Assembly: GCF_000469325.1 (NCBI RefSeq)
Contig: NZ_KI271601.1
Span: 11,829 to 50,966 of the forward strand
Origin: Schleiferilactobacillus shenzhenensis LY-73
GTDB lineage: Bacteria; Bacillota; Bacilli; Lactobacillales; Lactobacillaceae
Direction: 5' to 3'
DNA: 39,138 nucleotides
Shown here: one piece after another, positions 1-39,138 of the stretch
Layout of the letters: the number at the start of each line of letters is the position of its first letter
Numbering within the stretch: the stretch's first letter is position 1
Notes under the pieces: model-generated
What the model was told of the DNA's origin: nothing
The model's input: the letters and a program-made list of their open reading frames with translations, nothing else
Database searches by the model: none
Made by a program: the position numbers and the translations under genes

Positions 1-69
1 TCCCGCCAACCATCTCCCGCTCCACGAGGCGGCAGCGCAGAGCGCAACGCCGTACCGGCCCAAATCGCC
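1..69. repeat. Possible end of a dispersed repeat
   Basis: No gene is visible in the first ~95 bases. Bases 57-69 (GGCCCAAATCGCC) are identical to 7654-7666, the right end of the large inverted-repeat element between nrdE and nrdF. The reading CCCAAATCGCCGGG here also matches the reverse complement of that element's left end. A CTCGCAA follows shortly after in both places. I read this as the end of a second copy of the same repeat family whose body lies left of the window. The match is short, so this is tentative. Confidence 0.4.
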
Positions 70-96
70 GGGCCTCGCAAACCAATCTCAAATACG

Positions 97-160
97 AAAA
101 AGGCTGGGACACCATCCACCACGCAGGCCATTGTCTGCGAGGTAGTGCCCCAGCCCTTTT
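97..160 (-). terminator. Hairpin terminator of the 168-806 gene, possibly bidirectional
   Basis: GGCTGGGACAC (102-112) pairs with GTGCCCCAGCC (145-155) with one mismatch; a small inner palindrome (CGCAG/CTGCG) sits in the loop. The stem is bordered by A5 (97-101) and T4 (157-160), so it can end transcription in both directions. It lies directly downstream of the minus-strand membrane protein gene. Confidence 0.7.
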
Positions 161-167
161 CTTAACT

Positions 168-806
168 TTATTTCGTCGCCGGATTGTCGATGTAAACAAA
201 CACATCACTGGGCAGCCGGATCAGCTCGTGGTAGCTGGCCGGGCGGCCGGCATGCATGCCGAGGCCATTGAACGGCGTGTTCTTGTAGGTCGCCTTCACC
301 GTCGCCACGAACGCCGAGCGGGTACTCTGGTCAACTTTTGCCAGCGTCTTGGTCGGCCAAGGATAGGCCGCCGCCTCCGCCGGCACGATCGTCTTGCCAG
401 TGGAAATCGTCGCCTCAGGACTGTTGATCTGGTACTTGGCCCCCTGCGTCCAGTACGTATACGTCTGGATCGGGTTGTGGCCGCTGCCGTTGTGCACCCG
501 GACGAAGTACCCTTGCCCGTCCCGGGTCTGCAGGACCAATGCCCGGTAGCGGTATTCCAGCTGGATCGCGCTCTTGTCCGTCACCGTGTCGCTGTGCAGG
601 AAGGTGGCGTAAATCATCCCGCCGAAGCCAGCCGCGACGATAACGATGAGCAGCATGTCTAAGAGAAAATTGGGCCAGGAGAACCGGCGGCGCTGGGTGA
701 CCAGCATTTTGAGCCGCCGCTGGCGAATGTTGTGTACCACGAATACCAAGATGATGACGACCAGCGTCCAGCAGGCGACGCCTAGCCAGTTCCAAGATGC
801 CCACAT
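168..806 (-). CDS. Two-TM membrane protein of unknown function (LVIS_2131-like)
   Basis: A 212-residue protein with two hydrophobic segments near the N-terminus (about residues 7-24 and 50-70), separated by a short Arg/Lys-rich loop (RQRRLKMLVTQRRR), and a ~140-residue C-terminal domain that should lie outside the cell. I chose the ATG at 806 because GGAGAGGGG stands 9 nt upstream; a TTG ten codons earlier has no ribosome binding site. The architecture resembles a lactobacillus membrane-protein family I recall under the label LVIS_2131, of unknown function; that assignment is from memory. The gene is monocistronic, divergent from the amino acid permease, with its own promoter and terminator. 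No catalytic motif is recognisable. Confidence 0.8.
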   Translation of the reverse strand: MWASWNWLGVACWTLVVIILVFVVHNIRQRRLKMLVTQRRRFSWPNFLLDMLLIVIVAAGFGGMIYATFLHSDTVTDKSAIQLEYRYRALVLQTRDGQGYFVRVHNGSGHNPIQTYTYWTQGAKYQINSPEATISTGKTIVPAEAAAYPWPTKTLAKVDQSTRSAFVATVKATYKNTPFNGLGMHAGRPASYHELIRLPSDVFVYIDNPATK

Positions 807-850
807 GGGCGGATTCCCCTCTCCGATAAAAACCAAAACGTTGTGCCTTC

Positions 851-879
851 ATTATACCTTGGCCGGGCAATAGGCGAAA
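851..879 (-). promoter_or_regulatory. Promoter of the 168-806 gene
   Basis: On the minus strand, TTTCGC (879-874), 17 bases and a perfect TATAAT (856-851) stand about 45 nt upstream of the chosen ATG. The -10 is strong and the -35 weak. Confidence 0.55.
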
Positions 880-958
880 CCCGTTGTGCCGGAATTGCCA
901 ATACCGAACATTGATTAGCCAGAGCGGACAAATTGTATCGAATATTTCCATTTTCTTA

Positions 959-987
959 TTGACGGCACCACCGCCGTACCGTAACAT
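959..987 (+). promoter_or_regulatory. Promoter of the amino acid permease gene
   Basis: TTGACG (959-964), a 17-base spacer and TAACAT (982-987), ending 41 nt before the permease ATG. The spacing is canonical. Confidence 0.6.
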
Positions 988-1028
988 TAATTCTGCATGG
1001 CAAATATATTACATAGGGCGGCGGCAGC

Positions 1029-2342
1029 ATGATCAAACACCACAGCACAGGCGCGCAACTGGGACTCTTCAGCATTGTTTTACTGGGCATCAACGGCATT
1101 ATCGGGTCGGGGATCTTTCTTCTCCCGAACCAAGCAGCGGCGTTAATGGGGACGGCCGGCATCTTCTCGCTAGTCTTCGACGCGGCACTGGTCGTGACCA
1201 TTGCGCTCTGCTTCGCGCAGGCGGCAACTTACTACGATGAGGACGGCGGGCCTTACTTGTACGCGAAGGATGCCTTCGGCGGCTTCGTGGGTTTTGAAGT
1301 CGGCTTCGTCACGTGGGCCATTCAAATCATTGCCGAGGCGACGATGGCCGTGGCCTTCGCCACCGCGCTGGGCGCGACCTTCCCGGCGCTCCACGGTCTG
1401 CTGGCGAAGAACATTACGGTGACGGTCCTGCTCGGCTTGATGGCCCTGATGAACATTGCCGGGGTCAAAGTCTCGAAGATCGTCAACAACATCGTGACGC
1501 TGTCGAAACTCATTCCCCTTCTGCTGTTCGTCACCATTGGTATCTTCTTCATCCGGGGCGGCAACTTCACCCCGCTCTTCCCCCAGGGTCATTACACGCC
1601 CGGTCACTTCGGTGCGGCGGCGGTGACGATGTTCTACGCCTTCGCCGGGTTTGAACGGGTGGTGGTGGCTGCTGGCGACATGAAAGACCCCCAGAAGAAC
1701 CTGCCCCAGGCTCTGCTCATCATGGTCGGTATCGTCCTCGGTTTCTACTTATTGATTCAAACCGTCTGCACCGGCGTGCTGGGGGCAACGACCCTTGGTC
1801 ATAGTACCGCGCCGATCCAGGCGGCCTTCGCCCGGTTCGCCGGCGGCTTCGGCAACGCCTTGGTCGCCGCCGGCACGCTGCTGTCCACCGCCGGTTTTCT
1901 GGTGGCCTCCAGTTACGTCACGCCCCGCTCCGGGGTAGCCCTGGCGGAACACGGTATGATGCCCGCCGCCATCGCCAAGCGGAACGGCAAGAACGCCCCG
2001 TATGTGGCGATTCTGATTTCCATCAGTATCAGCGTCCTGATCGCCTGGTCCGGCCAGTTCGGCTACCTTGCCCAGATCAGCGCGGTCTCCCGCTTCGCCC
2101 AGTACATCCCCACCTGTCTGGCCGTGCTGGTCTTCCAGCACACCCGGGCGGCGGTCCCCCACGCGTTCCGGCTGCCGCTGGGGCCCGTCATCCCCGTCGT
2201 CGCCATCGCCGTCAGTGTCTGGCTGCTCTGCCAAGTCACCCGACTGCAGCTGGTCCTCGGACTCGGCGCCCTGGTCGTGGCGATTCCTTTCTACTTCTTA
2301 ATGACCCACCGCCAGGCCGTCGCCGCCAAGGATCTGTCCTAA
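1029..2342 (+). CDS. APC-family amino acid permease
   Basis: A 437-residue integral membrane protein of the amino acid-polyamine-organocation (APC) family, expected to import or exchange an amino acid across the cytoplasmic membrane by ion or substrate coupling. It shows the family's unwound TM1 motif NGIIGSGIF at residues 22-30, about twelve hydrophobic segments, and the conserved FYAFAGFE stretch of TM6. Its length is normal for the family. The substrate cannot be told from sequence. The ATG at 1029 has only a G-rich upstream stretch as ribosome binding site, while a promoter sits at 959-987. The gene ends inside the last codons of the convergent LysR gene, so the two share 4 bp and no terminator lies between them. 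A neighbouring aminotransferase suggests an amino acid catabolic context. Confidence 0.9.
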   Translation: MIKHHSTGAQLGLFSIVLLGINGIIGSGIFLLPNQAAALMGTAGIFSLVFDAALVVTIALCFAQAATYYDEDGGPYLYAKDAFGGFVGFEVGFVTWAIQIIAEATMAVAFATALGATFPALHGLLAKNITVTVLLGLMALMNIAGVKVSKIVNNIVTLSKLIPLLLFVTIGIFFIRGGNFTPLFPQGHYTPGHFGAAAVTMFYAFAGFERVVVAAGDMKDPQKNLPQALLIMVGIVLGFYLLIQTVCTGVLGATTLGHSTAPIQAAFARFAGGFGNALVAAGTLLSTAGFLVASSYVTPRSGVALAEHGMMPAAIAKRNGKNAPYVAILISISISVLIAWSGQFGYLAQISAVSRFAQYIPTCLAVLVFQHTRAAVPHAFRLPLGPVIPVVAIAVSVWLLCQVTRLQLVLGLGALVVAIPFYFLMTHRQAVAAKDLS

Positions 2343-3232
2343 GCCCCCAAGTAATCGCTGCCGTAAGTTTCTTGCAAGTAGCGGCGGACGGCGTGGAGAA
2401 AATGGGCGGGCGCCGGTGCCGGCGTTTCCTTCCGGGTGAGGATACAAATCGTCCGCCGGAAAGTCTCCGAAAAGGGATAAATATTCACGTTCCCCACCAG
2501 TTTCTGGAGGGCCAGGTCCGGCAGGATGCCGAATCCCAGGCCGCTTTCCACCATCGACAGGATCGATTGGTCATCGATGGAGTAGGCCAGGGAGTTCGGC
2601 GTCACGTTGTAGCGGTCCAGCGCTTTCTTCGTATCACCGTCGTAGTCGGCTTGCTGCAGAATGAAGTGCTGATCCTGGATGTCGGCCCCGGTCACGAATT
2701 GGCCGTTCTTCGGCTGGAAGTCCGCCGGCGTAACGCAGCGGATCGTGTCCGCCGCCACCGGTTCGACCTGGACGTTTTCTTCCACCGGCAGGGTGGAGAA
2801 ACCGATGTCGACGGTGCCCAGCCGCACTTGGCGGGCAATCTCCGGGAAGGTCCCTTGAATGATCTCCACCTCCACTTGGGGGTAGCGCTTCTTGAATGCT
2901 TGAATGATCCCCGGCAGCCAGTTGATGCACACGCTGCTGAACGCGCCCAGCCGCACGAGTCCGGAATTCAGCCCTTGAATGCTGTCCGCGACTTGCTGCA
3001 GCTGGGCTTCTTTGTTGAGAATATCCTGGATCACCGGCAGAATCGTGCTGCCGTCCGGGGTCAGTTCCACGCCGGTGCGGTAGCGGATGAACAAGGGGAA
3101 ACCGAGGGTCGTTTCGAGTTGAGAAATGGCGTGGCTCACCGCACTGGGGGTAATGTTCAAGCGGCCGGCGGCGGCCACGAAGGTCTTTTGCTGGACCACT
3201 TCCGTGAAGATCTGATACGCAAAGTCTGCCAT
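2339..3232 (-). CDS. LysR-family transcriptional regulator
   Basis: A 297-residue LysR-type regulator: an N-terminal winged helix-turn-helix (residues ~3-60, with AAAGRLNITPSAVSHAISQLE) followed by a periplasmic-binding-protein-like effector domain (~90-290). Such proteins bind DNA as tetramers and usually control a divergent neighbour in response to a small metabolite. The ATG at 3232 has a perfect AGGAGG 6 nt upstream. It is divergent from the aminotransferase, the most likely target, and tail-to-tail with the permease, a second candidate. A perfect 13-bp palindrome just upstream of its ribosome binding site (3248-3260) fits autoregulation. The effector is unknown. Confidence 0.92.
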   Translation of the reverse strand: MADFAYQIFTEVVQQKTFVAAAGRLNITPSAVSHAISQLETTLGFPLFIRYRTGVELTPDGSTILPVIQDILNKEAQLQQVADSIQGLNSGLVRLGAFSSVCINWLPGIIQAFKKRYPQVEVEIIQGTFPEIARQVRLGTVDIGFSTLPVEENVQVEPVAADTIRCVTPADFQPKNGQFVTGADIQDQHFILQQADYDGDTKKALDRYNVTPNSLAYSIDDQSILSMVESGLGFGILPDLALQKLVGNVNIYPFSETFRRTICILTRKETPAPAPAHFLHAVRRYLQETYGSDYLGA

Positions 3233-3247
3233 GTTGGCCTCCTATGA

Positions 3248-3318
3248 TGAAATGATTTCACCTAAAAATGAATAAGTTGAGTTTTACTAATCATAACACG
3301 GGCCGTATCATAATCATA
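3248..3318. promoter_or_regulatory. Candidate LysR operator region
   Basis: The 135-bp gap between the LysR gene and the aminotransferase holds a perfect palindrome TGAAAT-G-ATTTCA (3248-3260) next to the LysR ribosome binding site, and a direct repeat TAATCATA at 3288-3295 and 3311-3318, 23 bp apart. Their place fits operators for autoregulation and target control. A LysR T-N11-A core is not unambiguous, so the assignment is an inference. Confidence 0.4.
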
Positions 3319-3367
3319 GAGATTGAGTTGAGCGGCAAAAGGCTCGGCGCATAGAAGGAGATCGATC

Positions 3368-4579
3368 ATGATGAGTAAACAATTTGCGGAGCGTACACTG
3401 AAGGCCACTGAGGCCGGGATCGCCGATGCATTTGCTGTCAGCGACAATGCGGACCTGATCTCCTTTGCCGGCGGCTTTCCGGATGCCGGTTTGTTCCCCA
3501 ACGCCGAGATGGGCGACGCTTTTAAAGAAGCCTTTGGCAATACCCAGAACTTACTACAGTACCACGGCGACCACGGCTACCAGCCGCTGCGCGAGCAGCT
3601 GGCCCAGCGCCTGAGCAATGACGGCACCCCCACCCAGCCGGACGATATCATTTTGACCCAGGGCGCCCAGCAGGCCATCGACCTGGTGGCCCGGATGCTG
3701 ATCAACCCGGGTGACGGCCTGGTCGTCGAGGCCCCGACATACTTTGGTGCATTGGGCGCCTTCGATAATTACGACCCGACGTATTACGAGATCCCGATGC
3801 AAGCCGACGGGATGGATATGCACGCCCTGCGCAAGGCCCTGATGGCTCATTCGTTCAAGCTCATCTACACCATCCCCGACTTCCAGAATCCCACCGGCGT
3901 GGTGATGTCCCTGGCTAAGCGGCAAGAACTGCTGCGCCTGGCGCGGGAATACAATGTCGTGGTACTGGAAGACTCCCCGTACCGCTGGCTCCGCTTCACC
4001 GGCGAACAGCTGCCCACGTTACGGGCGCTGGACACCGACGACCGGGTCATCTCCCTGGGCAGTTTCTCCAAGATCTTGGCCCCGGGCCTGCGCCTGGGCT
4101 GGGCCAGCGGCGGTCAGAAATGGATCGCCGCGATCGCCGCCTTGAAGAACGGGGCCGACCTGGAGAGCCCGTTCATGACGATGGTGGCCGTGTCCAACTA
4201 CTTAGCGCACAACGACCTGGACGCCCACTTAGCCAAGCTGCGGGCCGTGTATCAGGCCAAGAAGGACGCCATGGTGCGAGTCTTGCACCAGGAACTGCCC
4301 GCCGGTTTCAGCGCGGATGATCCCCAAGGCGGCTTCTTCGTTTGGCTCACCGCGCCGGCGGGGGTGGACATGGGTGTCCTGCTGAAGGACGAGATCCTGC
4401 CCCAGGACCACATTGCCTACATCCCCAGCAAGAATCTGTATCCGTCCAAGCGCGTTGTCAACGCCGCGCGGCTGAACTTTACCGGCGAAGACGCGGCCAC
4501 CATTCGGACCGGCATTGCCCGGCTGAGTGCCGCGCTGGCCCGGGCCACTCAGCCGACCGTGACGGCGGCATTGTCCTAA
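3368..4579 (+). CDS. PLP-dependent aminotransferase (fold type I, class I/II)
   Basis: A 403-residue cytosolic aminotransferase of fold type I. The Schiff-base lysine is Lys235 in SLGSFSKILAPGLRLGW. Also visible are the cofactor-loop TQGAQQAIDL, the PDFQNPTGV motif near residue 175 and the C-terminal ARLNFTG with the substrate-carboxylate arginine. It resembles the subgroup of aromatic/2-aminoadipate/branched-chain aminotransferases (LysN and MocR-catalytic-domain type), but has no N-terminal DNA-binding domain. The substrate cannot be fixed. AAGGAG stands 7 nt before the first of two adjacent ATGs (3368, 3371). It is divergent from the LysR regulator and ends at its own terminator, so it is monocistronic. 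Confidence 0.9.
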   Translation: MMSKQFAERTLKATEAGIADAFAVSDNADLISFAGGFPDAGLFPNAEMGDAFKEAFGNTQNLLQYHGDHGYQPLREQLAQRLSNDGTPTQPDDIILTQGAQQAIDLVARMLINPGDGLVVEAPTYFGALGAFDNYDPTYYEIPMQADGMDMHALRKALMAHSFKLIYTIPDFQNPTGVVMSLAKRQELLRLAREYNVVVLEDSPYRWLRFTGEQLPTLRALDTDDRVISLGSFSKILAPGLRLGWASGGQKWIAAIAALKNGADLESPFMTMVAVSNYLAHNDLDAHLAKLRAVYQAKKDAMVRVLHQELPAGFSADDPQGGFFVWLTAPAGVDMGVLLKDEILPQDHIAYIPSKNLYPSKRVVNAARLNFTGEDAATIRTGIARLSAALARATQPTVTAALS

Positions 4580-4599
4580 CCCCTGAATATGGTATCTGA

Positions 4600-4625
4600 A
4601 CAGCCCGCCCCCGCGGGCTGTTTTC
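4600..4625 (+). terminator. Rho-independent terminator of the aminotransferase gene
   Basis: ACAGCCCGC (4600-4608) pairs perfectly with GCGGGCTGT (4613-4621) over a CCCC loop, followed by TTTTC. Confidence 0.85.
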
Positions 4626-4766
4626 ATCCCCAAAACTTTTTTGGGAAAGCGGCCTACGTCGTTTTCACATTTGCAAGGCGCACCATCAGCGGCTCCTTTC
4701 TCACCATACCCGGGTTCGCCGGGGTGGCGGTCCACCGTCTGTATGTTGTACACCTACAAAAAGTAA

Positions 4767-4782
4767 GCACAACATATTGTGT
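4767..4782. promoter_or_regulatory. NrdR-box-like palindrome
   Basis: CACAACATATTGTG (4768-4781) is built as CACAA-N4-TTGTG and resembles the palindromic box bound by NrdR, the ATP/dATP-sensing repressor of ribonucleotide reductase genes. It overlaps the -35 of the nrdH promoter, as expected for repression. NrdR boxes normally come in pairs about 30 bp apart. A weak upstream partner (4739-4752) is 29 bp away centre to centre, so the second half is uncertain. Confidence 0.55.
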
Positions 4783-4805
4783 TTTCCCCCAAGACCGCCT
4801 ATACT
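4777..4805 (+). promoter_or_regulatory. Promoter of nrdH (and probably nrdE)
   Basis: TTGTGT (4777-4782), 17 bases, TATACT (4800-4805), 37 nt upstream of the nrdH ATG. The -35 lies inside the NrdR-like palindrome. Confidence 0.65.
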
Positions 4806-4842
4806 GAGGATACGAAATCAAGCAGTACTTGGAGGGATTCAT

Positions 4843-5073
4843 ATGAGTCAAGTCGTAATTTATACGCGTAATGGGTGCATGCAGTGCAAGATGACCGAGC
4901 GTTATCTGGCTCAGCACAACGTTCCCTTTGAAGAACGCAATATTAATGAACAGCCGCAATACGTGGATCAACTGAAGGCCCAGGGCTTCCGTTCTCTGCC
5001 CGTCGTGATGCCCGCCAACGCGGACCCCATCGTCGGCTTCCGGCCGGATTCCTTGAAGGCTTTGGTCGGCTAA
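4843..5073 (+). CDS. nrdH: NrdH glutaredoxin-like electron donor
   Basis: A 76-residue NrdH redoxin, the thioredoxin-reductase-dependent electron donor for class Ib ribonucleotide reductase. The redox centre is C12-M-Q-C15, and the C-terminal GFRPD motif (GFRPDSLKAL) typical of NrdH is present, with the cis-proline region LPVV before it. GGAGGG stands 6 nt upstream of the ATG at 4843; longer readings of this frame have no ribosome binding site. The gene opens the nrd cluster, behind a promoter overlapped by an NrdR-like box. An intrinsic terminator separates it from nrdE. nrdI, the flavodoxin usually found with class Ib systems, is not in the window. Confidence 0.95.
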   Translation: MSQVVIYTRNGCMQCKMTERYLAQHNVPFEERNINEQPQYVDQLKAQGFRSLPVVMPANADPIVGFRPDSLKALVG

Positions 5074-5106
5074 TACTTTTTTGGATGGCCGCGCCTCATC
5101 CTCAGT

Positions 5107-5140
5107 AACAGCTAGGTGCTTCCCGCCTAGCTGTTTTTTT
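5107..5140 (+). terminator. Intrinsic terminator between nrdH and nrdE
   Basis: AACAGCTAGG (5107-5116) and CCTAGCTGTT (5126-5135) form a perfect 10-bp stem with a 9-nt loop, followed by a run of T to 5140. It lies in the nrdH-nrdE gap, where no second promoter is obvious, so partial read-through would set the nrdH to nrdE ratio. Confidence 0.85.
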
Positions 5141-5193
5141 CGCCAATTTTGTTCCCGTGCACGCTGTATTCGCAGAAAGGACCGTGGTGGCCC

Positions 5194-7359
5194 ATGTCAC
5201 TGAAAGACTTGGACATTAAAGATGTATCGTATTTTAAGCTGAACAACGAGGTCAACCGCCCCGTTGACGGCAAGATTCCGTTGAACAAGGATAAGGAGGC
5301 CTTGGCGGCCTTTCTGAAAGAGAACGTTAAGCCGAACTGGAAGCACTTCGACACGATTCTCGACAAGATCGACTACTTGTTGGCCAACGACTACTTGGAA
5401 GAAGGCTTCATCGACAAGTATCCCCGTCAGTTCATCAGCGACTTGTACCAGCGCTTGCTGGACGTGGGCTTCCAGTTCCAGTCCTTCATGGCGGCGTACA
5501 AGTTCTATAACCAATACGCGATGAAGACCAACGACGGTGCCGAATACTTGGAGAACATCGAGGAGCGGGTCCTGTTCAATGCCCTCTACTTCGCCGATGG
5601 CAACCAGTCCTTAGCCACGGACCTGGCTGACGAGATCATCCACCAGCGCTACCAGCCGGCCACCCCGTCCTTCTTGAACGCTGGCCGGGCCCGTCGAGGT
5701 GAGTTCGTGTCCTGTTTCCTGATCCAGCTCACCGACGACATGAACAGCATCGGCCGGGGCATCAACTCCGCCCTCCAGCTGTCCCGCATCGGCGGCGGCG
5801 TGGGCATCGCCCTGTCCAACCTGCGCGAAGCCGGCGCCCCCATCAAGGGTATCGAAGGCGCGTCCAGCGGCGTACTGCCGGTGATGAAGCTCTTGGAGGA
5901 CAGCTTTTCTTACAGTAATCAGCTGGGCCAGCGGCAAGGCGCCGGCGCCGTCTACCTGAACGTCTTCCACCCCGACATCATCCGCTTCTTGTCCGCGAAG
6001 AAAGAAAACGCCGACGAGAAGATTCGGGTGAAGACCCTGAGCCTGGGCGTGGTCGTACCGGACAAGTATTACGAATTGGTGCGCAATGATGCCGACATGT
6101 ACCTGTTCTCCCCCTACTCCGTGGAACGGTTCTACGGCAAGCCCTTCGCTTACGTGGACATCACCAAGGAATACGACAACATGGTGGCCAATCCGGCGAT
6201 CAAGAAGTACAAGATCAAGGCCCGGGATCTGGAGAACGAGATTTCTAAACTTCAGCAGGAATCCGGCTACCCTTACATCTTGAACGTGGACACCAGCAAT
6301 CGGGACAACCCGATCGACGGCAAAATCGTGATGTCCAACCTCTGCTCCGAGATCCAGCAGGTGCAGACGCCGTCCGAGATCAACGATGCCCAAGAGTACA
6401 TCAAGATGGGCAACGATGTCAGCTGCAACCTGGGCTCGACCAACATCTTGAACCTGATGCAGTCCCCCGATATGGGCCACTCCATCCGGATCATGACCCG
6501 TGCTCTGACCTACATCACCGACCACAGCGACATTGTCGCCGTGCCCAGCGTTGCCCACGGCAACAAGCAGAGCCACTCCATCGGCCTCGGCGCCATGGGT
6601 CTGCACACCTTCCTGGCGGTCAACCACATGCGCTACGGTTCCCCGGAAGCCCTGGACTTCACCAGCACCTACTTCATGCTGCTGAACTACTGGACGTTGG
6701 TGGAATCGAACAACATCGCCAAGGAACGCCACGAGACGTTCGCTAACTTTGAGAAATCCAAGTACGCAGACGGGACTTACTTCGACAAGTATGTTCAGCA
6801 GAGTTTCGCGCCGAAGACGGCCAAGGTCCAGGACCTATTTAAGGACATCTTCGTACCCACAGAAGCCGACTGGGCCAAGCTGCGGGACAACGTGAAGGAA
6901 TACGGTCTGTATCACCAGAACCGGCTGGCCGTGGCGCCCACTGGGTCGATTTCTTACATCAACGATACCAGCGCCTCGCTGCACCCGATCACCCGGCTGG
7001 TAGAGGAACGGACAGAAAAGAAGAACGGCAAGCTGTACTTCCCGGCGCCGCACCTGAGCAACGATACGCTGCCGTACTACACCTCCGCTTACGACACCGA
7101 CATGCGCAAGGTCATCGACACTTACGCTGCCGCGCAGCAACATGTGGATCAGGGAATGAGCTTGACCCTGTTCCTGCGGGCGACAATGCCGGAGGGCTTG
7201 TACGAATGGAAGCACGAGCCGGAGCAGACCACCCGAGACTTGAGTATCTTGCGGAACTACGCGTATTATAAGGGCATTAAGTCGTTGTACTACGTGCGGA
7301 CGTTCACCGATAATTCGCAGGAAGTCGGGAGTAATGATTGCGAGTCGTGCATTATCTAG
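5194..7359 (+). CDS. nrdE: Class Ib ribonucleotide reductase, alpha subunit
   Basis: A 721-residue catalytic subunit that reduces ribonucleoside diphosphates to deoxyribonucleotides in the cytosol together with NrdF. Catalytic residues are visible: the substrate-reducing pair Cys174 (FVSCFLI) and Cys411 (SCNLGS), the radical-site triad Asn382-Cys384-Glu386 in NLCSEI, and the C-terminal shuttle cysteines Cys716 and Cys719 (DCESC) that receive electrons from NrdH. Like other class Ib enzymes it lacks a long N-terminal ATP cone. I start it at the ATG at 5194 (MSLKDLD), with AAAGGA 12 nt upstream; the frame is open for 15 more codons but those do not look like NrdE. It is followed by 407 bp of strongly structured DNA before nrdF, which is unusual because nrdE and nrdF are normally close. 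Confidence 0.97.
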   Translation: MSLKDLDIKDVSYFKLNNEVNRPVDGKIPLNKDKEALAAFLKENVKPNWKHFDTILDKIDYLLANDYLEEGFIDKYPRQFISDLYQRLLDVGFQFQSFMAAYKFYNQYAMKTNDGAEYLENIEERVLFNALYFADGNQSLATDLADEIIHQRYQPATPSFLNAGRARRGEFVSCFLIQLTDDMNSIGRGINSALQLSRIGGGVGIALSNLREAGAPIKGIEGASSGVLPVMKLLEDSFSYSNQLGQRQGAGAVYLNVFHPDIIRFLSAKKENADEKIRVKTLSLGVVVPDKYYELVRNDADMYLFSPYSVERFYGKPFAYVDITKEYDNMVANPAIKKYKIKARDLENEISKLQQESGYPYILNVDTSNRDNPIDGKIVMSNLCSEIQQVQTPSEINDAQEYIKMGNDVSCNLGSTNILNLMQSPDMGHSIRIMTRALTYITDHSDIVAVPSVAHGNKQSHSIGLGAMGLHTFLAVNHMRYGSPEALDFTSTYFMLLNYWTLVESNNIAKERHETFANFEKSKYADGTYFDKYVQQSFAPKTAKVQDLFKDIFVPTEADWAKLRDNVKEYGLYHQNRLAVAPTGSISYINDTSASLHPITRLVEERTEKKNGKLYFPAPHLSNDTLPYYTSAYDTDMRKVIDTYAAAQQHVDQGMSLTLFLRATMPEGLYEWKHEPEQTTRDLSILRNYAYYKGIKSLYYVRTFTDNSQEVGSNDCESCII

Positions 7360-7360
7360 A

Positions 7361-7472
7361 GGGCGGAGCGGCCCGGTTAGAAGCGTAGGGATAAGACCGA
7401 AAGAAAGAAAAACCCGCACTTAGGTTTTGCTTTCTTTTGGGCTTATCCCCTAGCTTCTGGGCCGCGGAGCCC
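7361..7472. repeat. Long imperfect inverted repeat after nrdE
   Basis: Starting 2 bases after the nrdE stop, 7361-7414 pairs with 7423-7472 over about 45 bp with few mismatches, leaving an 8-base loop. Shared blocks are GCGGCCC, AGAAGC, GGGATAAG, AAAGAAAG and AAAACC. There is no T run, so it is not a simple terminator. In the nrdE transcript it would form a very long hairpin, as an mRNA-stabilising 3' structure or processing site, or it may be a palindromic mobile relic. Function unknown. Confidence 0.7.
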
Positions 7473-7504
7473 GTTTAGAGGCGGAACAATTCACGTGTTG
7501 ACCC

Positions 7505-7666
7505 GGCGATTTGGGTCCTCCGCCCAGGGGGCCTGGAACGCCATGGGCACGACTTTGAACCAATGCAAAAAGCGCATTGTCTCAAAGCTCGGCCTTGTTG
7601 TAAGCGGCAAAGCCGCTAACAACAATTTCATGGCTGAGGCCCCCTGGGCTCCGGGCCCAAATCGCC
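7505..7666. ncRNA. Y-shaped structured element between nrdE and nrdF (RNA or MITE-like)
   Basis: A 162-bp element with perfect ends GGCGATTTGGG (7505-7515) and CCCAAATCGCC (7656-7666). Inside, GCCCAGGGGGCCT (7522-7534) pairs with 7637-7649 and GCCATG (7540-7545) with 7629-7634, making one long stem. That stem closes a three-way junction with two hairpins: CTTTGA/TCAAAG plus CAATGC/GCATTG (7553-7587), and a 14-bp stem of TTGTTGT and AGCGGC with an AAA loop (7595-7625). The pairing is far beyond chance. Its end sequence recurs at 57-69, which favours a dispersed element. It could be a structured RNA in the nrd transcript or a small non-autonomous mobile element; I know no named family for it. 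Confidence 0.6.
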
Positions 7667-7766
7667 TACATTCTCGCAACCACTCGCATCATTCCCCGAT
7701 GTACTTGCCCAAGCGGCACGTTCGCACTAAGTCGTCCCCCATCGTAGTTCGGTAAAGGAGTTAAAT

Positions 7767-8762
7767 ATGTCTGAAACAAGCACCCATTATTACAAAGCCA
7801 TCAACTGGAACGCCATCGAGGATCAGATCGATAAGTCGACCTGGGAGAAGCTGACGGAGCAGTTTTGGCTGGATACCCGGATCCCGTTGTCTAATGACCT
7901 GGATGATTGGCGCACATTGTCGCCCATGGAACACACATTGGTGGGTCACGTCTTTGGCGGGCTGACCTTGCTGGATACGCTGCAGTCCCAGGACGGGATC
8001 GACCAGCTGCGCAAGGATATTCGGACGCCCCAGGAACTGGCCGTGTTCAATAATATCCAGTTCATGGAATCGGTCCACGCCAAGAGTTATTCGTCCATTT
8101 TCAGCACGCTGAATACGGATGAAGAAATCGACGAGATTTTCACCTGGACGAACGGTAATCCTTACCTCCAGAAGAAGGCCCGGATCGTTAACGAGATCTA
8201 CCAAAATGGGACGCCGCTGGAGAAAAAGGTCGCCAGTGTCTTCCTGGAAACCTTCCTGTTCTACTCCGGTTTCTACACCCCGCTCTATTACCTGGGGAAC
8301 AATAAGCTGGCTAACGTGGCCGAGATCATCAAGCTGATCATCCGCGACGAGTCGGTCCATGGCACTTACATCGGCTACAAGTTCCAGCTGGGCTTCAACG
8401 AGCTGAGCGACGACGAGCAGAGCCGCTTCAAGGATTGGATGTACGACTTGCTCTACGACTTGTACAACAACGAGGAACAGTACACTGAGATGCTGTACGG
8501 CGACATTGGCTGGGTAGACGACGTGGAGACCTTCCTGCGTTACAACGCCAACAAGGCGCTGATGAACCTAGGCCAGGACCCGCTCTTCCCCGACACCGCT
8601 GATGACGTGAACCCCATCGTCATGAACGGCATCTCCAACGGGACCGCCAACCACGACTTCTTCTCGCAAGTCGGCAACGGCTACCTGCTGGGCCACGTGG
8701 AAGCAATGAACGACTCCGATTACGATATTGGCCGCCCGAAGAAGGACGACAAGAAGAAGTAA
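7767..8762 (+). CDS. nrdF: Class Ib ribonucleotide reductase, beta subunit
   Basis: A 331-residue radical-generating subunit of class Ib ribonucleotide reductase; it houses a dinuclear Mn or Fe centre and a tyrosyl radical that is passed to NrdE. Metal ligands visible in order are Asp70, Glu101 and His104 (MESVHAKSY), Glu161 (LETFLF), Glu195 and His198 (RDESVHG); the radical tyrosine is Tyr108. AAAGGAG stands 6 nt before the ATG. The gene is complete and ends at its own terminator. A diverged copy of its last 30 codons plus the following bases occurs at 11623-11722, beyond the ATPase island, so this 3' end has been duplicated or replaced. Confidence 0.97.
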   Translation: MSETSTHYYKAINWNAIEDQIDKSTWEKLTEQFWLDTRIPLSNDLDDWRTLSPMEHTLVGHVFGGLTLLDTLQSQDGIDQLRKDIRTPQELAVFNNIQFMESVHAKSYSSIFSTLNTDEEIDEIFTWTNGNPYLQKKARIVNEIYQNGTPLEKKVASVFLETFLFYSGFYTPLYYLGNNKLANVAEIIKLIIRDESVHGTYIGYKFQLGFNELSDDEQSRFKDWMYDLLYDLYNNEEQYTEMLYGDIGWVDDVETFLRYNANKALMNLGQDPLFPDTADDVNPIVMNGISNGTANHDFFSQVGNGYLLGHVEAMNDSDYDIGRPKKDDKKK

Positions 8763-8784
8763 GATTCAGTGAGAAACGGAAAAA

Positions 8785-8817
8785 GGTCCCGACCGTCAAG
8801 TAGTCAGGGCCTTTTTT
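8785..8817 (+). terminator. Rho-independent terminator of nrdF
   Basis: GGTCCCGAC (8785-8793) pairs with GTCAGGGCC (8803-8811) using two G-T pairs, followed by T6 (8812-8817). Confidence 0.8.
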
Positions 8818-8844
8818 AGTGGCATAAATTAGTACCCCAAAAGC

Positions 8845-8934
8845 GAAACACGCTTCCTTAACAGTAAAAAACAGGATTTGTATGAACTACACTTCCTAAA
8901 ATCCAGAAATTTCCAAATTAGTGAAGTATGCTTC
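8845..8934. repeat. Array A: three 12-bp boxes at 39-bp spacing
   Basis: Three variants of GAAGTATACTTC begin exactly 39 bp apart: GAAACACGCTTC (8845), GAACTACACTTC (8884) and GAAGTATGCTTC (8923), with 27-bp A/T-rich spacers. Two of the spacers begin CTTAA or CTAAA, like a spacer of array C. The array lies between the nrdF terminator and the 3' end of the ATPase gene. The left box is the most degenerate. Confidence 0.75.
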
Positions 8935-8946
8935 ATTTTTTAGGGC

Positions 8947-10164
8947 CTATTCTGACAGTTGCTCACGGGCAGGCCCAAGAAGCCAATCGACAACATTAAT
9001 GATGGGGATGCCTGCAATTTCTGAAAACTCGTAATGCTGCTGAGTGACCACGATCTTCTGGTAGTTGTCCGGAACTTGGAGAAGATTATCGGTTTCGTGG
9101 GTATTCTCCGGCAACGCATACGTTACCTGGACATAGATGACGCCATCGCGATGCCGGGCGACAAAGTCAATCTCAACCTCATCGAGGCGGCCCACGTCCA
9201 CGCTATACCCGCGGCGTAAGAGTTCCAGATAGACAATATTTTCCAACTGGTTACTCCGATTTCCTGGCCGCCGATCGATAGCCACGCTGCGTAACCCATT
9301 ATCCACAATAAAATATTTGCCATTGCTTTTGAGGTAGTTTTTGCCCCGTAAGTCATACTGCCGGACACGGTAAAAAAGAAACGCGTCTTCGAGCAAACCA
9401 AGGTACCGATTAATGGTATGGGCATTGGTCTGCACGTGTTCATTTTGCAGTGTACCGACAATTTTTGTGGCACTGATAAGTTTGCCAACATTGTCTGCAA
9501 GATAGGCCGTTAGTGACTGCAACACTGTCAAGTCCCGAATCTCACCCCGAGAAGCCACGTCCTTCAACAAAATCGTGTTGTAAATGCCCGCCAGCAAATT
9601 GTCCTTCAAATCTGTATTGTCAGCTGTGACAACGGCTGGAAAGCCGCCATATTCTTCATATTCACGGAACGCAGCAGGCAGGCGCCGCTCGTCGTCCGCC
9701 GGGATGTCTTGTCCGGTTAAAAACTCAGCAAACGACAGCGGGTAAATCGGTATCTGAATATAGCGGCCGGAAAGCAATGTCGCCAGCTCACCCGACAGCA
9801 TCATGGCATTTGATCCGGTAATGACGATATCGACTTGAAAACTAACGCGCACACCATTGATTACCCGCTGCCACCCCGGGACATATTGAATCTCGTCCAC
9901 CAGTAAGTACTGCTGCCGGCCCTTAGTCAGGCGTTCTCCCAATAGTTGGTGCAACTGGTCTTCCGTGCGAATCGAAGCAAGTTCAAACGCTTCGAAATTT
10001 AAGTAGATGATGTTGTCGGCCGCAATGCCCTGGCCAAGCAAGTAGTCGCGATACTGCATCATCAGGACGGACTTCCCGCATCGGCGAACGCCCGTAATCA
10101 CTTTAATAATGTCGTTGTCCATGGATTGAATCAGTTGATTTAGATAATGGGGCCGATTAATCAC
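8947..10164 (-). CDS. AAA ATPase with C-terminal DUF4143 domain
   Basis: A 405-residue protein of the ATP-binding/DUF4143 family (COG1373 type). Walker A is GVRRCGKS (residues 25-32), Walker B is YLLVDEIQY, and a sensor-like motif ITGSNAMML follows. The C-terminal part has the restriction-endonuclease-like pattern ENIVYLELLRRGY, EIDFVARHRDG, YVQV. The cellular role of this family is not established. I start it at GTG 10164 because GGAGG stands 8 nt upstream; an ATG five codons earlier overlaps that site. Box arrays with the motif GAAGTATAMTTC lie just upstream (10183-10233) and just downstream (8845-8934). The gene is less GC-rich than the nrd genes and forms the core of an island at the nrdF 3' end, so horizontal acquisition is likely. 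Confidence 0.88.
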   Translation of the reverse strand: MINRPHYLNQLIQSMDNDIIKVITGVRRCGKSVLMMQYRDYLLGQGIAADNIIYLNFEAFELASIRTEDQLHQLLGERLTKGRQQYLLVDEIQYVPGWQRVINGVRVSFQVDIVITGSNAMMLSGELATLLSGRYIQIPIYPLSFAEFLTGQDIPADDERRLPAAFREYEEYGGFPAVVTADNTDLKDNLLAGIYNTILLKDVASRGEIRDLTVLQSLTAYLADNVGKLISATKIVGTLQNEHVQTNAHTINRYLGLLEDAFLFYRVRQYDLRGKNYLKSNGKYFIVDNGLRSVAIDRRPGNRSNQLENIVYLELLRRGYSVDVGRLDEVEIDFVARHRDGVIYVQVTYALPENTHETDNLLQVPDNYQKIVVTQQHYEFSEIAGIPIINVVDWLLGPAREQLSE

Positions 10165-10182
10165 TGGGACCACCTCCATAAT

Positions 10183-10233
10183 GAATTATACTTCAGAAAT
10201 CTCAATTTTTAAACAAATTGTGAAGTATAATTC
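10183..10233. repeat. Array B: paired 12-bp boxes over the ATPase promoter
   Basis: GAATTATACTTC (10183-10194) and GAAGTATAATTC (10222-10233) are exact inverted copies of each other, 39 bp apart start to start; an inner inverted repeat CAATTT/AAATTG lies between them. On the minus strand the proximal box contains a perfect TATAAT (10190-10185) 21 nt before the ATPase start, so a protein bound here would cover the -10. The distal box is about 39 bp upstream. This suggests repression or autoregulation of the ATPase gene. Confidence 0.7.
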
Positions 10234-10414
10234 CTTAAATAAAAAATCCCCGAGTTTTGATCAACAAGCATAAATTTTGTGTGTATTTGTCGAACAATTT
10301 GTGAACGGGAGGTGAATAAATAACGGGTTTGCCACCCGACTTTTTACTTGTTTTCTGTCATATCAGTTTTTTGGAGGCGAATTAAGTAACGCCTTAGTAT
10401 ATATTTTGGGTAGC

Positions 10415-10443
10415 TTGAAAAATGTTGTTTACCCTGTTATCCT
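10415..10443 (+). promoter_or_regulatory. Promoter of the secreted-protein (pseudo)gene
   Basis: TTGAAA (10415-10420), 17 bases, TATCCT (10438-10443), 37 nt before the ATG at 10481. The ~300 bases between the ATPase start and this ATG hold array B, this promoter and no convincing ORF. Confidence 0.55.
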
Positions 10444-10480
10444 TACTTTGTTCTAAAAACATTGATAAGGAGACGATAGC

Positions 10481-11089
10481 ATGAAGTTATCAAAAACGTT
10501 GGCTGTATCCCTTTTCTCTGCTTTTCTTCTTGGAGGTAGCGTTGGTCTCACAGCATTTTCGAATGTAGCAACTGCATCACAGTGATTACGACTCCCAGTG
10601 CCCCCGAAAATAGCGGCATTGATCCCAACAATCCCGTATTGGACCCTGCCGAAGAAACGCATTACATTTCTAACGAAGCATTTCTCAGTGCACTTAAGCA
10701 GATTGACCCAACAGCATACGCTAAGCTTTCTTCATCCGACAAGCAGTCACTGCTCCAGCAGGACATGTTGCGGCAAGGAAGCACGTACCTCAAAGTAACC
10801 CACTCTTATGTACGTTTATATTTGAATTCGGCTATTGTTAAAGTGATTCATCTGCTTGGTACCGGATTCATTGCATATAAACTTGGGAGCGTTCTAGTGA
10901 GTGCTGCAAGTGCTGTGGGGGTTAACCTTGTCGACTGAAACCACCAGTGGATTCACGGCAATGGCTGGAGAGCTTTGGGGACAGATTTCAGCTTCTCGAG
11001 GTATTTGGATTCAGTGTACTGGTCATGTAGTGCACGGGAAAAAGGGTGTTACGGTATACTACCCTTCGTACAGTTTTGGGTATCAGTAA
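10481..11089 (+). pseudogene. Frameshifted gene for a small secreted protein
   Basis: An ATG at 10481 with AAGGAG 9 nt upstream opens a clear signal peptide (MKLSKTLAVSLFSAFLLGGS..., with a likely cleavage site near VATAS) that hits TGA after 34 codons. The mature part continues in another frame from about 10582 to 10938 (ITTPSAPENSG... to ...SAVGVNLV). A third stretch, back in the first frame, runs to 11089 and ends RGIWIQCTGHVVHGKKGVTVYY...FGYQ. Joined, they give an exported protein of about 200 residues with a hydrophobic amphipathic segment (SYVRLYLNSAIVKVIHLLGTG). Two compensating frameshifts make it a likely pseudogene, unless they are sequencing errors. A bacteriocin-like or surface peptide is possible, but I recognise no family. 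It has its own promoter. Confidence 0.6.
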
Positions 11090-11152
11090 AAGAAACTCAC
11101 TTGTCAGGATTGCCGGATTAAAACCCGTAAATAACAGAAAGAACGTGAACCT

Positions 11153-11599
11153 ATGCCGTCCTTATCTAAGACTTCCTCTTCTGTATTTAAGAACATGCCT
11201 TTGCTGCCCACGGTCGGATATTTCGTTCTTGCATCGGGTGCTGCCTTCCAAATTATGCACCCCCTTCATTTCTTTGGAGGAATCATTGCTGGATTGGTTG
11301 CACTCGTGGTGATTTGCACCGTATATCTAGAACTGGATTATGTTTGGTCCGCCAGCCATAATCAGGAACCATTTACCCGTCTTTGGACCCGCTCACCGCA
11401 TAGTGCTTCATCATCGGAAGTGTCGCCACTCAACCGGCATGCAACAGTATACAGTGCCCTATTAGGAAGCGGCATTGGGATATTTGTTGCACCTCTCTGG
11501 CAAGCCTTGGGACACTGGCCACTCATCTTGTACGGTATTGTGGCTAGTATACTAACCTCAACGGCGATTATTCTGGGCATAGCCAAGCACAGTCGCTGA
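11153..11599 (+). CDS. Small four-TM membrane protein, unknown function
   Basis: A 148-residue protein with about four hydrophobic segments (residues ~18-37, 40-62, 97-117 and 120-142) and a hydrophilic loop rich in Ser between the second and third. The ATG at 11153 has only a weak upstream AGAAAG. It lies 63 bp after the broken secreted-protein gene on the same strand. Such a pair (small exported protein plus multi-TM partner) is the layout of many bacteriocin/immunity pairs, but nothing in the sequence proves that role. No family is recognised. It is less GC-rich than the core genes, like the rest of the island. Confidence 0.6.
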   Translation: MPSLSKTSSSVFKNMPLLPTVGYFVLASGAAFQIMHPLHFFGGIIAGLVALVVICTVYLELDYVWSASHNQEPFTRLWTRSPHSASSSEVSPLNRHATVYSALLGSGIGIFVAPLWQALGHWPLILYGIVASILTSTAIILGIAKHSR

Positions 11600-11622
11600 A
11601 CAACGCACGTGGCACTCCAAAA

Positions 11623-11712
11623 GTCGGCAACGGTTGCCTGCTGGGCCATGTGGAAGCGATGAATGATTCAGATTATGAAATTTGGCGCTCCAAGAAGGAC
11701 CACCAGAAGTAA
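11623..11712 (+). pseudogene. Diverged remnant of the nrdF 3' end
   Basis: Thirty in-frame codons ending in TAA encode VGNGCLLGHVEAMNDSDYEI and nine more residues, aligning with the last 30 residues of NrdF. The match continues past the stop (TAAGATTCAGT in both) into a terminator. There is no upstream nrdF sequence. Across the aligned part most base changes are at third codon positions and silent. So this piece diverged while it was part of a working gene and was cut off later; it is not a decayed recent copy. It marks the right edge of the island that starts after nrdF. Confidence 0.88.
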
Positions 11713-11730
11713 GATTCAGTACGCAATAGG

Positions 11731-11769
11731 AAAAGCCCCGACCGCAGTTGCCATGTGGTCGGGGCTTTT
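11731..11769. terminator. Perfect bidirectional terminator after the nrdF remnant
   Basis: AAAAGCCCCGACC (11731-11743) pairs perfectly with GGTCGGGGCTTTT (11757-11769) over a 13-nt loop. It corresponds in position to the nrdF terminator at 8785-8817 and probably also ends transcription coming from the minus-strand dehydrogenase. Confidence 0.85.
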
Positions 11770-11804
11770 CGTTCAGCGTGGCTTGACGCGTGAAATGAAG
11801 AAAT

Positions 11805-11855
11805 GAAGTATACTTCCTTAAAGCCGGAAAATTAGCGTTTTCTGAAGTATAATTC
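11805..11855. repeat. Array C: 12-bp boxes after the nrdF remnant
   Basis: GAAGTATACTTC (11805-11816, a perfect palindrome) and GAAGTATAATTC (11844-11855) start 39 bp apart. Three bases after the second box, AAAATCCAGAA (11858-11868) repeats 8898-8908, which also begins three bases after a box. So a further unit in the same phase once followed. The relation nrdF end, terminator, box array is the same on both sides of the island. Confidence 0.75.
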
Positions 11856-11934
11856 ACAAAATCCAGAAGGGGATGCGTCAATAGCGCATGCCTCGGATAT
11901 GATGAGTAGTCCGTGAGTGATGGCGATTCCTCGC

Positions 11935-12906
11935 TTAGTCCTGATGGGTTTGATCTTTTTCGTCCTGCTTGTCCTCCGCCAGCATCCGCAACAGTGCTTT
12001 ATCCCGCTGCTGCACGATCTTCCGGGCCTTTTCCGGGGTCCAGTCGAAGAAGCCTTTGCCGGTCTTCAAGCCCAGCTCGCCTTTCTTCACCTTGTCAGCC
12101 AACAGCGGGTTGACAGTAGTGGTGTTATCCAGCAGCGGCAGCAGGTACTGGCTGACACCGGCGAAGATGTCCAAGCCGCCCAAGTCGGCACTAACGGTCG
12201 GGCCCATGACGGCCCAGCGGCGGCCCAAGCTGTACTTCATGATCTCGTCGGTGGCTTCGGGGGTGGCGATACCCTCATCCACGATGTGCATCAGCTCCCG
12301 GCCGACCGCCATCTGGATACGGTTGCCGACGAAGCCCGGGGCTTCTTTCTTCAACGGCACCGCGTGCTTGCCGATGTGGTTCATCAGATCCACGGTGAGG
12401 GTGACGGTCTCCGGGGCGGTCTTGGCGCCGGGCACGACTTCGACCAAGGGCATAAGGTGGGCGGGATTGAAGAAATGCGCCACCACGAAGCGCTCCGGGT
12501 GTTTCAACGACGCTGCAATTTGTGTCGGGCTGAGACCCGAGGTGTTGGTCGCCAGGATGGCAGTCTCCGGGGCGATGGCTTCGACTTGGGCCCAGACCTT
12601 TTGCTTCAACCCCAAGTTCTCCGGCACGTTCTCAATGACGAAATCGGCGTGACTGAAGGCCAATTCTTGATCCTGAGTCGGGGTGATCCGGGCCATGATG
12701 GCGGGTACGTCGCTCTCTTCCACCACGCCGACACTGACAAAGGTCGCCAGGTCGTCCTGAATACTGGCCATGCCCTGCTTGAGGGCGTCTTCACTGGTAT
12801 CGACTAAGTAGACCGGATAGCCGGCCCAGGCAAACTGCAAGGCCGTCGCGCGGCCCATTGTGCCGGCACCCAGGTTGCCAATGGTGTGAATATCGGATAA
12901 TTGCAT
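11935..12906 (-). CDS. 3-hydroxyacyl-CoA dehydrogenase family protein
   Basis: A 323-residue NAD-dependent dehydrogenase: Rossmann nucleotide-binding motif GNLGAGTMG near residue 12, the catalytic-histidine region HFFNPAHLMPLVEVVPG near 140, and the C-terminal dimerisation domain with the family motif LKTGKGFFDWTPE. The family oxidises 3-hydroxyacyl-CoA or related 3-hydroxy acids (3-hydroxybutyryl-CoA, carnitine). The true substrate here is unknown, and lactobacilli usually lack full beta-oxidation. A charged Gln/Asp/Lys-rich tail follows the domain. The ATG at 12906 has AGGAGG 9 nt upstream; the frame continues upstream without a ribosome binding site. Monocistronic, with a promoter at 12952-12980. 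Confidence 0.9.
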   Translation of the reverse strand: MQLSDIHTIGNLGAGTMGRATALQFAWAGYPVYLVDTSEDALKQGMASIQDDLATFVSVGVVEESDVPAIMARITPTQDQELAFSHADFVIENVPENLGLKQKVWAQVEAIAPETAILATNTSGLSPTQIAASLKHPERFVVAHFFNPAHLMPLVEVVPGAKTAPETVTLTVDLMNHIGKHAVPLKKEAPGFVGNRIQMAVGRELMHIVDEGIATPEATDEIMKYSLGRRWAVMGPTVSADLGGLDIFAGVSQYLLPLLDNTTTVNPLLADKVKKGELGLKTGKGFFDWTPEKARKIVQQRDKALLRMLAEDKQDEKDQTHQD

Positions 12907-12951
12907 CGATGGATTCCTCCTAATTATTGTGACTTTTTGAACATCATCCAT

Positions 12952-12980
12952 AGTGTAGGCGCAGATTTATTTTCTGTCAC
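12952..12980 (-). promoter_or_regulatory. Promoter of the dehydrogenase gene
   Basis: On the minus strand GTGACA (12980-12975), 17 bases, TACACT (12957-12952), 45 nt upstream of the ATG. Confidence 0.5.
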
Positions 12981-13006
12981 TGAAAACGACTCGGTACAAA
13001 CAAAAT

Positions 13007-13036
13007 GGCACCGGTGAGCTCTTGCCCGCCGGTGCC
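13007..13036 (-). terminator. Terminator of the GNAT/TauE operon
   Basis: GGCACCGG (13007-13014) pairs perfectly with CCGGTGCC (13029-13036); on the minus strand ATTTTGTTTG follows. It lies 15 bp after the stop of the acetyltransferase gene. Confidence 0.75.
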
Positions 13037-13051
13037 GTTTCTGATCTGTTC

Positions 13052-13594
13052 TTAAAAGTCCCAGTAAAAATAAATGTCCTGTTTATCTTCCTGCACCGTG
13101 TGGGCATAGCCCCGGGTGTTCAAGCCGCCAATTTGAAAGCCGGCGCCCAAGTAAAAGCGGCAGGCGATGACGTTGTTGTCTTGGCCAATCGTGTAGATGC
13201 CCTGGTAGCCGCGGCGCTGGGCTTCGGCCCGGGCACCTTGAATCAGGCGGCGGCCAATACCGCGGCCGCGGTAAGCTGCATTAACCTTGAGATCGTCCAA
13301 GTACAGATATTTGAACATGGCGTCTTCGTATGTGGCCAAACCCACCGGCTGGGTCCCGGCGAAGGCCCCCAAGGCGAACCCGTGCTGGGCGATATCCGTG
13401 TATTGGTAGTGCTCATCGGGAAACGTCTGCTCACTGGGCTTGGCCGCGGGGACCACCTCCTGGTGCCAGCCGGCCGCGTCCCGGGTGACGACCATGCGGC
13501 CAACGAGGCCGAACGGTTCGTTGGGCAGCTGCAAGGCCGCCGTATCGGCCGCGGTGAGCTGACGAATGACAATTGCTTCTTTATTTTCCGGCAT
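13052..13594 (-). CDS. GNAT acetyltransferase, SatA/streptothricin-acetyltransferase-like
   Basis: A 180-residue GNAT-fold N-acetyltransferase. The acetyl-CoA-binding motif is YRGRGIGRRLI (residues ~107-117), preceded by a beta-strand LDDLKVN. The C-terminal half (GQDNNVIACRFYLGAGFQIGG and a final YFYW) follows the pattern of SatA/YyaR streptothricin acetyltransferases; other small-molecule or protein substrates are possible. I start at the ATG at 13594, which lies inside the last codons of the DUF1634 gene (14-bp overlap). There is no clear ribosome binding site, so translation is probably coupled. It is the last gene of the operon running from the H1-tail protein through TauE/SafE and DUF1634, which may only mean co-transcription. 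Confidence 0.85.
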   Translation of the reverse strand: MPENKEAIVIRQLTAADTAALQLPNEPFGLVGRMVVTRDAAGWHQEVVPAAKPSEQTFPDEHYQYTDIAQHGFALGAFAGTQPVGLATYEDAMFKYLYLDDLKVNAAYRGRGIGRRLIQGARAEAQRRGYQGIYTIGQDNNVIACRFYLGAGFQIGGLNTRGYAHTVQEDKQDIYFYWDF

Positions 13595-13949
13595 AACCAA
13601 TCACCATCGCAATCACGAGAATAATGAGGACGATCGTCGTAATCACCACATACATGGTGTCGTGCTCCACGGCGAAGGCATAAATCGAGACCACCACCCT
13701 CAGCACGGGGGTGAGAATGAGGAGAAAGAGACCGAGCATGATCACGGCGAAGGGCTTAAACGCCGCCACGCCGGCAAACATCGCCCGAAAGCCGAGGGGT
13801 ACGGCGTTGCCGGGATAGCCGCTGCCGCCTTGGATAAACAACATCAGCAGTCCCAGACTGATGACGATGGCCGACACGACCACCCCGATTCGCAGGATCT
13901 GGCCAATCAGCCGTTCCACTTCATTCATTTCTTTTTGCCGAGCGGCCAT
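13581..13949 (-). CDS. DUF1634 membrane protein
   Basis: A 122-residue protein with three hydrophobic segments (residues ~20-40, 53-82 and 98-119), matching the DUF1634 family, small membrane proteins regularly encoded next to TauE/SafE transporters. Its function is unknown; the constant neighbourhood suggests a partner of the transporter. The ATG overlaps the TauE/SafE stop codon by one base (TGATG), and the 3' end overlaps the acetyltransferase, so all three are translationally coupled. Confidence 0.88.
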   Translation of the reverse strand: MAARQKEMNEVERLIGQILRIGVVVSAIVISLGLLMLFIQGGSGYPGNAVPLGFRAMFAGVAAFKPFAVIMLGLFLLILTPVLRVVVSIYAFAVEHDTMYVVITTIVLIILVIAMVIGYAGK

Positions 13950-14800
13950 CAGTGGATCACCCCGAATCCTTTAAGCGCCATCTGCACACCCATGTAAAGC
14001 AAAATGGGAATGAAAATCATCCGGATAACCCGGGAAGGCAGGTGCTGCATGATGCGGGTCCCCACCGTGGCCCCGAGCAGAATACCGATGGCCAGGGGCG
14101 CCGCAATTTGCGGTTGGATCGACCCATTGAAGAAATAGACCGTCGCGCTGGCCGCTGCGGTCACCCCCATCATCAGGTTGGATGTGGCACTGGACGGTTT
14201 CAGCGGCATCTTCATGATGGTATCCATGGCAATCACCTTGAAGGCCCCGCTGCCGATGCCCAGCAAGCCAGAGGCGATCCCGGCGCCGAACATCATGGCG
14301 AAGCCGCCGGGTACATTTCTCACCTGATAATCCACGTTCTGGTGGGCGATGATGTCGCGGTAGCTGCCGTTCAGATTCAGCTTCTCGGACCACTTGTCCG
14401 GGGTCACGGGCTGGTAACGTTCGTCAGCCGTACCCCGGAGCTTGCGGATCATGTTGGTACTGGAATAGAGGAGCAGCAGCCCGAAGAACACGTAGAGGAC
14501 GCCGTGGGGGACGACACCGGTGAGCAGCGCCCCAGAAATGGCCCCCACCGTCGTGGCAATCTCCAGGAACATCGCTACCCGCAGGTTGAGCAGGTCATCC
14601 TTGATGTAGGCGATGGTGGCGCCGGAACTGGTGGCGATGACAGCAATGATACTGGCCCCGATGGCGTACTTGATATCGATGCCCATCATAATGGTCAGCA
14701 CCGGGGTAATGATCATCCCGCCGCCGATGCCGAGGATGGCCCCCATCACACCGGCAAAGAGGCCGACCGCAGCCAGTAAGAGGACTTGTTGGACGATCAT
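13949..14800 (-). CDS. TauE/SafE-family anion exporter
   Basis: A 283-residue integral membrane protein of the TauE/SafE (sulfite exporter, formerly DUF81) family with two inverted-repeat halves. Each half carries a Gly-rich signature: VGLFAGVMGAILGIGGG at residues ~12-28 and GAGIASGLLGIGSGAFKV at ~172-189. A ~60-residue hydrophilic loop joins the halves. Family members move sulfite, sulfoacetate, taurine-derived or other organic anions; the substrate here is unknown. GGAGG lies 8 nt before the ATG, inside the end of the upstream H1-tail gene (3-bp gap). Operon with DUF1634 and the acetyltransferase. Confidence 0.92.
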   Translation of the reverse strand: MIVQQVLLLAAVGLFAGVMGAILGIGGGMIITPVLTIMMGIDIKYAIGASIIAVIATSSGATIAYIKDDLLNLRVAMFLEIATTVGAISGALLTGVVPHGVLYVFFGLLLLYSSTNMIRKLRGTADERYQPVTPDKWSEKLNLNGSYRDIIAHQNVDYQVRNVPGGFAMMFGAGIASGLLGIGSGAFKVIAMDTIMKMPLKPSSATSNLMMGVTAAASATVYFFNGSIQPQIAAPLAIGILLGATVGTRIMQHLPSRVIRMIFIPILLYMGVQMALKGFGVIH

Positions 14801-14803
14801 CGG

Positions 14804-15697
14804 TTACGCCTCCGGAGACTTGGTCGCGCGGGTGCGGCGGGTCGGTGTTTTCTTGGCGGCGGCTTTGCTGGTGCTCGTGGTTTTCTTCGCCGTCGTGGTA
14901 CGCGTCGTCGTCTTCTTCGCCGGACTAGCCTTTGCTGCCGTGGTAGTCGCGCCACTCTTCCTGGCGGTACCGGTTTTCGCCGTCGACGACCTTTTGGCAG
15001 TGGCGGTTTTGGCGGTGCTCTTCTTCGCTGTAGCCGTTTTAGCCCCCACGGCCTTGGTCGCTGTCTTCCGCGTGGTCGTCTTCTTGGCGGGTGCCTTTGC
15101 GGCGGCCGTCTTGCGGGTCGTCGTCTTCTTCACTGGACTCTTGCGCCGAGTCGTCGTTGTTCCCCGGCGGGTGGCTGGCTTCTTGGCGGCGGCTTGGGCG
15201 GCCGCGGCCTTTTCCGCCGCTGCCTGCTCGGCCGGCGTCGGGTGCTCCACCGTCTGCAAGTAATCCCACTTCTCCTGGACCGCTTGAATGATCTGCGCCC
15301 GCACCTGGTCTTGGTGGCTAAGAAATTCCGTGACTGGGGCCACTTCGTCGATGCGCAGGTGGGAGACATTGATGTCGTCGGACTCGACAACGAGGTAGAC
15401 GTTCACCGGGGCCGTCGCGTCCAGGTCGAAGAACTGGTAAAGCTTGTTGCTGTCGGCCAGGGGCAGGTTGATGACGTTGGTCTCCAACCGGAAGGTCACT
15501 GGCACCTCCGTACTGACAGTGAGGTTGGCCTGAGTCATCTGGCCCGCCGCGACGCTGGCCTCGAAGTTGTCCAGCACCTCGCCCAGTGCGGCGTCTAGCC
15601 CTTCCTTCTTGAGGGCGGCGGGCGTGCGGGTGACCGTCATCGTATGAATCTGCTCCGCCGGCACCATGTCGACGATTTTTTGGACTTGAATTTCCAA
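14804..15697 (-). CDS. Protein with histone-H1-like Lys/Thr/Ala tail
   Basis: A 297-residue protein of two contrasting parts. Residues 1-~165 look like an ordinary soluble, acidic alpha/beta domain that I do not recognise (it contains MTVTRTPAALKKEGLDAAL and a short Ala/Glu helix before the tail). Residues ~168-297 are a low-complexity basic tail made of KKTTTRKTA, TAKKSTAKTATAK and AAAKKTPTRR-type repeats, as in histone H1 C-termini and bacterial AlgP/HctB-like DNA-condensing proteins. The tail should bind DNA, RNA or another polyanion. I choose a TTG start at 15697 with GGAG 9 nt upstream. It is the first gene of the TauE/SafE operon, 3 bp from the next. Known transporters have no such partner, so its role is open. 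Confidence 0.8.
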   Translation of the reverse strand: MEIQVQKIVDMVPAEQIHTMTVTRTPAALKKEGLDAALGEVLDNFEASVAAGQMTQANLTVSTEVPVTFRLETNVINLPLADSNKLYQFFDLDATAPVNVYLVVESDDINVSHLRIDEVAPVTEFLSHQDQVRAQIIQAVQEKWDYLQTVEHPTPAEQAAAEKAAAAQAAAKKPATRRGTTTTRRKSPVKKTTTRKTAAAKAPAKKTTTRKTATKAVGAKTATAKKSTAKTATAKRSSTAKTGTARKSGATTTAAKASPAKKTTTRTTTAKKTTSTSKAAAKKTPTRRTRATKSPEA

Positions 15698-15756
15698 GAT
15701 AGGGGACTCCTTTTCTTTCTACTTATTGTCCAATACTAACATAGGGAGAAAGGGAA

Positions 15757-15787
15757 ATAAAAACGCGCGGGTCAACGACCGGCGTGT
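15757..15787 (-). terminator. Terminator of the small membrane protein gene
   Basis: On the minus strand the stem formed by 15787-15778 and 15773-15763 (core GGTC-GTT-GACC with flanking GC pairs) is followed by TTTTTATTT. It lies between the 65-residue gene and the TTG start of the H1-tail gene. Confidence 0.6.
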
Positions 15788-15802
15788 CTGGATGAACGCC
15801 AA

Positions 15803-16000
15803 TTAGAACCTCCCGAATGCTGCCGAAATCCCGACGAAGATACACGCCAACCCGACAGCAATGCCCGCATACAACGCCATCTGCATGAAGAACGACGGTG
15901 AGGTGCCGGCCGTGCGTTTTATCCGGCGAAACCCCCGCCAAACCAGGAATAACAAACCGACGCCCAATAAGACAAAACCGCTGCCTAATAAAATGACCAT
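15803..16000 (-). CDS. Small two-TM membrane protein
   Basis: A 65-residue protein of two hydrophobic helices (residues ~3-24 and 40-62) joined by a basic loop, RGFRRIKRTAGTS. The ATG at 16000 is preceded by a modest AAAGTGAG site. It lies 80 bp downstream of the ABC-2 operon on the same strand; a TTGCGT and GATAAT pair in that gap may give it its own promoter, and a hairpin with a T run ends it. No family is recognised. The composition and ribosome binding site support a real gene. Confidence 0.65.
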   Translation of the reverse strand: MVILLGSGFVLLGVGLLFLVWRGFRRIKRTAGTSPSFFMQMALYAGIAVGLACIFVGISAAFGRF

Positions 16001-16080
16001 TCAATCACTCACTTTCTACCGCTGGTACGGTTCTCAATCATTATCATAAACCATGGTAGAAACTACGCAACTCCCCGCCG

Positions 16081-17169
16081 TTAAAAATGCTGGGCGGCCC
16101 TCTGGGCGGTGCGGCCGCCCAGCAGGGCCAGGATCATCACTAGGGCCGCATCCACCCCGAGCGCGGTGCCGGTATATGGTCCCAGTGCGCGGGCGGCGAT
16201 GTGCGCCGTGAGGCCGAGTTGATAGAATGGGTTCAGGGCGGCCAGCCACTGATCAGCGGCTGCCCCAAAGAACAGCGCCCCGCTCACCAGAATAGCGACG
16301 GTGGCGGCGACCGCCGTGAAGCGGTCCCGGCTGAGGACGCTCAACCAGTCCAGCAGCAGGAGGACCGCGGCGGTGAGCAGAACCATCGTCGCTGCGTTGC
16401 TCCAGAACACCGGCGTGAGCGTCACGACCCGGCTGCCCGCCACATGCCAAGGATAACGGCCGCCCCAGAGTGTCCGAGACAACACGGCGCTGCCCGCATA
16501 ACCGGTGAGCGCCCAGCACGCGGCTTCGGCGCCGCTGATCAGGGCCGCCAGGCGCAGTTTATGCCAGCGCAGCTGCCGGCGAACGCCGGGCAGCGTCAGG
16601 AGCAGGCGGATACTGCCCTGCTCCCAGTCAGACCCGAATAGATTGGCCGTTTGCAGGATCACGATCACGAGGAAGGCCAGAAAGACGACCACGTTTTGGC
16701 TGGCGACGAAGAACGCAGCCGGCGTCAGCGTTGCGGCGTTTTCCCGGGGTGTCAAATGCTGAGCGGTGAGGTAGCGGTCACGCACGATGGCCGTGTGAAT
16801 GGCTTGGGGACTGCGCTGGGAAAACGGCACCCCCGGCTTTTGCAGCAGCCGGAAATACGCGAGGCGGCGGGCCAGCAACGGGTCTTGACGGTTTTTCAAC
16901 GCCCGGCCGTACGCGGTCACCACCCGCTGGGCCCGGGCCACCGCTTGGCGCTGCGTCTTTACCGCGGCTGTTTGGTCTTTCTTGGCCAGCTGCTTATCGG
17001 CGTCCACCAGCCGGTCGCTCTCATCCAGCAGAGTATTGTACTCTTGTGTGCTGGCTTGCTGCACCTGGCGCACGGCCACACCGTAGCTGCCAGCGAGGAC
17101 GGCGAAGCCCAGGACGAATAACGCCCAGTGCAGCCACTGCCGCCGCCATTGTCTGAATTCCCACGCCAT
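16081..17169 (-). CDS. ABC-2-type membrane protein (second permease of the WxLIP operon)
   Basis: A 362-residue membrane protein with one N-terminal TM (residues ~13-33), a ~110-residue basic extracellular region rich in Gln/Arg/Ala, and about five TMs in the C-terminal half, the layout of ABC-2 permeases. I chose the ATG at 17169, with AAGGCGG 9 nt upstream; a GTG at 17190 overlapping the previous stop (GTGA) is the alternative. With the upstream 420-residue protein and the ATPase it should form a heterodimeric ABC exporter. Last gene of a four-gene operon. Substrate unknown. Confidence 0.82.
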   Translation of the reverse strand: MAWEFRQWRRQWLHWALFVLGFAVLAGSYGVAVRQVQQASTQEYNTLLDESDRLVDADKQLAKKDQTAAVKTQRQAVARAQRVVTAYGRALKNRQDPLLARRLAYFRLLQKPGVPFSQRSPQAIHTAIVRDRYLTAQHLTPRENAATLTPAAFFVASQNVVVFLAFLVIVILQTANLFGSDWEQGSIRLLLTLPGVRRQLRWHKLRLAALISGAEAACWALTGYAGSAVLSRTLWGGRYPWHVAGSRVVTLTPVFWSNAATMVLLTAAVLLLLDWLSVLSRDRFTAVAATVAILVSGALFFGAAADQWLAALNPFYQLGLTAHIAARALGPYTGTALGVDAALVMILALLGGRTAQRAAQHF

Positions 17170-17186
17170 GGGCGCCACCGCCTTTC

Positions 17187-18449
17187 TCACAATAATTCGT
17201 TACGCTTCGTCGCCCGCCAGATGAGCCAGGCAAGAATCAGGACGCTCGTTCCACCGAGGCTGAGGAGCGCCGCCCACAGCGACACTTGGCTGGCTTGGAC
17301 CGGCGGGAAGAGGTTGCTGATGGTGGCGCCGGCGAAATAACTGAGGTTGCGGATCGGCAGGAGCAGGCTGGCCCGGCCGTAGCGGCTGGTGTCCAGTGCC
17401 TGCATGTAGAGGACCTGCAGCGGCAGGTAATCCGTGCCGTAGAAGAGCCGGCTGGCTTGGAGGTAATTCAGGGGCAGCCAGCTGATCAGGAGGCCGGTCA
17501 GGTTCGGCAGCAGGCTGACGGCCGCTTCGCCCACCACCAGCAGGTACGCAGCCACCGCCAGGAGCAGCCGGCTCCAGTCCCGGCGCAAGCGGATAATGTA
17601 CGTCAGCACGAAGCGGGCGAAGAGGTAGACCAGCAAGACACCCAGGAGAAAGACCGCCGCAACGGCGAGGACGACCTGCCAAGCAGGCCAGATTGCCAAC
17701 TGACCGCTGAGCCGGGTCAGAATGGGGTAGGCCGCGGCCGCGTGGCCGCCCCGGACCCAGGCAAACAGGCCGCCGCCGACCAGAATCAACGCCAGCGTCA
17801 GCACCGCGTCCGTCATGAACACCAGCACCTGCGCCGCCATCAGGGCGCCCCGCTGTCCGGGCAGACAGGCCAGGAAGCGCCGGCGGGGACTCAGGGTGTC
17901 ACTCACTTCTTCCACGTCCAGCAGTACGGTGAATATCAGCACGCCCACGATGGACGTCAGCAGCGGCAGGAAGCTGATGAGAAAGGCCCAGTCCTGCGTG
18001 CCGTACCGCAGCGATACCACCGGCTGGTGCTGGGCCACGAGCCGTTTGCCCAGCGCGGCCCGGTTGCGCAGCGTTTGGGTAAAGGAGACCGGTCCAAAGC
18101 GGTCCGTACTGGGCAGGAGCGTGGCGCCGTAAGGAATTACCAAATCATGGTTAAACGCCGCCGCGGCCCCGTCCCGCTCGGCCCGAGCCGTCCAAGTTTT
18201 CTGCTTAAAAAACGTCGTTAAGCCCGCCGCTGCCGTGGCTTGGGGACTGGGCGTCTCATTCATGGAATGGCCGCTGATCAGCTTCGCGTTGTCCTGCTGG
18301 GTCTGTTCCAGAACCCTGTTTTCTGCCCCCTGCCGCTGAGCGAAGAGGAACCAGGTGCTCCAGGTGAGCAGCACTAAGAGGCCGACCAGTACGACCCGCC
18401 GGCGGGAATGCCAATGACTCTTGAAGAGGAACCGATACAATGCCCCCAT
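17187..18449 (-). CDS. ABC-2-type membrane protein (first permease of the WxLIP operon)
   Basis: A 420-residue membrane protein: N-terminal TM (~residues 17-36), a ~120-residue extracytoplasmic loop, then about six TMs from residue ~150 on (DWAFLISFLPLLTSIVGVLIF and following). This matches ABC-2 permeases that work with a separate ATPase. The ATG at 18449 has AGGTGAG just upstream; it follows the ATPase stop by 9 bp. The same arrangement (one ATPase and two membrane proteins of ~350-420 residues) recurs at 30277-33264. The transported substrate is unknown; the WxL-interacting protein in the operon hints at a cell-envelope role. Confidence 0.83.
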   Translation of the reverse strand: MGALYRFLFKSHWHSRRRVVLVGLLVLLTWSTWFLFAQRQGAENRVLEQTQQDNAKLISGHSMNETPSPQATAAAGLTTFFKQKTWTARAERDGAAAAFNHDLVIPYGATLLPSTDRFGPVSFTQTLRNRAALGKRLVAQHQPVVSLRYGTQDWAFLISFLPLLTSIVGVLIFTVLLDVEEVSDTLSPRRRFLACLPGQRGALMAAQVLVFMTDAVLTLALILVGGGLFAWVRGGHAAAAYPILTRLSGQLAIWPAWQVVLAVAAVFLLGVLLVYLFARFVLTYIIRLRRDWSRLLLAVAAYLLVVGEAAVSLLPNLTGLLISWLPLNYLQASRLFYGTDYLPLQVLYMQALDTSRYGRASLLLPIRNLSYFAGATISNLFPPVQASQVSLWAALLSLGGTSVLILAWLIWRATKRNELL

Positions 18450-18458
18450 CCGTCTCAC

Positions 18459-19337
18459 CTACGCAATCTCATGCTGGCCGAAGAGCTGGAAGTACAGGGC
18501 TTCAGTGCCCTGGCGGCTGGTCGTGACGTCCAGCAGCTCGTGGTCCGTGCCGGCCAGCCGTTGGCGCAGCGCCTGCATCGCTTCAGTGGGCAGCGCCACC
18601 GTCGCCTTGGTCGGGGTGAGCAGTGTCACCTGATCAGCCGGCAGAATGGTCCGGAGGAAGGCGGCGTCCTTGAGCACCACGGTGTAGGTTGTCGCCGGCG
18701 CCAGACTGCTGGCGGCCACCAGCCGGCCCTTAGTCAGAAACAGTACATCATCCGTTAAGCGGTCGACTTCGGCGAGGTCGTGGGACGAGAAGATGACGGT
18801 ACTGCCCGCTTGGTGCAGGGCCAAGAGGGCGTTGCGCAGTGCCTGCACCGCTTTGGGGTCCAGTCCGTTGATCGGTTCGTCCAGCATCACCAGCTGCGGC
18901 TGGGGCAGCAGGGCCAGCACGATCAGCAGCAGCTGCTTCATGCCCAGCGAGTATGTTTTGACCTTTTTGGTAAGAAATTGGCCGATACCAAAGGCCGCCA
19001 CGGTCGCCTCTACCCGGTCAGCCGGAACGCCGTAGCTGCGCTGGATCAGATCGATGTGGTCTTGCCCGGTCATGTTGGCAAATAACGTCTCGTTACTTTG
19101 CATATACGTCATGTCGGTGTAAATCGATTGATCTGTGTTGGGCCGATCCAAAACGGTGACACTGCCGCTGTCTGGCCGGCCGAGGTTGGCAATGATATCC
19201 AGAAGCGTGGTCTTGCCGCTGCCGTTGGGCGCTACCAGAGCGATGATCGCCGGCTCGCTCACGGTCCAGTCCAGGTGGTCGAGAACGACCTGACGGCCGA
19301 ATGATTTTGTTAAGTCGTGCAATGCCAGGATGGTCAT
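18459..19337 (-). CDS. ABC transporter ATP-binding protein (WxLIP operon)
   Basis: A 292-residue ATPase for the two ABC-2 membrane proteins downstream. Walker A reads APNGSGKTT: the first glycine of GxxxxGK is alanine. The signature region is TYSLGMKQ, Walker B is LVMLDEPINGLDP and the switch histidine is in FSSHD. A ~75-residue C-terminal extension follows the fold. AAGGAG stands 11 nt before the ATG at 19337; longer readings overlap the upstream gene without a site. The ATPase at 30277-30984 shares the unusual APNG motif and the MKGQD/MTGQD stretch, so the two are paralogues. It lies 5 bp from the WxLIP gene and 9 bp from the next. Confidence 0.9.
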   Translation of the reverse strand: MTILALHDLTKSFGRQVVLDHLDWTVSEPAIIALVAPNGSGKTTLLDIIANLGRPDSGSVTVLDRPNTDQSIYTDMTYMQSNETLFANMTGQDHIDLIQRSYGVPADRVEATVAAFGIGQFLTKKVKTYSLGMKQLLLIVLALLPQPQLVMLDEPINGLDPKAVQALRNALLALHQAGSTVIFSSHDLAEVDRLTDDVLFLTKGRLVAASSLAPATTYTVVLKDAAFLRTILPADQVTLLTPTKATVALPTEAMQALRQRLAGTDHELLDVTTSRQGTEALYFQLFGQHEIA

Positions 19338-19342
19338 CTGAA

Positions 19343-20314
19343 TCAACGCTCCTTCCTTACCCGCCGCCAGTGAATGATCCCGAAAGCGGCGACGATCACG
19401 GCCGTGCCGCCGCCTGCTGTCCACCAGAGAATCGTCTGCAGCCGCTGCTGGGCTTGTTCTTCTGCCTTGCTGGTGGCGGTGGCCAGGCGCCGGTCCACCG
19501 TCACGGTGAAGTCCTGCGTCACTTTCCCCACGCTGACAGAGACCGCGTACTTGCCCAGTTGCAAATCGGCGTGGGGAATGAACAGGGTGAAGTTCGAATG
19601 GGGAGCCATCATGACGTGGGTCAGGGTCCGCCGGCGCAATCGGGTGGCGTGGTCCAGGGAGCGGACCGTGGCCATGGCTGTGCCGGCATCGAGGATATTT
19701 CCCACATGGTTGGCAACGTCCACGGTGATACCGTCCCGGCCTTGGTACTCCGCCGGCTGAGGATCACTGATGGTGGCCGCGGCGGTCGGCGGGGTCCCCG
19801 GCACGGTGACCAATAATTCGGTGTTATTCGTAATCGGCCGCGGGTTCAGCAGCGAGTCGCTTTTGGCGGACATCCCGATATACCCGGCAACGACCTCCCC
19901 CGCCGCCGCATTCTGCGGCATGGTGACGGTGAACGTCACGGTTCTGGTCTCATCCGGCGCAAAATTGACCGGCGTACTGGGCAGGCCGGTGACCAGCGCC
20001 CCAAAATTGGGCGCACCGTCGAGGACCAGGCGCTGACCGTTGATATCGGTTTGGGCTTTCATCGTCCCAAAATCATCCGTCAGCATCGGCCCGGCCGTGA
20101 AGGTGACGGGGACATCGGCTTGGTTACCAATGATCGTCAGTGTCGCCCGCAGCGTGCGCTGCTCGCCAGGGTGCAGCGTGAGTTTGTCCACCGAGCGGCC
20201 GCCCATATCAATAATCTGCGGGCCCTCAATCGTCCAATCGGCGCGGACCACTTGGGGTGTCCACCAAAGAATACCCAGAAGCAATACGAGCCACCACCCA
20301 ATACGCCGCCGCAT
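19343..20314 (-). CDS. WxL-interacting protein (DUF916-DUF3324), cell-surface
   Basis: A 323-residue surface protein of the WxLIP type. Signal peptide residues 1-25 (cleavage after QVVRA), the DUF916 peptidoglycan-binding-like domain (~26-160, starting WTIEGPQIIDMGG), the DUF3324 host-binding domain (~170-280), and a C-terminal TM (~294-315) followed by WRRVRKER. Such proteins usually sit in csc-type clusters with WxL-domain proteins; none is present here. Instead it heads an operon with an ABC ATPase and two ABC-2 membrane proteins. AGGAGG stands 8 nt before the ATG at 20314. Probably it anchors or senses an envelope component handled by the transporter; this is inference. Confidence 0.88.
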   Translation of the reverse strand: MRRRIGWWLVLLLGILWWTPQVVRADWTIEGPQIIDMGGRSVDKLTLHPGEQRTLRATLTIIGNQADVPVTFTAGPMLTDDFGTMKAQTDINGQRLVLDGAPNFGALVTGLPSTPVNFAPDETRTVTFTVTMPQNAAAGEVVAGYIGMSAKSDSLLNPRPITNNTELLVTVPGTPPTAAATISDPQPAEYQGRDGITVDVANHVGNILDAGTAMATVRSLDHATRLRRRTLTHVMMAPHSNFTLFIPHADLQLGKYAVSVSVGKVTQDFTVTVDRRLATATSKAEEQAQQRLQTILWWTAGGGTAVIVAAFGIIHWRRVRKER

Positions 20315-20339
20315 GACCGCCACCTCCTTCCTTGCAATT

Positions 20340-20362
20340 AGTATATCACTGCACATGGGGGG
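20340..20362 (-). promoter_or_regulatory. Probable promoter of the WxLIP-ABC operon
   Basis: A TATACT -10 (20345-20340, minus strand) lies 26 nt upstream of the WxLIP ATG. The best -35 is a TGTTTA 17 bases farther up, which is weak. A small GC hairpin at about 20390-20405 separates it from the end of the upstream exporter gene. Confidence 0.45.
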
Positions 20363-20409
20363 TAAACATCGGTCGCGTTATCGGACCGCCTTTCGGTGGT
20401 GCTTTTCAC

Positions 20410-22011
20410 TTACCCGAGGGCGACCACATGGTCAAACAACCCCCGATTCTCATCGTGCAGCTGGTGGGTGACGAAAATGACCGTGAGGCCCTTCTGCTTC
20501 AAAAAACTATTCTCCACCTTCAACGCACTTGCCTCGTCTAAACTGCTCGTCCCCTCATCGATCAGCATGATCCGGCGATGACGTAAAATTCCCCGGGCCA
20601 TGGCCAAACGTTGGCGTTGACCGCCGGAGAACAACCGCCCTGCTTCGCCCACTGGTGTATCCAAACCGGCCGGAAGCTGGCGGACAAACTCGCCTAAGTC
20701 GGCTTGATCTAATGCGGCCAGAATTTGCTTGTCAGAAAAGGCCTCGCCTAACGCAATATTATCCCGCACGGTGCCGTTAAAGACATAGGGCAATTGATCA
20801 ATGTACAGCACATTGTCCCGTAATGACCGCCCCGAGATTGTCTTCAGCGGTATACCAGCGACGAGAATATTGCCTTCGTACCGCGTCAGCTTGCCGTCCA
20901 AAATATTCAGCAGGGTAGACTTACCCACCCCCGAGGGGCCGGTGATCGCGACTTTCTCCCCATTGCGGACGACCAGGGACAGCGGTCTGAGCGCAGGGTG
21001 GTCGGCCCCAGGATAACGATAAGCGGCACTCACCAACTGGACGGTGGCCGGTTTTTCTGCGGGGAGCGTCACTTGCCCCGCCGCAGTCGGCTCGGGTGCT
21101 GGCGCATATTTAGCAAACAGCGGCCGGATAGCTTTCATTTCTGCCACAACCGGCCCGACGTTCGCCATGCTGTTCAGGATGTTGTACGACAGGTTGCCCG
21201 TCGCCATGATTGCGCCGACAGGGGCCATCCCCCAGAGAACCAGCAGGCCTGTCCAGACACCGATCCCCACCTGACTGACGATACTGGCGTATCCAGCAAC
21301 GGCACCCATGCCCGCTTGGACTTTCTTCTGCTGCACCCGCAGACCGGCCACCCGCTCGGCTGCCGCCGCGATTTGGTCAACAATGCGGTGCTGCAGGTTC
21401 AGGGCGAATAAGGTGTCGAACCCTTGCAAGAACGTTTGCACTTGATTCAGAAAGTGCTCGTTTCCCTGCGTCACGGCCACGTTCACTTTCGCCATCTGTT
21501 TGCTGAGCAGTTGGGGGACCGAGAACGTCGCCAGGCCCAATACGACGCTGACGACCACCAGCGTCCAATTGAAACTGACCAGAGCGCCGATGGTGAAGCC
21601 CGTATCACAGATCACCTGCACCATGTTGAAATAATTCTGAAAGCCCTGAGTCTCAATCATGGCAATATCGTTGGTCAGCCAAGATCCATAAGTACCGGTA
21701 TCGTGCCGGTGGAAAAAGGCATAGTCACCGCCCGTGGCATTAGCGGCAATCGTCACCCGCACGTCCAGACTCATCTTCTGTGTGAGCACGCCCTCGAGAT
21801 ATTGCGTCACGTACAGCATAATCGTTAGCGCGGTAAAAACACCCACGTCTGCCATGGTCCAAAATAGGAACCGGTGCATATCTTTGGCCACCAACCCATT
21901 GAGTTCATTCGCAATCAGCAACCCATGGGAGACCCGCAGCGCTGAACAGAGAACCAGCAGCACTGTGACCAGGGCAGTTAACCCTTTATGTTTTAAAAAA
22001 TACGCGGACAT
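20410..22011 (-). CDS. ABC exporter 1 (fused TMD-NBD), Rgg1-linked
   Basis: A 533-residue half-transporter: six TMs in residues ~1-300, then a nucleotide-binding domain with A-loop tyrosine (AAYRYPG), Walker A GPSGVGKST, Q-loop IDQLPYVF, signature FSGGQRQR, Walker B IMLIDEGTSSLD and switch His VTHQL. It should work as a dimer exporting a peptide, lipid or drug; there is no peptidase domain. It is a close paralogue of exporter 2 (26635-28230): both share TNDI/SNDI-IETQGF, QGFDTLFALN or NGFDTLLALN, and VPVG/APVGAIMATGNLS. It is divergent from an Rgg-family regulator 145 bp away, a pairing repeated at exporter 2. The ATG at 22011 has GGTGA 6 nt upstream. Confidence 0.93.
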   Translation of the reverse strand: MSAYFLKHKGLTALVTVLLVLCSALRVSHGLLIANELNGLVAKDMHRFLFWTMADVGVFTALTIMLYVTQYLEGVLTQKMSLDVRVTIAANATGGDYAFFHRHDTGTYGSWLTNDIAMIETQGFQNYFNMVQVICDTGFTIGALVSFNWTLVVVSVVLGLATFSVPQLLSKQMAKVNVAVTQGNEHFLNQVQTFLQGFDTLFALNLQHRIVDQIAAAAERVAGLRVQQKKVQAGMGAVAGYASIVSQVGIGVWTGLLVLWGMAPVGAIMATGNLSYNILNSMANVGPVVAEMKAIRPLFAKYAPAPEPTAAGQVTLPAEKPATVQLVSAAYRYPGADHPALRPLSLVVRNGEKVAITGPSGVGKSTLLNILDGKLTRYEGNILVAGIPLKTISGRSLRDNVLYIDQLPYVFNGTVRDNIALGEAFSDKQILAALDQADLGEFVRQLPAGLDTPVGEAGRLFSGGQRQRLAMARGILRHRRIMLIDEGTSSLDEASALKVENSFLKQKGLTVIFVTHQLHDENRGLFDHVVALG

Positions 22012-22081
22012 CCGCCATCACCCAGCTTTCTTCTTGTCTGATGCCCAGAATACTGGCGAGGGTGCGCCGTTGCTGATGGGT

Positions 22082-22095
22082 TTGCAGATATGCAA
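22082..22095. promoter_or_regulatory. Candidate Rgg operator 1
   Basis: TTGCAGATATGCAA, an inverted repeat TTGCA-N4-TGCAA, lies between exporter 1 and its Rgg regulator, 70 bp from the exporter ATG. The Rgg2-exporter 2 gap has TTGCATATATACAA (26556-26569), 12 of 14 bases the same, 65 bp from that exporter's ATG. The match in sequence, symmetry and place suggests a shared binding site. On the minus strand a CATAAT (22106-22101) adjoins it. Confidence 0.55.
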
Positions 22096-22155
22096 GTAAG
22101 ATTATGCCGGGGCTTCAGTTCCTGCTATAGTATGACCAGAAAGGAGGCGGTGGCC

Positions 22156-23097
22156 GTGCCGTATGGTGCCCTCATTCGCCAGATACGAGAAGCCAAGCAC
22201 ATCCGCTTAGCCGACATCGCTGACGAACAATTGTCCGTGGCGCTTCTGTCCCGCTTTGAACGGGGTGAAGCCGATATGACCGTCACCAAGTTCCTGCATC
22301 TGCTGCACCGCCTGCACGTCACGCCAGACGAATTCGTGCACCGTGCAGGCAAGACCGATGAGCCTGTTCGCGGACCAGTGGGTTTCTTCGGTCACTTCAA
22401 CGATTTCTACCTGCAACCGGATACCGCTGATACACCGGCCAGTCTGCAGGCCGCCCTCGCCCAAGCCCAACACCTGGCCACTGAGACGCAGACGGACTAC
22501 CAGCGGGAACCTTCCCGCTGGCACCTGATCAATTGGCGCGGCGCCCAGGTGCACGAAAACGTGCTGCGCCGCTACCTTGCTTTGCCCACCGTGCCAGTGG
22601 ATCTGCATCCGGTCCAAGATTACTTGCTCAATCTCGACATGTGGACCGCCGTGGACTTCCAAATCTATGCCTACTTTCTCTCACACCTCGATGATGAAGC
22701 CAACCGGCTCATCTGGCACGCGGCTGTGAAGAATACCGCCATGACCCAACTGACTAGCGATTCTGCTCACATTATCCTGGCCGTCGGTGAAGCCCAGTTC
22801 CAGAGCTTCATCGTCCACGGCCGCACCAATGACGCTGGCGATGTCCTCAAGACGCTGGCCGAAATGGTCAGGCAGCAACCGCTGATGCCGCATCAAATTC
22901 ACCAGTTGTTCAATGAAGGCTGGTACGCCTATGTCACCCGCCCCGCCGGCAAGTCGGCTGCTGTTCAATCGATGGACCAAGCCATTTCTATCCTGACGAT
23001 TCTGCACCATCCCTTCGAAGCCAAATACTATCAGCAGCTCAAAAACAAAATTACCCACGCTGACCCTCGGCCCATCATCCCGGATATCTGGCTCTGA
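22156..23097 (+). CDS. Rgg/GadR/MutR-family regulator 1
   Basis: A 313-residue stand-alone regulator: Xre-type helix-turn-helix at residues ~1-60 (GALIRQIREAKHIRLADIAD, then LLSRFERGEADM) and a long helical repeat C-terminal region like the TPR-type peptide-binding domain of Rgg proteins. Rgg regulators often answer short exported peptides. No SHP-like peptide gene is visible here. I start at GTG 22156 with AAAGGAGG 8 nt upstream; earlier in-frame codons lack a site. It is divergent from exporter 1, and a palindrome between them matches one at the second Rgg-exporter pair. A terminator for the convergent lipoprotein gene follows. Confidence 0.85.
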   Translation: MPYGALIRQIREAKHIRLADIADEQLSVALLSRFERGEADMTVTKFLHLLHRLHVTPDEFVHRAGKTDEPVRGPVGFFGHFNDFYLQPDTADTPASLQAALAQAQHLATETQTDYQREPSRWHLINWRGAQVHENVLRRYLALPTVPVDLHPVQDYLLNLDMWTAVDFQIYAYFLSHLDDEANRLIWHAAVKNTAMTQLTSDSAHIILAVGEAQFQSFIVHGRTNDAGDVLKTLAEMVRQQPLMPHQIHQLFNEGWYAYVTRPAGKSAAVQSMDQAISILTILHHPFEAKYYQQLKNKITHADPRPIIPDIWL

Positions 23098-23111
23098 CCA
23101 CCCGTCAGCGG

Positions 23112-23165
23112 CAAAAAAAAGCCCCGTCACCTGCACTGTAACCAACACAGTGCAGCGTGACGGGG
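23112..23165 (-). terminator. Strong terminator of the solute-binding protein gene
   Basis: GCCCCGTCAC plus TGCACTGT (23121-23139) pairs with ACAGTGCA plus GTGACGGGGC (23146-23165), an ~18-bp stem with a small bulge. On the minus strand it is followed by T8 (23120-23113). Confidence 0.9.
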
Positions 23166-23193
23166 CCTTCCGGCTAGGAAACGATATTAGAAA

Positions 23194-24495
23194 TTACTTG
23201 TTCGACTCGATGGTCTTCTCGGTCTTCGTCTGCAGGTCCTTGAGTCCAGCGGTGGGATCTTCTTTACTGGTGACGGTCTTGTCGACGAATTCCAGCAAGT
23301 TGTTGCGGAACTCACCGTAACCGGCAAAGATGGTGGAAGCGAAGGAATGATCATTTGCTTCAGCAGCCGCCTTGAACTGCGGTACTTTCTTCAAGTAGTC
23401 TTGGTAGATCTTGCTCTTGACGCCGCTCTTAGTCACCGGTGTGTAACCTGAATCCACGGCCCACTGGGCGGTGTTATCGGTCTTCATCAAGAACTTCATG
23501 AACGCCCAGGCACCGTCTTGCTGGGCCTTGGATGCACCCTTGAAGACAACGTTGACGTTGCCGGCCAGAGCGGACGTGGACTTGCCGTTATAAGCCGGCA
23601 CCAGCGCAGTGTTCCAGTGCAGCGTCTTGGGTGCTTGCTGGAGCAGCGCCGGGATGGTGGCGGAGGAACCGACACCGAAGACGGTCTTGCTGGCCGCGAA
23701 CGGATAGGAGAAGTACTTATCCGAGCCGGCAGTACGAGCGTAACCCTTGCCGATCATATCCATCAGCGTCTTCTCGGCGGTGACGGTCTTCGGATTATCC
23801 ATATTCACCTTCAGCTTCGGAGTGACGAACTGACTGCCGGCCGCATAAGCCATGCCTTCCAGCTCCATGTCGTAACTGCTGTCGAAGATCAGCGTGTACA
23901 GCTTGTCTTTCTTCAGGGTATCGCCGTAGGACGCTAACTCTTCCCACGTCGTCGGCACCTTCAGGTTGTACTTCTTCAACAGATCTTCATTGTAGAAAAG
24001 CACCCGGGTGGACAGCGAATACGGTGTCGCGTACTGCTTGCCCTGATAAGTCCCAGTGGCCCAGAAGGAAGCATTGATGTCGCTCTTCTCGGCGGCGGTC
24101 AGCTTGTTCGCGCCGGAGCTGATCTCACTGTCCAGCGGTTGGAGCAAGCCGCTCTTCACATAGTCGCCGATGTTCGTGTACGGGGCTTGGGCCATGACGG
24201 GCAGCGTCTTGGACTTAGCCGCCGCCATGATCTTCTGCTGCAAGGCGTCGTAGGAGCCTTGGGAAGTCGCGACGACTTTATACTTCGTCTGCGACTTGTT
24301 GAATTTATCGATCAGCTTTTGCTGGGCTTTGTCCCAACTGCCGGTCATCCGGTGCCAGTAAGTAATGGTGACAGGCTTGCTGCTCTTACTGCTGCTGCTG
24401 CTCGAACTGCTGCTGTTACCGCTGCAGCCTGCCAACACGAGCAATGTAGCCAGCGCGAGTGTGGACACCAGCGCCAGGAGCTTGGTTTTCTTCAT
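23194..24495 (-). CDS. Extracellular solute-binding lipoprotein (sugar ABC type)
   Basis: A 433-residue lipoprotein of the family-1 (sugar/glycerol-phosphate) solute-binding proteins. Signal MKKTKLLALVSTLALATLLV, lipobox LAGC with the lipidated Cys near residue 24, a poly-Ser linker, then ITYWHRMTGSWDKAQQKLID and a typical two-lobe fold to the end. It should catch a carbohydrate outside the cell and hand it to an ABC importer. No importer genes are adjacent, so it is an orphan receptor relying on permeases elsewhere. Start ATG 24495 with AGGGA about 12 nt upstream; the frame stays open upstream through untranslated leader. A promoter, a palindrome and a cre-like site upstream suggest catabolite control. 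Confidence 0.92.
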   Translation of the reverse strand: MKKTKLLALVSTLALATLLVLAGCSGNSSSSSSSSSKSSKPVTITYWHRMTGSWDKAQQKLIDKFNKSQTKYKVVATSQGSYDALQQKIMAAAKSKTLPVMAQAPYTNIGDYVKSGLLQPLDSEISSGANKLTAAEKSDINASFWATGTYQGKQYATPYSLSTRVLFYNEDLLKKYNLKVPTTWEELASYGDTLKKDKLYTLIFDSSYDMELEGMAYAAGSQFVTPKLKVNMDNPKTVTAEKTLMDMIGKGYARTAGSDKYFSYPFAASKTVFGVGSSATIPALLQQAPKTLHWNTALVPAYNGKSTSALAGNVNVVFKGASKAQQDGAWAFMKFLMKTDNTAQWAVDSGYTPVTKSGVKSKIYQDYLKKVPQFKAAAEANDHSFASTIFAGYGEFRNNLLEFVDKTVTSKEDPTAGLKDLQTKTEKTIESNK

Positions 24496-24591
24496 AATTT
24501 GTATGTCCCTCATTTTCTTTTGTCCGAGGAATGCCAATGAACGACAATGGAAGCCACTCCCCGTTGATTTGTCCCTAGCCAAGACATCCTT

Positions 24592-24620
24592 ATTATGCAA
24601 TACAATCCCCCACCCGTCAA
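24592..24620 (-). promoter_or_regulatory. Promoter of the solute-binding protein gene
   Basis: On the minus strand TTGACG (24620-24615), 17 bases, CATAAT (24597-24592), about 97 nt upstream of the ATG, giving a long leader. Confidence 0.6.
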
Positions 24621-24626
24621 CGAAAC

Positions 24627-24646
24627 TGTCCGGGAATATCCGAACA
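24627..24646. promoter_or_regulatory. Palindromic operator candidate upstream of the -35
   Basis: TGTCCGG and CCGAACA form an interrupted palindrome (one mismatch) ending 7 bp above the -35 of the solute-binding protein promoter. It may bind a sugar regulator; the regulator is not encoded nearby. Confidence 0.4.
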
Positions 24647-24664
24647 TTCTCCCTTCTTTATGCA

Positions 24665-24678
24665 TGTAAGCGCTGGCA
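24665..24678. promoter_or_regulatory. cre-like catabolite-responsive element
   Basis: TGTAAGCGCTGGCA matches the CcpA-site consensus TGWAANCGNTNWCA at 13 of 14 positions. It lies 45 bp upstream of the -35 of the solute-binding protein promoter, a position used for CcpA activation or repression. Confidence 0.6.
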
Positions 24679-24870
24679 TTGTTCGGGTTTAAGTAAGAAA
24701 GGTGTATTCCGACCTCAGGGCTGGTCAGAAAATTGTTGCCGAGCCGGGGTCGCGGTAATTGGCGATGATGATGTCGCGATATTGTGGGGCCGTGAAACCA
24801 CAGTGCTTGCCTCCAATCATCGGCAATGCCATAATGACAATCAACAAATCCCGCTGTGAAGGTGATATAC

Positions 24871-25083
24871 ATGCGTCGACATCATCGATCGTATTGGCTC
24901 AAATTAGCGATCACACTTGGCGCCATCATTGTTTTTGGCGTATTAGCGATAGGCTTTGGTCTGTACCATCACATCTGGTTCAACATCCTCAGCTGCGCCA
25001 TTCTTGGCTGGCTGACAACGTTCTGGATATTTCCTGATGCTGATGAATCTAAGCCGGGCATACAGAAGGGTTTTTGGCGTTGA
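24871..25083 (+). CDS. Small two-TM membrane protein
   Basis: A 70-residue protein with two hydrophobic segments (residues ~11-34 and 39-58), a basic N-terminus (MRRHHRSYWLK) and a short acidic/basic tail. AAGGTG stands 6 nt before the ATG at 24871. It is divergent from the solute-binding lipoprotein; the ~375 bases between the two starts hold that gene's promoter, palindrome and cre-like site and no other ORF I can support. A hairpin with A and T runs ends it. No family is recognised; not evidently linked to sugar uptake. Confidence 0.6.
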   Translation: MRRHHRSYWLKLAITLGAIIVFGVLAIGFGLYHHIWFNILSCAILGWLTTFWIFPDADESKPGIQKGFWR

Positions 25084-25102
25084 TTCCCGGCAGCAAATGT
25101 TG

Positions 25103-25130
25103 AAAAAAAGCCCTCATGCGGGCTTTTTTT
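25103..25130. terminator. Bidirectional terminator
   Basis: A7 (25103-25109), GCCC-TCATGC-GGGC, then T7 (25124-25130): a short GC stem extended by A-T pairs between two convergent small genes, able to terminate both. Confidence 0.75.
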
Positions 25131-25142
25131 CATACCAAGAAT

Positions 25143-25472
25143 TCAATGACGATCTGGTTTGTGTGCTCGTCGCGTCCTGCCCAATAACCCATTCACCGCC
25201 GCGGCAACAAAAAATAGAATTGCCGCAACTCCGACAGCAATGCCCAATAACAAGATCCCATAAATATTCACGGTCAGCTCTAACCACAAAACAAGGGGTG
25301 CCAGGACACAAACAACCAGTATCCGCGATTGGACCTGCCGCTTTCTTGAACGTAACAGCTTGGCGGTTTGGGCTGATGGCACGGGTCTCACAGAGTGCGC
25401 CAATTCTGCGCGCAGCTTGGCAGTCGTGTCGTCCCGTTGTTGGCTCAGTACAGCGTGTTTTCTGCCTTTCAC
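25143..25472 (-). CDS. Small membrane protein with basic cytoplasmic N-terminus
   Basis: A 109-residue protein: a hydrophilic basic N-terminal half (RAELAHSVRPV, LLRSRKRQVQSR) followed by two adjoining hydrophobic segments (residues ~50-71 and 74-96) and a basic tail. I chose GTG 25472 because AAGGGG lies 9 nt upstream and a TACAAT -10-like hexamer lies about 20-30 bp above; a GTG at 25526 gives 18 more residues without a convincing site. It lies 143 bp downstream of the second Rgg gene on the same strand. No family is recognised. Confidence 0.55.
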   Translation of the reverse strand: MKGRKHAVLSQQRDDTTAKLRAELAHSVRPVPSAQTAKLLRSRKRQVQSRILVVCVLAPLVLWLELTVNIYGILLLGIAVGVAAILFFVAAAVNGLLGRTRRAHKPDRH

Positions 25473-25615
25473 ATCGCGCGTCCCCTTCGTTTCTTCTATT
25501 GTATCCTCTTTGATTCTCCAGTTCACGGTTGCGCCGCTTCCGCGACATCGAAGACCGAGTCATCGGCGTCAGTGAGAAACCGCTCGTTGGGGATGTCTGG
25601 TTAACGTACTGATAC

Positions 25616-26539
25616 TCAAATCAGGATATCAGTGAACCCCGGCTCTTGATAATGCTGCAGCCAATTCTGTAGCCGTTGCTGGAGCAGGGCGACCGTTTCC
25701 GTTTCATTGAACATCTCGGCCACGCGGATGGCATCGCTGCATTTCTGCCGGGCCGCGACCGGTTGGCCTTTTTTGAAGAGCACTAAGCCCTGGTTGAAGA
25801 TGTAGAACACGCGGGGGGAGACCATATCTTGGCCGCCGGCTTGGAGAAATTCTGCCGTCCGGTGGAGGGTCGCTTCGGCCAAGTCGAGCCGGTTATGGGA
25901 GACGAAAATGGATAAGTTCGTGTTCAGAATGAAAGGCACGAAGCGGTAATAATCGAAGAGGCCAATGTACGACTCGCCCCGGCGCAGCGCCGGCTGCATC
26001 AGGGCGTACAGCTCATCGTCTGCGAAGTTGAAGCTGTAGATGTTGTAAAGCTGCAGCTCGGTGCCGCCCCAGGTCCCCACTTTGCCCAGATAGCTGTGCA
26101 CTTCGCCGACCAGGCGTTGGCGAATATCGGCCGGCACCGGCGCACTGCGGCTGTGACTGACCGTGTCATGCGTGAGATACAGCCAGATGCCGCCGGCGAC
26201 CCAGCGCTGCATCCGGTGGGCGAAGTCATGGCGGTACCGCTCGTATATCAGGCGCGCCCTTTCCACGCGGGCGGCGGAGCTATCGTGCGCATCGCGGATC
26301 TCGTCGACAATGCGGGTGAAGGGATCGTCCGCAGTCCCGTCGAGTTGGAGATAGCGCATCTCCGTCAGCGTCGTGTGCAAGTTGTCCAGAACCTGCAGCA
26401 GGACATTGATCCCCAGGTCCTGCTGATCGGTTTCGAAACGGGACAACTGCGCCAACGATATGGCGTCGCCAGCCGCTTCCCGTAACGTCATGTGCTTGTC
26501 TAAGCGAATCCGTCGTACTGCAGCACCCGTGGTCATCAT
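25616..26539 (-). CDS. Rgg/GadR/MutR-family regulator 2
   Basis: A 307-residue stand-alone regulator with an Xre-type helix-turn-helix (residues ~5-62, RRIRLDKHMTLREAAGDAIS, then LAQLSRFETDQQDLG) and an alpha-helical C-terminal domain with repeated pairs of helices (RGESYIGLFDYYRFVPFILNT, FNQGLVLFKKGQPVAARQKC). This is the Rgg/MutR pattern; members commonly sense peptides. AAGGAG lies 10 nt before the first of two ATGs. It is divergent from exporter 2 over only ~95 bp, mirroring Rgg1 and exporter 1. The two regulators are of the same family but clearly diverged, so each may sense its own signal. Confidence 0.87.
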   Translation of the reverse strand: MMTTGAAVRRIRLDKHMTLREAAGDAISLAQLSRFETDQQDLGINVLLQVLDNLHTTLTEMRYLQLDGTADDPFTRIVDEIRDAHDSSAARVERARLIYERYRHDFAHRMQRWVAGGIWLYLTHDTVSHSRSAPVPADIRQRLVGEVHSYLGKVGTWGGTELQLYNIYSFNFADDELYALMQPALRRGESYIGLFDYYRFVPFILNTNLSIFVSHNRLDLAEATLHRTAEFLQAGGQDMVSPRVFYIFNQGLVLFKKGQPVAARQKCSDAIRVAEMFNETETVALLQQRLQNWLQHYQEPGFTDILI

Positions 26540-26555
26540 GTCAGTTCAACTCCTT

Positions 26556-26569
26556 TTGCATATATACAA
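26556..26569. promoter_or_regulatory. Candidate Rgg operator 2
   Basis: TTGCATATATACAA differs from the palindrome at 22082-22095 at only two positions. It sits 17 bp above the Rgg2 start and 65 bp above the exporter 2 start. A wider inverted repeat ATATAC/GTATAT (26562-26567 and 26587-26592) overlaps it. Confidence 0.55.
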
Positions 26570-26585
26570 ATATCGGCTTGGATTC

Positions 26586-26615
26586 AGTATATCCCCCTTA
26601 TCCTTGAGTCAGCAA
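26586..26615 (-). promoter_or_regulatory. Promoter of the Rgg2 gene
   Basis: On the minus strand TTGCTG (26615-26610), 18 bases, TATACT (26591-26586). The candidate operator lies immediately downstream, consistent with autoregulation. No good promoter is visible for exporter 2, which fits dependence on an activator. Confidence 0.5.
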
Positions 26616-26634
26616 GACAAAGGAGATGGGCACC

Positions 26635-28230
26635 ATGTTCCATTACTTCAAGCAATTCTGGTTCCGTAATCTGATCTATGTCGTCCTGGCCAGCATCAGT
26701 GCCGGCCTAACGATTATCTCGGCCCTCCTGGCTGCTGCCCAGTTGAACGCCTTGATCAAGTTGAACTTCACGGACTTTCTCAAGTGGGTACTCGCCGACA
26801 TCGGCGTATTCATCGCCATCCTGACGGTGGAATACGTCAGTCAGATCCTCCGCGCCCGGGTCAGCCAGGCGATGGCCAATGCCCTGCGCCTGGACATCGG
26901 CACCAAGCTGAGCCGCCTGACCTACGACCAATATCACCAGCACCAAGCCAGCGATTACAGCTCGTGGCTGAGCAACGACATCAACCAGATTGAGACCCAA
27001 GGCTTCACCAATGTTTACGACATGCTGGAGAGTATCCTCACAGCCATTTTCTCCATGGTCACCCTGATTGCCCTGCACTGGACGCTGGCCGTGGCCACGC
27101 TGGGGTTCGCCGCTCTGATGATCCTCGTTCCGCTGGTGGTTCAGAAGCCGATGGCCAAGGCCAGTGTGGCGGTGACAGAGAGAAATGCCGCCTTCCTGCA
27201 ACGGGTCAACGACCACTTGAACGGCTTCGACACGCTGCTGGCGTTGAACCACCGGGGCCGGCTGGTGCACGCCATCGCCGCCGGCCAGCAACCGCTGGCG
27301 GCCGCGAAGGTGCAGCAGGCTAAGGTGCAGACCCTGGCCGGCATCCTCGGAAACACGACCAACATCATTGCCCAAGTCGGCATCATCTTCCTCACCGGCT
27401 TGCTGGCCCTGCGCAAAGTCGTGCCAGTGGGCATGATCATCTCCACCGGCAACCTGTCCTTCCGGGTATTCGGCACCCTGGCCTCGCTGTCATCCATGAT
27501 TGCCATGGTGCGGGGGACGAATGCCATCTTCGCCAAGTATGCGGCGCTGCCGACCCCGCCAGAGGCAGACGGCGCCACTGCGGCGTACGGCGACGACGCC
27601 CCCATCATTCAGAATATGACCCGCACCTTCCGCCTCGGCGGCAAGTACGCCATCGTCGGCCCCAGCGGCAGCGGCAAGTCCACCCTGTTCAATCTGCTGG
27701 CCGGCAAGCTGACCCAATACAACGGCTCACTGAAGTTAAACGGCCAGGAATACCGCAGCCTGAACACCGACGCCATCCGGCAGCAGGTCATGTACCTGGA
27801 CCAGATCCCGTATATCTTCTCCGGCTCGGTGCGGGATAACTTGACCCTGGGCGATGACTACACAGATGATGCCCTCATTGCCGCACTGAAGCGGGCTGAC
27901 CTCTGGGACCAAGTCCGTGCCTTACCCCAAGGCCTCGACAATAGTGTCGGTGAGAACGGCCGCACTTTCTCTGGCGGACAGAAGCAGCGGCTGGCGCTGG
28001 CCCGCGGGTTCCTGCGGAACAAGCAGATCATCCTCATGGACGAAGGGACCGCCAGCTTGGATAAGGATCAGGCGCTGAAGATTGAAGAAACGCTCCTGAA
28101 CGATCCCCAGCTGACCGTGTTGATGATCACCCACCAGCTGTATCCAGAGATTGAGAAACAGCTGACGGCGGTCGTGACGATGGTACCGGTGGCGCAGACG
28201 GCGGCAGCGGCAGTGTTGGCCACCGCGTGA
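26635..28230 (+). CDS. ABC exporter 2 (fused TMD-NBD), Rgg2-linked
   Basis: A 531-residue fused ABC exporter, paralogous to exporter 1. Six TMs lie within residues ~10-300. The nucleotide-binding part has Walker A GPSGSGKST, Q-loop LDQIPYIFSG, signature FSGGQKQR, Walker B IILMDEGTASLD and MITHQL. The linker into the NBD (PPEADGATAAYGDDAPIIQNMTRTF is compressed here) is shorter than in exporter 1, and the usual first strand with an A-loop aromatic is not clearly present. I start at ATG 26635, 9 nt after AAAGGAG; the ATG at 26626 abuts that site. It is divergent from Rgg2 and monocistronic. Substrate unknown; a peptide or antimicrobial is plausible from the Rgg link. Confidence 0.93.
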   Translation: MFHYFKQFWFRNLIYVVLASISAGLTIISALLAAAQLNALIKLNFTDFLKWVLADIGVFIAILTVEYVSQILRARVSQAMANALRLDIGTKLSRLTYDQYHQHQASDYSSWLSNDINQIETQGFTNVYDMLESILTAIFSMVTLIALHWTLAVATLGFAALMILVPLVVQKPMAKASVAVTERNAAFLQRVNDHLNGFDTLLALNHRGRLVHAIAAGQQPLAAAKVQQAKVQTLAGILGNTTNIIAQVGIIFLTGLLALRKVVPVGMIISTGNLSFRVFGTLASLSSMIAMVRGTNAIFAKYAALPTPPEADGATAAYGDDAPIIQNMTRTFRLGGKYAIVGPSGSGKSTLFNLLAGKLTQYNGSLKLNGQEYRSLNTDAIRQQVMYLDQIPYIFSGSVRDNLTLGDDYTDDALIAALKRADLWDQVRALPQGLDNSVGENGRTFSGGQKQRLALARGFLRNKQIILMDEGTASLDKDQALKIEETLLNDPQLTVLMITHQLYPEIEKQLTAVVTMVPVAQTAAAAVLATA

Positions 28231-28376
28231 CCCATCAGAGAGAAATCGGTATCCTTCTTAAACCGGCCTGTTTCCCGAAGCGACTGGTTTCTCCCCCCCA
28301 ATGTGCTAGACTGTTTGGCAAGCAGATGAGAAATAATGATGATTAGTCGTGTACATTAAGACGTTTCATCATATTC

Positions 28377-28412
28377 AAAAGGGTCATCGGCGATCACGTC
28401 CGGTGACCCTTT
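28377..28412 (+). terminator. Hairpin between exporter 2 and the next ABC operon
   Basis: AAAAGGGTCA and CGG (28377-28390) pair with CCG and TGACCCTTT (28400-28412). The T run is short. It could end exporter 2 transcription or act in the leader of the following operon. Confidence 0.5.
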
Positions 28413-28462
28413 CCGCGTTTCTCACGAACAAACTAAGACGGAAGAACTGGTGCCCTGTGACG

Positions 28463-29410
28463 ATGACCGCGACCCATTTAGCTAAAACCTATCCAATGAA
28501 GAACAAGCCGGACTTCCTCGCTGTGAACGATGTGTCCTTCGAGATCACCGATGGCCGCGTCATGGCCTTCCTGGGCCCCAACGGTGCCGGCAAGACCACC
28601 ACCGTCAAAATGCTGTTAGGGTTGATTACACCCAGTGCCGGCACCATCGCCATCGCCGGCCAACCGGCCACGCCCCGGAGCTTGCGTTCGGTGGGCGCGG
28701 TGTTGGAGGGCAGCCGGAATATCTATTGGCGGCTGTCGCCCACTGAGAATTTCGAGTATTGGGGCGGGATTCGCGGGGTGTCTCGGCGTACCGCCATCGA
28801 CCGCGGCGTCGGTTACCTCGATCGTTTTCACATGGCCGATAAAGCCCGCCAACCGGTGCGGGAATTGAGCCGGGGGATGCAGCAGATCGTGGCGATTTGC
28901 TGCGCCCTGATTCATCAGCCCCAGCTGCTGCTCCTGGACGAACCCACCCTGGGACTCGACCTGATGGCCGCCGACCGGATTGAAGCCATCATTCGGCAGC
29001 TGGCGCGGGAACAACATCTCGGCGTACTGCTGACCACCCACGACATGGCCGTCGCCCAAGCCCTATCAGACGACGTACTGATGATTGAGCATGGCCAGAT
29101 CGTCTTTCGGGGAGAAACGCAGACAGCATTGCGGGACTTCTCGGCCGAAACCTACCAGCTGCATTTCTCCGCACCGCTGACTGCCCAGGCCCAAACTGAC
29201 TTGGCCGCACTGGGCACGGTCGCGCTCACGGCACCGGATGCGGCTCAGCTGACACTGGCGCAACAGGATTGCTTGCCGATGGCGTTAAAAATTCTTGCCA
29301 CCCTGCCCATCGATACCATCACCAAGCAGCAGGTTGATTTGGGAACGTTGTTCAAACAAATTATTCAAAGCCATCAGAAAGCTGGTGCGGACCATGCTGA
29401 CCGCGATTGA
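28463..29410 (+). CDS. ABC-2-system ATP-binding protein (DrrA-like)
   Basis: A 315-residue ATPase of the drug/polyketide-export (DrrA/CcmA-like) type: Walker A GPNGAGKTT, signature region LSRGMQQ (the usual SGGQ is altered), Walker B LLLLDEPTLGLDL, switch THDMA, then a ~100-residue C-terminal domain typical of DrrA-type subunits. The start is uncertain: ATG 28463 or GTG 28457, with only GGTG nearby as ribosome binding site. It overlaps the permease gene downstream by 17 bp, so the two form a coupled operon and one exporter. Substrate unknown. Confidence 0.87.
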   Translation: MTATHLAKTYPMKNKPDFLAVNDVSFEITDGRVMAFLGPNGAGKTTTVKMLLGLITPSAGTIAIAGQPATPRSLRSVGAVLEGSRNIYWRLSPTENFEYWGGIRGVSRRTAIDRGVGYLDRFHMADKARQPVRELSRGMQQIVAICCALIHQPQLLLLDEPTLGLDLMAADRIEAIIRQLAREQHLGVLLTTHDMAVAQALSDDVLMIEHGQIVFRGETQTALRDFSAETYQLHFSAPLTAQAQTDLAALGTVALTAPDAAQLTLAQQDCLPMALKILATLPIDTITKQQVDLGTLFKQIIQSHQKAGADHADRD

Positions 29411-30176
29411 AAGTGAGTTCCGTCGTTCTTTTCTGCTCATGCGCCGCTACCCCACCGAGACACTGGCCCAGATCATCCTGGCAGTGGTTAGTTTCTATGC
29501 CTTGATCGCCGGCGGTCAGTTCATGGCGGGCGGACCGCTGCTGGGTACCCGCATCACCGACCTGGTGGTGGGCTATGTGCTCTGGATGCTCGTGCTGAAT
29601 ACCGTCGGTGACATGGGCTTTGGCATCGCCGAAGAAGCAGAGAACGGCACGCTGGAACAACTATTTCTCGCGCCGCTGGGACCTTTCCAATTATTCTTAA
29701 TCCGGGCGGTCGTGGACCTTCTGACGTCGCTCGTCTTTGTCCTGCTAATGCTCGCGGGTATCTTGTGGCTGACGGGTTTACGCTTGCATCTCAGTGCTGC
29801 GCTGCTGGTGCCTTTCTTCCTGGCTCTGGTGGTGGCCCTCGCATTGGGGCTGCTGGTAGCCAGCCTCGCTATTGTATTCAAACGGATCAACCAAGTCCTG
29901 TCGATCATCCAGTTTGGTTTTGTCTTTCTGCTGATGATTCCCTTCGACAGCGGTATCATGGTATTGCAAACAATTGGTCACTTCGTCCCGCTGATTCCCA
30001 TGTTTTCCCTGCTCAAAATGCTGCTCCACACTACTGGCCAACTGGCGATGTCGGCGACGGCGCAGCTGCTGTTCTGGTGTATCGTCAACACGGCCTTCTG
30101 GCTCGTTCTGGGGATGATTGCGTTCCGCCAGGCAACGGCGGTGGCTCGGCGGAAAGGCACGATTGGTCATTATTAA
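29394..30176 (+). CDS. ABC-2-type permease (DrrB-like)
   Basis: A 260-residue membrane protein with about six TMs and the ABC-2 signature layout (ITDLVVGYVLWMLVLNTVGDMGFGIAEEAENGTLEQLFLAPL near residues 50-90, where the E-NGTLE-L-PL pattern is typical). The ATG at 29394 has GGTG 6 nt upstream and lies within the end of the ATPase gene, so translation is coupled. Together they make a two-component exporter, likely for a drug, lipid or glycoconjugate. It is convergent with the three-gene ABC module on the other strand; the ~100-bp gap holds a short GGAAACA/TGTTTCC hairpin but no clean terminator. Confidence 0.88.
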   Translation: MLTAIESEFRRSFLLMRRYPTETLAQIILAVVSFYALIAGGQFMAGGPLLGTRITDLVVGYVLWMLVLNTVGDMGFGIAEEAENGTLEQLFLAPLGPFQLFLIRAVVDLLTSLVFVLLMLAGILWLTGLRLHLSAALLVPFFLALVVALALGLLVASLAIVFKRINQVLSIIQFGFVFLLMIPFDSGIMVLQTIGHFVPLIPMFSLLKMLLHTTGQLAMSATAQLLFWCIVNTAFWLVLGMIAFRQATAVARRKGTIGHY

Positions 30177-30276
30177 ACTTGGCAGCCATCCTTAACTGCT
30201 TTTTGCGGTGCGATGTAAGCAATGGCGGTCCTGCACATCTATTAGGCAAAGGGCAATCTCATTCATTTTGGAAACA

Positions 30277-30984
30277 CTATACTGTTTCCCCAGTATCTTC
30301 GAGTCCAGAAAAGTAATGACGATATAGCTTCTCCAACTCAATGCCATTAGTAAAAGTCACCGGTTGAATTTGCTGGTCAGTCAGAACGAAGCTCTGGTCA
30401 GTCACCCGCGCTAATTCGTCTAAGTTATGAGAGGCCAGTAGAACCGTGTGCTGGGATTTGCCCTCCTGGATGATGGTCCGTCTGATAACGGCCAAGCTAT
30501 CAGGATCGAGACCATTCAGCGGTTCGTCCAGCAACAACAGCGGCGCATCGACCATTAACGCAATGGCCAGTGTCAGCCGTTGCTTCATGCCCATGGAATA
30601 GGTCCGGATACGCTCCTGTCGAAAAGCGTCGACACCTAACCGGGTCGTTACCGCCCCGACTCGCTCGGCACTGATATGGTGCGCTTTTTGAAAGAGTTCA
30701 AGATAGTCTTGACCTTTCATTACAGACAAAAAATGCTCAGCACTCTGTGCATACGAGACATAAGTAAACACCGTAGCCGGTGTATTCGTTTTGCCCATAA
30801 TCTGAATCGTTCCGCTTTGCGGCCGCAAAATGCCCGCAATCAAATTGAGCATCGTGGATTTGCCGGTGCCGTTAGGCGCCACGATCCCGTACACACCAGG
30901 TTGAGTCAGCATTAACTGGGCATCCATAAAAATTGGTTTCTTCCTAAATTGAAAATTCAACCCTTTAATTTCCAGAATCGCCAT
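30277..30984 (-). CDS. ABC transporter ATP-binding protein, module II
   Basis: A 235-residue ATPase with Walker A APNGTGKST (alanine in place of the first glycine), signature region TYSMGMKQR, Walker B LLLLDEPLNGLDP and switch ASHN (asparagine follows the His). It closely parallels the ATPase at 18459-19337, including the APNG motif and VMKGQDYLELF or MTGQDHIDLI, but lacks its C-terminal extension. Start ATG 30984; GTG 30990 is also possible after AAAGGGG. It overlaps the preceding membrane gene by 20 bp and is the last gene of a three-gene operon. Its 3' end lies in a small GGAAACA/TGTTTCC hairpin. The region is visibly less GC-rich than its flanks. Confidence 0.88.
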   Translation of the reverse strand: MAILEIKGLNFQFRKKPIFMDAQLMLTQPGVYGIVAPNGTGKSTMLNLIAGILRPQSGTIQIMGKTNTPATVFTYVSYAQSAEHFLSVMKGQDYLELFQKAHHISAERVGAVTTRLGVDAFRQERIRTYSMGMKQRLTLAIALMVDAPLLLLDEPLNGLDPDSLAVIRRTIIQEGKSQHTVLLASHNLDELARVTDQSFVLTDQQIQPVTFTNGIELEKLYRHYFSGLEDTGETV

Positions 30985-32209
30985 ACCCACCGAATCCCCT
31001 TTCTGTCACTTTCAGCCAAAGGGCCCCCAGTGTGATAAACAGCACGGTCCATCCCAATAACACAAACGTCCCTCCGCGAGCGTCATACGTTTGAAAGAAC
31101 GTCTGGGCGTACCCGTCTGCTACCCGGCTGAAGTTAAAGTATGTCCATGGTGCCCAGCGCCAGCTGGGGGCAACAAGCGGCACGCCCCACAGGCTGACCG
31201 TTGCCAGCAGTGTGGTAAGCGGTTGTTTGACCAGCACACTCAATAGATGAGCAAAACTCAAACCAAACAGTAGGCTGGCAAAGAACAACAGTGCTTCATC
31301 GCTGAGCACCGTTCCCAGATTGGCAAAGCCATGGCTAGACATCACTGCATCACCACGCCACAATAATATCGGATAGTTTAGCGCGCCCCAGCCGTTACGC
31401 CAAGCACTGAGCAGCAAGAACAGGCCCACACTGAGTGTCACAAACGCAAACGCCACACCCCAGTTGAACAACGTGCTGAGCCAGTATTGTTTAGTTGGTG
31501 TCACGCCCAGCACCAAGAAGGTATTGTTATGTCGCGCGCCGGCACTCATTTGAAGCGCATAACGCCAAGCCAACGCGAAACTGACAATTGCGCCCAAAAC
31601 CAGTCCGCCATTCTGACTGATCAGATATTGCAGAAAGTACCATGCGCGTTCGTAAAACCGCTTGGCTACTTTTTGAACATATTGAGAATAGAGTGCTGGA
31701 TTTGCCGAAAAGTATTCCACGGATTGTTCATTGAGCAGCAGCCGCGCCGGGTACATGGGTGTGATCCGGCGTTTCTTGACCAGCGCAAGTTCCGTTAGCG
31801 TTGTGTTCATTTCTTGGCCGCCAAAAAACTGGGCGTACGGAACTACCAAAGATGAAAATTGCTTACGCAATCCACTTGGCTGACCGTCAGCGGGGGTTGG
31901 ATGGACTAATACGTTCAGACTCTTAGCAAAGCCTGAGGCGTATTGCTCAGGGGAGCTGAGCGCATTTCGTTCGTTGTGCAATTCGGGCAGTATCCACGTA
32001 TTAAGCCATTTATCCGCTGCAGCGGTCTTCTTATCGCGTCGAACAAGGTCAAATTGAATATCTGTTTTATATTGAGCAACGTATTGCTTCTGCTGCGTAA
32101 GAGAATGGATGAACAAAAGCGCTGCCCCACCAGTGACGGTGAGAAACAGAATTACTAGCGGAACTATTCGGCGGGTGATGCGCCATTGCCACCATAGGTA
32201 TGTCTTCAA
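30965..32209 (-). CDS. ABC-2-type membrane protein, module II (second)
   Basis: A 414-residue membrane protein: N-terminal TM (residues ~12-32), a ~160-residue extracytoplasmic region with many charged residues, then about six TMs. I place the start at a TTG at 32209 (KTYLWWQWRITRR follows), 7 nt after GAGGGG; it overlaps the previous stop by two bases (TTGA). With the 352-residue neighbour and the ATPase it should form one heteromeric exporter. Size and layout mirror the 420-residue protein of the WxLIP operon, but module II has no surface protein. Substrate unknown. Confidence 0.8.
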   Translation of the reverse strand: MKTYLWWQWRITRRIVPLVILFLTVTGGAALLFIHSLTQQKQYVAQYKTDIQFDLVRRDKKTAAADKWLNTWILPELHNERNALSSPEQYASGFAKSLNVLVHPTPADGQPSGLRKQFSSLVVPYAQFFGGQEMNTTLTELALVKKRRITPMYPARLLLNEQSVEYFSANPALYSQYVQKVAKRFYERAWYFLQYLISQNGGLVLGAIVSFALAWRYALQMSAGARHNNTFLVLGVTPTKQYWLSTLFNWGVAFAFVTLSVGLFLLLSAWRNGWGALNYPILLWRGDAVMSSHGFANLGTVLSDEALLFFASLLFGLSFAHLLSVLVKQPLTTLLATVSLWGVPLVAPSWRWAPWTYFNFSRVADGYAQTFFQTYDARGGTFVLLGWTVLFITLGALWLKVTERGFGGYGDSGN

Positions 32210-33264
32210 TTCATCGCCCCTCGCCTTCTTAACCAAGCGTTCGTCCCACAGTAACTACCAACCCAAGCAACGATGGTCATGAAAAAGGTGGGCAACACAT
32301 CCGAGGCGGACATGACAAGCGCCAGTGCTTGCGTTTGCCAACCAAAAAGTAACGGTATGATGGCGGCAATGAGTATCTGGATGAACGGGGACCGGAAAAT
32401 AAGTGCTCCCGTCTGTGCCAGTCGTGCCTGGGCAAAGGCAGCCAGTCCGAAAAGAAGGATTGGCCATCCGCTTGCCGTCAGTATGGTGTCCCCTGCCACG
32501 TTGACCTGGTAGGACCAGGATAACGTGCTGTCAGAAAAGACTCTACTGCCATTCAACAGGGTTAGTCCTACAGTGACAATCAGAATCGTCCCAGCGCCAA
32601 TCATCGAGTACGCCCCATATTCTCGCCGTTCGATAGCTAACAAATCGGCGTAATGCGAAACTGATAGACGAACGAGGGGACGATCCTTTGCCTGCCGCGC
32701 CAAAAAATACGTTAAACCGTTGATGAAAACCAGCAGTGCCCCAATCCACCCGGTCAACAGGCGATGCAGCATGGGTAGCAGACCATTGGGGAAACCCGTC
32801 GTCAAGTCCGTGGGGGCGAACACTTGCTGATGATCTGCTAGAGTTTGATAATAACGAACCTGTTGGTTGAGGCGAGTTTGTGAGTCTACTGGTAGCCACT
32901 CGCCAGAATGGGTCTGGTAACGTGCAGCAATCTGACTGCTCTGAATCATGGCCGTTGTATAACCATGGCCATTAGCATCATCCAGTGCGGTATAAACATC
33001 ACCAAAAGAGGTCTGAAGCTGATCGAGCAACGTTACTTCTGAGCGGTATTCAGGCAGGGGCTTCCCTTGCTTGTTCAAGTATCGGGAGCCTGCTTGTGAG
33101 ATCGTCGATAAGACCGAATTAGTTTTGATCTCTTGTTGGAAGACAAACTGTGTGGCCGATTCCTGAACGCGCCAAAACACCAAGGCCGTCAAGACGCTTG
33201 CTGCAATGATTATAATAAGCCACCACCGTTGTGCACCATAACGCTTACACCAAAAATTCGTCAT
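32206..33264 (-). CDS. ABC-2-type membrane protein, module II (first)
   Basis: A 352-residue membrane protein with an N-terminal TM (~residues 15-33), a ~120-residue extracytoplasmic loop and about five TMs in the C-terminal half (TGWIGALLVFINGLTYFLA and following). The start is ATG 33264, with AGAGGGA 7 nt upstream; in-frame codons farther up have no ribosome binding site. First gene of the minus-strand module II operon, overlapping the next by four bases. Base composition is lower in GC than the alpha-galactosidase next door, suggesting the module was acquired. A clear promoter is not seen in the 144-bp gap upstream. Confidence 0.8.
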   Translation of the reverse strand: MTNFWCKRYGAQRWWLIIIIAASVLTALVFWRVQESATQFVFQQEIKTNSVLSTISQAGSRYLNKQGKPLPEYRSEVTLLDQLQTSFGDVYTALDDANGHGYTTAMIQSSQIAARYQTHSGEWLPVDSQTRLNQQVRYYQTLADHQQVFAPTDLTTGFPNGLLPMLHRLLTGWIGALLVFINGLTYFLARQAKDRPLVRLSVSHYADLLAIERREYGAYSMIGAGTILIVTVGLTLLNGSRVFSDSTLSWSYQVNVAGDTILTASGWPILLFGLAAFAQARLAQTGALIFRSPFIQILIAAIIPLLFGWQTQALALVMSASDVLPTFFMTIVAWVGSYCGTNAWLRRRGAMN

Positions 33265-33359
33265 TGTTTTTCCCTCTGCCTGCCCGGCCTTCAACATGTA
33301 AACGGTGACAGACTTTCCATTTATGGTCAAGTGTTAAGCTTGGGCAGTACGGTCGGTTC

Positions 33360-33388
33360 CAAAAAAGGAGCTGCTCGGCGGCAGCTCC
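33360..33388 (-). terminator. Terminator of the alpha-galactosidase gene
   Basis: GGAGCTGC (33367-33374) and GCAGCTCC (33381-33388) form a perfect stem; on the minus strand a T7 run (33366-33360) follows, 20 bp after the stop codon. Confidence 0.9.
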
Positions 33389-33408
33389 TGCTTGATATGC
33401 TGTCATAT

Positions 33409-35712
33409 TTAATGTCGCGGAGTAATCACATACAACGTCGAACCATAATCCCCCAACGTCCGAATTTCCTTACCATACCCGCCTTGATTCACCAGCATTA
33501 CCCCAGTCGCCAGCAGCGCACCGGTCCCGACATAGTGTTCATGGGCATCAGGCACACTCTCTTTCCCTTTGGCTTCTGGTAAATAATTCAGCAAGTTGCC
33601 GAACTGGGCCAACATCACCCGCTGCGGCTTGCTGTCCATCGTATACAGCGTGTCCGCCGCCAGCCCGGTCACCGGCAGCAGATCGTAGCCGTGGGCGGCG
33701 GTCACGTGCCGCTGGAAGAAGCCGGCGATGGCCGTATCCCCCTGGCGCACCTGCCAGCGGAACTGGTCCGGGTCAAGCCCTGGGTGGCGGGTGAACTCGC
33801 CGAATTGCAGCAGTGCCCGGTGCTGCTTGTAGAAAGCCGTTTGGTCCCGAATCTCCGCTCGTTCCACGTCAGTCAGCTCGTTCAGATCCATTTCGTATCC
33901 CAACACACCGAAGCTGGCGACGTTGCCCCGGGTGCTCAGCGGTACCGGGCGCAGGGTCTGCTGGTTCGGGGACGAGGACACGTGGGCCGAAATCGTCGAC
34001 TGGGGATACAGGTAGCTCAAGCCCTGCTGAATCGTCAGCCGTTCGATGGGATCGGTGTCGTCTGACGACCATATCTGCGGGCCGAACGTCAGCATCCCCA
34101 AATCAAAACGGTTGCCGCCGGAGGAACAGCTTTCTAACAGCACGTGCGGCCGGGGATTGAAGACCCGCCGCAGGACCGCGTACAGGCCGAGGATATAGCG
34201 GTGGTTGAACTCCGCTTGGTCGGTCAATTGGGCGGAATACATGTCGGTGATGTGCCGGTTCATGTCCCACTTCACGTAATCGATGCCAGTGGCGTCGATC
34301 ATGCCGCCGACCTGGTCGCTGATGTAATCCTGAACGTCTTGGCGGGTCAGGTCCAGCACCAGCTGATGGCGGCCGCGCACTGGTTCCCGGCCGGGTACCT
34401 GCACCGCCCAGTCCGGGTGGGCCCGGTAGAGGTCGCTGTCTTCGTTGACCATCTCCGGCTCGAACCAAAGACCCACTTTCAAGCCCAACTCATGGACCCG
34501 TTGCACGAACGCTGGCAGACCGTGCGGGAATTTCTCCCGGTTCACTGTATAGTCGCCCAATCCCCGGTGGTCGTCGTTGCGCTCGCCAAACCAGCCGTCG
34601 TCGATGACAAAACACTCCACGCCCAAGTCCTTGGCCTGCTGGGCCAGCGCAAAGAGCTTGTCCTCATCGAACCGGAAATACGTTGCTTCCCAGTTGTTAT
34701 AGACAATGGGCCGCTCAACACGGCGGAATGCCGGCGGGACCACGTTATCGTTAACAAACTGGTGGAAATGATGGGAAACGCCGTTCAGCCCCGCAGCAGA
34801 GAATGTCAACACAGCGCTAGGCGTCTCAAAATCGGCGCCAGGAGCCACGTGCCAGTGGAAGCCCTGACTGTTGATCCCCGTCATGATCCGCACGAAGTCG
34901 AGGTTGGTGTGCTGAATGCGGCTTTCGTGGTTGCCGCTGTACATCAGGTTCACGCCGTATGCCCAGCCCTGGTCCTCGGTCGTCCCTGCCGCACTAAGCA
35001 GAAATCCGGGATTTTGCCGGTTTGAACTGGCTCCGGTGAGACTGTTCAAGACGATCGTCCCGTCAGTCACCCGCTGGACGTGCTGCTGCATTTCTGCCGC
35101 CCAGGCGCCCGCGAAGGAATGGAGAGAAAAGCCGCGGTTCGGCATGTCCCACTGTGCACTCATGATGCGGTCGATGACCAGCGGCTTATCTGTGGCATTG
35201 TGCAAGGTCACGCGGCGAGCGATGACATCGCTGGCGGGAAAGACGGTGTATTCCATAACCAAGCTGATAGCCTGCAGTTTGTCCCGCAGGGTGATCGCCA
35301 GCGTCTGGACGCCATCGGCCACATTCGCAATGCTGTCACTGGCATGGTGGGCAAACGGCAAAATCGCCGACTCGGCTAAGCCAGTGCGTATGGCCGCTGC
35401 CTCGAACACAAAGTCCGATACATAGGTCCCGTCCGCCATTTTCACGATCAGCGGGCTGTCGCGGAAGTCACCCCGGCCAAAGCCGGCGTATTCCTGGGGG
35501 ATCGTGTCCAGACTGTACGTCCAGTCGTCTTCATCATAAGCCACCGTACTGCCCAGTCCGCTGGCGTGCTTGAACGCCACCGCCGCCGGGTCCTGAACCG
35601 TCAGCCGCGGGCCGTAATACAAGTGCTCCAACTGTCCGTGGGCTGTGACCCGGAACCAATACGACGTGTGCGCCGTCGTGAGATAGAATACCTTGTCTTG
35701 TTCTTCGATCAT
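33409..35712 (-). CDS. Alpha-galactosidase, glycoside hydrolase family 36
   Basis: A 767-residue cytosolic GH36 enzyme that removes alpha-1,6-galactose from melibiose, raffinose and stachyose. The N-terminal beta-sandwich runs to about residue 330, followed by a TIM barrel and a small C-terminal sheet domain. Catalytic nucleophile Asp483 lies in YVKWDMNRHI; the acid/base Asp551 or Asp552 lies in WSSDDTDPIERL. Substrate-site motifs FVIDDGWFGERNDD and GLWFEPEMVNEDS are intact, and the length is normal for bacterial GH36. ATG 35712 with AGAGG about 13 nt upstream. Monocistronic, with a cre-like site upstream and a terminator. No sugar transporter is adjacent; the usual symbol (melA, aga or rafA) is not decided by sequence. 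Confidence 0.95.
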   Translation of the reverse strand: MIEEQDKVFYLTTAHTSYWFRVTAHGQLEHLYYGPRLTVQDPAAVAFKHASGLGSTVAYDEDDWTYSLDTIPQEYAGFGRGDFRDSPLIVKMADGTYVSDFVFEAAAIRTGLAESAILPFAHHASDSIANVADGVQTLAITLRDKLQAISLVMEYTVFPASDVIARRVTLHNATDKPLVIDRIMSAQWDMPNRGFSLHSFAGAWAAEMQQHVQRVTDGTIVLNSLTGASSNRQNPGFLLSAAGTTEDQGWAYGVNLMYSGNHESRIQHTNLDFVRIMTGINSQGFHWHVAPGADFETPSAVLTFSAAGLNGVSHHFHQFVNDNVVPPAFRRVERPIVYNNWEATYFRFDEDKLFALAQQAKDLGVECFVIDDGWFGERNDDHRGLGDYTVNREKFPHGLPAFVQRVHELGLKVGLWFEPEMVNEDSDLYRAHPDWAVQVPGREPVRGRHQLVLDLTRQDVQDYISDQVGGMIDATGIDYVKWDMNRHITDMYSAQLTDQAEFNHRYILGLYAVLRRVFNPRPHVLLESCSSGGNRFDLGMLTFGPQIWSSDDTDPIERLTIQQGLSYLYPQSTISAHVSSSPNQQTLRPVPLSTRGNVASFGVLGYEMDLNELTDVERAEIRDQTAFYKQHRALLQFGEFTRHPGLDPDQFRWQVRQGDTAIAGFFQRHVTAAHGYDLLPVTGLAADTLYTMDSKPQRVMLAQFGNLLNYLPEAKGKESVPDAHEHYVGTGALLATGVMLVNQGGYGKEIRTLGDYGSTLYVITPRH

Positions 35713-35750
35713 GTCGTGCTGCCATCCTCTCTTAGGTTGTCTTTCATTAG

Positions 35751-35764
35751 TGTATCCGATTTCA
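35751..35764. promoter_or_regulatory. cre-like site of the alpha-galactosidase gene
   Basis: On the minus strand TGAAATCGGATACA fits TGWAANCGNTNWCA at 13 of 14 positions, 39 bp upstream of the ATG and overlapping a TACACT -10-like hexamer, so CcpA would block the promoter. Confidence 0.5.
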
Positions 35765-35788
35765 GTGAGAAATGTTAGTCAGCAATCA

Positions 35789-35831
35789 CAAAACGGCCAC
35801 CCCCGCGGTCTGTACACCGTGGAGCAGCCGT
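35789..35831 (-). terminator. Terminator of exporter 3
   Basis: ACGGC (35831-35827, minus strand, complement of GCCGT) pairs with GCCGT near 35797-35793, around an inner CGGT/ACCG stem, and TTTTG follows on the minus strand. Imperfect but well placed, 15 bp after the stop. Confidence 0.5.
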
Positions 35832-35845
35832 CAACAATCTAACAA

Positions 35846-37528
35846 TCAAACAGTCACCGGCACCGCCTGTCCGTCCTTGATCCGGTACACCGCGTCGCAC
35901 CGGGTCAAGAACTGAGCATCGTGGCTGATGGACAGGATCGTCAGGTGCTCAGCCGTCTTCAACCGGTACACCATGTCCTTGATGGCTGCAGACGTGTCGG
36001 CATCAAGCGCAGAACTGATCTCGTCCAGCAGCAAGATTGGACTGTGCCGCAACAAACCCTGGGCCAAACTCAAGCGCTGTTTCTGGCCGCCACTGAGCAG
36101 ACTGCCTTCCTCGCCGACGGGTGTGTCCAGCCCTGCCGGCAACGTGGCAATGAAGTCTTCCAACTCCACGGCGGCTAGCACATCGAGCAGCTCGCTGTCG
36201 GTGGCATCGGCCTTGCCCAACTGCAAGTTCTCCCGGAGAGTGCCCGGGAAAATGGAAATATCTTGGGAAACCAGCGTGATCTGCCGCCGCAATTGAGTTA
36301 AGTCAAACTGGGCTAGCGGCGTTTGGTCGATCCGTACGACGCCTTGCTGGGGACTGTAAAAACGCAGCAGCAGGTCGAAGATGGTCGTCTTGCCCGCACC
36401 GCTTTGGCCAACGAGCCCCACCCAGTCGCCTTTCTTCACCGTCAAGGACAAGTCCTTCAAGATGTCGCCCCGTTCTTCCGTATAATGGAAGGTGACGTGG
36501 TCGAAACCCACCTCGTGAAAATCGGTCAGCGGCTGGTCGCCGGAAGTCTCCGCATCGGCCAAATGGAGCAGTTCAGCCAAAGGAGCGAACTCCGCCAGCT
36601 GCTTCTTGAACTGGTAATTGGTATTCAGCACCGTGCTCGCGTTGGCGTAGAAGACGGCCAGATAGCTGAGAATAATGACGATGCCGCCAATGGTCATCTG
36701 GCCTTGAATCACCAAACTGGCGGCGACCACGAAGATGACGCCGATGATCAGCTGATTGACGAAATTGGTGATCCACAGCGTCGTCAGGTTGTCGAAGAAG
36801 GCGACCTTGCTCCAGACGGCGATGGCGTCAGTGAGGGCGCTCTTCAGCCGGTTCGTCTGCCGCTTTTCTAACTGGTAAGCCTTGACCAGGCGAATCGAGC
36901 GGACGCTGTCGGTAATCGTCTGGGCCATCTTGCCGTTGGCTTGAATGATGCGGCTGGTCAAGCCGTTGACGATCTTGCCGAAATAATTGCTGGGAAAGAA
37001 CGCAATGGGAAAGTACAGGCATAACAGTAAGGCCAGCAGCCAATGGATGGCAAAAACGTAGCCGATGATCACCACGCAGACGACCATGTTGGCTGCCAGC
37101 TGGGGCAGGTCGGCCAGCCAGAACATAACGTACTTCATCGTCTCCTGGCGAATGAACGTGGCGAGTTCCGCACTGTTGGTGTGGTCGAAGTAATGCATCG
37201 GCTGGTGCAGCACGTTGGCGAAGGCCTGCAGGGTCAGCGCCCGCCCGGACCGGCGCGCCACCACCGCCAGCAGGTACTTATAGAATGTATTGCCGGCCGT
37301 CATCACGATGGGGATGGCAATGAAGAAAAGGACCGACACGGTCACATCTCGGATATTGCCCGCGGGGATCAACACGTCGATGATGCGCTGCATGATCAGC
37401 GGCGGCACCAGGCTGATCAGCTGGACGGCTAAAGCGAGAGTAAATGAGAGCAGAATATAGGCCGTGAAATGGGGAATGCGGCGGTAAAGTGTCACGGGGT
37501 TAATGTTGGCTTGCCTGGGTTGGGCCAA
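35846..37528 (-). CDS. ABC exporter 3 (fused TMD-NBD, multidrug/lipid type)
   Basis: A 560-residue half-transporter with six TMs (residues ~20-310) and a classical NBD: A-loop VTFHYTE, Walker A GQSGAGKTT, Q-loop VSQDISIFPG, signature LSGGQKQR, Walker B ILLLDEISSALD and switch ISHD. It belongs to the general MsbA/LmrA-like multidrug exporters rather than the subfamily of exporters 1, 2 and 4 (their Walker B continues DEGT or DEGD, this one DEIS). I set the start at TTG 37528, 9 nt after AAGGAGG; a TTG two codons earlier is only 3 nt from that site. Monocistronic, with a near-consensus promoter at 37582-37610. Confidence 0.92.
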   Translation of the reverse strand: MAQPRQANINPVTLYRRIPHFTAYILLSFTLALAVQLISLVPPLIMQRIIDVLIPAGNIRDVTVSVLFFIAIPIVMTAGNTFYKYLLAVVARRSGRALTLQAFANVLHQPMHYFDHTNSAELATFIRQETMKYVMFWLADLPQLAANMVVCVVIIGYVFAIHWLLALLLCLYFPIAFFPSNYFGKIVNGLTSRIIQANGKMAQTITDSVRSIRLVKAYQLEKRQTNRLKSALTDAIAVWSKVAFFDNLTTLWITNFVNQLIIGVIFVVAASLVIQGQMTIGGIVIILSYLAVFYANASTVLNTNYQFKKQLAEFAPLAELLHLADAETSGDQPLTDFHEVGFDHVTFHYTEERGDILKDLSLTVKKGDWVGLVGQSGAGKTTIFDLLLRFYSPQQGVVRIDQTPLAQFDLTQLRRQITLVSQDISIFPGTLRENLQLGKADATDSELLDVLAAVELEDFIATLPAGLDTPVGEEGSLLSGGQKQRLSLAQGLLRHSPILLLDEISSALDADTSAAIKDMVYRLKTAEHLTILSISHDAQFLTRCDAVYRIKDGQAVPVTV

Positions 37529-37557
37529 GGACAAACACCTCCTTATTGGGGAAGCGC

Positions 37558-37571
37558 CGTAAGCGTTCCCA
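37558..37571. promoter_or_regulatory. Weak cre-like site in the exporter 3 leader
   Basis: CGTAAGCGTTCCCA matches the CcpA-site consensus at 12 of 14 positions, between the promoter and the start of exporter 3, a road-block position. It could be chance. Confidence 0.3.
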
Positions 37572-37581
37572 CTTGCTCAAC

Positions 37582-37610
37582 ATTCTACGGTACGTTCTGT
37601 GCAGTGTCAA
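37582..37610 (-). promoter_or_regulatory. Promoter of exporter 3
   Basis: On the minus strand a perfect TTGACA (37610-37605), 17 bases, TAGAAT (37587-37582), 54 nt upstream of the TTG start: the best sigma-A promoter in the window. From 37611 to about 37770 I see no gene or other clear structure. Confidence 0.8.
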
Positions 37611-37775
37611 CGAATTGCTGTCTTTTTCCAAGAAACCCCCACCTGAGTCTATGCTAGAGCTGCATCTTGAGGGTTGCCGCCGAGGTGTGGCTACTCTCGT
37701 TCCTGGCCACTGTCCAGATCCAAGCCGCTGTGTAATCATACAAAGGGAAACTAAAGGGCATAGTTTCCTCTACGA

Positions 37776-37815
37776 AAACACCACTGCGCCAAGCATGACC
37801 AGCTTGGCGCAGTGG
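37776..37815 (-). terminator. Terminator of exporter 4
   Basis: CCACTGCGCCAAGC (37781-37794) pairs perfectly with GCTTGGCGCAGTGG (37802-37815); TGTTTTCG follows on the minus strand. It lies 38 bp after the exporter 4 stop. Confidence 0.85.
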
Positions 37816-37852
37816 TTGTTAATACGCTTGTGATTATTAAGATACAGCACGT

Positions 37853-39138
37853 TCAGCGAGGAGACAGCCGAATGACCTGATCAAATTGGTGAAGCAAGTC
37901 AACATCCGCGGTATGGGTGATCATCAGCAACGTCAATGTTTTATCGGCCAGCAATCGGCCAATAATTTCACGGGTCGCAGCCGGATCAATACCGGTGTCG
38001 CCCTCGTCAAGAATGAGAAACTTTTTCCCTCGAATCAAGACTCGGGCAATGGCGATCCGTTGCTGCTCACCACCAGAAAGAATTGGCCGATCATCTGACG
38101 AATAGACGCTCTCGTCACTTTGGTGGGGCAATTGCTTGACTCGGTCGAGGAGGTTCACCGAAGCAAGTACAGCATCCACTTTGTCGGCCAAATGTTCATC
38201 AAAGAGGGTAATATTGTTCCTAATAGTGTCGTTAAATAGGTGCACCCTCTGAGGGACATAACCAATGAAGTCAGGAAAGACGAACGCATCGATCTGTCTT
38301 GCTTCCGTGCCGTTCACCGTTAAACTGCCGCCATAGTCAGGAATCAGTCCCGTCAGGGCTTTGATGAATGTTGTTTTGCCGCTGCCGCTGGGTCCAACTA
38401 AAGCAACTTTTTGACCGGCTATGATTTCGCCATCAGAAAACGAGACACTTGTTTCGTTGTTGTAACGAATCTTCAGGTCATGCCAACGAACCGACACCAA
38501 TTTGTGGATCGAGGTCTCTACAACCGATGAACTTGAGTGGGCTGGTTGACGCTCGATTACTGTCGCCACCTGATCCATGATTGCTTTGCCGCCAAGATAC
38601 TTGGTGTAGTTATTCACAATAATAGTGATTCCCAAGAAAACTTGATAAACAAAATTACTAATGTTAACGGCAACACCAAAAGAAATCACACCGCGTAAGG
38701 CTAAAATCCCGGCCACAAGGGTAATTAAAACTTGTGAAAGCACGGCAAAGATATTTTCTAGTTCGCCCACTAGGACAGATACTTTGGTTTGATGCACATA
38801 CCCGTCTTCCAGTTTTTTTGCCGCGGGAGAAATTTTCCCCCACAGATGCGCCAAACTCTTGGTCCAATATAGTGCACTGATTCCTTTCAACCAGTCATTA
38901 AGTGTTGCGATGAGGTGCTTTGTGCGCTCCGAAACGTTCTCTGAAGCCGCCGCAATACGCTTTTGAAAAAAGCGGGGCATAACCATCGTGAACGTTATCG
39001 TTATTAATGTCAGGATAAGAAGTACCCAGTGAAACGAAAAAATCGCCCCGGCCGTCAGAACTGATCGATAAATTGCATTGTTAACCCAGATAAATTGCCA
39101 ACTGTATAGAAAACGACGCAACTCCTTGAGCTGCGCCG
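37853..39138 (-). CDS. ABC exporter 4 (fused TMD-NBD), 5' end beyond the window
   Basis: At least 428 residues of a fused exporter; the frame is open to the window edge and the visible part begins inside the transmembrane domain, so the start is missing. TMD segments are followed by an NBD with Walker A GPSGSGKTT, signature LSGGEQQR, Walker B FLILDEGDTGID and MITHT. Stretches such as PRFFQKRIAAASENVSER and ISFGVAVNISNF correspond to those of exporters 1 and 2, so it is a third member of that subfamily. Base composition is visibly less GC-rich than exporter 3, hinting at separate origin. Whether an Rgg gene lies upstream cannot be seen. Confidence 0.9.
   Translation of the reverse strand, partial: AQLKELRRFLYSWQFIWVNNAIYRSVLTAGAIFSFHWVLLILTLITITFTMVMPRFFQKRIAAASENVSERTKHLIATLNDWLKGISALYWTKSLAHLWGKISPAAKKLEDGYVHQTKVSVLVGELENIFAVLSQVLITLVAGILALRGVISFGVAVNISNFVYQVFLGITIIVNNYTKYLGGKAIMDQVATVIERQPAHSSSSVVETSIHKLVSVRWHDLKIRYNNETSVSFSDGEIIAGQKVALVGPSGSGKTTFIKALTGLIPDYGGSLTVNGTEARQIDAFVFPDFIGYVPQRVHLFNDTIRNNITLFDEHLADKVDAVLASVNLLDRVKQLPHQSDESVYSSDDRPILSGGEQQRIAIARVLIRGKKFLILDEGDTGIDPAATREIIGRLLADKTLTLLMITHTADVDLLHQFDQVIRLSPR

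Follow-up and report, generated by a model that had tools for sequence, protein, structure and literature searches.

A Y-shaped palindromic element between nrdE and nrdF of Schleiferilactobacillus shenzhenensis is probably one copy of a mobile DNA repeat family of the Lactobacillaceae

Introduction

Is the large structured element that lies between nrdE and nrdF in Schleiferilactobacillus shenzhenensis LY-73 a regulatory RNA belonging to that operon, or a mobile repeat that came to rest there? The original prediction, made from the sequence alone, left both readings standing. The locus was examined here in a window of 39,138 nt from contig NZ_KI271601.1, and coordinates given without a locus number are positions in this window.

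The nrdE–nrdF gap and its structured element

The window encodes nrdE (5149..7359, forward strand; Pfam PF02867, PF08343 and PF00317; start codon not settled) followed by nrdF (7767..8762, forward strand; PF00268), and a glutaredoxin-like open reading frame upstream of nrdE is compatible with nrdH based on Pfam. The nrdE stop at 7359 and the nrdF start at 7767 leave a gap of 407 bp, in which a search for promoter-like and terminator-like sites was negative, and nrdF is preceded by its own ribosome-binding-site-like AAAGGAG. Such gaps had been described as usually short, which holds for most relatives, since in 10 of 13 other loci the NrdF match begins 11–119 nt past the nrdE stop, and fails for the other three (477–635 nt), two of which have an apparent extra gene in the gap as judged by eye. 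Because a tandem array of repeats of about 50 bp (seen by eye) is present in the gap of a relative from another family (G025; L248, reverse strand, 866–1500), the nrdE–nrdF gap appears to gather repeats elsewhere too. On the 3' side of the nrd operon, positions 11617–11709 of the window have a fragment-like similarity to the C-terminus of NrdF (query 300–330 of 331, 74% identity, E 6.5e-8).

The element occupies 7505..7666 on the forward strand (162 nt), to which all of the following parts also refer. Its ends, GGCGATTTGGG and CCCAAATCGCC, form a perfect 11-bp inverted repeat, and it is bordered by CTAC at 7666–7669 (GTAG on the other strand). Folded as RNA, the element has a minimum free energy of -108.7 kcal/mol, compared with -57.3 ± 4.2 for shuffled sequences (z = -12.2; 0 of 200 shuffles as stable), and the corresponding values for the reverse strand are -107.9 and z = -10.9. 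The predicted fold consists of an outer closing stem of 14 pairs (arms 7505..7518, including the perfect 11-bp end, and 7653..7666), a symmetric TCC/TCC internal loop (7519..7521 and 7650..7652), and a second, inner closing stem of 13 pairs (7522..7534 and 7637..7649). An asymmetric internal loop, in which a conserved TGGAACG (7534..7540) faces a conserved CTGAG (7634..7638), then leads into a three-way junction bearing two hairpins. According to the fold and alignment A2 (see below), hairpin arm P2 (about 7546..7594) has a conserved CC/GTC internal loop, and arm P3 (about 7595..7625) has opposed unpaired A residues (TAAG..CTAAC). The 162-bp length, perfect 11-bp ends, two-part closing stem, two hairpins and three-way junction of the original prediction were all recovered at this position.

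That description of the gap was sound for the Y element and missed two things, namely the high copy number of the Y unit and the presence of a second palindromic repeat at about 7355..7479 (no strand assigned; fold z = -7.3). The latter belongs to another repeat family, has a GGA/GGA loop (TCC/TCC on the opposite strand), and has 30 matches in its own genome with its own position counted. The second palindrome and the Y units may have a wider repeat class in common.

The idea that the nrdEF mRNA contains a cis-regulatory RNA controlling the nrdE:nrdF ratio is in keeping with the very stable fold, the position in an operon gap and the separate ribosome-binding-site-like sequence of nrdF. No Rfam family reached its gathering score in the window, which argues against such an RNA, and at E values up to 1 the sole match in the gap was MIR840, which falls on the second palindrome at 7355..7479 (E 0.18; score 28 bits, cut-off 150).

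Copy number and distribution

BLASTN searches with the Y unit against its own 3.27-Mb genome returned 42 matches, of which one is the unit itself, two are short fragments and 39 are other copies. A covariance model (R1) was built on alignment A2, which contains 37 of 41 regular-expression matches after exclusion of L005:2497 and L037:2840 (false), L010:1202 (a divergent variant) and L021 (a near-duplicate). R1 assigns the unit in the window a score of 129.6 bits and has 79 matches in the genome at E ≤ 0.001, some of them partial or weak; the copies within one species are related and the counts do not equal independent events. The same fold is therefore dispersed over dozens of other loci, a finding that speaks against a dedicated nrdEF RNA.

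A covariance-model search across the Lactobacillaceae, the check suggested with the original prediction, matched 75 of 251 genomes (176 negative) and 14 of 40 genera, with at most 14 candidates scored per genome, so that copy counts per genome are lower bounds. Among 398 genomes drawn from the class Bacilli, the own genome was the sole match, and three of the 21 genomes of this draw that were listed, the own genome included, are Lactobacillaceae. A pattern scan of named genomes gave at least 110 loci, all of them Lactobacillaceae by title, the matches listed including Companilactobacillus, Levilactobacillus, Lacticaseibacillus, Pediococcus, Lapidilactobacillus, Lactiplantibacillus, Limosilactobacillus, Secundilactobacillus and other genera. 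Across the family the units measure about 125–210 nt. Carriage of the copy in the window by phages or plasmids was considered and rejected, as BLASTN gave 0 matches in 72,556 plasmid and 50,697 phage records and the exact pattern gave 0 matches in IMG/VR viral contigs. No paper on this repeat family was found by title or abstract opening in a literature of incomplete coverage.

Pair architecture, conserved loops and genomic position

R1 was used to locate individual units in 74 of the 110 pattern loci and, separately, in the other 36 together with L170 again. The 74 named loci contained 142 units, and orientation was counted from these. Neighbouring units at most 650 bp apart were convergent (forward then reverse) in 43 of 47 cases, tandem in four and divergent in none, as opposed to 2 of 21 convergent among neighbours farther apart, and all eight close neighbours counted by eye in the own genome were convergent. 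Pairing is not universal, which weakens a mobile-repeat reading to some extent: 86 of the 142 units in the named loci were in pairs, as were about 16 of the 79 matches in the own genome, and the copy in the window is a single unit without a partner. It is of the type designated A in the own genome, where the pairs L010, L017 and L027 each combine, as seen by eye, a unit of type A (GGCGATTTGGG-like ends) with one of type B (GGGTGAC ends).

Internal loops are kept across genera while the stems turn over. TGGAACG was present at its expected place in 118 of 139 units from named genomes and CTGA[GC] in 111 of 139, counts that skip three A3 rows and 12 distinct A4 rows (short or holding N) and are biased because R1 was trained on the TGGAACG-bearing A2 and the named loci were fetched with a pattern that holds TGGAACG. 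Within A2 both motifs are invariant because the regular expression required both. By eye, the TCC/TCC loop recurs in units of G143 and L. zeae, and GTAG/CTAC borders most copies in the own genome, with other bases at these positions in other genera. In two genera, an inserted GCGACGCGAAGCTAG-like stretch was observed by eye to replace the TGGAACG motif (L017:1450-1510 and L182:6760-6785), hinting at exchange of variants or at recurrent insertion.

In the named genomes 46 of 57 elements were intergenic (one element per locus, 57 of the 74 loci). The habit is established for those genomes only, and to that extent does not favour a mobile repeat: a crude scan of 35 of the 79 own-genome matches placed 17 over open reading frames of at least 90 aa. 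Terminator-like hairpins with T runs adjoin the elements at L116, L119, L017 and L192, as judged by eye, as if insertion occurred just past gene ends.

Presence and absence at orthologous sites

Neither congener has a Y element between nrdE and nrdF; the nrdE stop and the NrdF match lie 11 nt apart in G001, whose NrdF is 96% identical, and 57 nt apart in G002. Both congeners have an R1 match elsewhere in the genome and yet 0 BLASTN matches, and therefore hold diverged members of the family. The flanks of 12 other elements of the own genome were sought in the congeners, and five sites were aligned, against G001 alone. Alignment of both flanks indicated that the unit is absent from G001 at L017, L010, L071 and L012; the L022 site is shorter in G001 and poorly aligned. 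Both flanks of L072 and L068 were found in G001 at shorter spacing and left out of the alignment, the L006 site differs from the congener by only about 110 bp in length, and one or both flanks were missing for the remaining sites. Among five sites compared within Lacticaseibacillus, the unit is absent from G147 at L182 and L192, L197 corresponds to the outer arms only, and at L205 and L130 spacing is about equal wherever both flanks were found.

Since the nrdEF site is empty in both congeners and four further sites are empty in one, the Y copies are interpreted as lineage-specific insertions. Against this, part of the presence/absence pattern could reflect deletion in the relative, the congeners having diverged members elsewhere, and the candidate target duplications seen by eye, direct repeats of 8 bp at L017 and 10 bp at L192, are both ambiguous, with none seen at L182. 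The vacant gap in both congeners also bears on a cis-regulatory nrdEF RNA, as the element has neither a conserved position nor a conserved gene association.

Taking these findings together, we consider, with a probability of roughly three in four, that the Y element is a member of a mobile but non-autonomous family of palindromic DNA repeats found in the Lactobacillaceae. The prediction of a non-autonomous mobile element is borne out by the R1 matches across the genome, the lineage-specific insertions and the inverted pairs.

Covariation and the nature of the folded molecule

The compensating base changes that had been proposed as a check are present. RNAalifold applied to A2 gave 41 pairs, 31 of which have changes on both sides, and stem variation is mostly in the form of double Watson–Crick changes. 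The accompanying rule that an element lacking covariation and inserting at random with target duplications is only a MITE proved too simple for this case, in which covariation is strong but has a DNA- or palindrome-like pattern. Counts of G-U versus A-C cells were 32:22 in A2, 36:36 in A4 and 88:130 in A3, the latter two alignments having been fitted to R1 and reduced to distinct rows (A4 from 105 to 75, A3 from 142 to 141). RNase P was chosen as the RNA control because the SAM riboswitch gave a match in only 1 of 10 genomes, with a score under the cut-off. When RNase P and Y units were processed by the same de novo protocol, RNase P RNAs from the 30 of 41 genomes in which a locus was obtained gave 140:20, compared with 32:22 for the 37 Y units, 26:30 for their reverse complement and 89:119 for 139 units (three of the 142 A3 rows, of at most 100 bases, were dropped). 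All of these counts omit pair columns whose commonest state is not Watson–Crick, and the de novo counts also omit columns with letters in less than half of the rows. G-U is thus favoured over A-C sevenfold in RNase P and hardly or not at all in Y units.

The near parity in Y units relative to RNase P points to DNA, rather than RNA, as the folded molecule. The absence of a clear G-U preference (near 1, versus 7 in RNase P), added to the same fold at dozens of loci and the vacant gap in the congeners, speaks against the proposal of an RNA that tunes nrdF relative to nrdE, and we consider a cis-regulatory nrdEF RNA very improbable. Parity could be caused by folded DNA, by a mutational process that maintains palindromes, or by an RNA that is needed from both strands. 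The last of these would be a bidirectional RNA device, an insulator or 3'-end stabiliser that folds in transcripts arriving from either side; parity is expected when both strands must fold, and several units adjoin terminator-like hairpins by eye. Such a device would leave the inverted pairs without a reason and does not fit lineage-specific gain or the lack of a terminator-like site at the copy in the window, making it quite unlikely.

The mutational alternative is that the units are passive palindromes, whose stems are created and maintained by template switching and gene conversion, such that covariation reflects mutation and not function. Template switching has been proposed to create and maintain hairpins through multi-base compensatory changes, as described in PMC8794818, and both the parity and the occurrence of changes in blocks fit this explanation. 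One orthologous site is instructive in this respect: between L. zeae and G263 (L182:6515-7142 versus L356), the unit is 83.6% identical and its flanks are 99.0% and 97.5% identical, with both hairpin arms paired in both genomes, which suggests block replacement via conversion or template switching. Pure palindrome repair should, however, erase the internal loops as well, yet units of different genera share TCC/TCC, TGGAACG/CTGAG and the opposed unpaired A residues; copy number, inverted pairs and new sites are also left unexplained. Passive palindromes are an explanation that we hold to be improbable.

Search for a mobilising enzyme and an ISLre2-family carrier

An enzyme that could mobilise the repeat was sought and none was found, which is a point against a mobile repeat. 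Y1_Tnp (PF01797) was absent from the own genome at E ≤ 0.001, compared with its presence in 5 of 14 control genomes, and an IS200/IS605-type (RAYT) mobiliser encoded in the own genome was rejected on this ground. Autonomous copies with cargo were also rejected as candidates, since the open reading frames enclosed by two long-range convergent pairs (L285 and L286) are host-gene-like by eye.

One insertion sequence does carry the unit. The L. zeae Y unit used as a query matched four plasmid records, and three further Y-unit queries gave no plasmid matches. Two of the four plasmids, of L. brevis and L. plantarum, have the unit inside the same 1.74-kb ISLre2-like (ISLca4) element (98.7% identical), between the transposase gene and one end (L363:3914-5648 and L364:3913-5652). 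A near search recovered this element in only these two plasmid records, and its transposase is UPF0236. Partial ISLca4 copies on contigs of L. suibinensis (L170:7510-8000) and L. manihotivorans (L232:1-281) also hold the unit, although all four copies were fetched through the unit or its pattern, so that its presence in them is biased. None of six other ISLre2 loci had an R1 match using default filters; with filters off, a P3-like hairpin of 12.6 bits was detected 3' of the transposase gene in an ISLre2 of L. backii that is 42% identical (L365:2926-2955), perhaps a divergent Y unit.

These observations raise the possibility that Y units are decayed or miniature derivatives of an ISLre2-family insertion sequence, a Mutator-like DDE family for which circular forms are mentioned as data not shown in PMC3942029, and that they are moved by its transposase. 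The shared plasmid element, the partial copies and the L. backii hairpin are in line with such descent. Among the loci scanned, however, the ISLre2 end motif was confined to the four copies of ISLca4 and to four further ISLre2 loci and occurred at no other Y-unit locus, R1 matched none of the six ISLre2 loci noted above, and the unit could simply have inserted into that insertion sequence. No other candidate parent was found. We therefore regard the ISLca4-like element as a carrier of the Y unit, perhaps its parent, and descent of the whole family from it as unlikely.

Comparison with known systems

The Y repeat resembles REPINs and the REP–RAYT system in being high-copy and palindromic, mostly in convergent doublets when close together, with compensatory changes and with singles also common. 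REPINs are inverted REP doublets (93% of 430 doublets) with compensatory changes and an associated RAYT (PMC3116915). The Y unit differs in its size, compared with a short hairpin of 20–40 bp (PMC3733652), in the absence of Y1_Tnp from its own genome, and in being confined to the Lactobacillaceae within the genomes searched. Because of its unit size and the missing Y1 transposase, the Y repeat was not placed in the REP–RAYT family. CGTC-tagged palindromic repeats of 20–40 bp form dimers apparently without a dedicated transposase (PMC3733652), a likeness to Y units; they are short, and the words "Lactobacill-" and "Firmicutes" are absent from the main text of that article.

Like MITEs, Y repeats are non-coding, multi-copy and present or absent at orthologous sites, and unlike them they have termini common to no autonomous parent found; one ISLca4-like element of the ISLre2 family carries the unit, but a scan of the other unit loci did not recover the terminal motif of this element. 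The structured repeat bcr1 of the Bacillus cereus group, listed at 147–167 bp in a survey table and with characteristics of a mobile element according to a title cited there (PMC2267715), is similar in size and belongs to another lineage, a comparison based on its description. The single Lactobacillus species in that survey of stem-loop repeats, L. johnsonii, has a family described as being of another type (PMC2267715). Of the 104 candidate structured RNAs listed in PMC2864571, the families deposited in Rfam were covered by the Rfam scan of the window. Based on these comparisons, we regard the Y repeat as a new variant of the REPIN/MITE type, distinguished by a Y-shaped unit of unusually large size.

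A possible mechanism and its consequences

For a family of non-autonomous mobile DNA repeats, the folded form that matters would be DNA, either as a cruciform or as one strand extruded during replication. Its unpaired bases would be recognised by an enzyme encoded elsewhere, which copies or moves the unit in the manner proposed for RAYTs with REPINs. Copies would exchange through recombination, and stem complementarity would be kept by structure-dependent mobility, by template switching or by both. Somewhat more speculatively, inverted Y units may delimit a new kind of mobile element that is built on DNA hairpins and common among lactobacilli, and whose folded single-stranded DNA is moved or copied by an enzyme other than the known IS200/IS605-type transposase; the convergent pair would then be the mobile unit, and singles such as that in nrdEF would be remnants or half-elements. 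We hold this extension to be improbable. The terminal repeats of AAV and other parvoviruses are Y- or T-shaped palindromes that flank a segment on both sides as inverted copies. The analogy with Y units is one of shape only, no replication gene having been found with them.

The copy in the window would have landed between nrdE and nrdF, with any effect of transcript folding on the two genes being a by-product. Provided that there is read-through, the nrdEF transcript would gain two long hairpins from it. By analogy with REP sequences located between the genes of an operon, the Y unit might stabilise nrdE mRNA and lower nrdF expression.

The Y repeat alters operon gaps, here that of nrdEF, between close species. 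It also illustrates that strong covariation need not mean RNA, and the count of G-U versus A-C cells, which separates DNA-type from RNA-type folding, could be used in RNA-motif screens. The repeat, matched 79 times by R1 in a single genome and represented in 14 or more genera of a family with industrial importance, has no match in the Rfam release searched.
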